64,000 nucleotides of DNA from Neobacillus cucumis. GTDB lineage: Bacteria; Bacillota; Bacilli; Bacillales_B; DSM-18226. Below, one piece after another: positions 1 to 64,000 of the stretch (its first letter is position 1; each line of letters begins with the position of its first letter). The notes beneath the pieces were generated by a model. That model was not told where the DNA came from. It did no database searches and saw only the letters and a program-made list of their open reading frames with translations. The DNA lies in the NCBI RefSeq assembly GCF_016107705.1, contig NZ_JAEHGC010000005.1, forward strand, positions 124,001 to 188,000, given 5' to 3'. The position numbers and the translations under genes were made by a program.

Positions 1-1818
<1,818 letters not shown>

Positions 1819-1822
<4 letters not shown>

Positions 1823-2910
1823 AGAGACAGTTGGTTTTAGAGGATGGAACGATTTTTATCGGTGAAGGTTTTGGCAGTGATAGTGAAACGGTTGGAGAGG
1901 TAGTATTTAATACTGGAATGACCGGATACCAAGAAATTTTATCCGACCCGTCCTATTGCGGGCAAATCGTTACACTGACATACCCTTTAATTGGAAACTA
2001 CGGGATAAACCGTGATGATTTTGAAACAATTAATCCGGCAATAAAAGGATTTATCGTAAAAGAAGTTTGCGATTTTCCTTCAAACTGGAGAAGTGAATTT
2101 ACCCTTGATGAGTATTTTCAAATGAAAAAAATCCCTGGTATTGCCGGGATTGATACACGTAAATTAACTAGAATTATCCGTCAGTACGGAACATTAAAAG
2201 GGGCTATCTGCAGTATTGAAAAAGATGCAAATGAAGTAATTGAAACATTACGTAGCAAAGCACTTCCAATCGATCAGGTAAGACAGGTTTCTACGAGAAA
2301 TCCATATCCGAGCCCGGGACGTGGAAAAAGAGTGGTCCTTGTAGATTTTGGAATGAAACACGGCATTTTACGAGAATTAAATAAGCGTGACTGCGATGTA
2401 GTTGTCGTGCCTTACCATACAACTGCTGATGAAATCCTTCAACTGCGTCCGGATGGAATCATGCTTTCGAACGGACCTGGAGACCCGAAAGATGTTCCAG
2501 AAGCAATTGATATGCTAAAAGGAGTTTTAGGGAAGGTTCCTCTATTTGGAATTTGCCTGGGTCATCAATTATTTGCTCTTGCTTGCGGGGCAGACACAGT
2601 AAAAATGAAGTTCGGCCACCGCGGTTCCAACCATCCGGTAAAAGATCTTGCTACCGGAAAAATCGCGATTACATCACAAAACCATGGCTATACTGTCGAA
2701 GCAGATTCGGTTAAAAATTCAAGATTAGCAGTTACGCATGTTGCGTTAAATGATGGGACAGTTGAAGGTTTAAAGCATCTTGAATATCCTGCATTTACTG
2801 TTCAATATCATCCTGAAGCCTCACCAGGACCGGAAGATGCAAATGGATTATTTGAACAATTTATTGCGCTTATGGAAGAGAACAAACAGGAGGTAACAGC
2901 ACATGTCTAA
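1819..2910 (+). CDS. carA: carbamoyl-phosphate synthase small (glutaminase) subunit, pyrimidine-type
   Basis: Releases ammonia from glutamine and passes it to the large subunit encoded next. The start at 1819 ([10 protein letters not shown]) aligns with the family; an upstream in-frame ATG at 1795 would add eight unrelated residues. Length 363 residues is standard. The N-terminal small-chain domain carries the [17 protein letters not shown] signature. The C-terminal class I amidotransferase domain shows the nucleophile Cys in [10 protein letters not shown] and the His in QYHPEAS. Its position inside the pyr operon marks it as the pyrimidine-specific isozyme (pyrAA in B. subtilis naming). It overlaps carB by eight bases. 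Confidence 0.98.
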
Positions 2911-5900
2911 ACGTACAGATATTAACTCCATTTTAGTAATCGGATCAGGCCCAATTGTAATCGGGCAGGCTGCGGAATTTGATTATGCAGGCGCACAGGC
3001 TTGTATCGCTCTTAAAGAGGAAGGCTACCGTGTTATTCTTGTCAATTCAAATCCTGCTACGATTATGACGGATACAGAGATGGCTGATGCTGTCTATATC
3101 GAACCGCTGACAGTTGAATTTGTCAGCCGCATTATTCGGAAGGAACGCCCTGATGCTCTATTAGCAACTCTTGGAGGGCAAACAGGTCTTAATCTTGCCG
3201 TTGAATTATCAAAATCTGGCGTTTTGGAAGAGTGTGGCGTCGAAATTCTTGGTACAAAGTTATCGGCGATTAACCGTGCTGAGGACCGTGAATTATTCCG
3301 GAATTTAATGAACGAATTAAACGAACCCGTTCCTGATAGTGAAATCGTCCATGAATTAGCTGAGGCACAGGCCTTTGTTGAAAAAATTGGTTTCCCTGTA
3401 ATTGTTCGTCCAGCCTTTACGCTTGGAGGAACAGGCGGTGGGATTTGTCATAATCCTGAAGAATTAGAGGAAATTGTTACAAGTGGTTTGAAGAACAGCC
3501 CGGTTCATCAATGTTTACTTGAGAAAAGTATTGCCGGTTATAAAGAGATTGAATATGAAGTCATGCGTGATGCAAATGATAATGCCATTGTGGTATGTAA
3601 CATGGAAAACATCGACCCGGTGGGAGTACATACGGGCGATTCAATTGTAGTAGCACCAAGTCAAACCTTAAGTGATCGTGAATATCAACTGTTACGAAAT
3701 GTATCCTTAAAGATTATCCGCGCGCTTGGAATTGAAGGTGGTTGTAACGTTCAGCTTGCCTTAGATCCGTACAGCTTTCATTACTATATCATTGAAGTAA
3801 ATCCAAGGGTCAGTCGTTCTTCCGCACTTGCATCAAAAGCGACAGGATATCCAATTGCTAAATTGGCTGCGAAAATTGCTGTAGGTTTAACACTGGATGA
3901 AATGTTAAACCCGGTAACTGGAAAGACCTATGCAAGCTTCGAACCGGCACTTGATTATGTCGTGACAAAAATCCCGAGATGGCCGTTTGATAAGTTTGAA
4001 TCCGGAAACCGTTCACTTGGAACACAAATGAAAGCAACGGGCGAGGTCATGGCAATCGGGCGTACATTTGAAGAGTCGCTGTTAAAAGCAATCCGTTCTT
4101 TAGAAGCTGGAGTGTATCATTTTGAACTAAATGGTGCAGCTGATATTGATGATGAATTAATTGAAAAGCGGATTCGTAAAGCAGGGGATGAGCGTCTCTT
4201 TTACATCGCTGAAGGTTTAAAACGAGGTTTAACGATTGAAACAATTCATCAATGGAGTAAAATTGATTTGTTTTTCCTTAAGAAATTGGAAGGAATCATT
4301 CAGCTTGAAGCTAAACTCACTGCGAATCCATTCGATAAGGATCTACTCCTTTTGGCAAAACAAAAAGGATTTACTGATGAAAAGATTGCAGAGCTTTGGA
4401 ACAGTACGGAAAAAGATATTTACAAATTGCGAAAAGATACCGGCCTTATCCCAGTTTATAAAATGGTCGATACATGTGCATCGGAATTCGAATCGGAAAC
4501 ACCGTATTATTATGGAACATACGAAGAGGAGAACGAATCTGTTGTAACCGATAGAAAAAGCGTTGTTGTATTAGGTTCAGGTCCAATCCGGATTGGTCAG
4601 GGGATTGAATTTGATTATGCCACTGTCCATTCTGTTAAGGCGATTAAAGAGGCCGGCTACGAAGCAATTATTATCAACAATAACCCGGAAACTGTTTCAA
4701 CTGATTTCAGTATCTCTGATAAGCTTTACTTTGAACCACTTACAATCGAAGATGTAATGAGCATTATTGATTTGGAGAACCCAATCGGAGTTGTCGTACA
4801 ATTTGGCGGACAAACTGCCATTAACCTTGCTTCAAAGCTTGAAGATCATGGGGTGAAAATCTTAGGAACAGGCTTAGCAGACCTAGACCGTGCTGAAGAC
4901 CGGGATAAATTTGAACAGGCGCTTGTAGCACTAAACATTCCTATGCCGCTTGGTAAAACAGCATTATCAGTAGAGGAAGCACTTGTGATTGCTGAAGAGA
5001 TTGGGTATCCAGTTCTTGTCCGCCCATCTTATGTCCTTGGCGGACGGGCAATGGAAATTGTCTACCGTAAAGAAGAACTTCTACATTATATGAAAAATGC
5101 CGTGAAAATTAATCCGGAACATCCAGTCTTAATTGACCGTTATTTGACCGGTAAAGAGATTGAAGTGGATGCAATCTGTGACGGTGAAAATGTATTAATC
5201 CCAGGAATCATGGAGCATATTGAACGTGCCGGAGTCCATTCAGGCGACTCAATTGCTGTTTATCCGCCTCAAACTCTTTCTGAAGAGTGTAAACAGACAC
5301 TCGCTGAATATACAGTAAAACTGGCTAAGGGATTAAATATAATCGGCTTACTAAATATTCAATATGTGTTAGCAGGTAATCAAGTTTATGTACTTGAAGT
5401 AAACCCGCGCTCAAGCCGTACAGTACCATTTTTAAGTAAAATAACCAATGTGCCGATGGCGAAGATTGCGACGAAAGCGATTTTAGGTACATCCATCATT
5501 GAACAGGGTTATACACCTGGGCTTGTTTCGGAAAAAGAAGGCGTATATGTTAAAGTTCCAGTCTTCTCGTTTGCAAAATTAAAGGATGTCGATATTACCT
5601 TAGGGCCTGAAATGAAATCAACCGGTGAGGTAATGGGTAAGGATGTAACGTTAGAAAAAGCTCTTTATAAAGGATTAGTTGCATCAGGAATGAACATTCA
5701 AAAGTTTGGTACGGTATTATTTACGATTGCTGATAAAGATAAGCAGGAAGCACTGCAGCTTGCGAGACGTTTCTCCTCTATTGGATACCGCCTTATGGCT
5801 ACTAGTGGAACAGCAGGTGTACTAGAAGCAGCCGGCCTGCCGGTTAAAGTAGTCGGTAAAATCGGTTCGGAAGGAAAAACATTGTTAGATGTCATTCATC

Positions 5901-6108
5901 ATGGAGAAGCACAATTCATCATTAATACATTAACAAAAGGAAAACAACCTGAACGCGATGGCTTCAGAATCCGCCGTGAAGCTGTTGAAAATGGTGTTCC
6001 ATGTTTAACTTCATTGGATACTGCTGATGCAATTCTAAAGGTAATTGAGTCGATGAACTTCTCTACAGAGGCAATGACAAGCGAGAAAAAAAGAGAGGCG
6101 GTTTTTGC

Positions 6109-6112
<4 letters not shown>
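2903..6112 (+). CDS. carB: carbamoyl-phosphate synthase large subunit, pyrimidine-type
   Basis: Makes carbamoyl phosphate from bicarbonate, ammonia and two ATP. Length is 1069 residues. Two homologous ATP-grasp halves are seen: one begins near residue 7 ([19 protein letters not shown]) and the second near residue 555 ([18 protein letters not shown]), each followed by RPSY/RPAF-type and EVNPR metal/ATP motifs. The last ~140 residues are an MGS-like allosteric domain ([15 protein letters not shown]), where UMP and PRPP act in relatives. The start at 2903 has AGGAGG upstream inside carA. Its stop overlaps the pyrK start as ATGA. Confidence 0.98.
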
Positions 6113-8495
<2,383 letters not shown>

Positions 8496-8499
<4 letters not shown>

Positions 8500-9128
8500 A
8501 ACACTCAATTGCTGAAAAACTTTTAGGAATTAATGCGGTTGCGTTAAAACCGAATGAACCATTTACTTGGACTTCAGGGCTTCGTTCCCCGATTTATTGT
8601 GATAATCGTTTGACTTTATCCTATCCGGAAGTAAGAAGAGCGATTGCTAATGGGTTGCGTCAACTAATTGTTGAGAAATTCCCAGATACAGAAATGATCG
8701 CCGGCACGGCAACGGCCGGTATTCCACATGCTGCATGGGTAAGTGAATTGATGGATTTACCGATGTGTTATGTCCGTTCCAAGCCAAAGGGTCATGGAAA
8801 AGGAAACCAAATCGAAGGGAAAGCGGAACAAGGACAAAAGGTTGTTGTGGTTGAGGATTTAATCTCGACCGGAGGAAGTGTCATTACGGCTGTTCAGGCA
8901 TTAAGAGAAGCGGGCTGCGACGTGCTTGGTGCTGTTTCGATTTTTACCTATGGACTTGAAAAGGGAAAAGAGGCATTTGAGCAAGAAGGAATTGCTGCTG
9001 TTTCCTTAACGGATTTTGCAACATTAGTTGAAGCAGCGATTGATAAAGGCTATATTAGTGAAAATGATAAAGATAGTCTTTTAACATGGAGCAAGAATCC
9101 TGCTGAATGGAGTAAGAAGTTCGAATAG
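8496..9128 (+). CDS. pyrE: orotate phosphoribosyltransferase
   Basis: Adds PRPP to orotate to give OMP, the substrate of PyrF. The start at 8496 ([10 protein letters not shown]) follows GGGAG and forms an ATGA overlap with the pyrF stop; the in-frame ATG at 8466 is inside pyrF coding sequence and lacks family similarity. Length 210 residues. The PRPP loop [13 protein letters not shown] is at about residue 120, and [16 protein letters not shown] marks the N-terminal substrate region. Last gene of the pyr operon; a terminator follows seven bases after the stop. Confidence 0.98.
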
Positions 9129-9134
9129 TAACTT

Positions 9135-9166
9135 AAAAGACCCCGGAATCCCCGGGGTCTTTTTAC
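9135..9166. terminator. bidirectional terminator between pyrE and rqcH
   Basis: GC-rich hairpin with arms AAAGACCCCGG and CCGGGGTCTTT around a short AAT loop, A-run on the left and T-run on the right. It can end transcription of both convergent genes. The right T-run touches the rqcH stop codon, so boundaries may be off by a base. Confidence 0.9.
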
Positions 9167-10875
9167 TTTTTCTTCAATTTAAGTACCAATTCTTCATCCG
9201 GTGTTACATAGACCGTCTGCTGATTGTCATAGATCACGAATCCTGGTTTGGCACCGCTTGGTTTTTTAACAAATCGAATCCTGGTAAAGTCCACAGGGAC
9301 CGAGCTTGAATTTCGTGCCTTACTGTAATAGGCCGCAAGAGAAGCGGCTTCTAAAATGGTTGTATCAGTTGGTTCCTTACTGCGAATTACAACATGTGAC
9401 CCGGGTATATCCTTAGTATGGAGCCAAATCTCATCCCTTGCAGCAAATTTATTGGTTAAATAATCATTCTGTTTGTTATTTTTCCCGACAATAATCTCCG
9501 TACCATCCGATGCTGTAAAATAATCAAGAACTGGTTTTGCATTTTGCACCTTTTTTCCATTCCGTTTCTTACGGTCGCGGATATAGCCGCCTTCAACAAG
9601 TTCTTCACGAATCTCAACAATATCTTTAGGGGATGCGCTTCCAACCTGCTGTAGTAGATTTTCAAAATAAGCCACTTCCTCGAGAGCCAATTGAATTTGT
9701 TCCTCGACAATCGATACTGAATTTTTTGCCTTCTGATATCTTGAGAAATATTTTTGCGCGTTTTCTGAAGGTGACTTCCTTGGATCAAGCGGAATCGCCA
9801 CTGTTCCACCTGACTCATCATAATAATCAAGGACCTCGATTTCTTTCATCCCTTTTTTAGCTGCGTATAGATTCGCGGTTAACAGCTCTCCATAGCGCTG
9901 AAATTGCTCCGCACGTTCAGCATCAAGTAATGTATCCTTCAACTTAGCAATTTTTTTTTCATTCTTTTCCTTTTCATTGATAATGAATCGTTCAACGTCA
10001 TTTCCTTGCTGCTTGACTCTGTCCCGTTCCGCCTTGCCAAAATAAAAACGATCTAGCATTTCGCTAAGGGTTGGATAGTTCCGGGATTCTCCCTGCAAAT
10101 GGTGGAGTGAAAATAAATAAAAAGCTTCTTTTCCGCCCGTTGAAATAATCGAAGGTGTAATTTCACCATCGCGGATTTGTTTAATCATGCCAATAAACGT
10201 TTTTGGAAGGGTGTTGCGGTTAGCAAGCCCGCTTTGAAAGATTGCTTCTTTTGCAAATACTGGAGAAATACCGGCAAACTGCTCAACAAGTTGACGGTCA
10301 AGCTTACCGCTGTTAAAATCCAATTTCTTTAATACATCTTCCTCCACTGCTTGAAAGGGATTTTGCTTATTTTGCTCAGGAGGGAAGACATACGGCTGTC
10401 CGGGTAAAATCGCCCTGTAGCTGTTAACGGCAAAGGATACGTGTTTTATACTATCGAGGATGATATTTCTGCTTTTATCAACCAAAACAATGTTGCTATG
10501 CCTTCCCATAATCTCAATAATTAACTGTTTGTAACTAATATCTCCGATTTCATTCCGACCTTTAATTTCAAAAATAATCATTCGGTCATTATCTACTTGA
10601 TAAAGATCTTCTAAAATATATCCTTCAATATGCTTTCTAAGCAGCATACAAAACATTGGCGGTTCACTTGGATTTTCATATGCTTCATTTGTAAGCTGAA
10701 CCCTGGCATAGCTAGGATGTGCGGATAATAGCAGCTTTTGATTCACACCATTAGCCCGGATTGTTAATATCACTTCGTTTTTATATGGTTGATGAACTTT
10801 ATTAATCCGCCCGCCTTTTAAGGAACGGGAAAGTTCGTCCACCATTGCTTTTGTAAATAAACCATCAAATGACAT
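9163..10875 (-). CDS. rqcH: Rqc2/NEMF-family ribosome quality-control protein RqcH
   Basis: NFACT-family protein (B. subtilis YloA/RqcH) that binds stalled 50S-peptidyl-tRNA and directs alanine tailing of the nascent chain; older annotations call it a fibronectin-binding protein. Length 570 residues. The NFACT-N domain fills about residues 1-180 ([15 protein letters not shown]). A helix-hairpin region follows, then a charged coiled coil at about 285-435, then the C-terminal NFACT-R domain ([18 protein letters not shown]). It is convergent with pyrE. In B. subtilis a sulfate-assimilation cluster separates the two; that cluster is missing here. Confidence 0.95.
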
Positions 10876-10908
10876 TGAAAAACATCCTTTACTTGTCTTT
10901 ATAGGTCA

Positions 10909-10938
10909 ATTATATCGTACTTAATTAAAACCTGTCTT
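10909..10938 (-). promoter_or_regulatory. putative SigA promoter of rqcH
   Basis: On the minus strand, AAGACA (10933-10938) is followed after 18 bases by a perfect TATAAT (10909-10914), about 35 bases before the rqcH start. The -10 is strong and the -35 is partial. Confidence 0.55.
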
Positions 10939-11020
10939 ATTTTAAACTTTATCATAGCATTTTTTGGGACGAGTGCGAATAAGCTTTCTTTAGAGTAAGT
11001 CTATTAAAGGGGGAAGTGAG

Positions 11021-11032
11021 ATGGTCGGATGA
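11021..11032 (+). other. three-codon minicistron overlapping the ATPase start
   Basis: A strong Shine-Dalgarno (AAAGGGGG, about 11006-11013) sits eight bases before an ATG at 11021 that reads ATG GTC GGA TGA. Its stop overlaps the ATPase start codon at 11029 as ATGA. The optimal ribosome site therefore addresses the minicistron, and the ATPase would be reached by re-initiation or by a less favourable 15-base spacing. The arrangement is directly visible; function is inference. Confidence 0.45.
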
Positions 11033-13707
11033 AGTTCCATGAAATGGAGATTAAACAAGTAGAAAAGGTCTTAGAAACCGACTTTTCTTCTGGTTTATCA
11101 ACGGAGGAAGTAAAAAAGCGCATAGCCCAGCACGGTCATAATGAATTAGACGAGGGAGAAAAGCAATCGGCTTTACTCTTATTTTTTAGTCAATTTAAAG
11201 ATTTTATGGTTTTAGTGCTGCTGGCGGCAACATTAATTTCCGGTCTACTAGGCGAATATATTGATGCGATTGCAATCATTGCAATTGTAATCATTAATGG
11301 GTTTTTAGGTTTTTTCCAAGAGCGAAAAGCAGAAAAGTCTTTACAGGCATTAAAGGAATTGTCCGCACCCCAAGTATCAGCCTTACGGGATGGACAATGG
11401 CTAAAAATTCCTTCTAAAGAAATTGTTATTGGCGATATTCTAAAATTTACAAGCGGAGATCGGATTGGGGCGGATGTCCGTATCATTGAATCGAAAAGCT
11501 TAGAAATCGAAGAATCTGCTCTAACGGGTGAATCTGTGCCCGTTTCAAAATCGATAGATGCTTTACAAACAGCAAATCCCGGTATTGGTGACATGGAGAA
11601 TATCGGCTTTATGGGCACGATGATTACAAGAGGAAGCGGGTTAGGGGTTGTTATTGCAACCGGGATGAAAACAGCAATGGGGCAAATTGCTGATTTACTG
11701 CAAAACGCTGAATCTCAGGAAACACCCCTGCAGCGCCGTTTGGAGCAGTTAGGGAAAATTCTTATCTCAGTAGCATTAATATTGACCGTGCTTGTTGTGG
11801 TAATTGGGGTTTTCCAAGGACATGAGTTGTATGAAATGTTCTTAGCTGGGGTTTCCCTAGCTGTCGCGGCAATCCCTGAAGGTCTGCCAGCGATTGTAAC
11901 CGTCGCATTATCTCTAGGCGTCCAAAAGATGATAAAGAAAAATGCGATTGTAAGGAAGATTCAAGCAGTAGAAACCCTTGGTTGTGCCTCCGTTATTTGT
12001 TCCGATAAAACGGGAACAATGACGCAAAATAAAATGACGGTAACGCACTTATGGAGCAGCGGGCATACTTGGACTGTGGACGGTGTCGGGTATCAACCGC
12101 AAGGGCAATTTTATCGGAATGAAAAAACAGTTCATCCAAAGGATGAGAAAGCACTTCAGCAAATGCTGATTTTTGGAATGCTGTGTAATCACTCTGATTT
12201 AGTCATGAACGAAGAAGAAATTATTCTTGATGGTGATCCAACAGAAGGTGCACTCCTTGTTAGTGCAATGAAAGCCGGATTTGACCGGCCTGCTTTATTA
12301 AAGGAATTTACGGTTATCAATGAATTTCCATTTGATTCAGCGAGAAAAATGATGAGTATGCATGTAAAGGATAAGCAAGGCAGGCATTTTATTGTGACTA
12401 AAGGGGCTCCTGATGTTATATTGGGAAATTGTGAATCCATCCTCTGGGAAGAGAAAACACAATATTTGGGGAAGGAAATTCAGAATAAAGTTCAAGATGC
12501 CATCAACGGACTTGCCGCTAAGGCATTAAGAACCATAGCCATTGCCTTTAAACCGGTTCCTGCAAATACAGTCATTATAAGCGAGCATGAAGCAGAAAAG
12601 AAATTAACCTTTATTGGAGTTCAAGGAATGATTGACCCGCCAAGACCTGAAGTGAGGGATGCGGTAAAAGAATGTAAAGAAGCCGGCATTAAAACCGTCA
12701 TGATCACAGGAGATCATGTCATTACCGCAAAAGCGATTGCCTCGCAGCTAGGAATTCTAACAAGTAAAAGCAAGGTTCTTGATGGGAAGGCATTGTCTGA
12801 TATGTCTGTTGAGGATTTAGAAAATGTGGTGGAGGATGTATCTGTTTTTGCTAGGGTTTCTCCGGAGCATAAATTAAAAATTGTCAAAGCCTTACAAAAT
12901 AAAGGACATGTTGTGGCGATGACCGGTGACGGGGTAAACGATGCACCAGCCATTAAAGCTGCAGACATCGGGGTGGCAATGGGAATTACCGGGACCGATG
13001 TAGCCAAAGAAGCATCGGCACTCGTATTGTTAGATGATAATTTCGCAACGATAAAGGCGGCTATTAAAGAGGGAAGAAATATATATGAAAATATTCGAAA
13101 ATTCGTCCGCTATTTACTTGCCTCCAATGTGGGTGAAATCTTGGTTATGTTATTTGCCATGATCCTAGGCTTGCCGTTGCCTTTGGTACCTATTCAAATT
13201 CTTTGGGTAAACCTGGTAACAGATGGGCTGCCTGCAATGGCACTCGGTCTTGACCGTCCTGAAGAAAATGTCATGAAGCGAAAACCGCGAAGTCCAAATG
13301 AAGGTGTCTTTTCAAGAGGTTTGGGCTGGAAAGTGGTTTCAAGAGGTTTTCTTATTGGATTGGTTACATTACTTGCATTTATGATCGTCTACCAAAACGA
13401 TTCGAGTCGTCTTGATTATGCCCAGACAATCGCATTTGCAACACTTGTAATGGCTCAGTTGATTCATGTTTTCGATTGTAGGAGTGAAAAGTCGGTACTA
13501 TCTAGAAACCCTTTCGGAAATCAATATCTTGTTTGGGCAGTAATTTCTTCTTTAGTGCTTGTACTGGTCGTCATTTATTATCCGCCATTACAACCTGTTT
13601 TCCATACCCTGCCGATTTTAGCAAAGGATTGGCTGTTAATCTTGGGATTATCATCAGTTCCAACTTTTTTACTAGCGGGTTCATTTTTGTTAAGAAAAAC
13701 AAAATAA
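11029..13707 (+). CDS. P-type calcium-transporting ATPase (YloB-like)
   Basis: SERCA-type P2A membrane pump that exports calcium; closest relative by eye is B. subtilis YloB. Length 892 residues. Order of domains: N-terminal cation-ATPase segment; paired membrane helices at about 50-100; actuator with ALTGESVPVSK (about 165); helices at about 240-285 including the PEGLPAIVTVALSLG ion-binding turn; phosphorylation Asp in CSDKTGTMTQNK (about 325); nucleotide domain with DPTEGALL; hinge MTGDGVNDAPAIK (about 634); six C-terminal helices. The start at 11029 (MKFHEMEIKQ) matches YloB. Initiation may be coupled to the minicistron just upstream. Confidence 0.95.
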   Translation: MKFHEMEIKQVEKVLETDFSSGLSTEEVKKRIAQHGHNELDEGEKQSALLLFFSQFKDFMVLVLLAATLISGLLGEYIDAIAIIAIVIINGFLGFFQERKAEKSLQALKELSAPQVSALRDGQWLKIPSKEIVIGDILKFTSGDRIGADVRIIESKSLEIEESALTGESVPVSKSIDALQTANPGIGDMENIGFMGTMITRGSGLGVVIATGMKTAMGQIADLLQNAESQETPLQRRLEQLGKILISVALILTVLVVVIGVFQGHELYEMFLAGVSLAVAAIPEGLPAIVTVALSLGVQKMIKKNAIVRKIQAVETLGCASVICSDKTGTMTQNKMTVTHLWSSGHTWTVDGVGYQPQGQFYRNEKTVHPKDEKALQQMLIFGMLCNHSDLVMNEEEIILDGDPTEGALLVSAMKAGFDRPALLKEFTVINEFPFDSARKMMSMHVKDKQGRHFIVTKGAPDVILGNCESILWEEKTQYLGKEIQNKVQDAINGLAAKALRTIAIAFKPVPANTVIISEHEAEKKLTFIGVQGMIDPPRPEVRDAVKECKEAGIKTVMITGDHVITAKAIASQLGILTSKSKVLDGKALSDMSVEDLENVVEDVSVFARVSPEHKLKIVKALQNKGHVVAMTGDGVNDAPAIKAADIGVAMGITGTDVAKEASALVLLDDNFATIKAAIKEGRNIYENIRKFVRYLLASNVGEILVMLFAMILGLPLPLVPIQILWVNLVTDGLPAMALGLDRPEENVMKRKPRSPNEGVFSRGLGWKVVSRGFLIGLVTLLAFMIVYQNDSSRLDYAQTIAFATLVMAQLIHVFDCRSEKSVLSRNPFGNQYLVWAVISSLVLVLVVIYYPPLQPVFHTLPILAKDWLLILGLSSVPTFLLAGSFLLRKTK

Positions 13708-13715
13708 AGTATGAT
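13687..13715 (+). promoter_or_regulatory. candidate promoter for yicC-remA-gmk-rpoZ, inside the ATPase 3' end
   Basis: TTGTTA (13687-13692), 17 bases, then TATGAT (13710-13715), with an overlapping TATAAT at 13715-13720. It lies across the ATPase stop codon. Transcripts from it would start almost at the hairpin annotated next, so its use is uncertain. Confidence 0.4.
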
Positions 13716-13722
13716 ATAATCC

Positions 13723-13757
13723 AAAAGGTAGTAGAGGAAACTCTATTACCTTTTTTG
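13723..13757 (+). terminator. terminator after the calcium ATPase
   Basis: Hairpin AAAAGGTAGTAGAG / CTCTATTACCTTTT around a GAAA loop, followed by a T-run. It separates the ATPase gene from yicC. Confidence 0.75.
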
Positions 13758-13793
13758 ACTAACCGATCACATATGATTGGATGTGTATACAGA

Positions 13794-14669
13794 ATGGTTA
13801 TTAGCATGACAGGCTTTGGAAGAAGTAAAAAGGAATCGGGGGCATTTTCAGTAAATGTTGAGGTGAAAACCGTTAACCACCGATTTTGTGAATTTAATAT
13901 TCGAATGCCAAGGCAGCTTTTGAAAATTGAAGATAAGATGAAAAAAAAATTAAATCAGCATATCCGCCGCGGTAGAGTTGAGGTTTATGTGACCATCGAA
14001 GGGGAAAGTGCTGTTACCCGCAAAATCCATGTTGACTGGAAATTAATAGAGGAATATTACCAATTTATCAATATTGCCCGTGAAAAGTATGAGCTTGATG
14101 GAAAGGTAACCCTTCATGATTTACTAAATAATAGTGAACTTATACATATTGAAGAAAGTGAATCAGGGAATGAAGAGCTTGAAAATTTAGTCCTCACTGC
14201 AACAGAGGAAGCGGTCATTTTATTAAAACAGATGAGGCAGGCTGAAGGCGAGGAACTTAAAAAGGACTTGCTCTCCGCCTTAACTCAATTAGAGAAAAAT
14301 ATCGGTGAACTACAAGAGTTTGCTCCACTAGTTCTTCAAAACTATCAAGAGCGCCTAATGAAACGAATGGAAGAGCTGGTAAAGGGTCAAATAGACGAAA
14401 CAAGGATTCTAACAGAAGTTGCTGTATTTGCCGATAAGGCAGATATTAATGAAGAAATTACACGTCTAAAAAGCCATATCGGTCAATTCATTCAAACACT
14501 AAATGAACAGGAACCAATTGGCAGAAAGCTTGACTTCCTTGTGCAGGAAATGAATAGAGAGGCAAATACAATCGGATCCAAGGCTAATGATGCGGGCATT
14601 GCCAAAAAGGTAGTGGAAATCAAAAGTTTGCTTGAAAAATTAAAGGAACAGGTTCAAAATATCGAATAG
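13794..14669 (+). CDS. YicC/YloC-family endoribonuclease
   Basis: Member of the conserved YicC family; the E. coli protein is an endoribonuclease acting on small RNA, and the B. subtilis copy is YloC. The start at 13794 gives MVISMTGFGRSKKE, the family N-terminus, and 291 residues, the usual length. An upstream open frame back to 13533 is unrelated sequence inside the ATPase gene and the terminator. The N-terminal YicC domain holds VEVKTVNHRFCEFNIRMPRQL; the C-terminal DUF1732 region ends with LVQEMNREANTIGSKAND. The ribosome site is weak (GGATGTG). First gene of a yicC-remA-gmk-rpoZ group. Confidence 0.93.
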   Translation: MVISMTGFGRSKKESGAFSVNVEVKTVNHRFCEFNIRMPRQLLKIEDKMKKKLNQHIRRGRVEVYVTIEGESAVTRKIHVDWKLIEEYYQFINIAREKYELDGKVTLHDLLNNSELIHIEESESGNEELENLVLTATEEAVILLKQMRQAEGEELKKDLLSALTQLEKNIGELQEFAPLVLQNYQERLMKRMEELVKGQIDETRILTEVAVFADKADINEEITRLKSHIGQFIQTLNEQEPIGRKLDFLVQEMNREANTIGSKANDAGIAKKVVEIKSLLEKLKEQVQNIE

Positions 14670-14729
14670 TACCTGTTTAGAAAAGGTTTTCCACGGTCAA
14701 AATATATTATTAATGATTGGATGAGAGAC

Positions 14730-14993
14730 ATGTCAATTAAATTGATTAATATTGGATATGGAAATATTGTTTCGGCCAATCGAATTATTTCGATCGTTAG
14801 TCCGGAATCTGCTCCAATAAAAAGAATTATTCAGGATGCCCGGGATCGTGGCTCCTTGATTGATGCAACATATGGACGACGTACACGTGCTGTGATTGTT
14901 ATGGATAGCGATCATGTTATTTTATCGGCGGTCCAACCAGAAACGGTGGCACATCGATTAGCCGACCGTGATGAAATTATTGATGAAGGGTAG
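14730..14993 (+). CDS. remA: extracellular matrix regulator RemA (DUF370)
   Basis: Small DNA-binding protein that in B. subtilis activates biofilm matrix and osmoprotection genes and forms a ring-shaped oligomer. Length 87 residues from [12 protein letters not shown]; an in-frame ATG nine bases upstream (14721) is less likely from family alignment. The core [20 protein letters not shown] and [19 protein letters not shown] are almost invariant in Bacillaceae. Placed between yicC and gmk as in B. subtilis, so transcription with household genes is likely. Confidence 0.96.
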
Positions 14994-15620
<627 letters not shown>

Positions 15621-15621
15621 A

Positions 15622-15840
15622 ATGTTATATCCTTCTATTGATTCATTACTTGAAAAAATTGACTCAAAATATTCGCTTGTTTCTGTGGCTGCAAAACGCG
15701 CTCGTGTTATGCAGCAAGCAAGAGATGAAAAATTGCCTAAATATGTTTCCTATAAGTTTGTGGGAAAAGCACTTGAGGAAATTTATAGCGGTGAACTAAC
15801 GTACCGCATTTCCAAAAAAGCTGAAACTTCAGCGGAATAA
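15622..15840 (+). CDS. rpoZ: DNA-directed RNA polymerase omega subunit
   Basis: Small RNA polymerase subunit that binds the beta-prime C-terminus. The start at 15622 ([20 protein letters not shown]) is preceded by GGAGG; an in-frame ATG at 15613 would overlap gmk and adds three residues. Length 72 residues. [10 protein letters not shown] and [14 protein letters not shown] are the family signatures. It ends the gmk group; a terminator and a repeat element follow. Confidence 0.95.
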
Positions 15841-15872
15841 TTTAGATTTATTCCTTAAGGAAATCATAAAAA

Positions 15873-15915
15873 GAAGGTCTGACGGCAAAGGGACTCCTTA
15901 TGTGTCAGGCTTTTT
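15873..15915 (+). terminator. terminator after rpoZ
   Basis: Stem GGTCTGAC / GTCAGGCT with a loop of about 18 bases, followed by TTTTTT. It ends the gmk-rpoZ transcript before the repeat element. Confidence 0.7.
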
Positions 15916-15961
15916 TATTTTGGGAGTGTTAAAGGTCAAATTATTATTTTTTGAAAAAACA

Positions 15962-16090
15962 TTGATTGGAGCGGAAGGCGCGAAGACTCCTGTGGGAGTA
16001 CGGGGCAGGGGAGACCCCGCAGGAGCGTAAGCGACGAGGAGGCTCCCCGGACCGCCCACGGAAAGCGAAGAGCCTGGAGCGGAATTCAAC
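15962..16090. repeat. GC-rich palindromic intergenic repeat, Bacillaceae type
   Basis: About 129 bases, much richer in GC than the surrounding AT-rich DNA. The ends carry a direct repeat of TGGAGCGGAA (15966-15975 and 16075-16084) inside an outer inverted pair TTGA/TCAA. Inside are hairpins ACTCC/GGAGT with loop TGTG, GGGG/CCCC with loop AGA, and GGAGC/GCTCC. No credible protein is encoded. It resembles, from memory, a multi-copy structured element scattered between genes in many Bacillus-like genomes; only one copy is in this window, so copy number cannot be judged here. Confidence 0.7.
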
Positions 16091-16215
16091 AGTCAAGTTA
16101 TTTTATAAGAAAATGTCGCATTTTGTTGAAAAAAAGAGGAAATAGATGAAAATTTAACGGCTTTCTAGCATAATAAAAGAAATGACAAAGTGTGGAATAG
16201 AAGCGGGGGTTCTTT

Positions 16216-17436
16216 ATGTTACAGGATAAAAAAATCGTATTATGTGTTACTGGGGGAATAGCTGTATATAAAGCTGCTGCCTTAACAAGCAAACTAGTAC
16301 AGGCAGGCGCACAGGTGAAAGTGATTTTGAGTGAGTCTGCTGCAAAATTTGTAACCCCATTAACCTTTCAGGCATTATCACGGAATGAAGTCTATATAGA
16401 TACTTTTGATGAAAAAGACCCAAGTGTCATAGCCCATATCAACCTTGCAGATTGGGGGGATCTGATTCTCGTTGCACCCGCAACCGCCAATACAATCGCC
16501 AAGCTTGCAAACGGACTTGCGGACAATATGCTGACAACTACATTATTAGCAACGCAAGCACCTGTATGGATTGCACCGGCAATGAACGTACATATGTATG
16601 ACCATCCGGCTGTGAAAAAGAATCTGGCTATTTTAGCGGAGTATGGGTATCAGTTTATTGAACCAAGTGAAGGCTATCTTGCCTGCGGCTATATTGGAAA
16701 AGGACGCTTAGAAGAGCCTGAAAAAATAGTTGAGTTGGTACAGTCGTATTTTCAAAAAGACGCTTCCTTACTTAAGGGAAAAAACGTAGTCATTACTGCA
16801 GGACCGACAAGGGAAAAAATTGATCCGGTCCGGTTTATTTCGAATCACTCGACAGGAAAAATGGGTTATGCTCTTGCAGAACAGGCTAGAAAAAAGGGAG
16901 CAAATGTGGTTCTGATTTCCGGACCGGTTTCCTTGCCAGATCCTGTTGGAATAAAGGTAATAAAGGTAGAAAGTGCGGAGGAAATGTACAAAGCAGCACT
17001 TCAGTTTTTTGACGATGCCGATGTTGTGGTTAAAACGGCTGCAGTTGCCGATTACCGCCCAAAAATTATCCATGAACAAAAGGTTAAAAAACAACCTGGG
17101 GATGCGGTAATTGAACTTGAAAGGACCAAGGACATTTTAGCTGAGCTTGGAAAAAGGAAAAATAAGCAGGTACTGATTGGCTTTGCTGCTGAAACCAATA
17201 ATGTAGAGGAATATGCCCGCAAAAAATTACATGGCAAAAATGCAGATTTAATTGTTGCCAATAATGTTAAGGCTGAGGGGGCGGGGTTTGGAACGGAAAC
17301 AAATATTGTCACGCTGTTTAAACGGGACGGAACGGTCAAGGAATTGCCAATCATGTCTAAACAAGCCGTTGCTGAAAAAATTATTGAAGAAATTTCCTCT
17401 ATGATAAAGGACTTGGCTGAAAATGAAAATTGCTAG
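16216..17436 (+). CDS. coaBC: bifunctional phosphopantothenoylcysteine decarboxylase / phosphopantothenate-cysteine ligase
   Basis: Two consecutive steps of coenzyme A synthesis. Length 406 residues. The N-terminal CoaC flavoprotein half (about 1-185) shows the catalytic His in HINLADWGD, the PAMNVHMYDH motif and the cysteine loop LACGYIGKGRL. The CoaB half begins near KNVVITAGPTREKIDPVRFISNHS and uses CTP in relatives. The ribosome site is GCGGGGG before the ATG. The 3' end overlaps priA by 14 bases. Confidence 0.97.
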   Translation: MLQDKKIVLCVTGGIAVYKAAALTSKLVQAGAQVKVILSESAAKFVTPLTFQALSRNEVYIDTFDEKDPSVIAHINLADWGDLILVAPATANTIAKLANGLADNMLTTTLLATQAPVWIAPAMNVHMYDHPAVKKNLAILAEYGYQFIEPSEGYLACGYIGKGRLEEPEKIVELVQSYFQKDASLLKGKNVVITAGPTREKIDPVRFISNHSTGKMGYALAEQARKKGANVVLISGPVSLPDPVGIKVIKVESAEEMYKAALQFFDDADVVVKTAAVADYRPKIIHEQKVKKQPGDAVIELERTKDILAELGKRKNKQVLIGFAAETNNVEEYARKKLHGKNADLIVANNVKAEGAGFGTETNIVTLFKRDGTVKELPIMSKQAVAEKIIEEISSMIKDLAENENC

Positions 17437-19834
17437 TGTTATTGTCGATGTCCCGACAAAACAAACCGATAAGCCTTTTGATTATTTAATTCCGGACCAA
17501 TGGAAGGATACGATACAGCCGGGAATGAGGGTAATCGTTCCTTTTGGTCCCAGAAAGATTCAAGGGTTTGTAACGGAGCTGAAGAACCAATCAGAATTTA
17601 AACAGTTGAGAGAAATATGTGAGCCGATGGACCTTGAACCGGTTTTAAATAAAGAATTACTGGAGCTAGGAAACTGGCTGACGGAACACACTCTTTGTTT
17701 TAAGATTTTTGCTTATCAAGCGATGCTGCCTGCAGCTTTAAAAGCAAAATATCAGAAAAAAGTAAAACTTGCCAGCGGCACCAAGCTTAATGATTTACCG
17801 GAGCCCCTTCCGTCATTCTTTCATCAAGACGGAACCATTCATTGGGACGAGGCATTAAAGTCCGGGATTGTACCTAAGCTCCAGCGGGAAGCGGCTAAAG
17901 GCCATCTTGAGGTGATCTATGAGGTAAAGGGAAAACTCAAAAAAAAACAAATTAAAATGATTCGGCCATTGCTACCTCTACCGGAATTAACAGCTGAAAT
18001 GGAACAAATACCGGCAAGAGCCGCGAAACAAAAGGAAGTACTCAGGTATTTTATCGAAAACTATCGTGAAATTGAACTAAAACAATTATTAGATGACTTA
18101 CATACCACTAAGAGTACAATTAATGCACTAATTGAAAAACAAATTCTTTTGGAAAGGGATGCAGAAGTTTATCGGGACCCGTTTGAGCATCGAACATTTG
18201 AACGGACCTTCAGCTTACCGTTAACTGAGCACCAGCAGAAAGCTATTGAGCCGATTTTAAATTCTATTAATGAAAAACAGCATGAGGTTTTTTTACTTTA
18301 TGGGGTTACCGGTAGTGGTAAAACGGAAATCTATTTGCAATCGATTCAGGATTGCCTTGAAAAGGGAAAAGAAGCGATTGTGCTTGTGCCTGAAATAGCG
18401 CTCACTCCGCAAATGGTAAATCGCTTCAAAGGAAGGTTTGGAAATCTTGTTGCGGTCATGCACAGCGGATTGTCGGCCGGAGAAAAATACGATGAATGGC
18501 GGAAAATTTTACGCCGAGAAGTGAGTGTGGTGGTTGGAGCACGGTCAGCCATTTTTGCTCCTTTTGAAAACCTGGGAATTATTATTATCGATGAGGAACA
18601 TGAAACAAGTTATAAGCAAGAGGACATGCCGCGTTATCATGCACGTGATGTTGCCATTAAACGCGCGGAAACCTATAATTGTCCGGTCGTGCTTGGAAGT
18701 GCTACCCCCTCGCTGGAATCATTTGCAAGGGCTCAGAAAAGGGTGTATAAGCTTTTGTCACTTCCAAGCAGGATGAATAATCAAGCCCTTCCATCAGTGG
18801 AAATCATTGATATGCGTGAAGAATTGCGGGAAGGAAATCGTTCCATGTTTTCACGAAACTTATTCGATAAGTTGAAGGACCGTATAGAAAAAAAGCAGCA
18901 ATCAGTTTTATTTTTAAATAAACGCGGACATTCGTCGTTTGTGATGTGCCGGGATTGTGGTTATGTAATTAATTGTCCGAATTGCGATATATCCTTAACC
19001 TACCATCGCGCAAGTGAACAAATGAAATGCCACTATTGTGGGTATGAAAGCTATGTACCGAAGCAATGCCCAGAATGCTTAAGTGAACATATACGGTATT
19101 TTGGGACAGGTACACAGAAAGTGGAGGCAGAACTCGGAAAAATTTTACCTGAGGCAAGAATTATTCGTATGGATGTAGACACGACTGGCCGAAAAGGGTC
19201 ACATGAAAAACTTTTACAAGAGTTTCAGGATGGTAAAGCCGATATTCTTTTAGGGACGCAAATGATAGCAAAAGGACTTGATTTTCCCAACATCACACTT
19301 GTTGGGGTCCTTTCAGCCGATACGATGCTTCATCTTCCCGATTTTCGATCCTCTGAAAAAACCTTTCAATTATTAACACAAGTTAGCGGGAGAGCAGGTC
19401 GGCACCAATTACCGGGAGAGGTAATTATTCAAACCTATACCCCGGAGCATTATAGTGTTGAGCTTGCAGGTACTCAGGATTATGACCTTTTTTACAACAG
19501 AGAAATGATGGTTCGAAAAGTCCATCACTACCCGCCATTTTACTATTTAACCCTTATTACCGTCAGTCATGAGCAGTTGATGACAGTCGTTTCAGTAACG
19601 GAGAAAATTGCAGGTTATGTCCGCTCGAGGGTATCGAATGAAACGGTTGTTTTAGGACCAACAGCCTCGCCTATTCCCCGTATTAATAATAGATATCGCT
19701 ATCAATGTTTGATAAAATACAAGCGGGAGAGAGACCTTTCCAAAACGCTAAAAACAATTCTTGATCAATATCAAAAAGATATGGCCCATGGATTACAAGT
19801 CTCAATTGATTTAAATCCGTTTATTTTGATGTAG
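17423..19834 (+). CDS. priA: primosomal replication restart helicase PriA
   Basis: 3'-5' DNA helicase that reloads the replisome at stalled forks. Length 803 residues. The N-terminal DNA-binding region covers about 1-270. Walker A GVTGSGKTE is near residue 293 and the DEEH box DEEHETSYKQ near 391. The zinc-binding insertion carries paired cysteines in CRDCGYVINCPNC and CHYCGYE...CPECLSEH (about 510-560), and FGTGTQKVEAEL follows. Starts inside the end of coaBC, as in B. subtilis. Confidence 0.98.
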   Translation: MKIASVIVDVPTKQTDKPFDYLIPDQWKDTIQPGMRVIVPFGPRKIQGFVTELKNQSEFKQLREICEPMDLEPVLNKELLELGNWLTEHTLCFKIFAYQAMLPAALKAKYQKKVKLASGTKLNDLPEPLPSFFHQDGTIHWDEALKSGIVPKLQREAAKGHLEVIYEVKGKLKKKQIKMIRPLLPLPELTAEMEQIPARAAKQKEVLRYFIENYREIELKQLLDDLHTTKSTINALIEKQILLERDAEVYRDPFEHRTFERTFSLPLTEHQQKAIEPILNSINEKQHEVFLLYGVTGSGKTEIYLQSIQDCLEKGKEAIVLVPEIALTPQMVNRFKGRFGNLVAVMHSGLSAGEKYDEWRKILRREVSVVVGARSAIFAPFENLGIIIIDEEHETSYKQEDMPRYHARDVAIKRAETYNCPVVLGSATPSLESFARAQKRVYKLLSLPSRMNNQALPSVEIIDMREELREGNRSMFSRNLFDKLKDRIEKKQQSVLFLNKRGHSSFVMCRDCGYVINCPNCDISLTYHRASEQMKCHYCGYESYVPKQCPECLSEHIRYFGTGTQKVEAELGKILPEARIIRMDVDTTGRKGSHEKLLQEFQDGKADILLGTQMIAKGLDFPNITLVGVLSADTMLHLPDFRSSEKTFQLLTQVSGRAGRHQLPGEVIIQTYTPEHYSVELAGTQDYDLFYNREMMVRKVHHYPPFYYLTLITVSHEQLMTVVSVTEKIAGYVRSRVSNETVVLGPTASPIPRINNRYRYQCLIKYKRERDLSKTLKTILDQYQKDMAHGLQVSIDLNPFILM

Positions 19835-19948
19835 GCTGCTTGATTATATGACGTTTTCGATTATGAATAGAAACTTTTGGTGAAAATAAGTAGTAATAAT
19901 ATTCTTATTTTTTATCCTATATACAACCAAATATAGGGAGGAACAGAT

Positions 19949-20434
19949 TTGACAATACGTAAAATTGTAAATTACCCAGCGGAGATTTTAGAGCAGCCGT
20001 GCAAACCTGTCACAAAGTTTGACCGGAAGCTTGGAAAATTACTAGATGATATGTATGATACAATGATTCAATATGATGGAGTTGGGCTGGCGGCCCCGCA
20101 AATAGGTCTTGACGTGCGAATTGCCATTGTTGATATTGATGATGAACATGGCACGATTGAAATGATTAATCCAAGGCTTTTAGAGGCTGAAGGGGAACAA
20201 ACAGGACCTGAAGGCTGTTTGAGCTTTCCTGGCCTTTTTGGAGATGTCACAAGAGCTAATTATGTAAAGATTGAAGCATTAAACAGAAAAGGGAAAAAGT
20301 ATACATTTGAAGCAGAAGGATTCCTTGCCCGGGCGATTCAGCATGAAATGGATCACCTTGATGGAGTTTTGTTTACTTCCAAGGTAATAAGATATCTTGA
20401 GGAAGAAGAGTTAAAAGGAGTAGAACCGGAATGA
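19949..20434 (+). CDS. def: peptide deformylase
   Basis: Iron/zinc enzyme removing the N-formyl group from nascent proteins. Uses a TTG start at 19949 with a strong AGGGAGG upstream. Length 161 residues. All three motifs are intact: [10 protein letters not shown] (about 43), EGCLSFP (about 90) and QHEMDHLDG (about 131). The stop overlaps the fmt start as ATGA, joining the enzyme that adds the formyl group with the one that removes it. A weak promoter-like pair (TTGGTG, 17 bases, TATTCT) lies in the preceding gap. Confidence 0.97.
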
Positions 20435-21375
20435 CCAAAATTGTTTTTATGGGTACGCCTGATTTTTCCGTACCAGTATTGCGCCGAATCATCGATGATG
20501 GTTATGAAGTTATTGGGGTGGTGACTCAGCCGGATCGCCCGGTTGGCAGAAAAAAAGTGTTAACTCCTCCGCCTGTGAAAGTAGAGGCTTTAAAGCATGA
20601 AATTCCGGTTTATCAGCCTGAAAAAATCCGAGAAAAAGAAGAACTTGAAAAAATTCTGGCACTTGAGCCGGATTTAATCGTTACAGCAGCATTTGGACAA
20701 ATTTTACCAAAAACACTTTTAGAAGCTCCACCACTAGGATGCATTAACGTTCATGCTTCCCTGCTTCCGGAACTTCGCGGCGGTGCTCCAATTCACTATG
20801 CGATTATTCAAGGAAAAAAGAAAACGGGAATTACCATTATGTATATGGTGGAAAAACTTGATGCCGGAGATATTTTAACACAAGTCGAAGTCCCAATTAC
20901 GGATGAAGACAATGTAGGAACACTCCACGAGAAATTAAGTAAAGCAGGTGCGGATCTGTTATCAGAAACCATTCCTAAGTTGCTAGCAGGCAGTCTTACT
21001 CCGATTCCGCAAGAGGATGCTGCAGCGAGCTTTGCCTCCAACATCAAACGGGAGCAGGAAAAAATTGATTGGAGCAAAACAGGGGAAGAAATCTATAATC
21101 ATATCCGCGGTTTAAATCCTTGGCCAGTTGCCTTTACATTGATGAATGGCCAGGTTCTGAAGATTTGGGAAGCCGAAAAGGTATCTAGTACGAAAAGTGA
21201 GATACCAGGTATAATCGTCGGAACCGAACCGGATGGACTAGTGGTTAGCACTGGAAATAAAACCGCGATTAAAATAACGGAACTTCAGCCTTCAGGTAAA
21301 ACAAAAATGACGGGTAAAGATTTTTTACGAGGTGCAGGCTCAAAAATTTCCACTGGCGAGAGACTTGGAGAGTAA
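20431..21375 (+). CDS. fmt: methionyl-tRNA formyltransferase
   Basis: Formylates initiator Met-tRNA using 10-formyl-THF. Length 314 residues. The formyl-THF domain holds the catalytic Asn/His/Asp set in [17 protein letters not shown] (about 108) followed by [12 protein letters not shown]. The C-terminal OB-like tRNA-binding domain starts near residue 205. It overlaps def by four bases, and rsmB starts just after its stop. Confidence 0.98.
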
Positions 21376-21376
21376 T

Positions 21377-22726
21377 ATGACATCAAAAAGAAAAAATGTG
21401 CGTGAAGCTGCAATGGACTTGCTGGCAGCAATAGAAAAAAATCAATCTTACAGCAACTTATTATTAAATAGTACAATTGAGAAAAACCAAATACCTTCTA
21501 TAGATATAGGCCTATTAACAGAATTAACCTATGGTACGCTTCAAAGAAAAATGGCGTTGGATTTCTTTTTAAAGCCCTTTATTAAAAATAGTAAGAAATT
21601 AGAAAACTGGGTGCTGCATCTTTTAAGATTGACGCTATACCAAATGGTTTATCTTGATAAAATTCCGGATCGGGCAGCGATTCATGAAGCTGTTGAAATT
21701 GCTAAAAGGCGCGGCCACAAAGGGATCGCCGGTTTGGTAAATGGTGTACTTCGCAGCATCCAACGCGAAGGACTTCCAGCCCTCGACGAGGTTAATGATC
21801 CAATAGAGCGGCTTTCTATCGAGACAAGTCATCCTGAATGGCTTGTTTCAAGATGGGTGGACCAATTTGGCTATGAAAAAACAAGAGAAATGTGTGAAAT
21901 GAACATCTTGGCTCCATTACAAACGGCAAGAGTTAACCTGACAAAAACCACCGTTAGAGAATGTATCGAGGAACTTGATGAGGAAGGATTCCTAATTGAA
22001 AGGAGTCCGATTATTCCGGAAGCGATTCACTCATTGAAGGGAAACTTAGCCTCATCAAAAGCCTTTAAGACGGGGAAGCTTACGATTCAAGATGAAAGCT
22101 CAATGCTTGCTGCCTATGCGTTAGGTGCTAAAGAAAATGAGAAAATTTTAGATGCCTGTGCAGCACCAGGTGGGAAAAGTACACACATCGCTGAAAAAAT
22201 GCAAAGTACAGGCGTTATATATTCGATTGATTTGCATGAACATAAGGTGAAATTAATTCAAGACAATGCTAAGCGTTTACGTTTGGGTAATATTAAAACA
22301 ATAGTAATGGATTCAAGGGGTGTTGGAGAAGAATATCCTGCAGAATCATTTGATCGGGTTTTATTGGATGCACCATGCTCAGGTCTAGGTGTAATCAGAA
22401 GAAAACCTGATATGAAATATACGAAAAAAGAAGAAGATATCCTACATTTAAGTAAGATTCAACAAACATTATTAAATGCTGTTTCACCTTTAGTGAAAAA
22501 AGGTGGAATCCTTGTCTATAGTACCTGTACCGTTGATAAAGAGGAAAATGAGAAGACATTAAAAACGTTTTTACAGGATCATCCCGATTTTGCGGGAGAT
22601 ATGACCTTTAAAGACCGTATGCCCGAAGCTATTCAACCTTTGATTACTGGTTTCGATGTACAAATTTTCCCTCAGGATTTCGGATCGGATGGCTTTTATA
22701 TTGCAGTTTTAAGAAAGAAGGGGTAA
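21377..22726 (+). CDS. rsmB: 16S rRNA (cytosine-967-C5)-methyltransferase
   Basis: SAM-dependent m5C methyltransferase acting on 16S rRNA. The start at 21377 (MTSKRKNVRE) is preceded by TTGGAGAG; the longer in-frame reading from 21332 lies within fmt. Length 449 residues. The N-terminal NusB-like RNA-binding domain covers about 1-140. SAM site DACAAPGGKS is at about residue 255. The two catalytic cysteines are in LLDAPCSGLGVIRRKPD and VYSTCTVDKEENE. Confidence 0.97.
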   Translation: MTSKRKNVREAAMDLLAAIEKNQSYSNLLLNSTIEKNQIPSIDIGLLTELTYGTLQRKMALDFFLKPFIKNSKKLENWVLHLLRLTLYQMVYLDKIPDRAAIHEAVEIAKRRGHKGIAGLVNGVLRSIQREGLPALDEVNDPIERLSIETSHPEWLVSRWVDQFGYEKTREMCEMNILAPLQTARVNLTKTTVRECIEELDEEGFLIERSPIIPEAIHSLKGNLASSKAFKTGKLTIQDESSMLAAYALGAKENEKILDACAAPGGKSTHIAEKMQSTGVIYSIDLHEHKVKLIQDNAKRLRLGNIKTIVMDSRGVGEEYPAESFDRVLLDAPCSGLGVIRRKPDMKYTKKEEDILHLSKIQQTLLNAVSPLVKKGGILVYSTCTVDKEENEKTLKTFLQDHPDFAGDMTFKDRMPEAIQPLITGFDVQIFPQDFGSDGFYIAVLRKKG

Positions 22727-22729
22727 CAG

Positions 22730-23821
22730 TTGGAACAACTAAAAACAACAGAGACTCAAACAACATTGGACAACAAAAAACCATCTATTTATTCTTTGCA
22801 GCTCCATGAATTAAAGGAATGGTTGTCAGAAAATGGAGAAAAACCATTTCGGGCAGAGCAAATCTTTGATTGGTTATATAAAAAACGAATTACCTCCTTT
22901 GACGAGATGAGTAATTTATCTAAAGACCTGCGAGATAAACTCGAACATCATTTTGTAGTCACCACATTAAAAACCGTTATTCAACAAACGTCATCGGATG
23001 GCACGATTAAATTTTTATTTGAATTGCATGATGGCTATTCCATCGAAACAGTGCTCATGCGGCATGACTACGGGAACTCAGTTTGTGTTACCACACAGGT
23101 AGGATGCCGAATCGGCTGCACCTTTTGTGCATCGACGCTTGGCGGGTTAAAAAGACATCTAGAAGCAGGAGAAATCGTTGCGCAGGTTGTCAATGTGCAG
23201 CAGGCACTTGATGAAACAGATGAAAGAGTAAGTTCGGTTGTGATTATGGGGATTGGAGAACCGTTTGATAATTATGATAACATGCTATCCTTCCTTAAAA
23301 TCATTAATCATGATAAAGCTTTGAATATTGGTGCACGTCACATTACCGTTTCCACTAGCGGCATTATTCCAAAAATTTATCAATTTGCTGATGAAGATAT
23401 GCAGATTAATTTTGCTATTTCCCTGCATGCCCCAAATACTGAATTAAGATCGAGATTAATGCCGATCAATAAAGCATATAAACTTGATGACTTAATGAAA
23501 GCGGTACGGTATTATATCGATAAGACGGGAAGACGAATCAGCTTTGAATACGGACTTTTTGGCAGTGTCAATGATTCTGTAGAACATGCTGAGGAACTTG
23601 CCGCATTGTTAAAGGGGATCAAATGCCATGTCAATCTTATCCCTGTTAACTATGTTCCGGAACGTGATTATGTCCGTACTCCAAAAAATCAAATTTTTGC
23701 CTTTGAAAAAACGCTTAAAAAGCGTGGAATAAATGTTACAATTCGCCGAGAGCACGGCCATGATATTGATGCAGCATGTGGACAACTTCGTGCAAAGGAG
23801 CGGAAAGAGGAGACGAGGTGA
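22730..23821 (+). CDS. rlmN: 23S rRNA (adenine-2503-C2)/tRNA methyltransferase
   Basis: Radical-SAM enzyme methylating A2503 of 23S rRNA and A37 of some tRNAs. TTG start at 22730, three bases after rsmB, with AAGAAGGGG upstream. Length 363 residues. The 4Fe-4S triad CRIGCTFC is near residue 126, and the second mechanistic cysteine is in [10 protein letters not shown] at the C-terminus. The [11 protein letters not shown] motif is intact. There is no sign that it is the related resistance enzyme Cfr; context and length indicate housekeeping RlmN. Confidence 0.97.
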
Positions 23822-23827
23822 AGATAA

Positions 23828-24577
23828 GTGAAAGCTGTTTTTAAGACGGATCAAGGAAAAGTTCGTCAAAATAATGAAGATAATGGCGGCGTTTTCCAAA
23901 ATAAGGATGGGCATTTTCTTGCGATTGTAGCAGATGGGATGGGCGGTCACTTGGCTGGTGATATTGCCAGTGAAATGACCGTTCAACACTTAAAGGATTT
24001 ATGGGAGCAAGCAGAAGGATTACAAACAGCGGACCAGGCCGAAGAGTGGCTTAAAACGCATATCAATCAAGTGAATAAGCTGTTGTTTGAGCATTCAAAA
24101 AGTCATCCGGAGTGTGAGGGGATGGGAACGACCATCGAGGCAATTATTGCGACAGATCGTTTTACATCCGTTGCACACGTCGGAGACAGCAGGTCTTATA
24201 TTTTAAATGAGAGCGGATTTCAACAGTTGACAGAGGATCATACACTAGTAAATGAATTGGTCCGCTCTGGCCAGATTTCAAAAGAGGATGCGGAACATCA
24301 CCCAAGAAAGAACGTAATCCTTAGGGCTTTAGGAACAGAACTGGAGATAAAAATTGATTTCAAAACAATTATGTTTGAGGAAGGCGATTTCCTTCTTTTA
24401 TGCTCAGATGGTCTGTCGAATAAAGTAAAAGAACTGGAAATGGTTCAAATTCTCCAAAACGAAGAGATTCTAGAGGAGAAAGCGGAAACACTGATTAAAA
24501 TAGCCAATGATAATGGCGGCGAAGATAATATCACCCTAATCATAGTAGCGTTCGATGATGAGAATGAAAGAGGGTGA
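23828..24577 (+). CDS. prpC: Stp1/PrpC-type PP2C protein phosphatase
   Basis: Metal-dependent serine/threonine phosphatase that reverses PrkC phosphorylation. GTG start at 23828, with GAGGTGA upstream. Length 249 residues. The PP2C metal-site motifs are present: NEDNGGVF, VADGMGGHLAGD (about 37), HVGDSRSY (about 117), LCSDGLSNK and GGEDNITLI. It lies six bases before prkC, the conserved phosphatase-kinase pair. Confidence 0.97.
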   Translation: MKAVFKTDQGKVRQNNEDNGGVFQNKDGHFLAIVADGMGGHLAGDIASEMTVQHLKDLWEQAEGLQTADQAEEWLKTHINQVNKLLFEHSKSHPECEGMGTTIEAIIATDRFTSVAHVGDSRSYILNESGFQQLTEDHTLVNELVRSGQISKEDAEHHPRKNVILRALGTELEIKIDFKTIMFEEGDFLLLCSDGLSNKVKELEMVQILQNEEILEEKAETLIKIANDNGGEDNITLIIVAFDDENERG

Positions 24578-24583
24578 AAATAA

Positions 24584-26557
24584 ATGATTATTGGGAAAAG
24601 AATAAGCGGCCGCTATAAAATCCTTGAAATGATCGGCGGAGGTGGAATGGCAAATGTTTATTTAGCGCATGACATGATTTTAGATCGCGATGTTGCAGTT
24701 AAAATCTTGCGTCTTGATTTTGCCAATGATGAGGAATTTATTCGCCGATTTCATCGAGAAGCCCAATCCGCAACCAGTCTAGTCCATCCCAATATCGTTA
24801 GTATTTACGATGTAGGTGAAGAAGATTCCATTTATTATATAGTCATGGAATATGTAGATGGCCAAACATTAAAGCAATACATACAGGGACGGTCAGCACT
24901 TCATGTGGAAGAGGCAATTGATATCATGAAACAATTGACCTCGGCAATCTCCCATGCCCATCAAAATCATATTATTCACCGGGATATTAAACCACATAAT
25001 ATTTTAATTGATCGAAATGGGAATGTAAAAATCACAGATTTTGGGATTGCGATGGCGTTAAGTGCAACCAGTATTACACAAACAAACTCCGTTTTAGGTT
25101 CTGTCCATTATTTATCACCGGAACAGGCTAGAGGCGGCATGGCGAATAGGAAATCAGATATTTATTCACTGGGTATTGTGATGTTTGAATTATTAACTGG
25201 AAGACTTCCATTTTCGGGTGAGTCGGCTGTTTCAATTGCTTTGAAGCATCTTCAATCGGAAACTCCTTCCGTTCGCAGATGGAATCCAAACATCCCGCAA
25301 AGTGTTGAAAACATTGTTTTAAAAGCAACAGCAAAGGATCCTTTCCACCGCTATAACAGTGTTGATGAAATGGAGGAGGATCTAAGAACAGCCTTAAACC
25401 CTGAAAGAATGGATGAGCGAAAGTTTGTTGTCCCAATTGATGAGGAAGCAACGAAGGCAATACCAGTCATCACAAATGATCGACCTTATCAAAATCTTGA
25501 TGAAACATTAGTCCATAATACCGATAAAAATATCATTCAACCGAATGAACCTGTAAAAAATGGAAGTGGCAAAAAGAAACGTAAAAAATGGCCGATTATC
25601 TTAATTTCTACTTTTATTATACTTGCACTTCTCGGACTTTTTTCTTTTTTAGTTTTACCAGGCCTATTATCTTCAAAAGATATAAAAATTCCGGATGTTA
25701 GCGGAATGAATGTTAATGATGCCGTTTCAAAGCTGAAGTTAGAAGGTCTTCAAGCAGGAGAAAAAATAGAAATAACTGATGAAAAAGTAGTGGAAGGGCA
25801 TGTTATAAAAACAGACCCGGAGGCAGGAAATACGGTTAAAGAAGATCAAAAAGTTACGATTTATATTAGTTCAGGAAAAGAAAAATACGAACTGTCAGAT
25901 TATACTGGGCGCCAATATAATGATGTCGTTCAATTATTAGAAAGTAAAAACTTTAAAGATATCATTAAAACCGAAGTGTTCGCGGATAGCGACCCTGGGA
26001 CCATTATCAGCCAAAATCCCGTTAGTGGAGAAAATATTGTACCTGAGGATACCGCTTTGCAGTTCGAGGTAAGTAAGGGACCAGAGAGAATTACTTTAAA
26101 AGACTTGACGCAATATACAAAAAAAGCGGCAGAGGATTATGCGGATGAGTCGGGATTTGTCATTGATGCCTCAGAAGAACAATATGATGATAAGATTCCG
26201 AAAGGTATGGTTATTTCCCAATCACCTGCGCCGGGCGCACAATTAAAAAAGGGTGATCAAATTTCAGTCGTTATCTCTAAAGGGAAAGAGGAAAAACCGC
26301 CTAAGAATGTTTCAATTGAATTGAGCATCCCTTATGAACCGGCAACACCGGGGACACCGCAGGAGGTTCGAATCTTTATTGAAGATATGAATCATAGTAT
26401 GACAGAACCGGCTGAAAGTTTTGCCATTACTCAGGATACCAAAAAAATGATTGAACTAATAATTCCTTATGGCAAAAAAGCAGGGTATAAGGTAATCCGA
26501 GATAACGAAGTAATTATTGATGAGAATAGGAAATACTCTGATGAAGAGGAACAATAA
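24584..26557 (+). CDS. prkC: PASTA-domain serine/threonine kinase PrkC
   Basis: Membrane Hanks-type kinase that senses muropeptides and controls spore germination and stationary physiology in Bacillus. Length 657 residues. The kinase domain covers about 10-270: GGGGMANVYLAHD loop, catalytic Lys in VAVKIL, HRDIKPHNIL, DFGIAM, SPEQARG. A basic linker and one membrane helix (about 337-360) follow. Three extracellular PASTA repeats run from about 367 to 570, and a C-terminal Ig-like tail rich in acidic residues ends the protein. Overlaps nothing; a weak inverted repeat without a T-run follows its stop. Confidence 0.97.
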   Translation: MIIGKRISGRYKILEMIGGGGMANVYLAHDMILDRDVAVKILRLDFANDEEFIRRFHREAQSATSLVHPNIVSIYDVGEEDSIYYIVMEYVDGQTLKQYIQGRSALHVEEAIDIMKQLTSAISHAHQNHIIHRDIKPHNILIDRNGNVKITDFGIAMALSATSITQTNSVLGSVHYLSPEQARGGMANRKSDIYSLGIVMFELLTGRLPFSGESAVSIALKHLQSETPSVRRWNPNIPQSVENIVLKATAKDPFHRYNSVDEMEEDLRTALNPERMDERKFVVPIDEEATKAIPVITNDRPYQNLDETLVHNTDKNIIQPNEPVKNGSGKKKRKKWPIILISTFIILALLGLFSFLVLPGLLSSKDIKIPDVSGMNVNDAVSKLKLEGLQAGEKIEITDEKVVEGHVIKTDPEAGNTVKEDQKVTIYISSGKEKYELSDYTGRQYNDVVQLLESKNFKDIIKTEVFADSDPGTIISQNPVSGENIVPEDTALQFEVSKGPERITLKDLTQYTKKAAEDYADESGFVIDASEEQYDDKIPKGMVISQSPAPGAQLKKGDQISVVISKGKEEKPPKNVSIELSIPYEPATPGTPQEVRIFIEDMNHSMTEPAESFAITQDTKKMIELIIPYGKKAGYKVIRDNEVIIDENRKYSDEEEQ

Positions 26558-26633
26558 GCCTAGCGGCATGAATGAGGCTTGATTATAAAATCATCAATAT
26601 GGAATAAGTAAGGAACAGGCAAGGAGTGTTGCT

Positions 26634-27515
26634 ATGCCAGAAGGAAAAATTGTCAAAGCATTAAGTGGATTTTATTATGTTCTTCACAATGAAGAACTAA
26701 TTCAATGCCGCGGAAGAGGGGTTTTTCGCAAAAATAAGATTACCCCTCTGGTTGGTGATGAAGTCATTTTTCAAGCCGAAAATGATCAAGAAGGATATAT
26801 CCTTGAGGTAAAGCAAAGGAAAAATGAGTTAATTCGTCCGCCCATTGCTAATGTAGATCAGGCTATTCTTGTTTTTTCAGCAGTTGAACCAGACTTTAGC
26901 ACAGTTTTATTAGACCGTTTTCTTGTCTTGGTTGAATTTAATCATATTCAGCCGCTTATTTGTATTTCAAAAATGGACCTTACAACAAAGGAAGAATTAC
27001 AAACCATTTCGGAATATGCCGAGCAGTATCGAAAGGCCGGCTATGAGGTCATCCTTACTTCATCGGAAACAGAAACGGGGATTGAACGGCTAAACCCGCA
27101 TGTTGAGAATAAAATATCTGTTTTCGCCGGCCAATCAGGAGTTGGAAAATCATCCTTATTAAATGTCCTGCGGCCAGACCTCGAATTGAAAACCAATGAT
27201 ATATCAACACATCTTGGCAGGGGGAAGCACACAACAAGGCATGTTGAGTTAATTAAAATTGGCAATGGGCTGATAGCTGATACTCCTGGTTTCAGTTCAT
27301 TGGAGTTTACCAATATAGAGGCTGAGGATTTGACTTTTTGTTTTCCCGAAATAGCAAAGGCCAGTGAAAATTGTAAATTTCGCGGCTGCCTACATGTAAG
27401 TGAACCAAAGTGTGGGGTGAAAGCGGGGGTAGATTTAGGAGAAATTCCAACCTATCGTTATGAACATTATTTGGATTTTCTAAAGGAAATTAAAGAGAGA
27501 AAGCCGAGGTACTAA
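26634..27515 (+). CDS. rsgA: ribosome small-subunit biogenesis GTPase RsgA
   Basis: Circularly permuted GTPase (CpgA in B. subtilis) needed for late 30S assembly and a PrkC target there. Length 293 residues. N-terminal OB fold (about 1-65), then permuted motif order: G4 ISKMDL (about 107), G1 [10 protein letters not shown] (about 165), G3 [10 protein letters not shown] (about 215). The zinc knuckle [17 protein letters not shown] is near 245. It sits between prkC and rpe as in B. subtilis. Confidence 0.97.
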
Positions 27516-27517
27516 CC

Positions 27518-28162
27518 ATGGTAAAAATTGCACCTTCAATCCTTTCAGCGGATTTTTCTAAATTGGGAGAAGAAATTTTGGCGGTAGAAAAAGCTGGAGC
27601 GGATTATATTCATGTTGATGTCATGGACGGACATTTCGTGCCAAATATCACGATTGGTCCTTTAATTGTTGAAGCAATTCGTCCCGTTACAAAACTGCCG
27701 CTTGATGTCCATTTAATGATTGAAAATCCCGACCAATATATCGAAACATTTGTAAAGGCGGGGGCAGATATTATTACCGTGCATGTAGAAGCATGCCGTC
27801 ATCTCCATCGTACCATCCATCATATCAAATCTTTAGGGATTAAAGCTGGGGTTGTTTTAAATCCAGCGACTCCTGTGGAGACGATACAGCATATTATTGC
27901 AGATGTTGATATGGTATTATTAATGTCGGTTAACCCTGGTTTTGGGGGGCAAAAATTTATTCCTGAAGTTCTGCCTAAAATAAAAAAGGTAAAAGAACTC
28001 GCAGAGCAAAAGGGCCGGAAACTTGAAATTGAAATTGATGGCGGAGTAAATCCTGAAACTGCTAAACTTTGCATTGAAGCAGGAGCTAATGTCCTTGTTG
28101 CAGGGTCAGCAGTTTATAATGAAGATGACTATGCAAGAGCAATATCGACAATTAGAGGTTAG
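27518..28162 (+). CDS. rpe: ribulose-phosphate 3-epimerase
   Basis: Interconverts ribulose 5-phosphate and xylulose 5-phosphate in the pentose phosphate pathway. Length 214 residues. TIM barrel with metal ligands in [14 protein letters not shown] (about 32) and DVHLMIENP, and phosphate-binding GGVNPETA near 177. Starts two bases after rsgA. A terminator follows immediately. Confidence 0.98.
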
Positions 28163-28170
28163 TAAGGAGA

Positions 28171-28197
28171 GAAGCCGGCGAGAGCTGGCTTTTTGCT
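28171..28197 (+). terminator. terminator after rpe
   Basis: Hairpin AAGCCGGC / GCTGGCTT with GAGA loop followed by TTTTTGCTTC. Probably partial, since thiN follows in the same direction. Confidence 0.7.
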
Positions 28198-28218
28198 TCT
28201 GGAAAGAAGGTTGTTTAT

Positions 28219-28866
28219 ATGATTATCAATATCCTGGCTGGAGGCCCTGAAGAGGACCTCCCTGAATTAGCCCTTTTTTCAGAATCAGATGTGGTATGGG
28301 TTGGAGTGGATCGGGGAGTTTATCAACTTTTAAAACGAAACATTACTCCTGAAATTGCTTTTGGCGATTTTGATTCGGTTACACCCGAAGAACTGGCTTT
28401 TATTGAAAGTAAGGTCAATCATCTAAATCGGTTCCATCCGGAAAAAAATGAAACGGATATGGAGCTGGCTTTGGAGTGGGCTTTAAAACAAAACCCAGAT
28501 AAAATCCGACTATTTGGGGCAACCGGGGGCAGACTTGATCATTTATTTGCCAATGTCCAATTATTACTCCACTCATTATTACAGCAAAATCAGACATCTG
28601 TTTACATAATTGATCGACTCAATGAGGTTTGGGTGAAGGGGCCGGGAAGCTTTCAAATTGCAAAAAGATCCGATAAAAAATACATTTCGTTTATTCCTGT
28701 TACTCCAAACGTTGAAAACCTTACCCTTGAAGGCTTTAAATATCCATTAAAAAATCGTCATATTTCCCTCGGATCCACACTATGTATTAGTAATGAACTT
28801 ATTAGTGAATATGGTACTTTTTCATTTACAGAAGGCATATTAATAGTCATAAGAAGTCATGATTAA
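28219..28866 (+). CDS. thiN: thiamine pyrophosphokinase
   Basis: Converts thiamine directly to thiamine pyrophosphate. Length 215 residues. Family motifs WVGVDRGVYQL (about 29), FGDFDSV (about 47), KNETDMELAL and GATGGRLDHL (about 105) are intact. The N-terminus MIINILAGGP matches the Bacillus protein YloS. Ribosome site is GAAAGAAGG before the ATG. Confidence 0.96.
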   Translation: MIINILAGGPEEDLPELALFSESDVVWVGVDRGVYQLLKRNITPEIAFGDFDSVTPEELAFIESKVNHLNRFHPEKNETDMELALEWALKQNPDKIRLFGATGGRLDHLFANVQLLLHSLLQQNQTSVYIIDRLNEVWVKGPGSFQIAKRSDKKYISFIPVTPNVENLTLEGFKYPLKNRHISLGSTLCISNELISEYGTFSFTEGILIVIRSHD

Positions 28867-28948
28867 GATGGTACTGATTTCATTCGATTGAATAATATGG
28901 TAAGGGCTTTTGAAAAAAGAGATGTGGATGACGTTGAGGAGGGACAAT

Positions 28949-29032
28949 ATGAAATTCTATACCATTAAACTGCCGAAATTTTTAGGTGGACTTGTCCGAG
29001 CCATGATAGGGGCTTTTAACAAAAAAGAATAG
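28949..29032 (+). CDS. spoVM: stage V sporulation protein SpoVM
   Basis: Tiny amphipathic helix protein that recognises the positively curved forespore membrane and anchors SpoIVA for coat and cortex assembly. Only 27 codons, starting MKFYTIKLPKFLGG and ending FNKKE, almost identical by eye to the 26-residue B. subtilis protein. A strong GAGGAGGGAC ribosome site lies just upstream. A SigE promoter is expected in the 80-base gap after thiN, but I could not assign one with confidence. Direct evidence that the organism makes endospores. Confidence 0.96.
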   Translation: MKFYTIKLPKFLGGLVRAMIGAFNKKE

Positions 29033-29049
29033 AGATATTTATAAGTTTC

Positions 29050-29076
29050 AAGCGCCCGTTTACGGGTGCTTTTTGT
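29050..29076 (+). terminator. terminator after spoVM
   Basis: Hairpin AGCGCCCG / CGGGTGCT followed by TTTTTGTTTT, ending the plus-strand transcript before the opposing rpmB gene. Confidence 0.85.
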
Positions 29077-29102
29077 TTTAAGAAGGGATGAAGATTTTAT
29101 AA

Positions 29103-29132
29103 AAGAAAGGGCATCCTATATGGATGCCCAAT
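29103..29132 (-). terminator. terminator of rpmB
   Basis: Perfect eight-pair stem GGGCATCC / GGATGCCC (29109-29129). On the minus strand it is followed by a T-rich tract TTTCTTTT. Confidence 0.85.
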
Positions 29133-29142
29133 CAAAACATTA

Positions 29143-29331
29143 TTAAACGCGTTCTACTTTACCAGATCTTAACGCTCTTGCAGAAACCCAAACACGCTTA
29201 GGCTTTCCGTCAACAAGGATACGTACTTTTTGTAGGTTAGCACCCCATGTACGCTTGTTTGCGTTCATAGCGTGAGAACGTGCGTTACCAGTCGTGGTTT
29301 TCTTTCCAGTTACAACACATTTACGTGGCAT
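29143..29331 (-). CDS. rpmB: 50S ribosomal protein L28
   Basis: Large-subunit ribosomal protein. Length 62 residues starting [20 protein letters not shown]; the longer in-frame reading to 29355 is rejected because AAGGAGGG lies just before the chosen start. One of two minus-strand genes in the window, the same opposing orientation as in B. subtilis. Codons are those of a highly expressed gene. The N-terminal CxxxG-type segment has only one cysteine, so this looks like a form without a full zinc ribbon. Confidence 0.97.
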
Positions 29332-29507
29332 AATGATTTCCCTCCTTAACACCAAAAGCTTTATACAGCATTTACATTTTCAGATGCTTCCATCTGGATA
29401 TAGAAAAATGGGCGTGCCATATTTTCTAGCCTAAAGATACCTTAATAATTTATCATACAACCTGTACGATTGCAATACTTGTTAGAAAAGGTTTCAAGAA
29501 AAATTCC

Positions 29508-29537
29508 TTGACATCCATTGTTATTAAAAGCTCATAA
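29508..29537 (+). promoter_or_regulatory. putative SigA promoter of yloU-fakA
   Basis: Perfect TTGACA (29508-29513), 18 bases, then TCATAA (29532-29537) with CATAAT one base further. It lies about 85 bases before yloU in the divergent gap with rpmB. Confidence 0.55.
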
Positions 29538-29620
29538 TATGAGGAATGGCTTTTATTATTGTAGCGACTATAGTAAAATGACTGTAGTCAAGGAGCAATT
29601 TCCAAAAGGGGGAACGATTC

Positions 29621-29983
29621 ATGTCCATTGAATTAAAAACAAAGTTCGGACAAATTGATATTTCAAATGAAGTAATCGCTACCATCGCTGGAGGAGCAGC
29701 AATCGATTGTTATGGAATCGTCGGTATGGCTTCAAAACATCAAATTAAAGACGGTCTTACCGAAATATTAAGAAAAGAGAATTTTACACGTGGAGTTATT
29801 GTTCGCCAAGATAATGAGGAAGTACATATTGATATGTATATAATTGTCAGCTATGGAACGAAAATTTCCGAGGTTGCCCACAACGTGCAATCAAAGGTTA
29901 AATACACCCTCGATAAAACTGTTGGACTTGCCGTTGACTCGGTAAATATTTACGTTCAGGGAGTTCGAGTGACGAACCCATAA
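29621..29983 (+). CDS. Asp23/Gls24-family envelope stress protein (YloU)
   Basis: Small Asp23-family protein; relatives are abundant membrane-associated stress proteins, but the exact role of YloU is not established. Length 120 residues. Conserved ATIAGGAAIDCYGIVGM (about 21-37) and the C-terminal VNIYVQGVRV. Strong ribosome site AAGGGGGAAC. It precedes fakA by 35 bases, the conserved yloU-yloV arrangement, which suggests shared control with fatty-acid kinase. Confidence 0.92.
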   Translation: MSIELKTKFGQIDISNEVIATIAGGAAIDCYGIVGMASKHQIKDGLTEILRKENFTRGVIVRQDNEEVHIDMYIIVSYGTKISEVAHNVQSKVKYTLDKTVGLAVDSVNIYVQGVRVTNP

Positions 29984-30018
29984 GTTCGTGTTACGAACCT
30001 CTGTAAGGAGGAAGGTTT

Positions 30019-31701
30019 GTGTCAATAACAGCTTTAGATGGAAAACGTTTTGCGGAAATGGTGATACAAGGAGCAAATCATCTTTCTGCAAATGCAAAAA
30101 TGGTTGATGCGTTGAACGTTTTTCCCGTGCCCGATGGTGATACCGGTACAAATATGAACTTATCCATGACCTCAGGGGCAAAGGAAGTTAGAAATAATGT
30201 TCAGGAACATATTGGAAAGGTAGGCGTGGCCCTCTCAAAGGGACTACTAATGGGTGCCCGCGGGAACTCGGGAGTTATTCTTTCTCAATTATTCCGCGGT
30301 TTTGCCAAGGCGGTTGAAAATAAACCCTACATTTCGGGCAAGGATTTTGCGCAGGCATTAGAATCCGGAGTTGAAACAGCTTATAAAGCAGTTATGAAAC
30401 CAGTTGAGGGGACAATTCTAACAGTTGCAAAGGATTCCGCAAAAAAGGGAGTACAGGCCGCTCAAAAAACTGATGATGTAATCACAATCATGGAGGAGGT
30501 TTTAAAGGAGGCGAAAGCTTCTTTAAAACGGACACCTGATTTACTTCCTGTATTGAAGGAAGTCGGAGTGGTTGATAGTGGTGGTCAAGGGTTAGTATTT
30601 GTCTATGAAGGTTTCTTAGCAGAATTAAAAGGAGAAAAGCTTCCGGATTCACCTGCCGCTCTTCCTTCTATGGATGAGATGGTGAGTGCCGAACATCATA
30701 AGAGTGTACAAGGTCATATCAATACAGAAGATATCGTATTTGGCTACTGTACCGAATTCATGGTGAAATTTGAAAGTGATAAGGCAGTGAAACACCCCTT
30801 TAAAGAAGAAGTGTTTCGGAATGATCTTAGCAAATTAGGAGATTCTTTACTCGTCATTGCGGATGAAGAACTAGTTAAAGTGCATATCCACTCAGAAAAG
30901 CCGGGAGAAGTTTTAAATTATGGGCAGCGTTATGGCAGCCTTATCAATATGAAGATTGAAAACATGCGGCAGCAGCATTCCAATATTGTAGGTGAAACTC
31001 ATACCCCACTGGTTTCTGATAAACAAAACATCCAAAAAGAAAAAGCAGAATTTGGAATTGTTACTGTTTCAATGGGTTCCGGTATTGCAGAATTATTCAA
31101 GAGTATCGGAGCAAATGCAGTAATTGAGGGCGGCCAGACAATGAACCCGAGTACCGAGGATATTGTGAAAGCTGTTAAGGAAGTAAATGCAAAAAAGGTC
31201 TATATTTTACCAAACAATAAAAATATTATTATGGCTGCACAGCAGGCTGCAGATGTTGCAGAGGAAGATATCTATGTGATTCCGTCTAAAACGGTCCCTC
31301 AAGGATTAGCAGCATTATTAGCTTTTAATCCTTCCACAGATGCGGAAGCGAATAATACGGCAATGAAGGATGCAATGCAGCATGTGAAAACGGGACAAAT
31401 TACCTTTGCCGTCCGTGATACACAAATTGACGGTTTGGAAATTGAAAAAGGTGATTTCATGGGAATCGCCGAAGGGAAAATTATTGTAAAAAACAAGGGG
31501 AAAATTAAAGCGGCTGAAGAATTGCTTGTCAAAATGCTCGATGATGATTCAGAAATCCTGACGATTCTTTACGGTGAAGATGTTACCGAAGAGGAAGTAA
31601 AAATGCTTGCGGAATATGTGGAAGGACAGTATCCAGACGTGGAAATTGAGGTTCACAACGGTGCTCAGCCATTATATTCTTTTATCTTTTCAATTGAATA
31701 A
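30019..31701 (+). CDS. fakA: fatty acid kinase catalytic subunit FakA (YloV, DAK2 domain)
   Basis: Phosphorylates fatty acids held by FakB (DegV-family) proteins for entry into PlsX/PlsY lipid synthesis. GTG start at 30019 with AAGGAGGAAGG upstream. Length 560 residues. The N-terminal DAK2-like kinase domain has the metal-binding NVFPVPDGDTGTNM (about 30-43) and GARGNSGVILSQ. A central domain and a C-terminal DAK1-like domain (GEDVTEEEV) follow. No fakB is in this window. The presence of plsX and FapR-controlled genes a few kb downstream fits the lipid role. Confidence 0.93.
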   Translation: MSITALDGKRFAEMVIQGANHLSANAKMVDALNVFPVPDGDTGTNMNLSMTSGAKEVRNNVQEHIGKVGVALSKGLLMGARGNSGVILSQLFRGFAKAVENKPYISGKDFAQALESGVETAYKAVMKPVEGTILTVAKDSAKKGVQAAQKTDDVITIMEEVLKEAKASLKRTPDLLPVLKEVGVVDSGGQGLVFVYEGFLAELKGEKLPDSPAALPSMDEMVSAEHHKSVQGHINTEDIVFGYCTEFMVKFESDKAVKHPFKEEVFRNDLSKLGDSLLVIADEELVKVHIHSEKPGEVLNYGQRYGSLINMKIENMRQQHSNIVGETHTPLVSDKQNIQKEKAEFGIVTVSMGSGIAELFKSIGANAVIEGGQTMNPSTEDIVKAVKEVNAKKVYILPNNKNIIMAAQQAADVAEEDIYVIPSKTVPQGLAALLAFNPSTDAEANNTAMKDAMQHVKTGQITFAVRDTQIDGLEIEKGDFMGIAEGKIIVKNKGKIKAAEELLVKMLDDDSEILTILYGEDVTEEEVKMLAEYVEGQYPDVEIEVHNGAQPLYSFIFSIE

Positions 31702-31715
31702 GGAACAGATACAAT

Positions 31716-31741
31716 AGAAGGGGGAGACCCCTTCTTTTTAT
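31716..31741 (+). terminator. terminator after fakA
   Basis: Stem GAAGGGG / CCCCTTC with AGA loop followed by TTTTTAT. Confidence 0.8.
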
Positions 31742-31827
31742 GTGCAAAAGAGGTGCTCGTCCTTCTAAAAATTTTCCTAAAATAATTTTGACCTATAGAT
31801 AGATTAAACATAAGGGAGAGAACTCAT

Positions 31828-32490
31828 TTGAAATATAGAAGTGTGTTTGACATTATTGGACCTGTTATGATAGGGCCATCAAGTTCACATACGGCAGGAG
31901 CGGCGCGAATCGGCAGGGTGGCAAGAAGTTTGTTTGGAAGAGAGCCAAAATGGGCGAACATTTCCTTATATGGCTCTTTTGCGAAAACCTATAAAGGGCA
32001 TGGGACAGATGTTGCCATTGTTGGTGGATTATTAGATTTTGATACGGATGATGTTCGGATTATTCATGCAATTGATATTGCGAAAGAAAAAGGAATGAAG
32101 CTTCGCTTTATTGAGGAAGATGCGGTAACCGATCATCCAAACACAGCACGAATCATTCTGGGTGATCATAATGGGGAACTTGAACTTGTGGGTATCTCTA
32201 TTGGCGGGGGTAAAATTGAAATAACCGAGTTAAATGGTTTCGAACTAAAGCTATCTGGCAATCATCCAGCCATTTTAGTGGTTCATAATGACAAATTTGG
32301 AACGATTGCAAGCGTTGCCAATACACTTGCCAAATATCAAATCAATATCGGACATATGGAGGTTTCTCGAAAAGAGGTGGGGAAATTGGCCCTTATGACG
32401 ATTGAAGTAGACCAAAATATAGATGATAAGCTAATTAACGAATTAGAACAGCTTCCGAATATACTGAAAGCAACTAAAATTGTAGATTAA
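31828..32490 (+). CDS. sdaAB: L-serine dehydratase, beta subunit
   Basis: With the alpha subunit forms the 4Fe-4S serine dehydratase converting serine to pyruvate and ammonia. TTG start at 31828 with AAGGGAGAG upstream. Length 220 residues. The N-terminal domain holds FDIIGPVMIGPSSSHTAGAARIGR. A C-terminal ACT domain begins near residue 148 (AILVVHNDKFGTIASVAN). A short hairpin separates it from sdaAA. Confidence 0.96.
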   Translation: MKYRSVFDIIGPVMIGPSSSHTAGAARIGRVARSLFGREPKWANISLYGSFAKTYKGHGTDVAIVGGLLDFDTDDVRIIHAIDIAKEKGMKLRFIEEDAVTDHPNTARIILGDHNGELELVGISIGGGKIEITELNGFELKLSGNHPAILVVHNDKFGTIASVANTLAKYQINIGHMEVSRKEVGKLALMTIEVDQNIDDKLINELEQLPNILKATKIVD

Positions 32491-32496
32491 ACGAAA

Positions 32497-32521
32497 AGCT
32501 AAGCGCCTAGGCGCTTAAGCT
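32497..32521. repeat. palindrome between sdaAB and sdaAA
   Basis: A perfect 16-base palindrome AAGCGCCTAGGCGCTT (32501-32516) inside a wider AGCT/AGCT pair. No T-run follows, so it is not a typical terminator. Confidence 0.7.
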
Positions 32522-32570
32522 GGACAATAGAAAAAAGCGGGAATGGACACATCAAAGAGGAGGAAGGCTT

Positions 32571-33455
32571 GTGTTTCGAAATGTAGCTGAACTAGTAGAG
32601 CTTGCAAATAGTCAAAATAAAAAAATCTCAGAAATTATGATCGAACAGGAAGTCACTGTTACCGGCCGATCCAGAGAAGAGGTCATTGCCTTTATGGACC
32701 GTAATTTGCGGGTCATGGAGGAAGCTGTAGAACGTGGAATCAAAGGGGTAAAATCTCACTCAGGGTTAACTGGTGGGGATGCCGTGCTTCTCCAAGCATA
32801 TATTCAAAAAGGAAATTTTTTAACAGGAGAAACGGTGCTAGATGCGGTAAGCAAAGCGGTTGCCACCAATGAAGTAAATGCTGCAATGGGGACGATATGT
32901 GCAACGCCTACTGCCGGGTCAGCAGGTGTGGTTCCAGGGACATTATTTGCTTTGAAAAATAAATTGAACCCAACACGTGAACAAATGGTATCGTTTCTAT
33001 TTACTGCCGGTGCCTTTGGTTTTGTTGTTGCAAATAACGCTTCGATTTCCGGAGCCGCTGGGGGATGCCAAGCGGAGGTAGGTTCAGCCGCAGGAATGGC
33101 TGCGGCAGCCATTGTTGAAATGGCCGGGGGAACTCCAGATCAATGTGCTCAGGCAATGGCCATTACATTGAAAAATATGCTTGGCCTTGTCTGCGATCCT
33201 GTAGCTGGATTAGTTGAGGTACCCTGTGTAAAAAGAAACGCAATGGGTGCAGCGAATGCTATGGTCGCAGCCGATATGGCTTTAGCGGGGGTTACCAGCC
33301 GAATCCCTTGTGATGAAGTCATCGACGCGATGTATAAAATCGGTCAGAATATGCCGACTGCATTAAAAGAAACTGCTCAGGGAGGTTTGGCGGCAACACC
33401 GACAGGTCGCAAACTAGAAGCGAAGATTTTCGGTATTCCGCTAGAAGAACAGTGA
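32571..33455 (+). CDS. sdaAA: L-serine dehydratase, alpha subunit
   Basis: Iron-sulfur catalytic half of serine dehydratase. GTG start at 32571 with GAGGAGGAAGG upstream. Length 294 residues. Likely cluster cysteines are in GTICATPTAG, SGAAGGCQAEVGSA, and CDPVAGLVEVPCVKRN. The stop overlaps the recG GTG start (GTGA), as in other Bacillus. Confidence 0.96.
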   Translation: MFRNVAELVELANSQNKKISEIMIEQEVTVTGRSREEVIAFMDRNLRVMEEAVERGIKGVKSHSGLTGGDAVLLQAYIQKGNFLTGETVLDAVSKAVATNEVNAAMGTICATPTAGSAGVVPGTLFALKNKLNPTREQMVSFLFTAGAFGFVVANNASISGAAGGCQAEVGSAAGMAAAAIVEMAGGTPDQCAQAMAITLKNMLGLVCDPVAGLVEVPCVKRNAMGAANAMVAADMALAGVTSRIPCDEVIDAMYKIGQNMPTALKETAQGGLAATPTGRKLEAKIFGIPLEEQ

Positions 33456-35500
33456 ATCCAGAATTAAACCAATCCGTTACTGTTTTAAAAGGAATTGGTG
33501 GGGAAACGGCTGAAACCTTGGCAGAAATGAAAATCTATACGATTCATGATTTATTGGAGTATTTTCCTTATCGTTACCAAGACTATCGACTCCGTGACTT
33601 AACGGAGGTTCAGCATGACGAGAAAATTACGGTAGAAGGGAAGGTTCATAGTGAGCCTTCTCTTGCCTATTATGGGAGAAAGAAATCAAAGATTACCATT
33701 CGGCTTTTTGTGGAACGATATCTGATTAAGGTGGTTTTTTTTAACCAACCCTATTTAAAAAATAAATTCGTAATCAATGAAACCATTACCGTCACAGGAA
33801 AATGGGATGCACACCGGCAAACGATTACGGCTAATGAAATGCAGGTCGGCCCGAATGCAAAAGGGCATGATTTTGAACCTGTATACGCTTTAAGAGAAAA
33901 AATGACGACAAAAGGTATGCGGAAGTTTATTAGCCTTGCCTATCAGCAATATGGAAATAAGATTGAAGAAAATTTACCGCTATCACTTTTAAATAAATAT
34001 CGGCTGCTCGGCCGCCGTGATGCACTACGGGCCATGCATTTTCCTAATACCTCGGATGATGTCAAGCAGGCAAGACGTCGTTTTGTTTATGAAGAATTTC
34101 TTTTGTTCCAACTTAAAATGCAGGCCTTAAGAAAATTTGAAAGAGAACAATCACCGGGAATATCTCAAAATTATTCGCAGTCAAAATTAAAAACTTTTAT
34201 TGAAGCATTACCTTTTCCGTTAACCAATGCTCAAAAACGAGTCGTGAATGAAATTTTAGCAGACTTGAAGTCAGGCTTTCGCATGAACCGTTTGTTACAA
34301 GGGGATGTCGGTTCAGGAAAAACAGTCGTTGCTGCAATTGGTTTATATGCAAGCGTAACGGCAGGCTTTCAAGGAGCATTAATGGTACCAACTGAAATAT
34401 TAGCAGAACAACATGCCGAATCACTTAATAGCTTATTAGACCCTTTTGCGATTCGCTGTGAACTGTTAACTAGTTCCGTAAAAGGAAAACGCAGACGTGA
34501 AGTTCTACAGGACTTAGCTGAAGGAAAGGTGGATATTTTGATTGGTACCCATGCACTCATTCAGGAGGAGGTAACATTTAAAAATCTTGGTTTTGTGATT
34601 ACGGATGAGCAGCATCGTTTTGGAGTCGAACAGCGAAGGATATTAAGGGAAAAAGGTGAAAATCCCGACGTATTGTTTATGACTGCAACTCCGATTCCCC
34701 GTACATTGGCTATAACTGTATTTGGTGAGATGGATGTATCGATCATTGATGAAATGCCAGCAGGCAGGAAAAGGATTGAAACGTATTGGGCAAAACCTGA
34801 AATGCTAGATCGAGTCCTCGGATTTGTGGAAAAAGAACTGGGCAAAGGCCATCAAGCCTATGTCATTTGTCCGTTAATCGAAGAATCAGACAAGCTTGAT
34901 GTTCAAAATGCTATCGATGTTCATACAACCCTTACCCATTACTTTCAAAACCGTTATAAAGTTGGCCTTATGCATGGCCGTTTAAGCTCGGATGAAAAGG
35001 ATACCGTTATGAAGGCTTTCAGTGTAAATGACGTTCAGATACTTGTTTCTACAACCGTTGTTGAAGTGGGCGTAAATGTTCCAAATGCAACAATGATGGT
35101 GATTTACGATGCTGAAAGGTTTGGTCTGTCACAGCTGCATCAGCTCAGAGGGCGGGTCGGAAGAGGTAGTGATCAATCCTATTGTATCTTGCTGGCGGCC
35201 CCAAAATCCGAAGTCGGTCAGGAAAGAATGAAAATTATGACTGAAACAAATGATGGCTTTGTTCTTAGCGAAAAAGATTTAGAGCTGCGTGGACCAGGGG
35301 ATTTCTTTGGGAAAAAACAAAGCGGGATTCCAGAATTTAAAGTAGCAGATATGGTCCATGACTATCGGGCACTAGAAACTGCCAGAAATGATGCAGCATT
35401 GATGATTCAGTCAAAAGCGTTTTGGTCTTCCACAGAATATATATTTTTACGGAATGAGCTTGAGTGGTCAGGTGTTCTAGAAGGAGAAAAACTAGACTAA
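33452..35500 (+). CDS. recG: ATP-dependent DNA helicase RecG
   Basis: Remodels stalled forks and Holliday junctions. GTG start overlapping sdaAA; no strong ribosome site, so coupling is likely. Length 682 residues. N-terminal wedge/OB domain (about 60-150), Walker A GDVGSGKTVVA (about 287), DEQHRFGVEQR box (about 387), motif V/VI region with GRVGRGSDQSYC (about 566), and the C-terminal ELRGPGDFFGKKQSG. Confidence 0.98.
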   Translation: MNPELNQSVTVLKGIGGETAETLAEMKIYTIHDLLEYFPYRYQDYRLRDLTEVQHDEKITVEGKVHSEPSLAYYGRKKSKITIRLFVERYLIKVVFFNQPYLKNKFVINETITVTGKWDAHRQTITANEMQVGPNAKGHDFEPVYALREKMTTKGMRKFISLAYQQYGNKIEENLPLSLLNKYRLLGRRDALRAMHFPNTSDDVKQARRRFVYEEFLLFQLKMQALRKFEREQSPGISQNYSQSKLKTFIEALPFPLTNAQKRVVNEILADLKSGFRMNRLLQGDVGSGKTVVAAIGLYASVTAGFQGALMVPTEILAEQHAESLNSLLDPFAIRCELLTSSVKGKRRREVLQDLAEGKVDILIGTHALIQEEVTFKNLGFVITDEQHRFGVEQRRILREKGENPDVLFMTATPIPRTLAITVFGEMDVSIIDEMPAGRKRIETYWAKPEMLDRVLGFVEKELGKGHQAYVICPLIEESDKLDVQNAIDVHTTLTHYFQNRYKVGLMHGRLSSDEKDTVMKAFSVNDVQILVSTTVVEVGVNVPNATMMVIYDAERFGLSQLHQLRGRVGRGSDQSYCILLAAPKSEVGQERMKIMTETNDGFVLSEKDLELRGPGDFFGKKQSGIPEFKVADMVHDYRALETARNDAALMIQSKAFWSSTEYIFLRNELEWSGVLEGEKLD

Positions 35501-35531
35501 TTCTAACGAATTTAATGAATAATAACTAGGA

Positions 35532-35576
35532 AGCAGATGGCAAGTGTGAAAGTATTTCTTGCAATCTGCTTTTTCT
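35532..35576 (+). terminator. terminator after recG, overlapping the fapR promoter
   Basis: Stem GCAGATGGCAAG / CTTGCAATCTGC (one bulge) followed by TTTTTCT. Its right arm contains the TTGCAA -35 element of the fapR promoter. Confidence 0.8.
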
Positions 35577-35587
35577 ACTTTTATACT
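35559..35587 (+). promoter_or_regulatory. SigA promoter of fapR-plsX-fabD-fabG
   Basis: TTGCAA (35559-35564), exactly 17 bases, TATACT (35582-35587). Start of transcription would fall near 35594, inside the FapR box. Confidence 0.75.
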
Positions 35588-35591
35588 ACTA

Positions 35592-35608
35592 TTAGTACCT
35601 AGTCATAA
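35592..35608 (+). promoter_or_regulatory. FapR operator
   Basis: The 17-base sequence TTAGTACCTAGTCATAA matches the known B. subtilis FapR box almost base for base. Lying just downstream of the -10, it would block initiation when FapR is free of malonyl-CoA. It gives autoregulation of fapR and control of the three lipid genes behind it. Confidence 0.88.
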
Positions 35609-35629
35609 GAGCTCGGACGGTGTAAAATC

Positions 35630-36196
35630 ATGAGAAGAAATAAAAAAGAACGGCAGCAATTGCTAACCTCTACCATAAAAGAAAATCCATTTACGACGGA
35701 TGAAGAGCTTGCGGAAAAATTTCAAGTCAGTGTTCAAACCATCCGTCTCGATCGATTAGAGTTATCGATACCAGAACTTAGGGAACGAATTAAAAATGTA
35801 GCTGAAAAGCGATTTTCCAATGAGGTCCGTTCATTGCCACTTGATGAAATCATTGGTGAAATTATTGATATAGATTTAGATCAAAGTGCGATATCCATTT
35901 TGGATGTCAAAGAAGAGCATGTTTTTAAACGGAATAAGATTGCCCGCGGCCATCATTTATTTGCACAGGCAAATTCTTTGGCCGTTGCTGTTATCAATGA
36001 TGAACTAGCCTTAACAGCGAAATCAAATATTCAATTTAAACGATCAGTAAAGCAAAATGAACGGGTAATTGCCAAGGCTAAGGTGTTGAAAATTGATGAC
36101 AATCTCGGGAGAACCTTTGTTGAGGTCAATAGTTTTGTAAATAATGAGCTTGTTTTTACCGGAGAATTTGAAATGTACCGTTCGAAAAATCATTAA
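35630..36196 (+). CDS. fapR: fatty acid/phospholipid synthesis repressor FapR
   Basis: Repressor released by malonyl-CoA or malonyl-ACP. Length 188 residues. N-terminal DeoR-like helix-turn-helix (about 20-45, [21 protein letters not shown]) and C-terminal hot-dog effector domain (about 70-188). Preceded by a textbook FapR box at its own start site. First gene of the fapR-plsX-fabD-fabG operon. Confidence 0.97.
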
Positions 36197-36210
36197 GGGA
36201 TGAGACAAAA

Positions 36211-37215
36211 ATGAAACTTGCAATTGATGCAATGGGCGGCGACCATGCCCCTAAAGAAATGGTCCTTGGTGCAATAAAGGCTGTTCAAGAATTTTCTGAT
36301 ATACATATTACCCTTGTTGGGGACGAAAGTAAAATTAAGGAATTTTTAACAGGGCATGAGAGAATTTCAATCCTTCATACAACTGAGGTAATCCTTGGAA
36401 CGGATGAACCGGTACGGGCAGTCCGCCGTAAGAAAGATGCCTCAATGGTTTTAGCTGCAAAGCAAGTAGCAGAAGGAAATGCCGATGCATGTATCTCTGC
36501 CGGTAATACGGGTGCATTGATGGCGGCAGGACTGTTTGTGGTGGGCAGGATTGACGGCATTGACCGCCCGGCGCTCTCCCCCACCTTACCAACCATCGGA
36601 GGAGAAGGTTTTCTACTATTAGATGTTGGAGCGAATGCGGATGCAAAGCCGGAACATTTAGTGCAATATGCCATCATGGGATCGATTTATAGTGAAAAAG
36701 TAAGAGGAATTACTAAACCACGAGTCGGACTATTAAATATTGGAACAGAAGAAAAAAAGGGCAACGAATTAACAAAGGCTGCCTTTGAAATTTTAAAAAC
36801 AGCCGATATCAATTTTATTGGCAATGTGGAAGCTCGCGACTTGCTTGAAGGTGCAGCTGATGTGGTTGTAACAGATGGATTTACAGGGAACATGGTATTA
36901 AAAACGATTGAAGGAACTGCCCTTTCCATGTTTAAAATGTTAAAGACTGCTTTAATGAGCAGCTTTACAAGTAAACTGGCAGCAGCGGTTTTAAAACCAA
37001 ATTTGTATTCATTGAAAAACAAGCTGGATTACTCTGAATATGGCGGAGCTGCACTTTTTGGTTTAAAAGCACCGGTTATTAAAGCACATGGTTCTTCAAA
37101 CGCACAGGCCGTTTTTAGTGCCATACGCCAGACAAGAGAAATGGCAGGAAATGATGTAGTTGGACTAATAAAAAGTGCTGTAGTGACAACAAATGTTTCA
37201 AAAATTGAACAGTAA
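36211..37215 (+). CDS. plsX: phosphate acyltransferase PlsX
   Basis: Makes acyl phosphate from acyl-ACP for PlsY, linking fatty-acid to phospholipid synthesis; a peripheral membrane enzyme. Length 334 residues. N-terminal [16 protein letters not shown] and the internal [27 protein letters not shown] and [14 protein letters not shown] are family signatures. Lies 14 bases after fapR. Confidence 0.98.
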
Positions 37216-37229
37216 GAGGGAGTGCGAAC

Positions 37230-38177
37230 ATGGGTAAAATTGCATATGTTTTTCCAGGGCAGGGTTCCCAAACAGTTGGTATGGGGAAAGAAGCTGCAGA
37301 ACAGAATTTAGAAATGATGAATTATTTTACAAAAGCAGATGAAACACTTAAAAGTCCTTTAAGTAAAATTATCTTTGAAGGCCCCCAAGAGGAGCTGACG
37401 TTAACCGTGAATGCGCAGCCTGCCTTGTTAACAACGAGTATTGCATTGTTATCCTTGTTTGAAAAATCGGGGATTCAAGCAGACTTTCTTGCCGGCCATA
37501 GCCTTGGTGAGTACACGGCATTAGTTGCTTCCGGTGCCTTAACCTTTGAAGAAGGCGTATATGCCGTCAGAAAAAGAGGCGAGTTCATGGAAGTGGCCGT
37601 TCCGAATGGAGAAGGTACAATGGCAGCAATCTTAGGTCTTGACCGTGTAAAGCTTGCAGCTGCATGTAATGAAGTGAGTGAATCAGGCTTTCCGGTTTCA
37701 TTGGCTAATTTAAATTGTCCTGGGCAAATTGTTATTTCCGGTTCGCGAAAAGGAGTAGAGCTTGCAGGTGAAAAAGCGAAAGAAGCAGGGGCTAAGCGCG
37801 TAATTCCACTTGAAGTAAGCGGACCTTTCCATTCTTCACTGATGAAACCGGCCGCTGCTGAATTAAAGGGTGTTTTAGATGGATTGAATATGCAGGATGC
37901 GAAGATTCCTGTCATTGCCAATGTTTCTGCGGAACCAATGGAGAAGGCTGAAGAAATCAAGGAAAAGCTAATCGAACAGCTCTTTTCACCTGTATTATGG
38001 GAAGATTCAGTTCAGAAGATGATTGACCTTGGTGTAGATACCTTTATTGAAATTGGACCTGGGAAAGTTTTATCAGGATTAATTAAGAAAATTGACCGTT
38101 CCGTTAAAACTTATTCTGTATCGGACGCATCAAGCTGCAAGGATGTAATTGAAGCATTAAAGGAGGGGCAATTATGA
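37230..38177 (+). CDS. fabD: malonyl-CoA:ACP transacylase
   Basis: Transfers malonyl from CoA to ACP. Length 315 residues. FPGQGSQ near residue 7, nucleophile Ser in [12 protein letters not shown] (about 89-90), catalytic His in GPFHSSLM (about 199). AAGAGGGAG ribosome site. Overlaps fabG by four bases (ATGA). Confidence 0.98.
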
Positions 38178-38917
38178 GTTTAGCGGGAAAAGCAGTACTT
38201 GTAACAGGGGCATCAAGAGGGATCGGTCGTGAAATTGCTCTTGAGTTAGCACGGCAGGGAGCAAATGTTGCTGTGAATTTTGCCGGTAGTGAGGCAAAAG
38301 CGAATGAAGTAGTGGATGAAATTAAAGCGCTAGGAAGAGATGCTTTTACGGTAAAGTGTGATGTTTCCAATTCTGAAGAAGTAGCAACAATGGTTAAAGA
38401 GACAGTTGACCGCTTTGGAAGACTGGATATTCTTGTTAATAATGCAGGGATTACAAAGGATAACTTATTGATGAGAATGAAAGAAGAAGAGTGGGACGAT
38501 GTCATCAGTATTAATTTAAAAGGGGTTTTCCTTTGTACGAAGGCTGTCACAAGACAAATGATGAAGCAACGCTATGGAAGAATTATTAATATTGCTTCTA
38601 TTGTTGGTGTCAGCGGTAATCCAGGACAGGCTAACTATGTTGCGGCAAAAGCGGGAGTGATTGGATTAACGAAAACAACCGCGAAAGAACTTGCTGCCCG
38701 AAATATTACAGTCAATGCGATCGCACCGGGTTTTATCACAACGGATATGACAGACAAATTAACAGAGGATATCAAAACGGAAATGCTCAAACAGATTCCA
38801 TTAGCCCGTTTTGGAGAACCTAAAGATATTGCAAAAGTAACAGCATTCCTTGCTTCTGATGACAGTTCCTACATGACAGGACAGACACTTCACATCGACG
38901 GCGGCATGGTTATGTAA
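38174..38917 (+). CDS. fabG: 3-oxoacyl-ACP reductase
   Basis: NADPH-dependent reduction step of fatty-acid elongation. Length 247 residues. Short-chain dehydrogenase motifs: TGASRGIG (about 11), NNAG (about 88), catalytic Ser in NIASIVG and YVAAK Tyr/Lys (about 154-158). C-terminus [21 protein letters not shown] ribosome site inside fabD. Last gene under FapR control here. Confidence 0.98.
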
Positions 38918-38934
38918 TTTTTTATAATTTAACA

Positions 38935-38963
38935 TTTATTATTTTGGACAAATACTCTATAAT
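38935..38963 (+). promoter_or_regulatory. candidate promoter of acpP
   Basis: A perfect TATAAT (38958-38963) lies about 25 bases before acpP, with only a weak TTTATT at the -35 position 17 bases earlier. A separate acpP promoter would allow its high constitutive expression. Confidence 0.45.
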
Positions 38964-38986
38964 AGCTTGAGGGGAGGTGAACAAGC

Positions 38987-39220
38987 ATGGCAGAGGTATT
39001 AGAACGAGTAACAAAGATCATCGTGGACCGTTTAGGTGTAGACGAGTCTCAAGTTACGCTTGAAGCTTCTTTTAAGGACGATCTTGGCGCTGATTCCCTT
39101 GACGTAGTTGAACTAGTAATGGAATTGGAAGATGAGTTTGATATGGAAATTTCTGACGATGATGCTGAAAAAATCGGCACAGTTGGTGATGCTGTTAATT
39201 ACATAAATAGCAAAAAATAA
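38987..39220 (+). CDS. acpP: acyl carrier protein
   Basis: Carries growing fatty-acid chains on a phosphopantetheine arm. Length 77 residues, acidic. The attachment Ser is in [18 protein letters not shown] (about residue 37). Strong GGGGAGGTGA ribosome site. Two strong hairpins follow its stop. Confidence 0.98.
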
Positions 39221-39238
39221 TCGTTGGATTTCTAAAAG

Positions 39239-39269
39239 TTGGCTCCGTTTTCAAACGGGGCTTTTCTTC
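39239..39269 (+). terminator. terminator after acpP (first of two)
   Basis: Stem GCTCCGTTT / AAACGGGGC with one GT pair, followed by TTTTCTTC. Confidence 0.8.
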
Positions 39270-39306
39270 AACTTGGCAGTTCAAACGTACTGCCAAGTTT
39301 CTTTGC
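39270..39306 (+). terminator. second hairpin between acpP and rnc
   Basis: Perfect ten-pair stem ACTTGGCAGT / ACTGCCAAGT around an eight-base loop, followed by TTCTTTG. It is either a tandem terminator or part of the rnc leader. Confidence 0.7.
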
Positions 39307-39378
39307 GTTTTTAACAGAACTTTTTTAAACTATTACTAGTGAATGTATGTGAATACTAATTGCAAGGTGGAGACTTTC

Positions 39379-40122
39379 ATGCGCAAAAATGGCAAGGAAA
39401 AAGAAACAAGCAGTCGCGCAAAAGAAAATCAATTCAAAGATTTTCAACAGAATATTGGAATTCATTTTGATAATGAGAAATTATTAAAACAAGCTTTTAC
39501 CCATTCATCCTATGTGAATGAGCATCGCAGAAAGCCTTATGAAGATAATGAAAGGCTTGAATTTTTAGGAGATGCCGTACTTGAACTTACTGTTTCACAA
39601 TTCCTTTATAAAAAATATCCAATGATGAGTGAAGGAGAACTAACAAAACTCCGGGCCGCTATTGTCTGTGAGCCATCACTTGTTTCTTTCGCAAATGAAC
39701 TTTCCTTTGGAAAATATATTTTATTAGGAAAAGGAGAAGAAATGACAGGAGGCAGAGAGCGTCCTGCATTACTTGCAGATGTATTTGAAGCCTTCATTGG
39801 GGCGCTTTATTTAGAAAAAGGAATTGGTACAGTGATTGTATTTCTTGAAAAAGTGGTTTTTCCTAAGGTTAATGCGGGTGCTTTTTCTCATGTGATGGAT
39901 TTTAAAAGCCAGCTTCAGGAACTTATTCAACGCGATGGGACAGGCGTGATTGAATATCGAGTTCTCCAGGAAATCGGACCTGCACATAACAAAGAATTTG
40001 TTTCAAGGGTCTCATTAAATGGTGAAGAATTAGGGACTGGTACGGGTAAATCCAAAAAAGAAGCAGAACAGCATGCAGCCCAGATGGCGCTTGAAATTTT
40101 AAAAGGGAAAACAACCATGTAA
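39379..40122 (+). CDS. rnc: ribonuclease III
   Basis: Double-strand-specific endoribonuclease for rRNA and toxin/phage RNA processing. The start at 39379 ([10 protein letters not shown]) has AAGGTGGAG upstream; an in-frame ATG at 39343 lacks this and would add 12 residues. Length 247 residues. Catalytic signature [14 protein letters not shown] (about 57-70), second acidic pair in [15 protein letters not shown] (about 135). Double-stranded RNA-binding domain from about 172 (DFKSQLQE). Followed by smc as in B. subtilis. Confidence 0.97.
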
Positions 40123-40156
40123 TACATCTTAACGCGCTTTAAGGGAGGATTTTCAA

Positions 40157-43100
40157 ATGTTTTTAAGGCGGTTGGACATCATTGGATTTAAATCATTCGC
40201 TGACCGTATCGGAGTGGATTTTGTCCCTGGCGTAACGGCTGTGGTTGGGCCAAATGGCAGTGGAAAAAGTAATATTACGGATGCAATTCGCTGGGTATTG
40301 GGAGAACAATCAGCAAAATCATTAAGAGGGGCAAAAATGGAAGACATTATTTTTGCCGGGAGTGATTCGAGAAAACCACTTAATATTGCTGAAGTAACTC
40401 TAACTTTAGATAATCAGGACCAGGGGTTATCGATTGATTATAATGAAGTTAGTGTAACAAGAAGAGTATCCCGTTCTGGTGATAGTGACTATTTTATTAA
40501 TAAACAGCCGTGCAGACTTAAGGATATTGTAGATCTTTTTATGGATTCCGGATTAGGAAGGGAAGCCTTTTCCATTATCAGTCAAGGAAAGGTTGAAGAA
40601 ATCTTAAATAGTAAACCGGAAGACCGAAGAACAATTTTTGAAGAAGCTGCCGGAGTATTAAAATATAAAAATCGTAAGAAAAAAGCTGAAGGGAAGCTAT
40701 CGGAAGCACAAGAGAATTTGAATCGAGTGACAGATATTCTTTACGAGCTTGAAAGCCAGGTAGAACCGCTTAAAATTCAAGCATCGATGGCAAAAGACTT
40801 TTTAGAGAAGAAAGAAGAGCTTGAAAAAATTGAAGTAGCATTAACGGTTTATGAAATTGAAGAACTCCATCAAAAGTGGGAAAAGCTAACTCATCTGCTA
40901 GAAGAGCATCAACAAGAAGAATTAAAGCTCTCAACCCAGCTGCAAAAGAAAGAGGCTCAAATTGCTGAAACAAGGGATCATGTAACAGCCATAGATGAGT
41001 CGGTTTCTGATTTACAAAATGTTCTCCTTTATGCAAGTGAAGAACTTGAAAAATTGGAGGGCAGGAAGCAGGTTTTAAAGGAACGAAAGAAAAATGCTGC
41101 TCAGAATAAAGACCAATTAATCAAAAATATTTCTGAACTAACGGAGAAGGTGGACCTGCTTAAAAAGAATCGCGATACGCAAGCAGAGTCTGTTCGATTT
41201 TTAAGTGAGCAGGCACAATCACTAAAAGCCCGGTTAAAGGAAAAGCAGGAGAAGCTCCAATTATTCACAGAAAACATGGATGAAAAAATTGAATCATTAA
41301 AAAGTGAATATATTGAATTACTGAATGATCAGGCCGGAGCTAAAAATGAATTAAGGATGATTGTCCAGCAGCTTGAGCAGCAAGAGAAGAAGAACTTACG
41401 GCTTGACGAGGAAAATAGCAGATTTATTGAAGAACGCCAAATTGCTGCAGGGAAAAAGTTATCCATTCAAAACGGATTAGCAGAAATCCAGAAAAAGCTG
41501 GGCGATCATGTTGTAATATTCCGCGAGCAGCAAAAGAAGCTGGAGTCCGCTAAAAATAATTACCAAAAGCAAGAAAAAACCTTGTATCAAGCTTATCAAA
41601 TACTGCAACAGGCTAAATCAAGAAAAGAAATGCTTGAGGAAATGGAAGAGGACTTTTCGGGCTTTTTCCAAGGCGTTAAAGAGGTTTTAAAGGCACGTGG
41701 GAAAAAGTTATCCGGAATTGAAGGTGCAGTTGCTGAACTTGTAACGGTGCCAAAACAATATGAGACGGCCCTTGAAACAGCCCTTGGAGGTGCATTGCAA
41801 CACATCGTTGTTGATACAGAGGTAAATGCACGAATGGCCATTCAATTTTTAAAACAAAATTCGTTTGGACGCGCGACCTTTTTACCGCTTAGCGTCATAA
41901 AAGGACGGACATTGTCATCTTCCCAACTGTCTTCCATCGAAAATCATCCTTCCTTCATTGGAACTGCAGTAAGTCTAGTCCAGTTCGACCAAAAATACAC
42001 AGAAGTAATGAATAATCTTCTTGGCAATGTGGTGATCACAAAAGACTTAAAGGGTGCCAATGAATTGGCAAAAATCCTTCAATATCGCTGCCGCTTCGTA
42101 ACGATTGACGGCGATATTGTAAACCCTGGCGGTTCCATGACAGGCGGTGCCCTTAAGCAAAAGAATTCCTCGCTGTTAACACGAAAAGGTGAGCTGGAAG
42201 ATTTGAAAACAAAGCTCACGGTAATGGAGGAAAAAACCTCTGGATTAGAGAAAACGGTGAAAGCACTAAAAGAAGAGGTTCAAACAAATGAAGGTTTTCT
42301 TGAAGAAATTCGTAAAACCGGTGAGGAATTAAGGGTAAACGAGCAATCACTAAAAGGGGATTTACATGGCGCTGAGCTTGAGGAAAAGAATATAAATGAG
42401 CGTTTAAGCATCTATGACCTAGAAAAAGGCCAATTTTTCGAGGAACGAGATCGTTTAACAGAGAGAAAAAGTGAATTATCCGATGATCTTGAAACCTATC
42501 GAGAGAAGATTGCCGGCCTGGATGAGCTTATTGCAAAGCTAACCGAGCAAAAGACCAATGATTTATCTTCAAAAGAAACCTTAACAAATGAAATGAATGA
42601 ATTAAAGGTTGAATTTGCTTCTAAAAATGAGCAGTTGACGAGTGCAAAAGAACGTTTTTCGATTACAAAGGAAGATTTAGCTGAAAGCGAAGAAAAATTA
42701 GCGATTTTATCGGACGACTTGCAGCTGCTTTCGTCAGAAATGACTAGCAGCTCTTCAGGAGAGGAACGATTGGAAGAACAAGTAGTCAGGAAGCAACAGG
42801 ATAAACAAGAAACGATAGAGCTTATCTCATCAAGAAGAAAAGAACGCTTGGAACTGCAAACAGTTCTAGAGGATTTAGAGCTCGAAGCAAAGGAGCTTAA
42901 GCGTCTTCACCGTGGAATGACTGAAGTGTTAAAGGATGAAGAAGTCAAAATTAATCGTTTGGATGTAGAACTTGAAAACCGTCTGAGCCACCTCAGGGAA
43001 GAATATTTATTATCTTTTGAAGGGGCGAAAGAACAGTTCCCGTTAATGGTTCCAATTGAGGAAGCCCGCAAAAGGGTAAAGTTAATTAAATTGGCAATCG

Positions 43101-43723
43101 AAGAGCTTGGCAATGTGAATCTTGGGGCGATTGAAGAATATGAACGAGTCTCAGAGAGATATGAATTTTTAAATGAACAAAAAAACGATCTCCAAGAAGC
43201 AAAAGAAACACTTTTCCAAGTGATTGAAGAAATGGATCTGGAAATGAAAAAGCGGTTTGAACAGACGTTTGAGGGAATCCGAAATCATTTTGAACCGGTA
43301 TTTCGTGCCTTGTTTGGCGGCGGCCGTGCCGATTTAAGACTTACAGAACCAGAGGATTTATTAAATACTGGCGTAGAAATTGTTGCCCAGCCTCCGGGAA
43401 AGAAACTGCAGAATCTGGGACTTCTATCCGGAGGAGAAAGGGCGTTAACCGCCATAGCCTTGCTTTTTTCAATTTTAAAGGTTAGGCCGGTGCCGTTTTG
43501 TATTCTTGATGAGGTCGAGGCAGCCCTTGATGAGGCAAATGTTCACCGCTTTAGTCAATATTTAAAACGATACAGCTTAGAAACCCAGTTTATTGTCATT
43601 ACTCATCGAAAAGGGACGATGGAAGAGGCAGATGTTCTTTATGGAGTAACAATGCAGGAATCAGGTGTTTCAAAGCTTGTGTCGGTTCGGCTAGAGGAAA
43701 CGAAGGAGCTTGTTGAATCTTAA
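40157..43723 (+). CDS. smc: chromosome partition protein SMC
   Basis: Condensin ATPase that aligns chromosome arms with ScpA/ScpB. Length 1188 residues. Walker A GPNGSGKSN at about residue 32; first long coiled coil about 170-500; hinge about 510-680 with the GDIVNPGGSMTGGALK segment; second coiled coil about 680-1020; ABC signature LLSGGERALTA near 1092; Walker B FCILDEVEAALDEAN near 1115. Starts 34 bases after rnc with a strong AAGGGAGG site. Codon use matches neighbours. Confidence 0.98.
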   Translation: MFLRRLDIIGFKSFADRIGVDFVPGVTAVVGPNGSGKSNITDAIRWVLGEQSAKSLRGAKMEDIIFAGSDSRKPLNIAEVTLTLDNQDQGLSIDYNEVSVTRRVSRSGDSDYFINKQPCRLKDIVDLFMDSGLGREAFSIISQGKVEEILNSKPEDRRTIFEEAAGVLKYKNRKKKAEGKLSEAQENLNRVTDILYELESQVEPLKIQASMAKDFLEKKEELEKIEVALTVYEIEELHQKWEKLTHLLEEHQQEELKLSTQLQKKEAQIAETRDHVTAIDESVSDLQNVLLYASEELEKLEGRKQVLKERKKNAAQNKDQLIKNISELTEKVDLLKKNRDTQAESVRFLSEQAQSLKARLKEKQEKLQLFTENMDEKIESLKSEYIELLNDQAGAKNELRMIVQQLEQQEKKNLRLDEENSRFIEERQIAAGKKLSIQNGLAEIQKKLGDHVVIFREQQKKLESAKNNYQKQEKTLYQAYQILQQAKSRKEMLEEMEEDFSGFFQGVKEVLKARGKKLSGIEGAVAELVTVPKQYETALETALGGALQHIVVDTEVNARMAIQFLKQNSFGRATFLPLSVIKGRTLSSSQLSSIENHPSFIGTAVSLVQFDQKYTEVMNNLLGNVVITKDLKGANELAKILQYRCRFVTIDGDIVNPGGSMTGGALKQKNSSLLTRKGELEDLKTKLTVMEEKTSGLEKTVKALKEEVQTNEGFLEEIRKTGEELRVNEQSLKGDLHGAELEEKNINERLSIYDLEKGQFFEERDRLTERKSELSDDLETYREKIAGLDELIAKLTEQKTNDLSSKETLTNEMNELKVEFASKNEQLTSAKERFSITKEDLAESEEKLAILSDDLQLLSSEMTSSSSGEERLEEQVVRKQQDKQETIELISSRRKERLELQTVLEDLELEAKELKRLHRGMTEVLKDEEVKINRLDVELENRLSHLREEYLLSFEGAKEQFPLMVPIEEARKRVKLIKLAIEELGNVNLGAIEEYERVSERYEFLNEQKNDLQEAKETLFQVIEEMDLEMKKRFEQTFEGIRNHFEPVFRALFGGGRADLRLTEPEDLLNTGVEIVAQPPGKKLQNLGLLSGGERALTAIALLFSILKVRPVPFCILDEVEAALDEANVHRFSQYLKRYSLETQFIVITHRKGTMEEADVLYGVTMQESGVSKLVSVRLEETKELVES

Positions 43724-43740
43724 GATAGGGAAGTGAAATC

Positions 43741-44730
43741 ATGAGCTTTTTTAAAAAATTAAAAGAGAAAATCACGAAACAAGCGGATTCTGTTACGGAA
43801 AAGTTTAAGGAAGGTCTTACAAAAACACGGGATAGTTTTTCCGGTAAGGTAAACGACCTTGTTGCCAGATACCGTAAAGTCGATGAGGACTTTTTTGAAG
43901 AATTGGAAGAAATCCTCATTCAGGCGGATGTGGGCTTTGAAACAGTAATGGAATTAATTGATGAACTGAAAATGGAAGTAAAACGCCGCAACATTCAAGA
44001 TCCGAAAGAAGTTCAAAGTGTGATTTCCGAAAAGTTGGTGGATATTTATAATGCGGGTGAAGAGCTATCTTCGGAGTTAAATATTCAACCAGAGGGACTT
44101 ACCGTTATTTTATTTGTAGGTGTCAACGGGGTTGGGAAAACAACAACGATTGGAAAGTTGGGACATAAGTTTAAAAGTGAAGGGAAAAAGGTCCTGATGG
44201 CCGCCGGGGATACTTTCCGTGCCGGTGCAATTGAACAGCTTGAAGTATGGGGCTCGAGAGTAGGTGTTGAAGTAATCAAGCAAGCGGAGGGTTCTGACCC
44301 GGCAGCGGTTATGTATGATGCAATTCAAGCAGCCAAAGCCCGTAAAGCAGATATTCTATTATGTGATACAGCGGGACGATTGCAAAATAAAGTGAATTTA
44401 ATGAAGGAACTCGAGAAGGTCAAACGGGTAATCGAACGGGAAATTCCCGGCGCGCCACATGAAGTTCTCCTTGTTCTTGATGCAACTACAGGTCAAAATG
44501 CGCTTATCCAGGCGAAAACTTTTAAAGAAGTAACGAACGTAAGCGGGATCGTATTATCAAAGTTAGACGGAACAGCAAAGGGCGGAATTGTCCTTGCCAT
44601 CCGCAACGAATTAAAAATCCCAGTAAAATTCGTTGGCCTAGGTGAAAAAATGGATGACCTGCAAGAATTTAATGCGGAACAATATGTATACGGATTATTT
44701 GCCGACGAAGTAGAAAAGACAGAAGAATGA
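43741..44730 (+). CDS. ftsY: signal recognition particle receptor FtsY
   Basis: SRP receptor GTPase at the inner membrane. Length 329 residues. Short charged N-terminal region and NG domain: GVNGVGKTTTIGKL (about 126), DTAGRLQNK (about 211), SKLDGTAKGG (about 275). The acidic A domain of the E. coli protein is absent, as is normal for Bacillus. Lies 17 bases after smc. Confidence 0.98.
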   Translation: MSFFKKLKEKITKQADSVTEKFKEGLTKTRDSFSGKVNDLVARYRKVDEDFFEELEEILIQADVGFETVMELIDELKMEVKRRNIQDPKEVQSVISEKLVDIYNAGEELSSELNIQPEGLTVILFVGVNGVGKTTTIGKLGHKFKSEGKKVLMAAGDTFRAGAIEQLEVWGSRVGVEVIKQAEGSDPAAVMYDAIQAAKARKADILLCDTAGRLQNKVNLMKELEKVKRVIEREIPGAPHEVLLVLDATTGQNALIQAKTFKEVTNVSGIVLSKLDGTAKGGIVLAIRNELKIPVKFVGLGEKMDDLQEFNAEQYVYGLFADEVEKTEE

Positions 44731-44738
44731 TTTCTTTA

Positions 44739-44775
44739 GAAAGCAGTATTTTCAAAGTACTGCTTTCCTTTTTTA
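44739..44775 (+). terminator. terminator after ftsY
   Basis: Stem GAAAGCAGTA / TACTGCTTTC followed by CTTTTTT. Confidence 0.88.
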
Positions 44776-44866
44776 GAAAGTCTATCTAAATCAACAGACT
44801 AATTTAAGATAGCTTAAAAGGAAATCTGTAAAAATATGAATCACGTAACGTTGGAAAGGCCTTATC

Positions 44867-44895
44867 TTGACAGGGACAGGTCCACTGTGTAAACT
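44867..44895 (+). promoter_or_regulatory. SigA promoter of ylxM-ffh
   Basis: Perfect TTGACA (44867-44872), 17 bases, TAAACT (44890-44895), about 42 bases before ylxM and after the ftsY terminator. Confidence 0.75.
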
Positions 44896-44937
44896 ACATT
44901 TGTAAAGGCTTTTCACTTAACAACAGGAGGGATGAGC

Positions 44938-45270
44938 ATGCTTGAGAAAACAACACGGATGAATTATCTCTATGATTTTTACTATTCGTTGTTAACTCCA
45001 AAGCAGCAAAGCTATATGTCTCTCTATTACTTAGATGATTACTCACTAGGAGAAATTGCGGAAGAGTATAATGTCAGCCGTCAAGCCGTTTATGACAATA
45101 TTAAACGGACGGAAGCAATGCTTGAGGAGTATGAGGAAAAGCTGCTGCTGTTTCAGAAATTTCAAGAGCGCAGCAATCTATTAAAGCATGTAAGAGAATT
45201 GCTTAACGCAGAACACCCTTCAAAGCAGGCGATGCTTGAAGCAGTAGCTGAGCTTGAAAAACTGGATTAG
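44938..45270 (+). CDS. ylxM: SRP-associated DNA-binding-like protein YlxM (UPF0122)
   Basis: Helix-turn-helix protein of the UPF0122 family, encoded with ffh; the Streptococcus homologue modulates SRP GTPase activity. Start 44938 is preferred because GGAGG lies seven bases ahead; ATG at 44932 is almost inside the ribosome site. Length 110 residues. A sigma-70 region-4-like HTH is seen at about 25-60 ([20 protein letters not shown]), then a helical tail. Confidence 0.95.
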
Positions 45271-45282
45271 GAGGCGGCATGA

Positions 45283-46635
45283 ATGGCGTTTGAAGGATTA
45301 GCCGACCGACTGCAGAGTACTATTCAAAAAATCCGCGGTAAAGGGAAAGTCTCTGAAGCGGATGTAAAAGAAATGATGAGAGAAGTTCGTCTAGCTTTAT
45401 TAGAAGCCGACGTAAACTTCAAGGTTGTCAAAGAATTTGTCAAAAAAGTCAGTGAACGGGCAGTAGGACAGGAAGTCCTAAAAAGCCTAACTCCGGGACA
45501 GCAAATCATTAAAATCGTCAATGAAGAGTTGACAGAATTAATGGGTGGCGAGCAAAGTAAAATTGCAGTTTCGAATCGCCCTCCGACTGTGATCATGATG
45601 GTTGGTTTGCAAGGGGCAGGTAAAACAACAACTACTGGAAAGCTTTCGCTCCTACTTCGGAAAAAATATAACCGCAAACCATTGCTTGTTGCAGCCGATA
45701 TTTATCGTCCAGCCGCAATAAAACAGCTGGAAACGCTTGGTAAACAATTAGACGTGCCGGTTTTCTCACTTGGTGACCAAGTAAGTCCGGTAGAAATTGC
45801 GAAGCAAGCCATTGAAAAGGCAAAGGAAGAGCATCATGATTATGTCTTAATTGATACGGCCGGACGACTTCACATTGATGAAACTTTAATGGACGAGTTG
45901 AAGGACATTAAGGAACTTACAAAACCTGATGAAATCTTTCTTGTTGTCGATGCAATGACAGGTCAGGATGCTGTCAATGTTGCCCAAAGCTTTAATGAAA
46001 CTCTTGGGTTAACTGGCGTAGTGTTAACCAAGCTTGATGGTGACACCCGTGGTGGTGCTGCCCTTTCGATTCGCGCCGTTACCCAAACCCCGATTAAATT
46101 CGTCGGTTTAGGTGAAAAAATGGATGCGCTTGAACCGTTTCATCCAGAACGGATGGCTTCGCGAATTCTAGGCATGGGGGATGTACTGACGCTTATTGAA
46201 AAAGCTCAGGCAAATGTCGATGAGGAAAAGGCAAAAGAACTCGAACAAAAAATGAGAACTGCATCCTTCACCCTCGATGACTTTTTGGAACAATTAGGTC
46301 AGGTTCGTAATCTCGGACCGCTTGATGAATTATTAAAAATGATGCCGGGGGCCAACAAGATTAAAGGTTTGAATAATCTTCAAATTGATGAAAAGCAAAT
46401 TGCTCATGTTGAGGCAATTATACGCTCGATGACCAAAGAAGAAAAAATCCATCCGGAAATCATGAACTCAGGACGTAAAAGAAGGATTGCCAAAGGAAGC
46501 GGTAGAACAGTCCCTGAAGTCAATCGCTTGCTCAAGCAATTTGAAGACATGAAAAAAATGATGAAACAAATGTCAGGGATGCAGCAAAAGGGAAAGAAAA
46601 AAGGCGGATTTAAGTTTCCGTTTAAGCCTTTCTAA
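45283..46635 (+). CDS. ffh: signal recognition particle protein Ffh
   Basis: SRP54 GTPase that binds signal peptides and 4.5S/6S RNA. Length 450 residues. N domain about 1-90; G domain with GLQGAGKTTTTGKL (about 107), DTAGRLHIDE (about 190), TKLDGDTRGG (about 247). Methionine-rich M domain about 300-435. A short lysine/phenylalanine tail ends the protein. ATG at 45283 with AGGAGG upstream. Confidence 0.98.
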   Translation: MAFEGLADRLQSTIQKIRGKGKVSEADVKEMMREVRLALLEADVNFKVVKEFVKKVSERAVGQEVLKSLTPGQQIIKIVNEELTELMGGEQSKIAVSNRPPTVIMMVGLQGAGKTTTTGKLSLLLRKKYNRKPLLVAADIYRPAAIKQLETLGKQLDVPVFSLGDQVSPVEIAKQAIEKAKEEHHDYVLIDTAGRLHIDETLMDELKDIKELTKPDEIFLVVDAMTGQDAVNVAQSFNETLGLTGVVLTKLDGDTRGGAALSIRAVTQTPIKFVGLGEKMDALEPFHPERMASRILGMGDVLTLIEKAQANVDEEKAKELEQKMRTASFTLDDFLEQLGQVRNLGPLDELLKMMPGANKIKGLNNLQIDEKQIAHVEAIIRSMTKEEKIHPEIMNSGRKRRIAKGSGRTVPEVNRLLKQFEDMKKMMKQMSGMQQKGKKKGGFKFPFKPF

Positions 46636-46654
46636 ACGCGTAAAGAGAAAAACC

Positions 46655-46683
46655 TTTACAAGCTAATTTCTTTCTGTTAATAT
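46655..46683 (+). promoter_or_regulatory. putative promoter of rpsP
   Basis: TTTACA (46655-46660), 17 bases, TAATAT (46678-46683), about 40 bases before rpsP. The preceding ffh lacks an obvious terminator, so this is probably an additional start. Confidence 0.55.
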
Positions 46684-46723
46684 TATTTCTTGTGTGAAAC
46701 ATATTCGGAGGTGCTTATATAAA

Positions 46724-46996
46724 ATGGCAGTTAAAATTCGTTTAAAACGTATGGGAGCTAAAAAAACTCCTTTCTATCGTATCGTAGTAGCAGATTCTCG
46801 TTCACCACGTGATGGACGTTACATTGAAGTTGTTGGAACTTACAATCCAGTTGCACAACCAGCTCAAATTCAAATCAACGAAGAATTAGCTCTTAAATGG
46901 TTACAAGATGGTGCAAAACCGTCTGATACAGTTCGTAACCTTTTCTCTAACCAAGGCATCATGGAAAAATTCCATAATGCAAAATTAAGCAAGTAA
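46724..46996 (+). CDS. rpsP: 30S ribosomal protein S16
   Basis: Early-assembly small-subunit protein. Length 90 residues from [20 protein letters not shown]; an in-frame ATG at 46694 adds ten unrelated residues and is rejected because CGGAGGTG lies before 46724. Codon use is strongly biased (CGT, GTT, CAA), as expected for abundant proteins. Confidence 0.97.
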
Positions 46997-47006
46997 GGAT
47001 TCGCAA

Positions 47007-47237
47007 ATGAAACAATTGATTGAAACAATTGTTAAGCCTTTGGTTGATTTTCCGGAAGACGTTCGCGTCGATGTTAAGGAAGAGGATCAGCGAATCACGT
47101 ATCATCTTTCCGTCAACAAGACGGATATTGGTAAGGTGATTGGAAAGCAGGGGCGCGTTGCAAAGGCCATTAGAACTGTTGTCTATGCAGCAGGATCATC
47201 ACAACAGAAGAAAATATTTCTAGAAATTGGTGAATAG
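47007..47237 (+). CDS. khpA: RNA-binding KH-domain protein KhpA (YlqC)
   Basis: Small KH protein; in Firmicutes it pairs with KhpB/Jag and affects cell shape and RNA binding. Length 76 residues. The GXXG loop is in GKVIGKQGRVAKAIRTVV (about 47-64). Lies ten bases after rpsP. A terminator follows. Confidence 0.93.
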   Translation: MKQLIETIVKPLVDFPEDVRVDVKEEDQRITYHLSVNKTDIGKVIGKQGRVAKAIRTVVYAAGSSQQKKIFLEIGE

Positions 47238-47253
47238 CTTTTTGCATCTAGAT

Positions 47254-47285
47254 TAAAGGGAGGAATATAAATCCTCCCTTTTTTG
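47254..47285 (+). terminator. terminator after khpA
   Basis: Perfect stem AAAGGGAGGA / TCCTCCCTTT followed by TTTTG. Confidence 0.88.
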
Positions 47286-47330
47286 CTAACTTTTTTTAAG
47301 CTTAAATAAGCTGAGTATAGGAGGCAGATC

Positions 47331-47717
47331 ATGCAAATTATTCAATCTGTTGTGGTTAAGCAGGTATTAACGGAAAAGAGCAAGGAAAACCTGTTTGAAA
47401 AATTTCAAGCTCAAAAACTGCAGCTTCAAAAGGAACGGGATCAGCTTCTCTTTGAATTAAAACGTTTAGAAAAATCAAAGAATTTTTCACCGAGTGCATT
47501 GAAAAAACATTTTGAAAAAGAAATCCAGATGCGTCAGGAAAAGGAGAAGCTTCTTGATTTTCAAATTGAACAATTACATATTCTGCCTATAGGCAGTGAA
47601 CTAAAGGAAAAAGAAGTACAAGCCCTGATCGAGATAAAGGTTGGAGACATATGGGAAGAGAAATTCGGACAACCTACGATTATTATCCGAGACGGGATTA
47701 TTAATGAAATACGATAG
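47331..47717 (+). CDS. ylqD: conserved coiled-coil protein YlqD, function unknown
   Basis: Bacillaceae protein of the YlqD family with no established function. Length 128 residues. The region about 15-80 is a highly charged coiled coil rich in Lys, Glu and Gln; the C-terminal 40 residues ([19 protein letters not shown]) look like a small beta barrel. No membrane segment or signal peptide. It sits between khpA and rimM, in an RNA and ribosome-maturation neighbourhood, which hints at but does not prove a related role. Confidence 0.88.
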
Positions 47718-47731
47718 AGGTGACTAGCGGC

Positions 47732-48250
47732 ATGGAAAAATGGTTTAATGTCGGGAAGATTGTCAATACACATGGCATCAGAGGGGAAGTTAGAGTAATA
47801 TCGAAAACCGATTTCCCTGAAGAACGATACAAAATTGGAAATGTTCTTTACTTATTTTTACCGAAAGCAAAAGACCCGATTGAATTAAAGGTTAAAAGCC
47901 ACCGCTCCCATAAAAATTTTGATTTGCTGACATTTGAAGGTTTGGAAAATATTAATGAAGTAGAAAAATTTAGGGATGGAATTTTAAAGGTCCCGGAATC
48001 CTATCTTGGTCAATTGGATGAAGATGAATTTTACTTTCACGAAATTATCGGCTGCTTGGTTGCGACAACCAAAGGTGAGGAAATTGGTAAAGTCACTGAA
48101 ATCTTAACCCCTGGTGCTAACGATGTTTGGGTCGTAAAAGGTAAGGGTGGTAAGGAGACATTAATTCCCTATATCCATGATGTGGTAAAGAAAGTAGATG
48201 TAAAAGAGAAGGTCATTTTAATCGAACCGATGGAAGGGTTACTTTCATGA
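47732..48250 (+). CDS. rimM: 16S rRNA processing protein RimM
   Basis: 30S maturation factor that binds S19. The start at 47732 ([15 protein letters not shown]) has GAGGTGA eight bases ahead; the in-frame GTG at 47720 overlaps that site and is rejected. Length 172 residues. N-terminal RimM beta barrel and C-terminal PRC barrel (from about 95, [20 protein letters not shown]). Overlaps trmD by four bases. Confidence 0.97.
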
Positions 48251-48990
48251 TGAAAATTGACATCCTTACTCTTTTTCCGGAAATGTTTACAGGAGTATTG
48301 GGCCAATCCATTTTAAACAAAGCAGCAGAAAAATCTGCGGTGGAATATAATGTGGTGAACTTCCGTGAATATGCCGATAACAAACATAATACTGTTGATG
48401 ACTATCCGTATGGCGGAGGGGCAGGGATGGTGCTTAAACCGCAGCCGATTTTTGATGCTGTGGCGGACCTAAAAGAAAAAGCATCCAGTCCGAATACGAG
48501 AGTCATTTTACTCTGCCCGCAGGGGACACGGTATGACCAAAGAAAAGCGGAAGAATTGGCTCGCGAGGACCATTTAATTTTCATTTGCGGCCATTATGAA
48601 GGGTACGATGAAAGAATACGTGAAAAAATTGTCACAGATGAAATTTCGATTGGTGATTATGTTTTAACAGGCGGGGAACTCGGTGCAATGGTTGTGATTG
48701 ATAGTGTTGTACGACTATTACCGGAAGTGCTGGGAAATGAAGAGTCTCATATGAAAGACTCGTTTAGCACTGGACTTTTGGAACACCCTCATTATACACG
48801 TCCGGCTGATTTTCGCGGTTTAAAGGTTCCGGAGGTTTTATTGTCCGGAAATCATAAATTAATAGAGGAATGGCGAAATAAAGAAGCTTTAAGACGAACG
48901 TTGTTACGAAGGCCGGATTTATTAGAAAAGATAGATTTGACCGATGAACAGGAAAAATGGCTGCAAGAAGTAAAAAAAGAATCCAAGTAG
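48247..48990 (+). CDS. trmD: tRNA (guanine-37-N1)-methyltransferase
   Basis: SPOUT-family methyltransferase preventing +1 frameshifting. Two adjacent ATG codons (48247 and 48250); the first overlaps the rimM stop as ATGA. Length 247 residues from the first. [12 protein letters not shown] (about 53), [11 protein letters not shown] (about 113) and the knotted SAM site [10 protein letters not shown] (about 134) are intact. Confidence 0.98.
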
Positions 48991-48993
48991 TTA

Positions 48994-49022
48994 TTGCACA
49001 GTGTTGCTGTTTATGTTATGAT
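48994..49022 (+). promoter_or_regulatory. SigA promoter of rplS
   Basis: TTGCAC (48994-48999), 17 bases, TATGAT (49017-49022), directly after the trmD stop. It gives an rplS leader of about 105 bases. Confidence 0.7.
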
Positions 49023-49027
49023 ACTAT

Positions 49028-49132
49028 TTGTGACTTGGGCTGTGTTTATCAGTTTGGTCTTATAACGATGTTCCGCTGCAGGTAATAGGTAAATAGATAT
49101 GCAAGAGCATCTGTTGGAAGGAGTTGAATACG
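49028..49132 (+). promoter_or_regulatory. probable L19 (rplS) leader region
   Basis: The leader between the promoter and rplS contains possible pairings (GATG with CATC, TTCC with GGAA, GCA with TGC) that could form alternative or pseudoknotted structures near the ribosome site. An autoregulatory L19 leader is a known family upstream of rplS in Firmicutes. I could not verify a match to that family, only position and approximate length. Confidence 0.45.
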
Positions 49133-49477
49133 ATGCATAAATTAATCGAAGAAATCACAAAAGAACAACTTCGCTCTGATCTTCCTGCGTTCCGTCCTGG
49201 GGATACTGTACGTGTACACGTAAAAGTTATCGAGGGTACTCGTGAGCGTATTCAGTTATTTGAAGGTGTTGTGATTAAGCGTCGTGGTGGTGGAATTAGC
49301 GAAACTTTTACAGTTCGTAAAGTTTCTTACGGAGTAGGCGTTGAGCGTACTTTCCCAGTACACACACCAAAAATTGCGAAGCTAGAAGTTATTCGTCGCG
49401 GTAAAGTTCGCCGTGCTAAGCTTTATTACTTACGTAAACTTCGCGGTAAAAAAGCAAGAATTAAAGAAATTCGCTAA
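49133..49477 (+). CDS. rplS: 50S ribosomal protein L19
   Basis: Large-subunit protein at the 30S interface. The start at 49133 ([13 protein letters not shown]) has GGAAGGAG ahead; TTG at 49124 would overlap that site. Length 114 residues. [13 protein letters not shown] and the C-terminal basic [13 protein letters not shown] are typical. A strong terminator follows. Confidence 0.97.
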
Positions 49478-49481
49478 TATG

Positions 49482-49516
49482 AAAAAAAAAGAGCTTGCTC
49501 TGCAAGCTCTTTTTTC
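49482..49516 (+). terminator. terminator after rplS
   Basis: Perfect stem AAAAAAGAGCTTGC / GCAAGCTCTTTTTT with a three-base loop. Confidence 0.92.
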
Positions 49517-49657
49517 TATCGATTTATGATTAGGCACTTCCGCGTTTAAATATTAAAGTTTCATTAAAAAACTTTGTCCCATCGTGTTAAATCTCTTGAA
49601 GTTATGTAAAATATGCTTTATAAACTTATTTTTTTGCAAAAGATTGGTGGGAATTTA

Positions 49658-50218
49658 ATGACAAAAAAGAAAAATGAACTATGGGAATGGACAAAAGCGC
49701 TTCTAATAGCTGTTATCTTAGCGGCAGTAATTCGTTATTTTTTATTTGCCCCGATTGTAGTGGATGGATTGTCGATGATGCCGACACTGAAAGATCAGGA
49801 CAGAATGATTGTAAATAAGTATAGCTATAAAATTGGGGAGCCGCATCGGTTTGATATCATTGTCTTTCATGCTCCTGAGCATAAAGATTACATAAAACGC
49901 GTAATTGGACTTCCGGGCGACCGGATTGAATATAAAAATGATACCCTATATGTGAATGGGAAAGCGTATAAAGAACCGTATTTAGATAAATATAAAAAAC
50001 AAGTTACGGATGGACCATTAACAGAGTCATTTAAACTCGAAGAAACGGCTGTAGGTCAAAAGACCGTTCCAAAGGGCGAATTGTTTGTAATGGGAGATAA
50101 TCGGCGGTTCAGTAAGGACAGCCGTCATATTGGTGCAGTCCCTCTAAGTAAAGTAATCGGCAAGACAAGCATTGTTTACTGGCCGTTAAAAGATGCACAT
50201 ATTATTAAAGTAAAATAG
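49658..50218 (+). CDS. lepB: type I signal peptidase
   Basis: Membrane serine-lysine protease that removes Sec and Tat signal peptides. The start at 49658 (MTKKKNELWEW) has GGTGGG ahead; the ATG at 49613 adds 15 residues without support. Length 186 residues. Single N-terminal membrane helix about 11-32; catalytic Ser in DGLSMMPTL (about 41), catalytic Lys in YIKRVIGLPGD (about 82), and MGDNR box (about 147). No homologous gene occupies this place in B. subtilis; the rplS-lepB-rbgA order is known from other Bacillaceae. Confidence 0.95.
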   Translation: MTKKKNELWEWTKALLIAVILAAVIRYFLFAPIVVDGLSMMPTLKDQDRMIVNKYSYKIGEPHRFDIIVFHAPEHKDYIKRVIGLPGDRIEYKNDTLYVNGKAYKEPYLDKYKKQVTDGPLTESFKLEETAVGQKTVPKGELFVMGDNRRFSKDSRHIGAVPLSKVIGKTSIVYWPLKDAHIIKVK

Positions 50219-50241
50219 AAACCTGAGAGGTGGTGGCTAAT

Positions 50242-51114
50242 TTGACGATCCAATGGTTTCCCGGCCATATGGCCAAGGCTCGCAGAGAGGTCACGGAGAA
50301 ATTAAAGCTGGTCGATATCATTTTTGAATTAGTGGATGCGAGAATCCCTTATTCTTCCAGGAATCCAATGATCGACGAAATTATTCAGCATAAACCAAGA
50401 CTTGTTTTATTGAATAAAGCAGATATGGCGGATAAAGAAGCAACAAGGGAATGGATTGCCTTTTTTGCTGAAAAGGGAATCCGTGCACTTGCCATTAATT
50501 CACAGGCAGGAGTAGGAATGAGGGAAATTGCCCAGGCCGCCCAAGAAATCCTAAAAGAGAAGTTTGCACGCTTAAAAGCAAAGGGTGTAAAACCCAGGGC
50601 GATTCGGGCGATGATCGTCGGTATCCCAAATGCAGGGAAATCTACACTAATTAATAGGCTGGCAAAAAAAAATATTGCGAAAACCGGCAATACACCGGGT
50701 GTAACAAAATCCCAGCAATGGATAAAAGTCGGTAAAGAAATGGAATTACTGGATACACCGGGGATATTATGGCCTAAATTCGAAGACCAAGAAGTCGGAA
50801 GGAAGCTAGCGATTACAGGAGCGATTAAGGATACCCTCTTAAACCTGCAGGAGCTGACAATCTATTCGATTAGGTTTTTGGAAAAAGCCTACCCTGACCG
50901 CTTAAAAGAGCGGTATCAGCTTGATGAGGTCCCTGCTGATGTGGTGGAGTTGTTTGACCATATCGGGAAATTAAGAGGTTGTTTAATGGGCGGAGGCTTA
51001 GTTGATTACGATAAAGTAGCTGAGCTCGTAATCCGTGAGATCAGATCAGAAAAATTTGGACCGCTGACGTTTGAACGGCCAAAGGATTTCTTCGTTGAGG
51101 AAGAAACTAACTAA
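50242..51114 (+). CDS. rbgA: ribosome biogenesis GTPase RbgA (YlqF)
   Basis: Essential 50S assembly GTPase. TTG start at 50242 giving [13 protein letters not shown], with GAGAGGTGG ahead; upstream in-frame GTG codons at 50230/50233 lie in that site. Length 290 residues. Circularly permuted motifs: G4 LNKADM (about 57), G1 [14 protein letters not shown] (about 128), G2 [11 protein letters not shown]3 DTPGILWPK (about 173). C-terminal ANTAR-like helical region follows. Confidence 0.97.
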
Positions 51115-51117
51115 ATC

Positions 51118-51147
51118 AGGCTCTCCCTAGGGGGAGCTTTATTTTTG
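51118..51147 (+). terminator. terminator after rbgA
   Basis: Stem GCTCTCCC / GGGGGAGC around CTAG, followed by TTTATTTTT. Probably partial because rnhB follows 20 bases later. Confidence 0.7.
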
Positions 51148-51167
51148 GGGAAAAACAGGTGAACGAT

Positions 51168-51944
51168 ATGAAAAGACTATCCATTGCTGAAATTGAAGCG
51201 CATTTAATGACCATGGAAGATGACTCAAATCCATTCCTTCTTGAGCTTAAAAGTGATGAACGTAAAGGAGTCCAAACCGCTATTGAGCGATGGAAAAAAA
51301 GACGGGAACAAGAGCAAGTTCTTCAAGCTAAATTTTTTGAAATGAATCATTATGAACGAAAATGCCGGGCGGAAGGTTTTCAGCTTATTGCTGGTGTGGA
51401 TGAAGTCGGAAGGGGGCCGCTGGCTGGCCCGGTCGCGTGTGCAGCTGTAATATTACCGGAAGACTTTTACTTGCCGGGTATTGATGATTCCAAGAAACTA
51501 ACCGAAAAAAAGCGGGAGGAATATGACGCTATTATTCGGAAAGAAGCTATTGCTCTAAGTATCGCTATGGTACATGCTGATGAGATTGATAAAATAAATA
51601 TTTATGAGGCAACAAAAAAAGCAATGAAATCTGCCATTGTTTCTTTGGGGCCTAAACCGGACTTCTTGTTAATTGATGCGATGAAACTCGACACTCCTTT
51701 TCCTGCCGAGTCAATTATCAAAGGAGATGCCAAAAGTGTCTCCATTGCGGCTGCCTCCATCATTGCAAAGGTGGCTAGAGACAAGATGATGAAAGAATTA
51801 TCGAATGAATATCCGGAATATGGTTTTCAACATAACATGGGCTATGGGACAAAAGAGCATCTTTTAGCTATAGAAAAATATGGGATAACCCCTTACCACC
51901 GAAAAAGTTTTGCACCAATTAAAGATTCTATTGCAAAATATTGA
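51168..51944 (+). CDS. rnhB: ribonuclease HII
   Basis: Removes RNA from RNA-DNA hybrids and single ribonucleotides. The start at 51168 (MKRLSIAEIEAHL) has CAGGTGAAC ahead; GTG at 51159 lies within that site. Length 258 residues. The first ~70 residues are the Bacillus-type N-terminal extension. Catalytic GVDEVGRGPLAGP (about 77), DDSKKL, and the Asp in LLIDAMKL complete the active site. The C-terminal YHRKSF is present. Confidence 0.97.
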   Translation: MKRLSIAEIEAHLMTMEDDSNPFLLELKSDERKGVQTAIERWKKRREQEQVLQAKFFEMNHYERKCRAEGFQLIAGVDEVGRGPLAGPVACAAVILPEDFYLPGIDDSKKLTEKKREEYDAIIRKEAIALSIAMVHADEIDKINIYEATKKAMKSAIVSLGPKPDFLLIDAMKLDTPFPAESIIKGDAKSVSIAAASIIAKVARDKMMKELSNEYPEYGFQHNMGYGTKEHLLAIEKYGITPYHRKSFAPIKDSIAKY

Positions 51945-51981
51945 TGGCAATACATAAAAAGGTATAAAGGGTATATGCTAT

Positions 51982-52010
51982 TAAACAGGCTAAGGCCTGT
52001 TTTTTATTAT
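51982..52010 (+). terminator. terminator after rnhB
   Basis: Stem AACAGGC / GCCTGTT followed by TTTTTATT. Confidence 0.82.
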
Positions 52011-52079
52011 GGTAAAAAAATAATTGTCTGCCATATATGGAAGGATTTATATGATGAAATTGGCTAAATAAGTAATTGT

Positions 52080-52108
52080 TTTACTTGTATTTTTAAGATG
52101 AATATAAT
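52080..52108 (+). promoter_or_regulatory. upstream promoter of sucCD
   Basis: TTTACT (52080-52085), 17 bases, perfect TATAAT (52103-52108). Confidence 0.55.
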
Positions 52109-52123
52109 TTTTATGTATTATGG

Positions 52124-52152
52124 TGGACAAGGTATGTGACATTATATACAAT
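52124..52152 (+). promoter_or_regulatory. downstream promoter of sucCD
   Basis: TGGACA (52124-52129), 17 bases, TACAAT (52147-52152), about 45 bases before sucC. With the upstream site this suggests two start points. Confidence 0.6.
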
Positions 52153-52197
52153 GTAAACGGAGTCAATTTTTTGAAGAGTTTGATAGGAGGATGGGAA

Positions 52198-53358
52198 ATG
52201 AATATCCATGAGTATCAGGGGAAAGAAATCCTCAGAAAATATGGGGTAGCAGTTCCAAATGGTAAAGTGGCATTCACAGTTGAAGAAGCGGTGGAAGCTG
52301 CAAAAGAACTAGGCACACAAGTATGTGTGGTAAAAGCGCAAATCCATGCTGGCGGACGGGGTAAAGCTGGCGGTGTTAAAGTGGCAAAAAACCTTGATGA
52401 AGTTCGTACATATGCAAACGAAATTCTTGGTAAAACCTTAGTTACACACCAAACAGGCCCAGAAGGTAAGGAAGTAAAACGCTTGCTTATCGAAGAAGGC
52501 TGCGATATTAAAAAAGAATACTATGTTGGTCTAGTATTAGACCGTGCAACTTCCCGTGTTGTCTTAATGGCATCTGAAGAAGGCGGAACAGAAATTGAAG
52601 AGGTTGCAGAAAAAACTCCTGAGAAAATTTTTAAAGAAGTGATCGACCCGGTTCTTGGATTAATGCCTTTCCAAGCACGCCGTATCGCATTCAATATCAA
52701 TATTCCAAAAGAATTAGTCAATCAAGCTGTAAAGTTTATGACAGGTCTTTACAGTGCTTTTGTTGAAAAGGATTGCTCAATTGCTGAAATCAATCCGTTA
52801 GTCGTAACAGGTGACGGAAAAGTTATGGCGCTAGATGCTAAATTAAACTTCGACTCTAATGCACTATACCGCCAGAAAGATGTTTTAGAATATCGTGACC
52901 TTGAAGAGGAAGATACAAAAGAAATCGAAGCTTCTAAATACGATTTAAGCTATATTGCACTTGATGGAAACATCGGCTGTATGGTTAACGGTGCCGGTCT
53001 TGCAATGGCAACAATGGATATCGTTAAGCATTATGGCGGAGATCCTGCTAACTTCCTTGATGTTGGCGGCGGTGCAACTGCTGAAAAGGTAACGGAAGCA
53101 TTCAAAATTATCCTTTCTGATCCAAACGTAAAAGGTATTTTTGTTAATATCTTTGGTGGAATCATGAAGTGTGATGTTATTGCCGAGGGTGTTGTCGAGG
53201 CAGCTAAACAAGTTGGACTTTCTATTCCGCTAGTTGTTCGTTTAGAAGGAACAAATGTTGAGTTAGGTAAGAAAATCCTTGCTGAGTCTGGCCTTAACAT
53301 TACTGCTGCTGAATCCATGGCAGATGGAGCACAAAAAATCGTTTCATTAGTGAAATAG
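52198..53358 (+). CDS. sucC: succinyl-CoA synthetase beta subunit (ADP-forming)
   Basis: TCA-cycle enzyme making succinate and ATP from succinyl-CoA. The start at 52198 ([16 protein letters not shown]) has AGGAGG ahead; the open frame back to 52120 covers promoter DNA. Length 386 residues. ATP-grasp domain with [18 protein letters not shown] (about 43); C-terminal ligase domain with [10 protein letters not shown] (about 318). Codons are highly biased, as for abundant proteins. Followed by sucD after 23 bases. Confidence 0.98.
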
Positions 53359-53381
53359 GATCTTAAGAAAGGGGAATTAAC

Positions 53382-54284
53382 GTGAGCGTTTTTATTAATA
53401 AAGATACCAAAGTAATTGTTCAAGGGATTACAGGTGGAACTGCCCGTTTCCACACAAAACAAATGCTTGAATATGGTACAAAAATCGTTGGGGGTACCTC
53501 TCCTGGTAAAGGTGGACAAGAGGTAGAAGGCGTACCTGTTTTTAATACAGTAAAAGAAGCTGTTGAAGCTACTGGTGCTACTGCTTCAGTAATTTACGTT
53601 CCTGCGCCATTTGCAGCAGATTCTATTATTGAGGCTGTTGATGCCGAATTGGATCTTGCTATTTGTATTACTGAACATATTCCAGTACTGGATATGGTAA
53701 AAGTTAAACGTTATATGGAAGGCAAGAAAACTCGCTTAGTTGGACCTAACTGTCCTGGTGTTATTACGGCTGATGAGTGTAAAATTGGAATCATGCCTGG
53801 ATACATTCACACAAAAGGCCATGTTGGTGTTGTTTCCCGTTCCGGAACATTAACATATGAAGCAGTTCATCAATTAACACAAGCAGGTATCGGTCAAACA
53901 ACAGCTGTTGGTATTGGTGGAGACCCTGTAAATGGAACAAACTTTATCGACGTATTAAAAGCGTTTAATGAAGACCCTGAAACTTATGCTGTAATCATGA
54001 TTGGTGAAATCGGCGGTACAGCAGAAGAAGAAGCGGCTCAATGGGTAAAAGCTAACATGACAAAACCAGTTGTCGGCTTCATCGGCGGCCGTACTGCACC
54101 TCCAGGAAAGCGTATGGGCCATGCTGGCGCCATCATTTCAGGTGGTAAAGGTACTGCTGATGAAAAAATCCGTGTCATGAACGAATGCGGCATCAAAGTT
54201 GCTGACACTCCTTCCGTAATGGGAGAAACATTAATCGAAGCATTAAAAGAACAAGGCTTATACGAAAAGTGTAAAACTCACTAA
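53382..54284 (+). CDS. sucD: succinyl-CoA synthetase alpha subunit
   Basis: CoA-binding and phosphohistidine subunit. GTG start with AAAGGGGAA ahead. Length 300 residues. N-terminal CoA site [15 protein letters not shown] (about 14); active-site His in the C-terminal [20 protein letters not shown] (about 240-255). Same codon bias as sucC. Confidence 0.98.
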
Positions 54285-54307
54285 GAATTCATCTTAGACC
54301 AACAGAT

Positions 54308-54337
54308 AGTCCCTCATATCTTGAGGGGCTATTTCTA
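54308..54337 (+). terminator. terminator after sucD
   Basis: Stem TAGTCCCTC / GAGGGGCTA followed by TTTCT. Confidence 0.78.
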
Positions 54338-54370
54338 CTGTTTTGAAAATTTTATAGGGAGGGTCCTATT

Positions 54371-55261
54371 TTGGACGATTTTAAAGAAAAATTAATCCAC
54401 TTGCTCCATTACCCCAATATTTCCTGGAATGCCGTATATCAAATGTTGAAAAAAGATCCCACACTTCATTCACTTTATCACCTGCATCCACAATTACCTC
54501 AACAAAAATCTTCATTTCTACCCTTAAATACCTTTCAAGATACGGGTCAAACTTCCTTTCTAACTTACCAATCTGAAATCATTCATGAACAAATTCGCCA
54601 ATATAAAACAAATGAAATTATTGTAATTTCGATTTTTGACAAAGAATACCCAGCTGTATTAAAGGAAATTTATCAGCCTCCTTGGGCATTATTTGCAAAA
54701 GGAGATATATCGTTGTTGGATAAGGAACCAAAGCTAGCGGTGGTAGGATCTAGGCAGGCTACACTCTACGGAAAAAATGCAATCAGGCTTATATTTCCAA
54801 AATTAATCGATGACGAGGTACTCATTGTCAGTGGTCTTGCCAAAGGAATAGATGCACTGGCCCATGACACTGCTATCAAAAATGGAGGAAAGACAATTGG
54901 TGTGATTGCAGGGGGAATATATCATATCTATCCTAAGGAAAATATGAACCTGGCATTAGAAATGATGAAAAATCAATTGATTATTTCAGAATATCCACCG
55001 GATACGAAGCCGCTTAAATGGCATTTTCCGGCACGGAATCGAATCATCAGCGGTCTTTCAAAGGGCACCTTTATAATAGAAGCTAAACGTAAAAGCGGGT
55101 CGCTAATAACGGCAAATTACGCAGTAAATGAGGGGAGGGAGGTGTTTTCACTTCCGGGAAGCATATTTAATCCATTTTCAAGTGGGACGAACGATTTAAT
55201 CCAGCAAGGGGCAAAGCTAGTAACGAGTGCAGAAGATATTTTAGAAGAACTGAAATCATAA
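54371..55261 (+). CDS. dprA: DNA processing protein DprA (Smf)
   Basis: Loads RecA on incoming single-stranded DNA during transformation. TTG start at 54371 with AGGGAGGGTCC ahead. Length 296 residues. Rossmann-like core with AVVGSRQATLYG (about 122), SGLAKGIDALAHDTA (about 155), PARNRIISGLSKGTFIIEA (about 219) and GSLITANYAVNEGREVF. The short N-terminal helical domain matches Bacillus Smf rather than the longer SAM-domain form. Confidence 0.96.
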   Translation: MDDFKEKLIHLLHYPNISWNAVYQMLKKDPTLHSLYHLHPQLPQQKSSFLPLNTFQDTGQTSFLTYQSEIIHEQIRQYKTNEIIVISIFDKEYPAVLKEIYQPPWALFAKGDISLLDKEPKLAVVGSRQATLYGKNAIRLIFPKLIDDEVLIVSGLAKGIDALAHDTAIKNGGKTIGVIAGGIYHIYPKENMNLALEMMKNQLIISEYPPDTKPLKWHFPARNRIISGLSKGTFIIEAKRKSGSLITANYAVNEGREVFSLPGSIFNPFSSGTNDLIQQGAKLVTSAEDILEELKS

Positions 55262-55412
55262 ATCATATTTTATAAAAATTAAGCAAATAATGAATAAAAA
55301 ATAAAAATTATAGAAGGTTTTTTCGCATTTTTTGGAGAAATAAGCTTAAATAACTTGAAATTATTTCTAATCTGTTATACATTTTCCAACAGATGATTCG
55401 ATAGGAAAAAGA

Positions 55413-55440
55413 GGCCGTTTCAGGTGAAAACGGTTTCTTT
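55413..55440 (+). terminator. terminator in the dprA-topA gap
   Basis: Stem CCGTTT / AAACGG with a seven-base loop, followed by TTTCTTT. Confidence 0.72.
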
Positions 55441-55454
55441 ATATGACATGTTCA

Positions 55455-55484
55455 TTGACAAGAATAAGGAATATGTTCAATAAT
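55455..55484 (+). promoter_or_regulatory. candidate promoter of topA
   Basis: Perfect TTGACA (55455-55460), 18 bases, AATAAT (55479-55484). The predicted leader to topA is unusually long. Confidence 0.5.
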
Positions 55485-55724
55485 AATGGATATTTTGATA
55501 TTTAATTTTCATTTTAAGCATAATTTGAATATCAAGGAATAATATTGTCGATAAATCGAAAACTTTGGGATAAGTCATTTTTGTAAAGTATTTTTCCAGT
55601 CCATATTTTTAATATTGGAATAAAAGGAAAGCTTGTCAAATTGTAAGCATCTTAGAAACAGGCTAAAAGCCCGCTTCAAGGCGCTTCCACATTTCTTCTA
55701 TCCCTCTTAAGGAGGATTACCTAA

Positions 55725-57803
55725 ATGTCTGAGTATCTTGTAATCGTAGAATCGCCAGCAAAAGCGAAAACGATTGAACGTTATCTAGGAAATAAATATA
55801 AAGTAAAAGCATCAATGGGGCATGTCCGCGACCTTCCAAGGAGCCAAATGGGTGTAGATGTTGAAAAAAGCTTTGAACCAAAATATATTACAATTCGGGG
55901 AAAAGGGCCAGTTCTTAAGGAATTAAAAACAGCTGCTAAAAAAGCAAAAAAAATCTTTCTGGCAGCTGACCCCGATCGCGAAGGGGAAGCCATTGCCTGG
56001 CATCTTGCCCATAGCTTGGACGTTGATATTCATTCTGACTGCCGCGTTGTCTTCAATGAAATTACAAAGGATGCAATAAAGGAATCCTTTAAGCATCCAA
56101 GGCCAATTAATATGGATCTTGTTGATGCGCAGCAGGCGAGAAGAATTCTTGATCGTTTAGTTGGTTATAATATCAGCCCGCTTCTTTGGAAAAAGGTCAA
56201 AAAAGGGTTAAGCGCAGGCAGGGTTCAATCGGTTGCCGTTCGACTGATTATTGACCGGGAAAAAGAAATTCAAGCTTTTGTTCCCGAAGAATATTGGACG
56301 ATTGAAGGAGAAGTAGTAAAAGGAAAAAACCAATTCCGTGCAGCGTTCCATACAATTTTAGGAGAGAATAAAGAAGAATTACGTTCAGAAGAAGATGTTC
56401 AGAATGTCTTAAAGCTGATGGAAGGGAATCAATTTACAGTAACCGCTGTCACAAAGAAGGAGCGGAAAAGAAATCCTGCTCCTCCATTTATTACCTCATC
56501 CTTGCAGCAAGAAGCAGCGAGGAAACTTAATTTCCGCGCAAAGAAAACCATGATGCTTGCGCAGCAGTTATATGAGGGGATTGAGCTGGGAAAAGAAGGA
56601 ACAGTCGGTCTCATTACCTATATGAGAACAGACTCAACCCGTATTTCGGAGGTTGCTCAGAAAGAGGCAGCAGAGTACATTCAAAATCAATACGGTGTGG
56701 AATATTTAAAAGAAGAACAAAGAAAAGACAAAAAACAAACCGGTGCGCAAGATGCTCATGAAGCTATTCGACCTACGAGTACTTTCAGAGATCCGAACAG
56801 TTTAAAGGAATTTTTGTCGAGAGACCAGTTACGGTTGTATAAATTAATTTGGGAGCGCTTTTTAGCAAGTCAAATGGCACAGGCTGTAATGGATACAATG
56901 AGTGTGGATTTGCAAAACGGAAAAGTTATCTTCCGCGCAACAGGTTCAAAGATAAAATTCCCTGGTTTTATGAAGGTCTATGTTGAGGGTAGTGATGATC
57001 AAGTAGAAGAAAGGGATAATATGCTGCCAGATTTAAAAGAGGGCGATGAAGTATTCCAAAAGGATATTGAACCGAAGCAGCACTTTACACAACCTCCGCC
57101 AAGATATACGGAAGCAAGGCTCGTCAAAACTCTTGAAGAATTAGGGATTGGTCGTCCATCTACCTATGCGCCAACATTGGATACGATTCAAAAAAGAGGA
57201 TATGTTGCCCTCGATAATAAACGATTCATTCCGACTGAGCTTGGAGAAATTATTCATGAATTGATCCTTGAATTCTTTCCTGATATTTTGGATGTTGAAT
57301 TTACAGCTAAGATGGAGCAGGGATTAGATAATGTAGAAGATGGCAAAATCCGCTGGGTGGAAATTATTGATGAATTTTACAAAGACTTTGAGACACATTT
57401 AGAGAAAGCCGAAAAGGAAATGCAATCGGTTGAAATAAAAGATGAGCCTGCAGGTGAGGATTGCGAAAACTGTGGAAGTCCAATGGTATTTAAAATGGGA
57501 CGATACGGAAAATTTATGGCCTGCAGTAATTTCCCGGATTGCCGAAATACAAAACCAATCGTAAAGGAAATCGGGGTTACCTGCCCGAATTGTAAAGAGG
57601 GCGCCATAATTGAAAGAAAAAGTAAGAAAAAACGCCTTTTCTATGGATGCGACCGCTTCCCTGAATGTGATTTCATTTCATGGGATAAACCATTGCCAAG
57701 AAACTGTCCGAAATGCGATTCGTATCTGGTTGAAAAGAAATTAAAAAAAGGCGTTCAAGTACAGTGTCCGAAATGCGATTACAAGGAAGAGCAGCAAAGC
57801 TAA
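55725..57803 (+). CDS. topA: DNA topoisomerase I
   Basis: Type IA enzyme relaxing negative supercoils. Length 692 residues. TOPRIM domain at the start ([33 protein letters not shown] about 82). Active-site Tyr in [13 protein letters not shown] (about 304). Three C-terminal zinc ribbons with paired cysteines: [10 protein letters not shown]...CSNFPDC, CPNCKEG...CDRFPEC, and CPKCDSY...CPKCDY. AAGGAGG ribosome site. Confidence 0.98.
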
Positions 57804-57830
57804 GAGTGGGCGGATGCCTACTCTTTTTTC
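57803..57830 (+). terminator. terminator after topA
   Basis: Stem AGAGTGGGC / GCCTACTCT with a short loop followed by TTTTT; it starts at the last base of the topA stop codon. Confidence 0.8.
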
Positions 57831-57970
57831 TTCTTTTTAAAAATATTTTAAACCAAAAAACTTTTTTGTTTTTGAAACGTATAGTAAAATGCAAGTTGGA
57901 CTAAATTGAGGGAAAAGTATAGTATAGATGTTTGGTTACATAATTAAGAAAGTGGTCTAGGAGGACATTC

Positions 57971-59278
57971 ATGAAAGAAATGACAGTTAATGTTATTGGA
58001 GCAGGACTTGCCGGCAGTGAAGCAGCCTGGCAAATTGCGAAACGAGGAATTAAAGTTCACCTTTATGAAATGCGGCCTGTTAAGCAAACTCCTGCTCATC
58101 ATACAGATAAATTTGCAGAATTGGTCTGCAGTAATTCCTTGAGGGCAAACACCTTAACAAATGCTGTTGGTGTGTTAAAGGAAGAAATGCGAAAGCTTGA
58201 TTCCGTCATTATCGCGGCAGCGGATGCCTGCTCAGTTCCTGCTGGTGGTGCTTTGGCAGTTGATCGGCATGAATTCGCGGCAAAAGTAACAAACTTGGTT
58301 AAAAATCATGAAAATGTTACGGTCATTAATGAGGAAGTAACTAAAATTCCTGAAGGACCGACAGTAATTGCAACGGGACCGCTGACAAGTCCTGAACTTT
58401 CAGCGCAGTTAAAGAATTTAACAGGTGAAGAATATCTTTATTTCTATGATGCTGCAGCACCAATTATTGAAAAAGAAAGCATTGACTTGGATAAGGTATA
58501 TTTAAAATCCCGTTACGATAAGGGAGAAGCAGCGTATTTAAATTGTCCGATGACAGAGGAAGAATTTAACCGATTCTATGAAGCATTAATTTCTGCTGAA
58601 ACCGTTCCATTAAAAGAATTTGAGAAGGAAATTTTTTTCGAAGGCTGTATGCCAATTGAAGTAATGGCGGCTAGGGGAAAGAAAACGATGCTCTTTGGCC
58701 CTTTAAAGCCAGTTGGTTTAGAAGACCCGAAAACAGGGAAAAGACCTTTTGCAGTTATTCAGCTAAGGCAGGATGATGCGGCAGGAACATTATTTAATAT
58801 TGTTGGATTTCAAACTCACTTAAAATGGGGTGCACAAAAAGAGGTGCTCAGCCTTATACCGGGGCTTGAAAATGCTGAAATTATTCGTTATGGAGTTATG
58901 CACCGGAATACATTTATTAATTCCCCTAAGGTTTTGAGAGCCACCTATCAATTCCGTGAGCGGGAGGATTTATTTTTTGCAGGGCAAATGACCGGGGTGG
59001 AAGGATATGTTGAATCAGCAGCTAGCGGATTAATTGCCGGAATCAACGCATCCCGCTTAGTTGAAGGGAAAGAAACGTTGGAGTTTCCTGGTGAAACCGC
59101 AATTGGAAGTATGGCACACTATATTACCACCACGAATGCGAAAAATTTCCAACCGATGAATGCAAATTTTGGACTTTTTCCTGAATTACCTGTCAAAATT
59201 AAGGGGAAACAAGAGAGAAATTTACAGCATGCAAATAGAGCGCTAGAAACAATTCAGAACTTTATGAAAGTTTTGTAA
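57971..59278 (+). CDS. trmFO: methylenetetrahydrofolate-tRNA (uracil-5-)-methyltransferase
   Basis: Folate/FAD enzyme making m5U54 in tRNA (formerly gid). Length 435 residues. N-terminal FAD loop [13 protein letters not shown] (about 8-20), [18 protein letters not shown] (about 52), and cysteine motif [13 protein letters not shown] (about 223). AGGAGGACA ribosome site. In B. subtilis the next gene is xerC/codV; here only a remnant follows. Confidence 0.98.
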
Positions 59279-59284
59279 AATTCC

Positions 59285-59313
59285 TTGCAAGGCTTATGGA
59301 AGTATGTTACGAT
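59285..59313 (+). promoter_or_regulatory. promoter before the xerC remnant, probably serving hslVU-codY
   Basis: TTGCAA (59285-59290), 17 bases, TACGAT (59308-59313), directly after trmFO. An inverted repeat GCAAGGC (59287-59293) / GCCTTGC (59321-59327) brackets the -10 region and could be an operator or simple hairpin. Confidence 0.6.
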
Positions 59314-59338
59314 TTAGTAGGCCTTGCTTGCTGGAAGC

Positions 59339-59461
59339 ATGATAAATGTGAATGTTTTATTAACATTCTATCTCGATTATTTACAAATAGAGAAGAATTA
59401 CTCAAAATATAGAATTGAACATTTTCAACATGATTTTAGTACATTTATTGTTCACGTTTGA
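59339..59461 (+). pseudogene. xerC: N-terminal remnant of tyrosine recombinase XerC (CodV)
   Basis: A 40-codon open frame at the exact place of xerC/codV in related genomes. The segment YLDYLQIEKNYSKYRIEHF aligns by eye with the first helices of the Bacillus XerC core-binding domain (YLQIEKNYSQYTI in B. subtilis, from memory). It ends in TGA after FIVHV, where the intact protein continues for about 260 more residues. No catalytic domain (Arg, HxxR, Tyr) occurs before hslV, which starts 77 bases later, so most of the gene has been deleted. Whether the 40-residue peptide is translated is unknown; the ribosome site is weak. Confidence 0.88.
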
Positions 59462-59538
59462 ACAAGGAGTTCACGATGCTTTTTCATTGTTGGGTTAATC
59501 GGAAAAAAGAAAACTCCAAAAGAGGAGGGTTTTAATTA

Positions 59539-60081
59539 ATGGAGCAATTTCATGCTACTACGATTTTTGCGGTTCACCATAAAGGTGAATGTTCGATGTC
59601 AGGTGATGGGCAAGTCACATTTGGAAATGCGGTTGTAATGAAGCACACAGCAAGAAAAGTGAGAAAGATTTTTAATGGCAGAGTATTGGCCGGTTTTGCT
59701 GGATCTGTTGCGGATGCTTTTACATTGTTTGAGTTATTTGAAGGTAAACTTGAAGAATATAATGGAAACCTTCAAAGAGCGGCAGTTGAACTTGCTAAGG
59801 AATGGCGCAGCGATAAAATGCTGCGAAAGCTCGAAGCGATGCTGATTGTTATGAATCGAGAAAGCTTGCTGCTTGTTTCCGGAACAGGAGAAGTCATTGA
59901 GCCAGATGATGGTATACTTGCGATTGGTTCCGGCGGCAATTATGCCTTAGCTGCGGGGCGCTCTTTAAAGAAATACTCAGGGGATCATTTATCTGCTAAA
60001 GAAATTGCTAAAGCTTCTTTAGAAATAGCTGCTGAAATATGTGTGTATACGAATCACAATATTATTGTGGAAGAGCTATAA
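59539..60081 (+). CDS. hslV: ATP-dependent protease peptidase subunit HslV (ClpQ)
   Basis: Proteasome-like peptidase that forms a dodecamer with HslU caps. ATG at 59539 with AGAGGAGGG ahead. Length 180 residues. [22 protein letters not shown] and [14 protein letters not shown] are conserved. The N-terminus [12 protein letters not shown] lacks the serine directly after Met that is reported as nucleophile in B. subtilis ClpQ, so the Thr of the ATT segment is the likely nucleophile after propeptide removal, as in most HslV proteins. Confidence 0.97.
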
Positions 60082-60101
60082 CGGGAAGGGAGTCCTAATC
60101 A

Positions 60102-61508
60102 ATGGGAAAAACAACAAATTTAACCCCGCGCCAAATCGTAGAGAGACTTGACCAATATATTATTGGGCAGAAGGATGCGAAGAAAGCTGTAGCTGTTGCA
60201 CTTAGGAATCGATATAGAAGAGGCTTGTTAACCGAAAAATTACGGGATGAAATTATTCCGAAAAATATTTTAATGATTGGACCTACTGGTGTTGGTAAAA
60301 CAGAAATAGCTCGCAGGATTGCTAAGCTAGTCGGGGCTCCTTTTATTAAGGTTGAGGCAACCAAATTCACTGAGGTGGGCTATGTTGGCCGTGATGTAGA
60401 ATCTATGGTCCGTGATTTAGTGGAAACTTCTGTTCGGTTGGTGAAAGAAGAAAGAATGCTTAACGTTAAGGAACGGGCAGAGGAAAATGCAAACAGCAGA
60501 CTTGTAGACCTGCTTGTACCGTCAGCAAAGAAGACAGCCGGTTATAAAAATCCGCTTGAAATGTTATTTGGCGGTGGAAACTCCCAAAGTGAACAAGAAT
60601 CACCGCAAACGGATGATTATTCGATTAACGAAAAGCGAAAGATTGTTAAGGAAAAGTTGGCATTAGGTCAACTAGAGGATGAAATTGTTTCTGTTGAAGT
60701 GGAAGAGCAGGCCCCATCCATGTTTGATATGCTTCAAGGCTCTGGGATTGAACAAATGGGAATGAATATGCAGGATGCCTTGAGCAGTTTTATGCCAAAG
60801 AAACGGAAAAAAAGAAAATTAACTGTCCGTGAAGCTAGAAAAGTATTAACGAGTGAAGAAGCCCAAAAGTTAATTGATATGGATGAAGTAACCTCAGAGG
60901 CGGTTTACAGAGCAGAACAAAATGGCATCATTTTTATTGATGAAATCGATAAAATTGCAAGTAAGAATTCTGGTGGATCATCAGCAGATGTTTCTCGTGA
61001 AGGGGTTCAAAGAGATATTTTACCTGTTGTCGAAGGGTCAACGGTGGTAACCAAATATGGTTCGGTTAAAACGGATCATGTCTTGTTTATTGCAGCAGGG
61101 GCCTTCCATATGGCAAAACCTTCTGATTTAATTCCGGAATTGCAAGGCCGTTTCCCGATTCGGGTAGAATTAACAAAATTAAATGTAGAGGATTTCTTCA
61201 GGATTCTTATTGAGCCTGATAATGCCCTTATCAAGCAATATCAAGCATTATTGGAAACAGAAGGTATACAAATTGAATTTTCTGACGATGCTATTCGTAG
61301 AATCGCTGAAGTAGCTTTTGAAGTAAATCAAAATACAGATAATATTGGTGCAAGACGACTCCACACCATATTAGAGAAGCTTTTGGAGGATTTATCCTTC
61401 GAAGCCCCTGATATTACAATGGAGAAAATTACGATTACGCCGCAATATGTCGACGATAAACTCGGAGCTATCTCAAAAAATAAGGACTTAAGTCAATTTA
61501 TTCTTTAA
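60102..61508 (+). CDS. hslU: ATP-dependent protease ATPase subunit HslU (ClpY)
   Basis: AAA+ unfoldase partner of HslV. Length 468 residues. Walker [13 protein letters not shown] (about 63), pore motif region [17 protein letters not shown] domain about 110-245, Walker [12 protein letters not shown] (about 275), sensor arginines in [17 protein letters not shown] (about 405). C-terminal tail LSQFIL inserts into HslV. Lies 20 bases after hslV. Confidence 0.98.
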
Positions 61509-61623
61509 AAGAGGGTGTTACCAGCTCTTTCTTATGGGGAAACATTATAAACACCTAATATTCAAAAGATGATTGTCACATAAAATTTAATATTGGTTGC
61601 AGATCATTAGGAGGAAGAATCAC

Positions 61624-62403
61624 ATGGATTTACTAACAAAAACTAGAAAAATTAATGCGTTATTACAAAAGGCTGCAGGAAAGCCGGTAAACTTTAAAGA
61701 AATGGCTGAAACACTAAGTGAAGTAATTGAGTCAAATATTTATGTTGTTAGCCGTCGGGGTAAATTATTAGGTTTTGCGGTTAATCAGCATTTTGAAAAT
61801 GAACGCATGTCAAAAATGTTGGAAGAGCGTCAATTCCCTGAGGAATATACGAAAGGTTTATTCAATATTCAAGAAACATCTCCAAACCTTGATGTTAATA
61901 GTGAATATACTGCATTTCCAGTTGAAAACAAAGAGCTTTTCCCTGAAGGCTTAACGACTGTTGTTCCGATTATCGGCGGCGGTGAGCGATTAGGAACATT
62001 AATCCTTGCAAGAGTACAGGAACAATTCCTTGACGATGATTTAATTCTTGCAGAGTACGGTGCTACCGTAGTAGGTATGGAAATCCTACGGGAAAAAGCA
62101 GAGGAAATTGAAGAAGAAGCTAGAAGTAAAGCAGTTGTACAAATGGCGATTAGTTCGCTGTCTTATAGTGAACTTGAAGCAATTGAACATATTTTTGAAG
62201 AATTAAACGGTCATGAAGGCTTATTAGTTGCATCAAAAATTGCCGATCGTGTTGGGATTACCCGCTCTGTTATTGTCAATGCATTAAGAAAGCTTGAAAG
62301 CGCAGGCGTAATCGAGTCCCGTTCCCTTGGAATGAAAGGAACGTATATTAAAGTCTTAAATGACAAGTTCTTAGTCGAGCTTGATAAATTAAGATCTAAT
62401 TAA
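61624..62403 (+). CDS. codY: GTP-sensing global transcriptional regulator CodY
   Basis: Repressor/activator of nutrient-limitation genes, bound by branched-chain amino acids and GTP. The start at 61624 ([15 protein letters not shown]) has AGGAGGAAG ahead; the longer frame from 61597 is not conserved. Length 259 residues. GAF domain about 1-155; winged helix-turn-helix about 203-222 ([20 protein letters not shown]). I looked for a CodY box near the operon start and did not find a good one. A partial hairpin lies between hslU and codY. Confidence 0.98.
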
Positions 62404-62427
62404 TAAAAAATAAGCTTAAAAAGATAA

Positions 62428-62462
62428 GTCCCCTATTTTAAAAAATAGGGGATTCTATTTTT
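62428..62462 (+). terminator. terminator after codY
   Basis: Stem TCCCCTATTTT / AAAATAGGGGA followed by TTCTATTTTTT. In B. subtilis the flagellar operon starts after codY; here rpsB does. Confidence 0.88.
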
Positions 62463-62474
62463 TGAAACTAGTTC

Positions 62475-62504
62475 TTGATTTGTGTTCTATATTTATGCTA
62501 TATT
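62475..62504 (+). promoter_or_regulatory. promoter of rpsB
   Basis: TTGATT (62475-62480), 18 bases, TATATT (62499-62504) with an extended TG motif one base before the -10. Confidence 0.65.
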
Positions 62505-62526
62505 ATTTCATGGTGTTAATACACAC

Positions 62527-63326
<800 letters not shown>

Positions 63327-63345
63327 TTCTATAGTGCTAACGAAC

Positions 63346-63386
63346 AAAAAGGTGATAAGAGGGAGACCCTTTATCACCTTTTTTTA
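63346..63386 (+). terminator. terminator/attenuator between rpsB and tsf
   Basis: Stem AAAAGGTGATAAGAGGG / CCCTTTATCACCTTTT with a short loop and T-run. It probably lowers tsf relative to rpsB or is partly read through. Confidence 0.85.
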
Positions 63387-63513
63387 AAGAAAATTCAAGT
63401 CTAAACTAGCCTCTTGGAGAACAAACAAAGGTGTAGTTTAAAAAGCAAGAAGGTTTATCTTGGGTTTGATTGGCTAAGATATGAATACATAGTATATAAG
63501 GAGGAAATACATT

Positions 63514-64000
63514 ATGGCAGTAACGGCTCAAATGGTTAAAGAACTTCGTGAAAAAACAGGCGCAGGTATGATGGATTGTAAAAAAGCATTAACAGAAACA
63601 AATGGTGACATGGACAAAGCCATTGATTACCTACGTGAAAAAGGAATTGCAAAGGCTGCAAAGAAAGCAGATCGTATTGCTGCTGAAGGAACAACTTACA
63701 TTTTAACAGAAGGAAACGAAGCAGTTATCCTTGAAGTAAACTCAGAAACTGACTTCGTTGCAAAAAATGAAGGTTTCCAAACACTTGTTAAGGAACTTGC
63801 TGAACACCTTCTAAAAAATAAACCAGCAACAGTAGAAGAAGCTGCTGAACAAAAAATGGAAAATGGTGCAACCGTTTCTGAACATATCAATGCTGCAATT
63901 GCTAAAATTGGTGAAAAGCTTTCCCTTCGCCGCTTTGTAATTGTATCTAAATCTGATAATGATGCATTCGGTGCATACCTTCACATGGGTGGTCGTATCG
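63514..64000 (+). CDS. tsf: elongation factor Ts, 5' part only
   Basis: Nucleotide exchange factor for EF-Tu. Starts [18 protein letters not shown] with AAGGAGGAAA ahead and runs off the right edge after 162 codons. The N-terminal UBA-like domain with [22 protein letters not shown] and the [10 protein letters not shown] motif of the core are visible. The rest (about 130 residues in relatives) is outside. Weak promoter candidates (TTGATT, 18 bases, TAGTAT) precede it. Confidence 0.97.

Follow-up and report, generated by a model that had tools for sequence, protein, structure and literature searches.

What resolves chromosome dimers in a bacterium whose xerC gene has been cut down to its first codons? 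XerCD/dif is among the most conserved of bacterial machines, and the window analysed here, a stretch of 64,000 nucleotides, carries between trmFO and hslV a frame that an initial annotation took for the first 40 codons of xerC with the catalytic domain missing. That annotation proposed that dimers are resolved by XerD alone, by a relocated xerC or by another recombinase, and that the leftover frame marks a recent deletion or is kept as a leader peptide or for its promoter. Comparison across Neobacillus, a group of soil bacteria, makes it quite likely that a recombinase of the XerS family took over dimer resolution, that xerC became dispensable and was deleted, that one arm of dif was rewritten, that XerD was kept as a DNA-binding unloader of SMC, and that the xerC stub decayed.

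The frame lies at 59339..59461 on the forward strand and translates as MINVNVLLTFYLDYLQIEKNYSKYRIEHFQHDFSTFIVHV, followed by a stop; intact xerC in Neobacillus species occupies the corresponding position, with gene order unchanged, and begins TNVNVFLKLFLEYLQMERNYSKYTIEHYQHD. On the same strand it is preceded by intact trmFO (57971..59278), which stands in the ORF list and keeps its gene order in relatives, and by a probable sigma-A promoter of the former xerC-hslVU-codY operon, TTGCAA-17-TACGAT (59285..59313), recognized from its sequence and conserved columns. The first intact gene past the deletion is hslV (59539..60081, forward strand, also from the ORF list). Compared as DNA, the window's gap aligns over its initial 188 bp, a segment that takes in the promoter, with the beginning of the gap in N. 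terrae, and does so beyond chance (78%, E 2e-38, in a five-gap database); the whole gap measures 257-260 bp, compared with 1053-1059 bp in six Neobacillus with an xerC gene there. Position, DNA homology and gap length thus confirm the initial annotation in its core: the segment is similar to xerC, its catalytic domain is gone, and xerC was deleted here. By themselves the 40 residues are too short for family assignment, the best Pfam matches being DUF7893 (16.6 bits, cut-off 27) and then Phage_int_SAM_1 (14.3 bits, cut-off 22.3), both below cut-off, with no match in PDB or NCBIfam. The translation, its homology and position, the lack of a catalytic domain and the decay seen in relatives characterize the frame as an xerC pseudogene remnant. 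An inverted repeat from the xerC coding sequence, TTGTTCA-CGTT-TGAACAA, lies at the end of the stub (59448-59465), at the deletion edge. The nearest genome among those compared is G001, with 97% identity over this stretch, and judged by its relatives the window belongs in or next to Neobacillus.

Of the 57 Neobacillus genomes measured, 52 have a trmFO-hslV gap of 157-465 bp, which cannot accommodate xerC; the other four of the 61 genomes have no trmFO beside hslV and were left out (in these, G068, G007, G067 and G072, loci L404-L407, trmFO was not found within 11 kb around hslV). The six Neobacillus with an xerC gene are G012, G022, G028, G074, N. terrae (G086), whose gene is intact, and G073, where the gap is of full length but the xerC frame is broken and xerD has two stops, so that assembly errors are possible. 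An XerC model scored above its cut-off in 7 of the 61 genomes, three of these matches being XerD proteins that score higher with the XerD model; a true XerC, above cut-off and better matched by the XerC model, occurs only in G012, G022, G028 and G074. The same two models revealed no relocated or second xerC in the 61 genomes, matches lying only at the gene's own locus, and the idea of a relocated gene falls with this result. Matches of about 200 bits belong to a multi-copy tyrosine recombinase family of approximately 280-310 residues found across the genus, several members of which have an internal stop. Among the best 80 named trmFO loci, 75 are not from Neobacillus (BSR1-1 being counted as Neobacillus), and in 72 of those 75 an XerC-like frame is open over nearly its full length; the exceptions are Terrilactibacillus laevilacticus (none), Metabacillus niabensis (none, with hslV not beside trmFO) and Listeria aquatica (a 209-codon piece). 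The deletion junction is alike in many clades, 5' homology stopping near gap position 190 and resuming at 906-931, and remnants of the xerC 3' end persist in several clades. On these junctions and remnants the xerC deletion is judged old and genus-wide, and the gap alignment of relatives speaks against the recent deletion that had been suggested.

The remnant frame itself has decayed in most relatives. Among 53 xerC-less gaps compared, the window included, a stop interrupts the stub frame in 38, and 15, again with the window, have no stop through codon 39; only one passed a strict test that asked for a start codon, absence of indels and a frame open through codon 39. In the window, G001 and G003 the 40 codons are open but contain small indels relative to the reference. 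When the window is compared with G003, pS is 0.094 and pN 0.138 in the stub, against pS 0.508 and pN 0.012 in hslV; compared with G001, the stub has two changes, both nonsynonymous. Frame and start are therefore not kept, nor is pN below pS, as a conserved leader peptide would have it, and that proposal is not borne out. Across the pairs tested, the stub stretch diverges between species at approximately 0.5-0.65 of the hslV four-fold rate with no codon signature, and the stretch alignable to the xerC 5' end (59339..59466, forward strand) is probably constrained only as a DNA or RNA leader. A TTGCAA-17-TACGAT-like promoter is retained in 51 of the 53 gaps, which suits the suggestion that the region is kept for its promoter; a scan with a generic promoter consensus did not list this element, and an Rfam search of the leader for known RNA elements gave a single sub-threshold match (17.1 bits, gathering threshold 40). 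The stub is best read as the decayed 5' end of xerC behind the hslVU-codY promoter; it would have been left in place because it follows that promoter and forms the leader of hslVU-codY, not a peptide gene.

Of the options raised for dimer resolution, another recombinase fits. XerS is encoded in 58 of the 61 Neobacillus genomes at 79-100% identity (G073, G074 and G081 lack a match), as one copy per genome with an open frame. The G001 protein, the one scanned, matches the NCBIfam equivalog NF003462 at 403.5 bits (cut-off 267), the others being assigned by identity, and such Neobacillus proteins are already named XerS in public databases. Catalytic motifs were recognized by pattern in 56 of the 58, and the two without a pattern match, G014 and G026, deviate by a single Val next to the motif. 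All 39 genomes with completeness of 90% or more and contamination of 5% or less carry XerS, and 36 of these have no xerC; G081, xerC-less and without a XerS match, is 94% complete in 720 contigs. The gene adjoins the old dif site at 33-65 bp in 55 of 56 xerC-less genomes (53 plus two more read separately), and in these 55 the site follows xerS on the opposite strand. In G006, the genome in which the terminus was placed by GC skew (20 samples), xerS at 2.770 Mb coincides with a sign change from +0.090 at 2.72 Mb to -0.017 at 2.80 Mb, another sample being near zero at 0.66 Mb. G074, which keeps xerC and has no XerS, encodes another XerC-like recombinase (L102:1687-2631; 238.9 bits, cut-off 335.15) that starts roughly 160-220 bp from dif. 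Through its relatives, the window's own genome presumably shares the xerC-less state with XerS.

The site beside xerS, located through synteny with that gene, is a dif with one arm changed. The XerD arm, TTATGTWAAC, is kept in 55 of 55 xerS-linked sites of xerC-less genomes, the arm being part of one search pattern, whereas the XerC arm is canonical in none of these 55 and kept in 6 of 6 Neobacillus with an xerC gene (Fisher p 2e-8, treating the genomes as unrelated). At the place of the XerC arm the 55 sites average 2.5 matches out of 11, against 9.9 for canonical sites, and allowing the best of five spacers raises this to 5.6, compared with 4.8 for shuffled sequence. The new left arm is closer to an inverted XerD arm, with 7.4 matches out of 11 (shuffled 3.7) at a 5-bp spacer, the best fit among spacers of 3-8 bp, which gives a layout of 11 + 5 + 11 bp, or about 27 bp. 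The gain in symmetry is modest, since in canonical dif, with its 6-bp spacer, 6.4 of 11 positions already agree with the inverted XerD arm. The left arm is also less conserved than the XerD arm, which was itself in the search pattern, and TTCC is present in 2 of the 55 sites over the 30 bp searched. No canonical dif with up to three mismatches was found in the 56 xerC-less genomes; these species have neither the XerC protein nor the XerC arm of an XerCD/dif system. A separate search for a palindromic XerD-XerD site by pattern gave 30 places in 25 of 61 genomes and 24 in the reversed control, too close to be pursued.

Rewritten and canonical sites are flanked by the same inverted repeat (GTCTCA ... 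AAGTATACTT ... TGAGAC), also present at dif of B. inaquosorum and B. tequilensis, and are therefore the same locus. The repeat, allowing one mismatch, lies beside dif or the dif-derived site in 20 of 33 genomes and is a possible accessory element; in L320-L323 and L327-L342 it reads GTCTCA-n-CTTAAGTATACTT-n-TGAGAC, around position 1500 and about 20 bp outside the XerC arm. A whole dif is found in G012, G073, G074 and G086. That G022 and G028 have no dif was considered and rejected: their XerC arm is present, and the XerD arm is split by an inserted element. Sequence with GGGGCGTT interrupts the XerD arm in G022 (L337), G028 (L340), Lederbergia lenta (L322) and Bacillus sp. FJAT-29937 (L328), and these insertions probably represent a mobile element family inserting at dif.

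XerD has taken a different course from XerC. Its model scores above cut-off in 60 of the 61 genomes, yet of the 56 xerC-less ones 26 have lost K172 and 6 have lost H244, 28 genomes being affected in all. Residues carry their E. coli names and were located through their motifs, with an alignment to E. coli XerD (1a0p). All six catalytic residues are intact in the other 28, including G001, next to the window, and in 4 of 4 xerC-bearing genomes; R148, R247, H270 and Y279 are kept in 56 of 56, so XerD may retain some catalysis. A bait similar to B. subtilis XerD recovered 120 matches, three of which are shared with the G012-XerD set and counted there; all 117 others retain the six residues, as do those three, in a set of Bacillus, Metabacillus, others by name and many metagenome sequences, taken without regard to xerC state. 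Among 120 matches nearest the G012 XerD, many from Neobacillus and again taken without regard to xerC state, K172 is lost in 33 and H244 in 1. Parsimony on the species tree counts 8 changes at K172 and 3 at H244. The His two residues past the Tyr is kept in 117 of 117 of the bait set and 4 of 4 xerC-bearing genomes, and changed in 50 of 56 xerC-less ones.

The DNA that XerD would bind has been retained beyond dif. An exact XerD-arm pattern occurs at 96 places, against 16 in the reversed control; three were dropped (G073 and G074, without XerS), and of the remaining 93, 38 are on other contigs and 12 are the dif site. The 43 others are on the xerS contig, and 42 of them are oriented towards dif; xerC-bearing genomes account for five of the 43. 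Thirteen sites are found at a distance of 28-36 kb from xerS, on its dif side, both in species with xerC and in species without it, so that some of the sites are orthologs and cannot count as independent. XerD is reported to act as an SMC unloader in B. subtilis (Karaboja 2021, as cited in the excerpts of PMC12322038, PMC8242196 and PMC11898615), and Neobacillus resembles that species in keeping XerD together with XerD-arm sites around the terminus. The polarity of the sites fits the same role, in which case SMC unloading would, by analogy, be the main or sole job remaining to XerD in Neobacillus.

Taken together, dimer resolution in most Neobacillus would have passed from XerC and XerD to one XerS-family recombinase encoded beside dif and acting on the rewritten site, with the XerC arm remade as an inverted XerD-like arm. 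XerD, probably no longer a recombinase, would be retained with its dif arm and terminus-pointing sites most likely for SMC unloading, its catalytic residues going in many species. Alternatively, XerS may have replaced XerC only, working on the new left arm while XerD cleaves the right arm as the other half of a mixed pair. Such a pair would suit a XerD arm conserved in 55 of 55 sites and a XerD whose Tyr and Arg residues are kept in 56 of 56 genomes (all six in 28 of 56); it is nevertheless unlikely, given that half of the XerD proteins (28/56) have lost the catalytic Lys or His and that streptococcal XerS is described in the excerpt of PMC5357621 as acting alone. A very improbable alternative is neutral drift, with xerC lost, Xer dimer resolution given up and XerS being the integrase of an element parked at dif. 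XerS does adjoin canonical dif in xerC-bearing relatives, mobile elements do sit in dif of G022, G028 and two others, and the XerS and species trees disagree, but in 55 of 55 cases the site has been rewritten and is conserved, which is more than decay, and XerS is found in 39 of 39 of the more complete, less contaminated genomes, of which 36 have no xerC. That XerD alone, as a homotetramer, resolves dimers on a more symmetric dif with XerS as a passenger, the first option of the initial annotation, is more improbable still despite the 7.4 of 11 matches to an inverted XerD arm, given the K172 and H244 losses in half of the xerC-less genomes, the lower conservation of the left arm relative to the XerD arm of the search pattern, and a XerS that is single-copy, high in identity and open, has its catalytic motifs and is linked to the site.

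On the order of events in the presumed XerS takeover the trees disagree. A first tree, built from short DNA, had outgroups within the genus and gave way to a later one, in which the MAG bin73 (L123) falls between N. terrae and the remaining Neobacillus. On the species tree, several nodes of which are weak, G012/G022/G028, G073 and G074 sit inside branches of xerC-less species, and irreversible loss requires nine losses of xerC; the alike junctions favour one old deletion with locus exchange, or a wrong tree, over many independent deletions. Neobacillus XerS proteins group with two database proteins in a single clade (printed support 80), and their branching departs from the species tree, so the xerS-dif module was probably exchanged. 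Among 42 named genomes eight matches to XerS were found, three of them at 66% identity or more: Metabacillus niabensis, ISL-80 and Terrilactibacillus laevilacticus. Canonical dif lies beside the XerS gene in M. niabensis, where xerC was not found at the trmFO locus, and in ISL-80, where xerC is intact. G012 likewise has both xerC and xerS, with canonical dif 97 bp after xerS, and adjacency alone is therefore no proof of takeover. In T. laevilacticus (66% identity) the site by xerS has the XerD arm and not the XerC arm, and the trmFO locus holds no XerC-like frame; judged by these sequences, it is a parallel case outside Neobacillus.

The closest known counterpart is XerS/difSL of streptococci and lactococci, which the excerpt of PMC5357621 describes as a single XerS-family recombinase beside its site, with no dimer resolution by XerCD. 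The Neobacillus system is similar in the NF003462 match of the G001 protein and in the position of the gene beside the site in 55 of 55 cases. However, difSL is given there as 31 bp with an 11-bp centre, whereas the Neobacillus site is about 27 bp with a 5-bp centre, its inverted arms fitting best at that spacer among the 3- to 8-bp ones compared. The Neobacillus site is moreover derived in place from canonical dif with its XerD arm retained, and XerD is still full-length. With XerCD/dif of Bacillus it shares the kind of locus, the XerD arm and the flanking inverted repeat, as seen at the B. inaquosorum and B. tequilensis loci; unlike there, XerC is deleted, its arm rewritten, and XerD catalytic residues are lost in many species. 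The B. subtilis proteins go by the names CodV and RipX. In Lactobacillus helveticus DPC 4571, XerCD and XerS occur together and were proposed as a possible evolutionary intermediate, the one such case named in the excerpt of PMC3025954, which reports no dif found for XerS and asks for study of alternative machinery. In Neobacillus, by contrast, the site can be traced, and XerCD only, both systems, and XerS without XerC are all seen. A B. cereus paper mentions XerS (PMC4876114), and the replacement of XerC by XerS in Neobacillus was not reported in the titles and abstracts searched, a search that most subscription papers lie outside.

On balance, we lean slightly towards seeing in this one genus the stages before, during and after a XerS takeover, in which dif was rewritten in place, xerC was deleted and XerD is turning from a recombinase into a non-catalytic, terminus-binding SMC unloader. 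Neobacillus lines up in close relatives the states through which a lineage may shift to a single recombinase, and the XerD retained in xerC-less species would separate, by nature's own experiment, its part in recombination from its part in SMC unloading.
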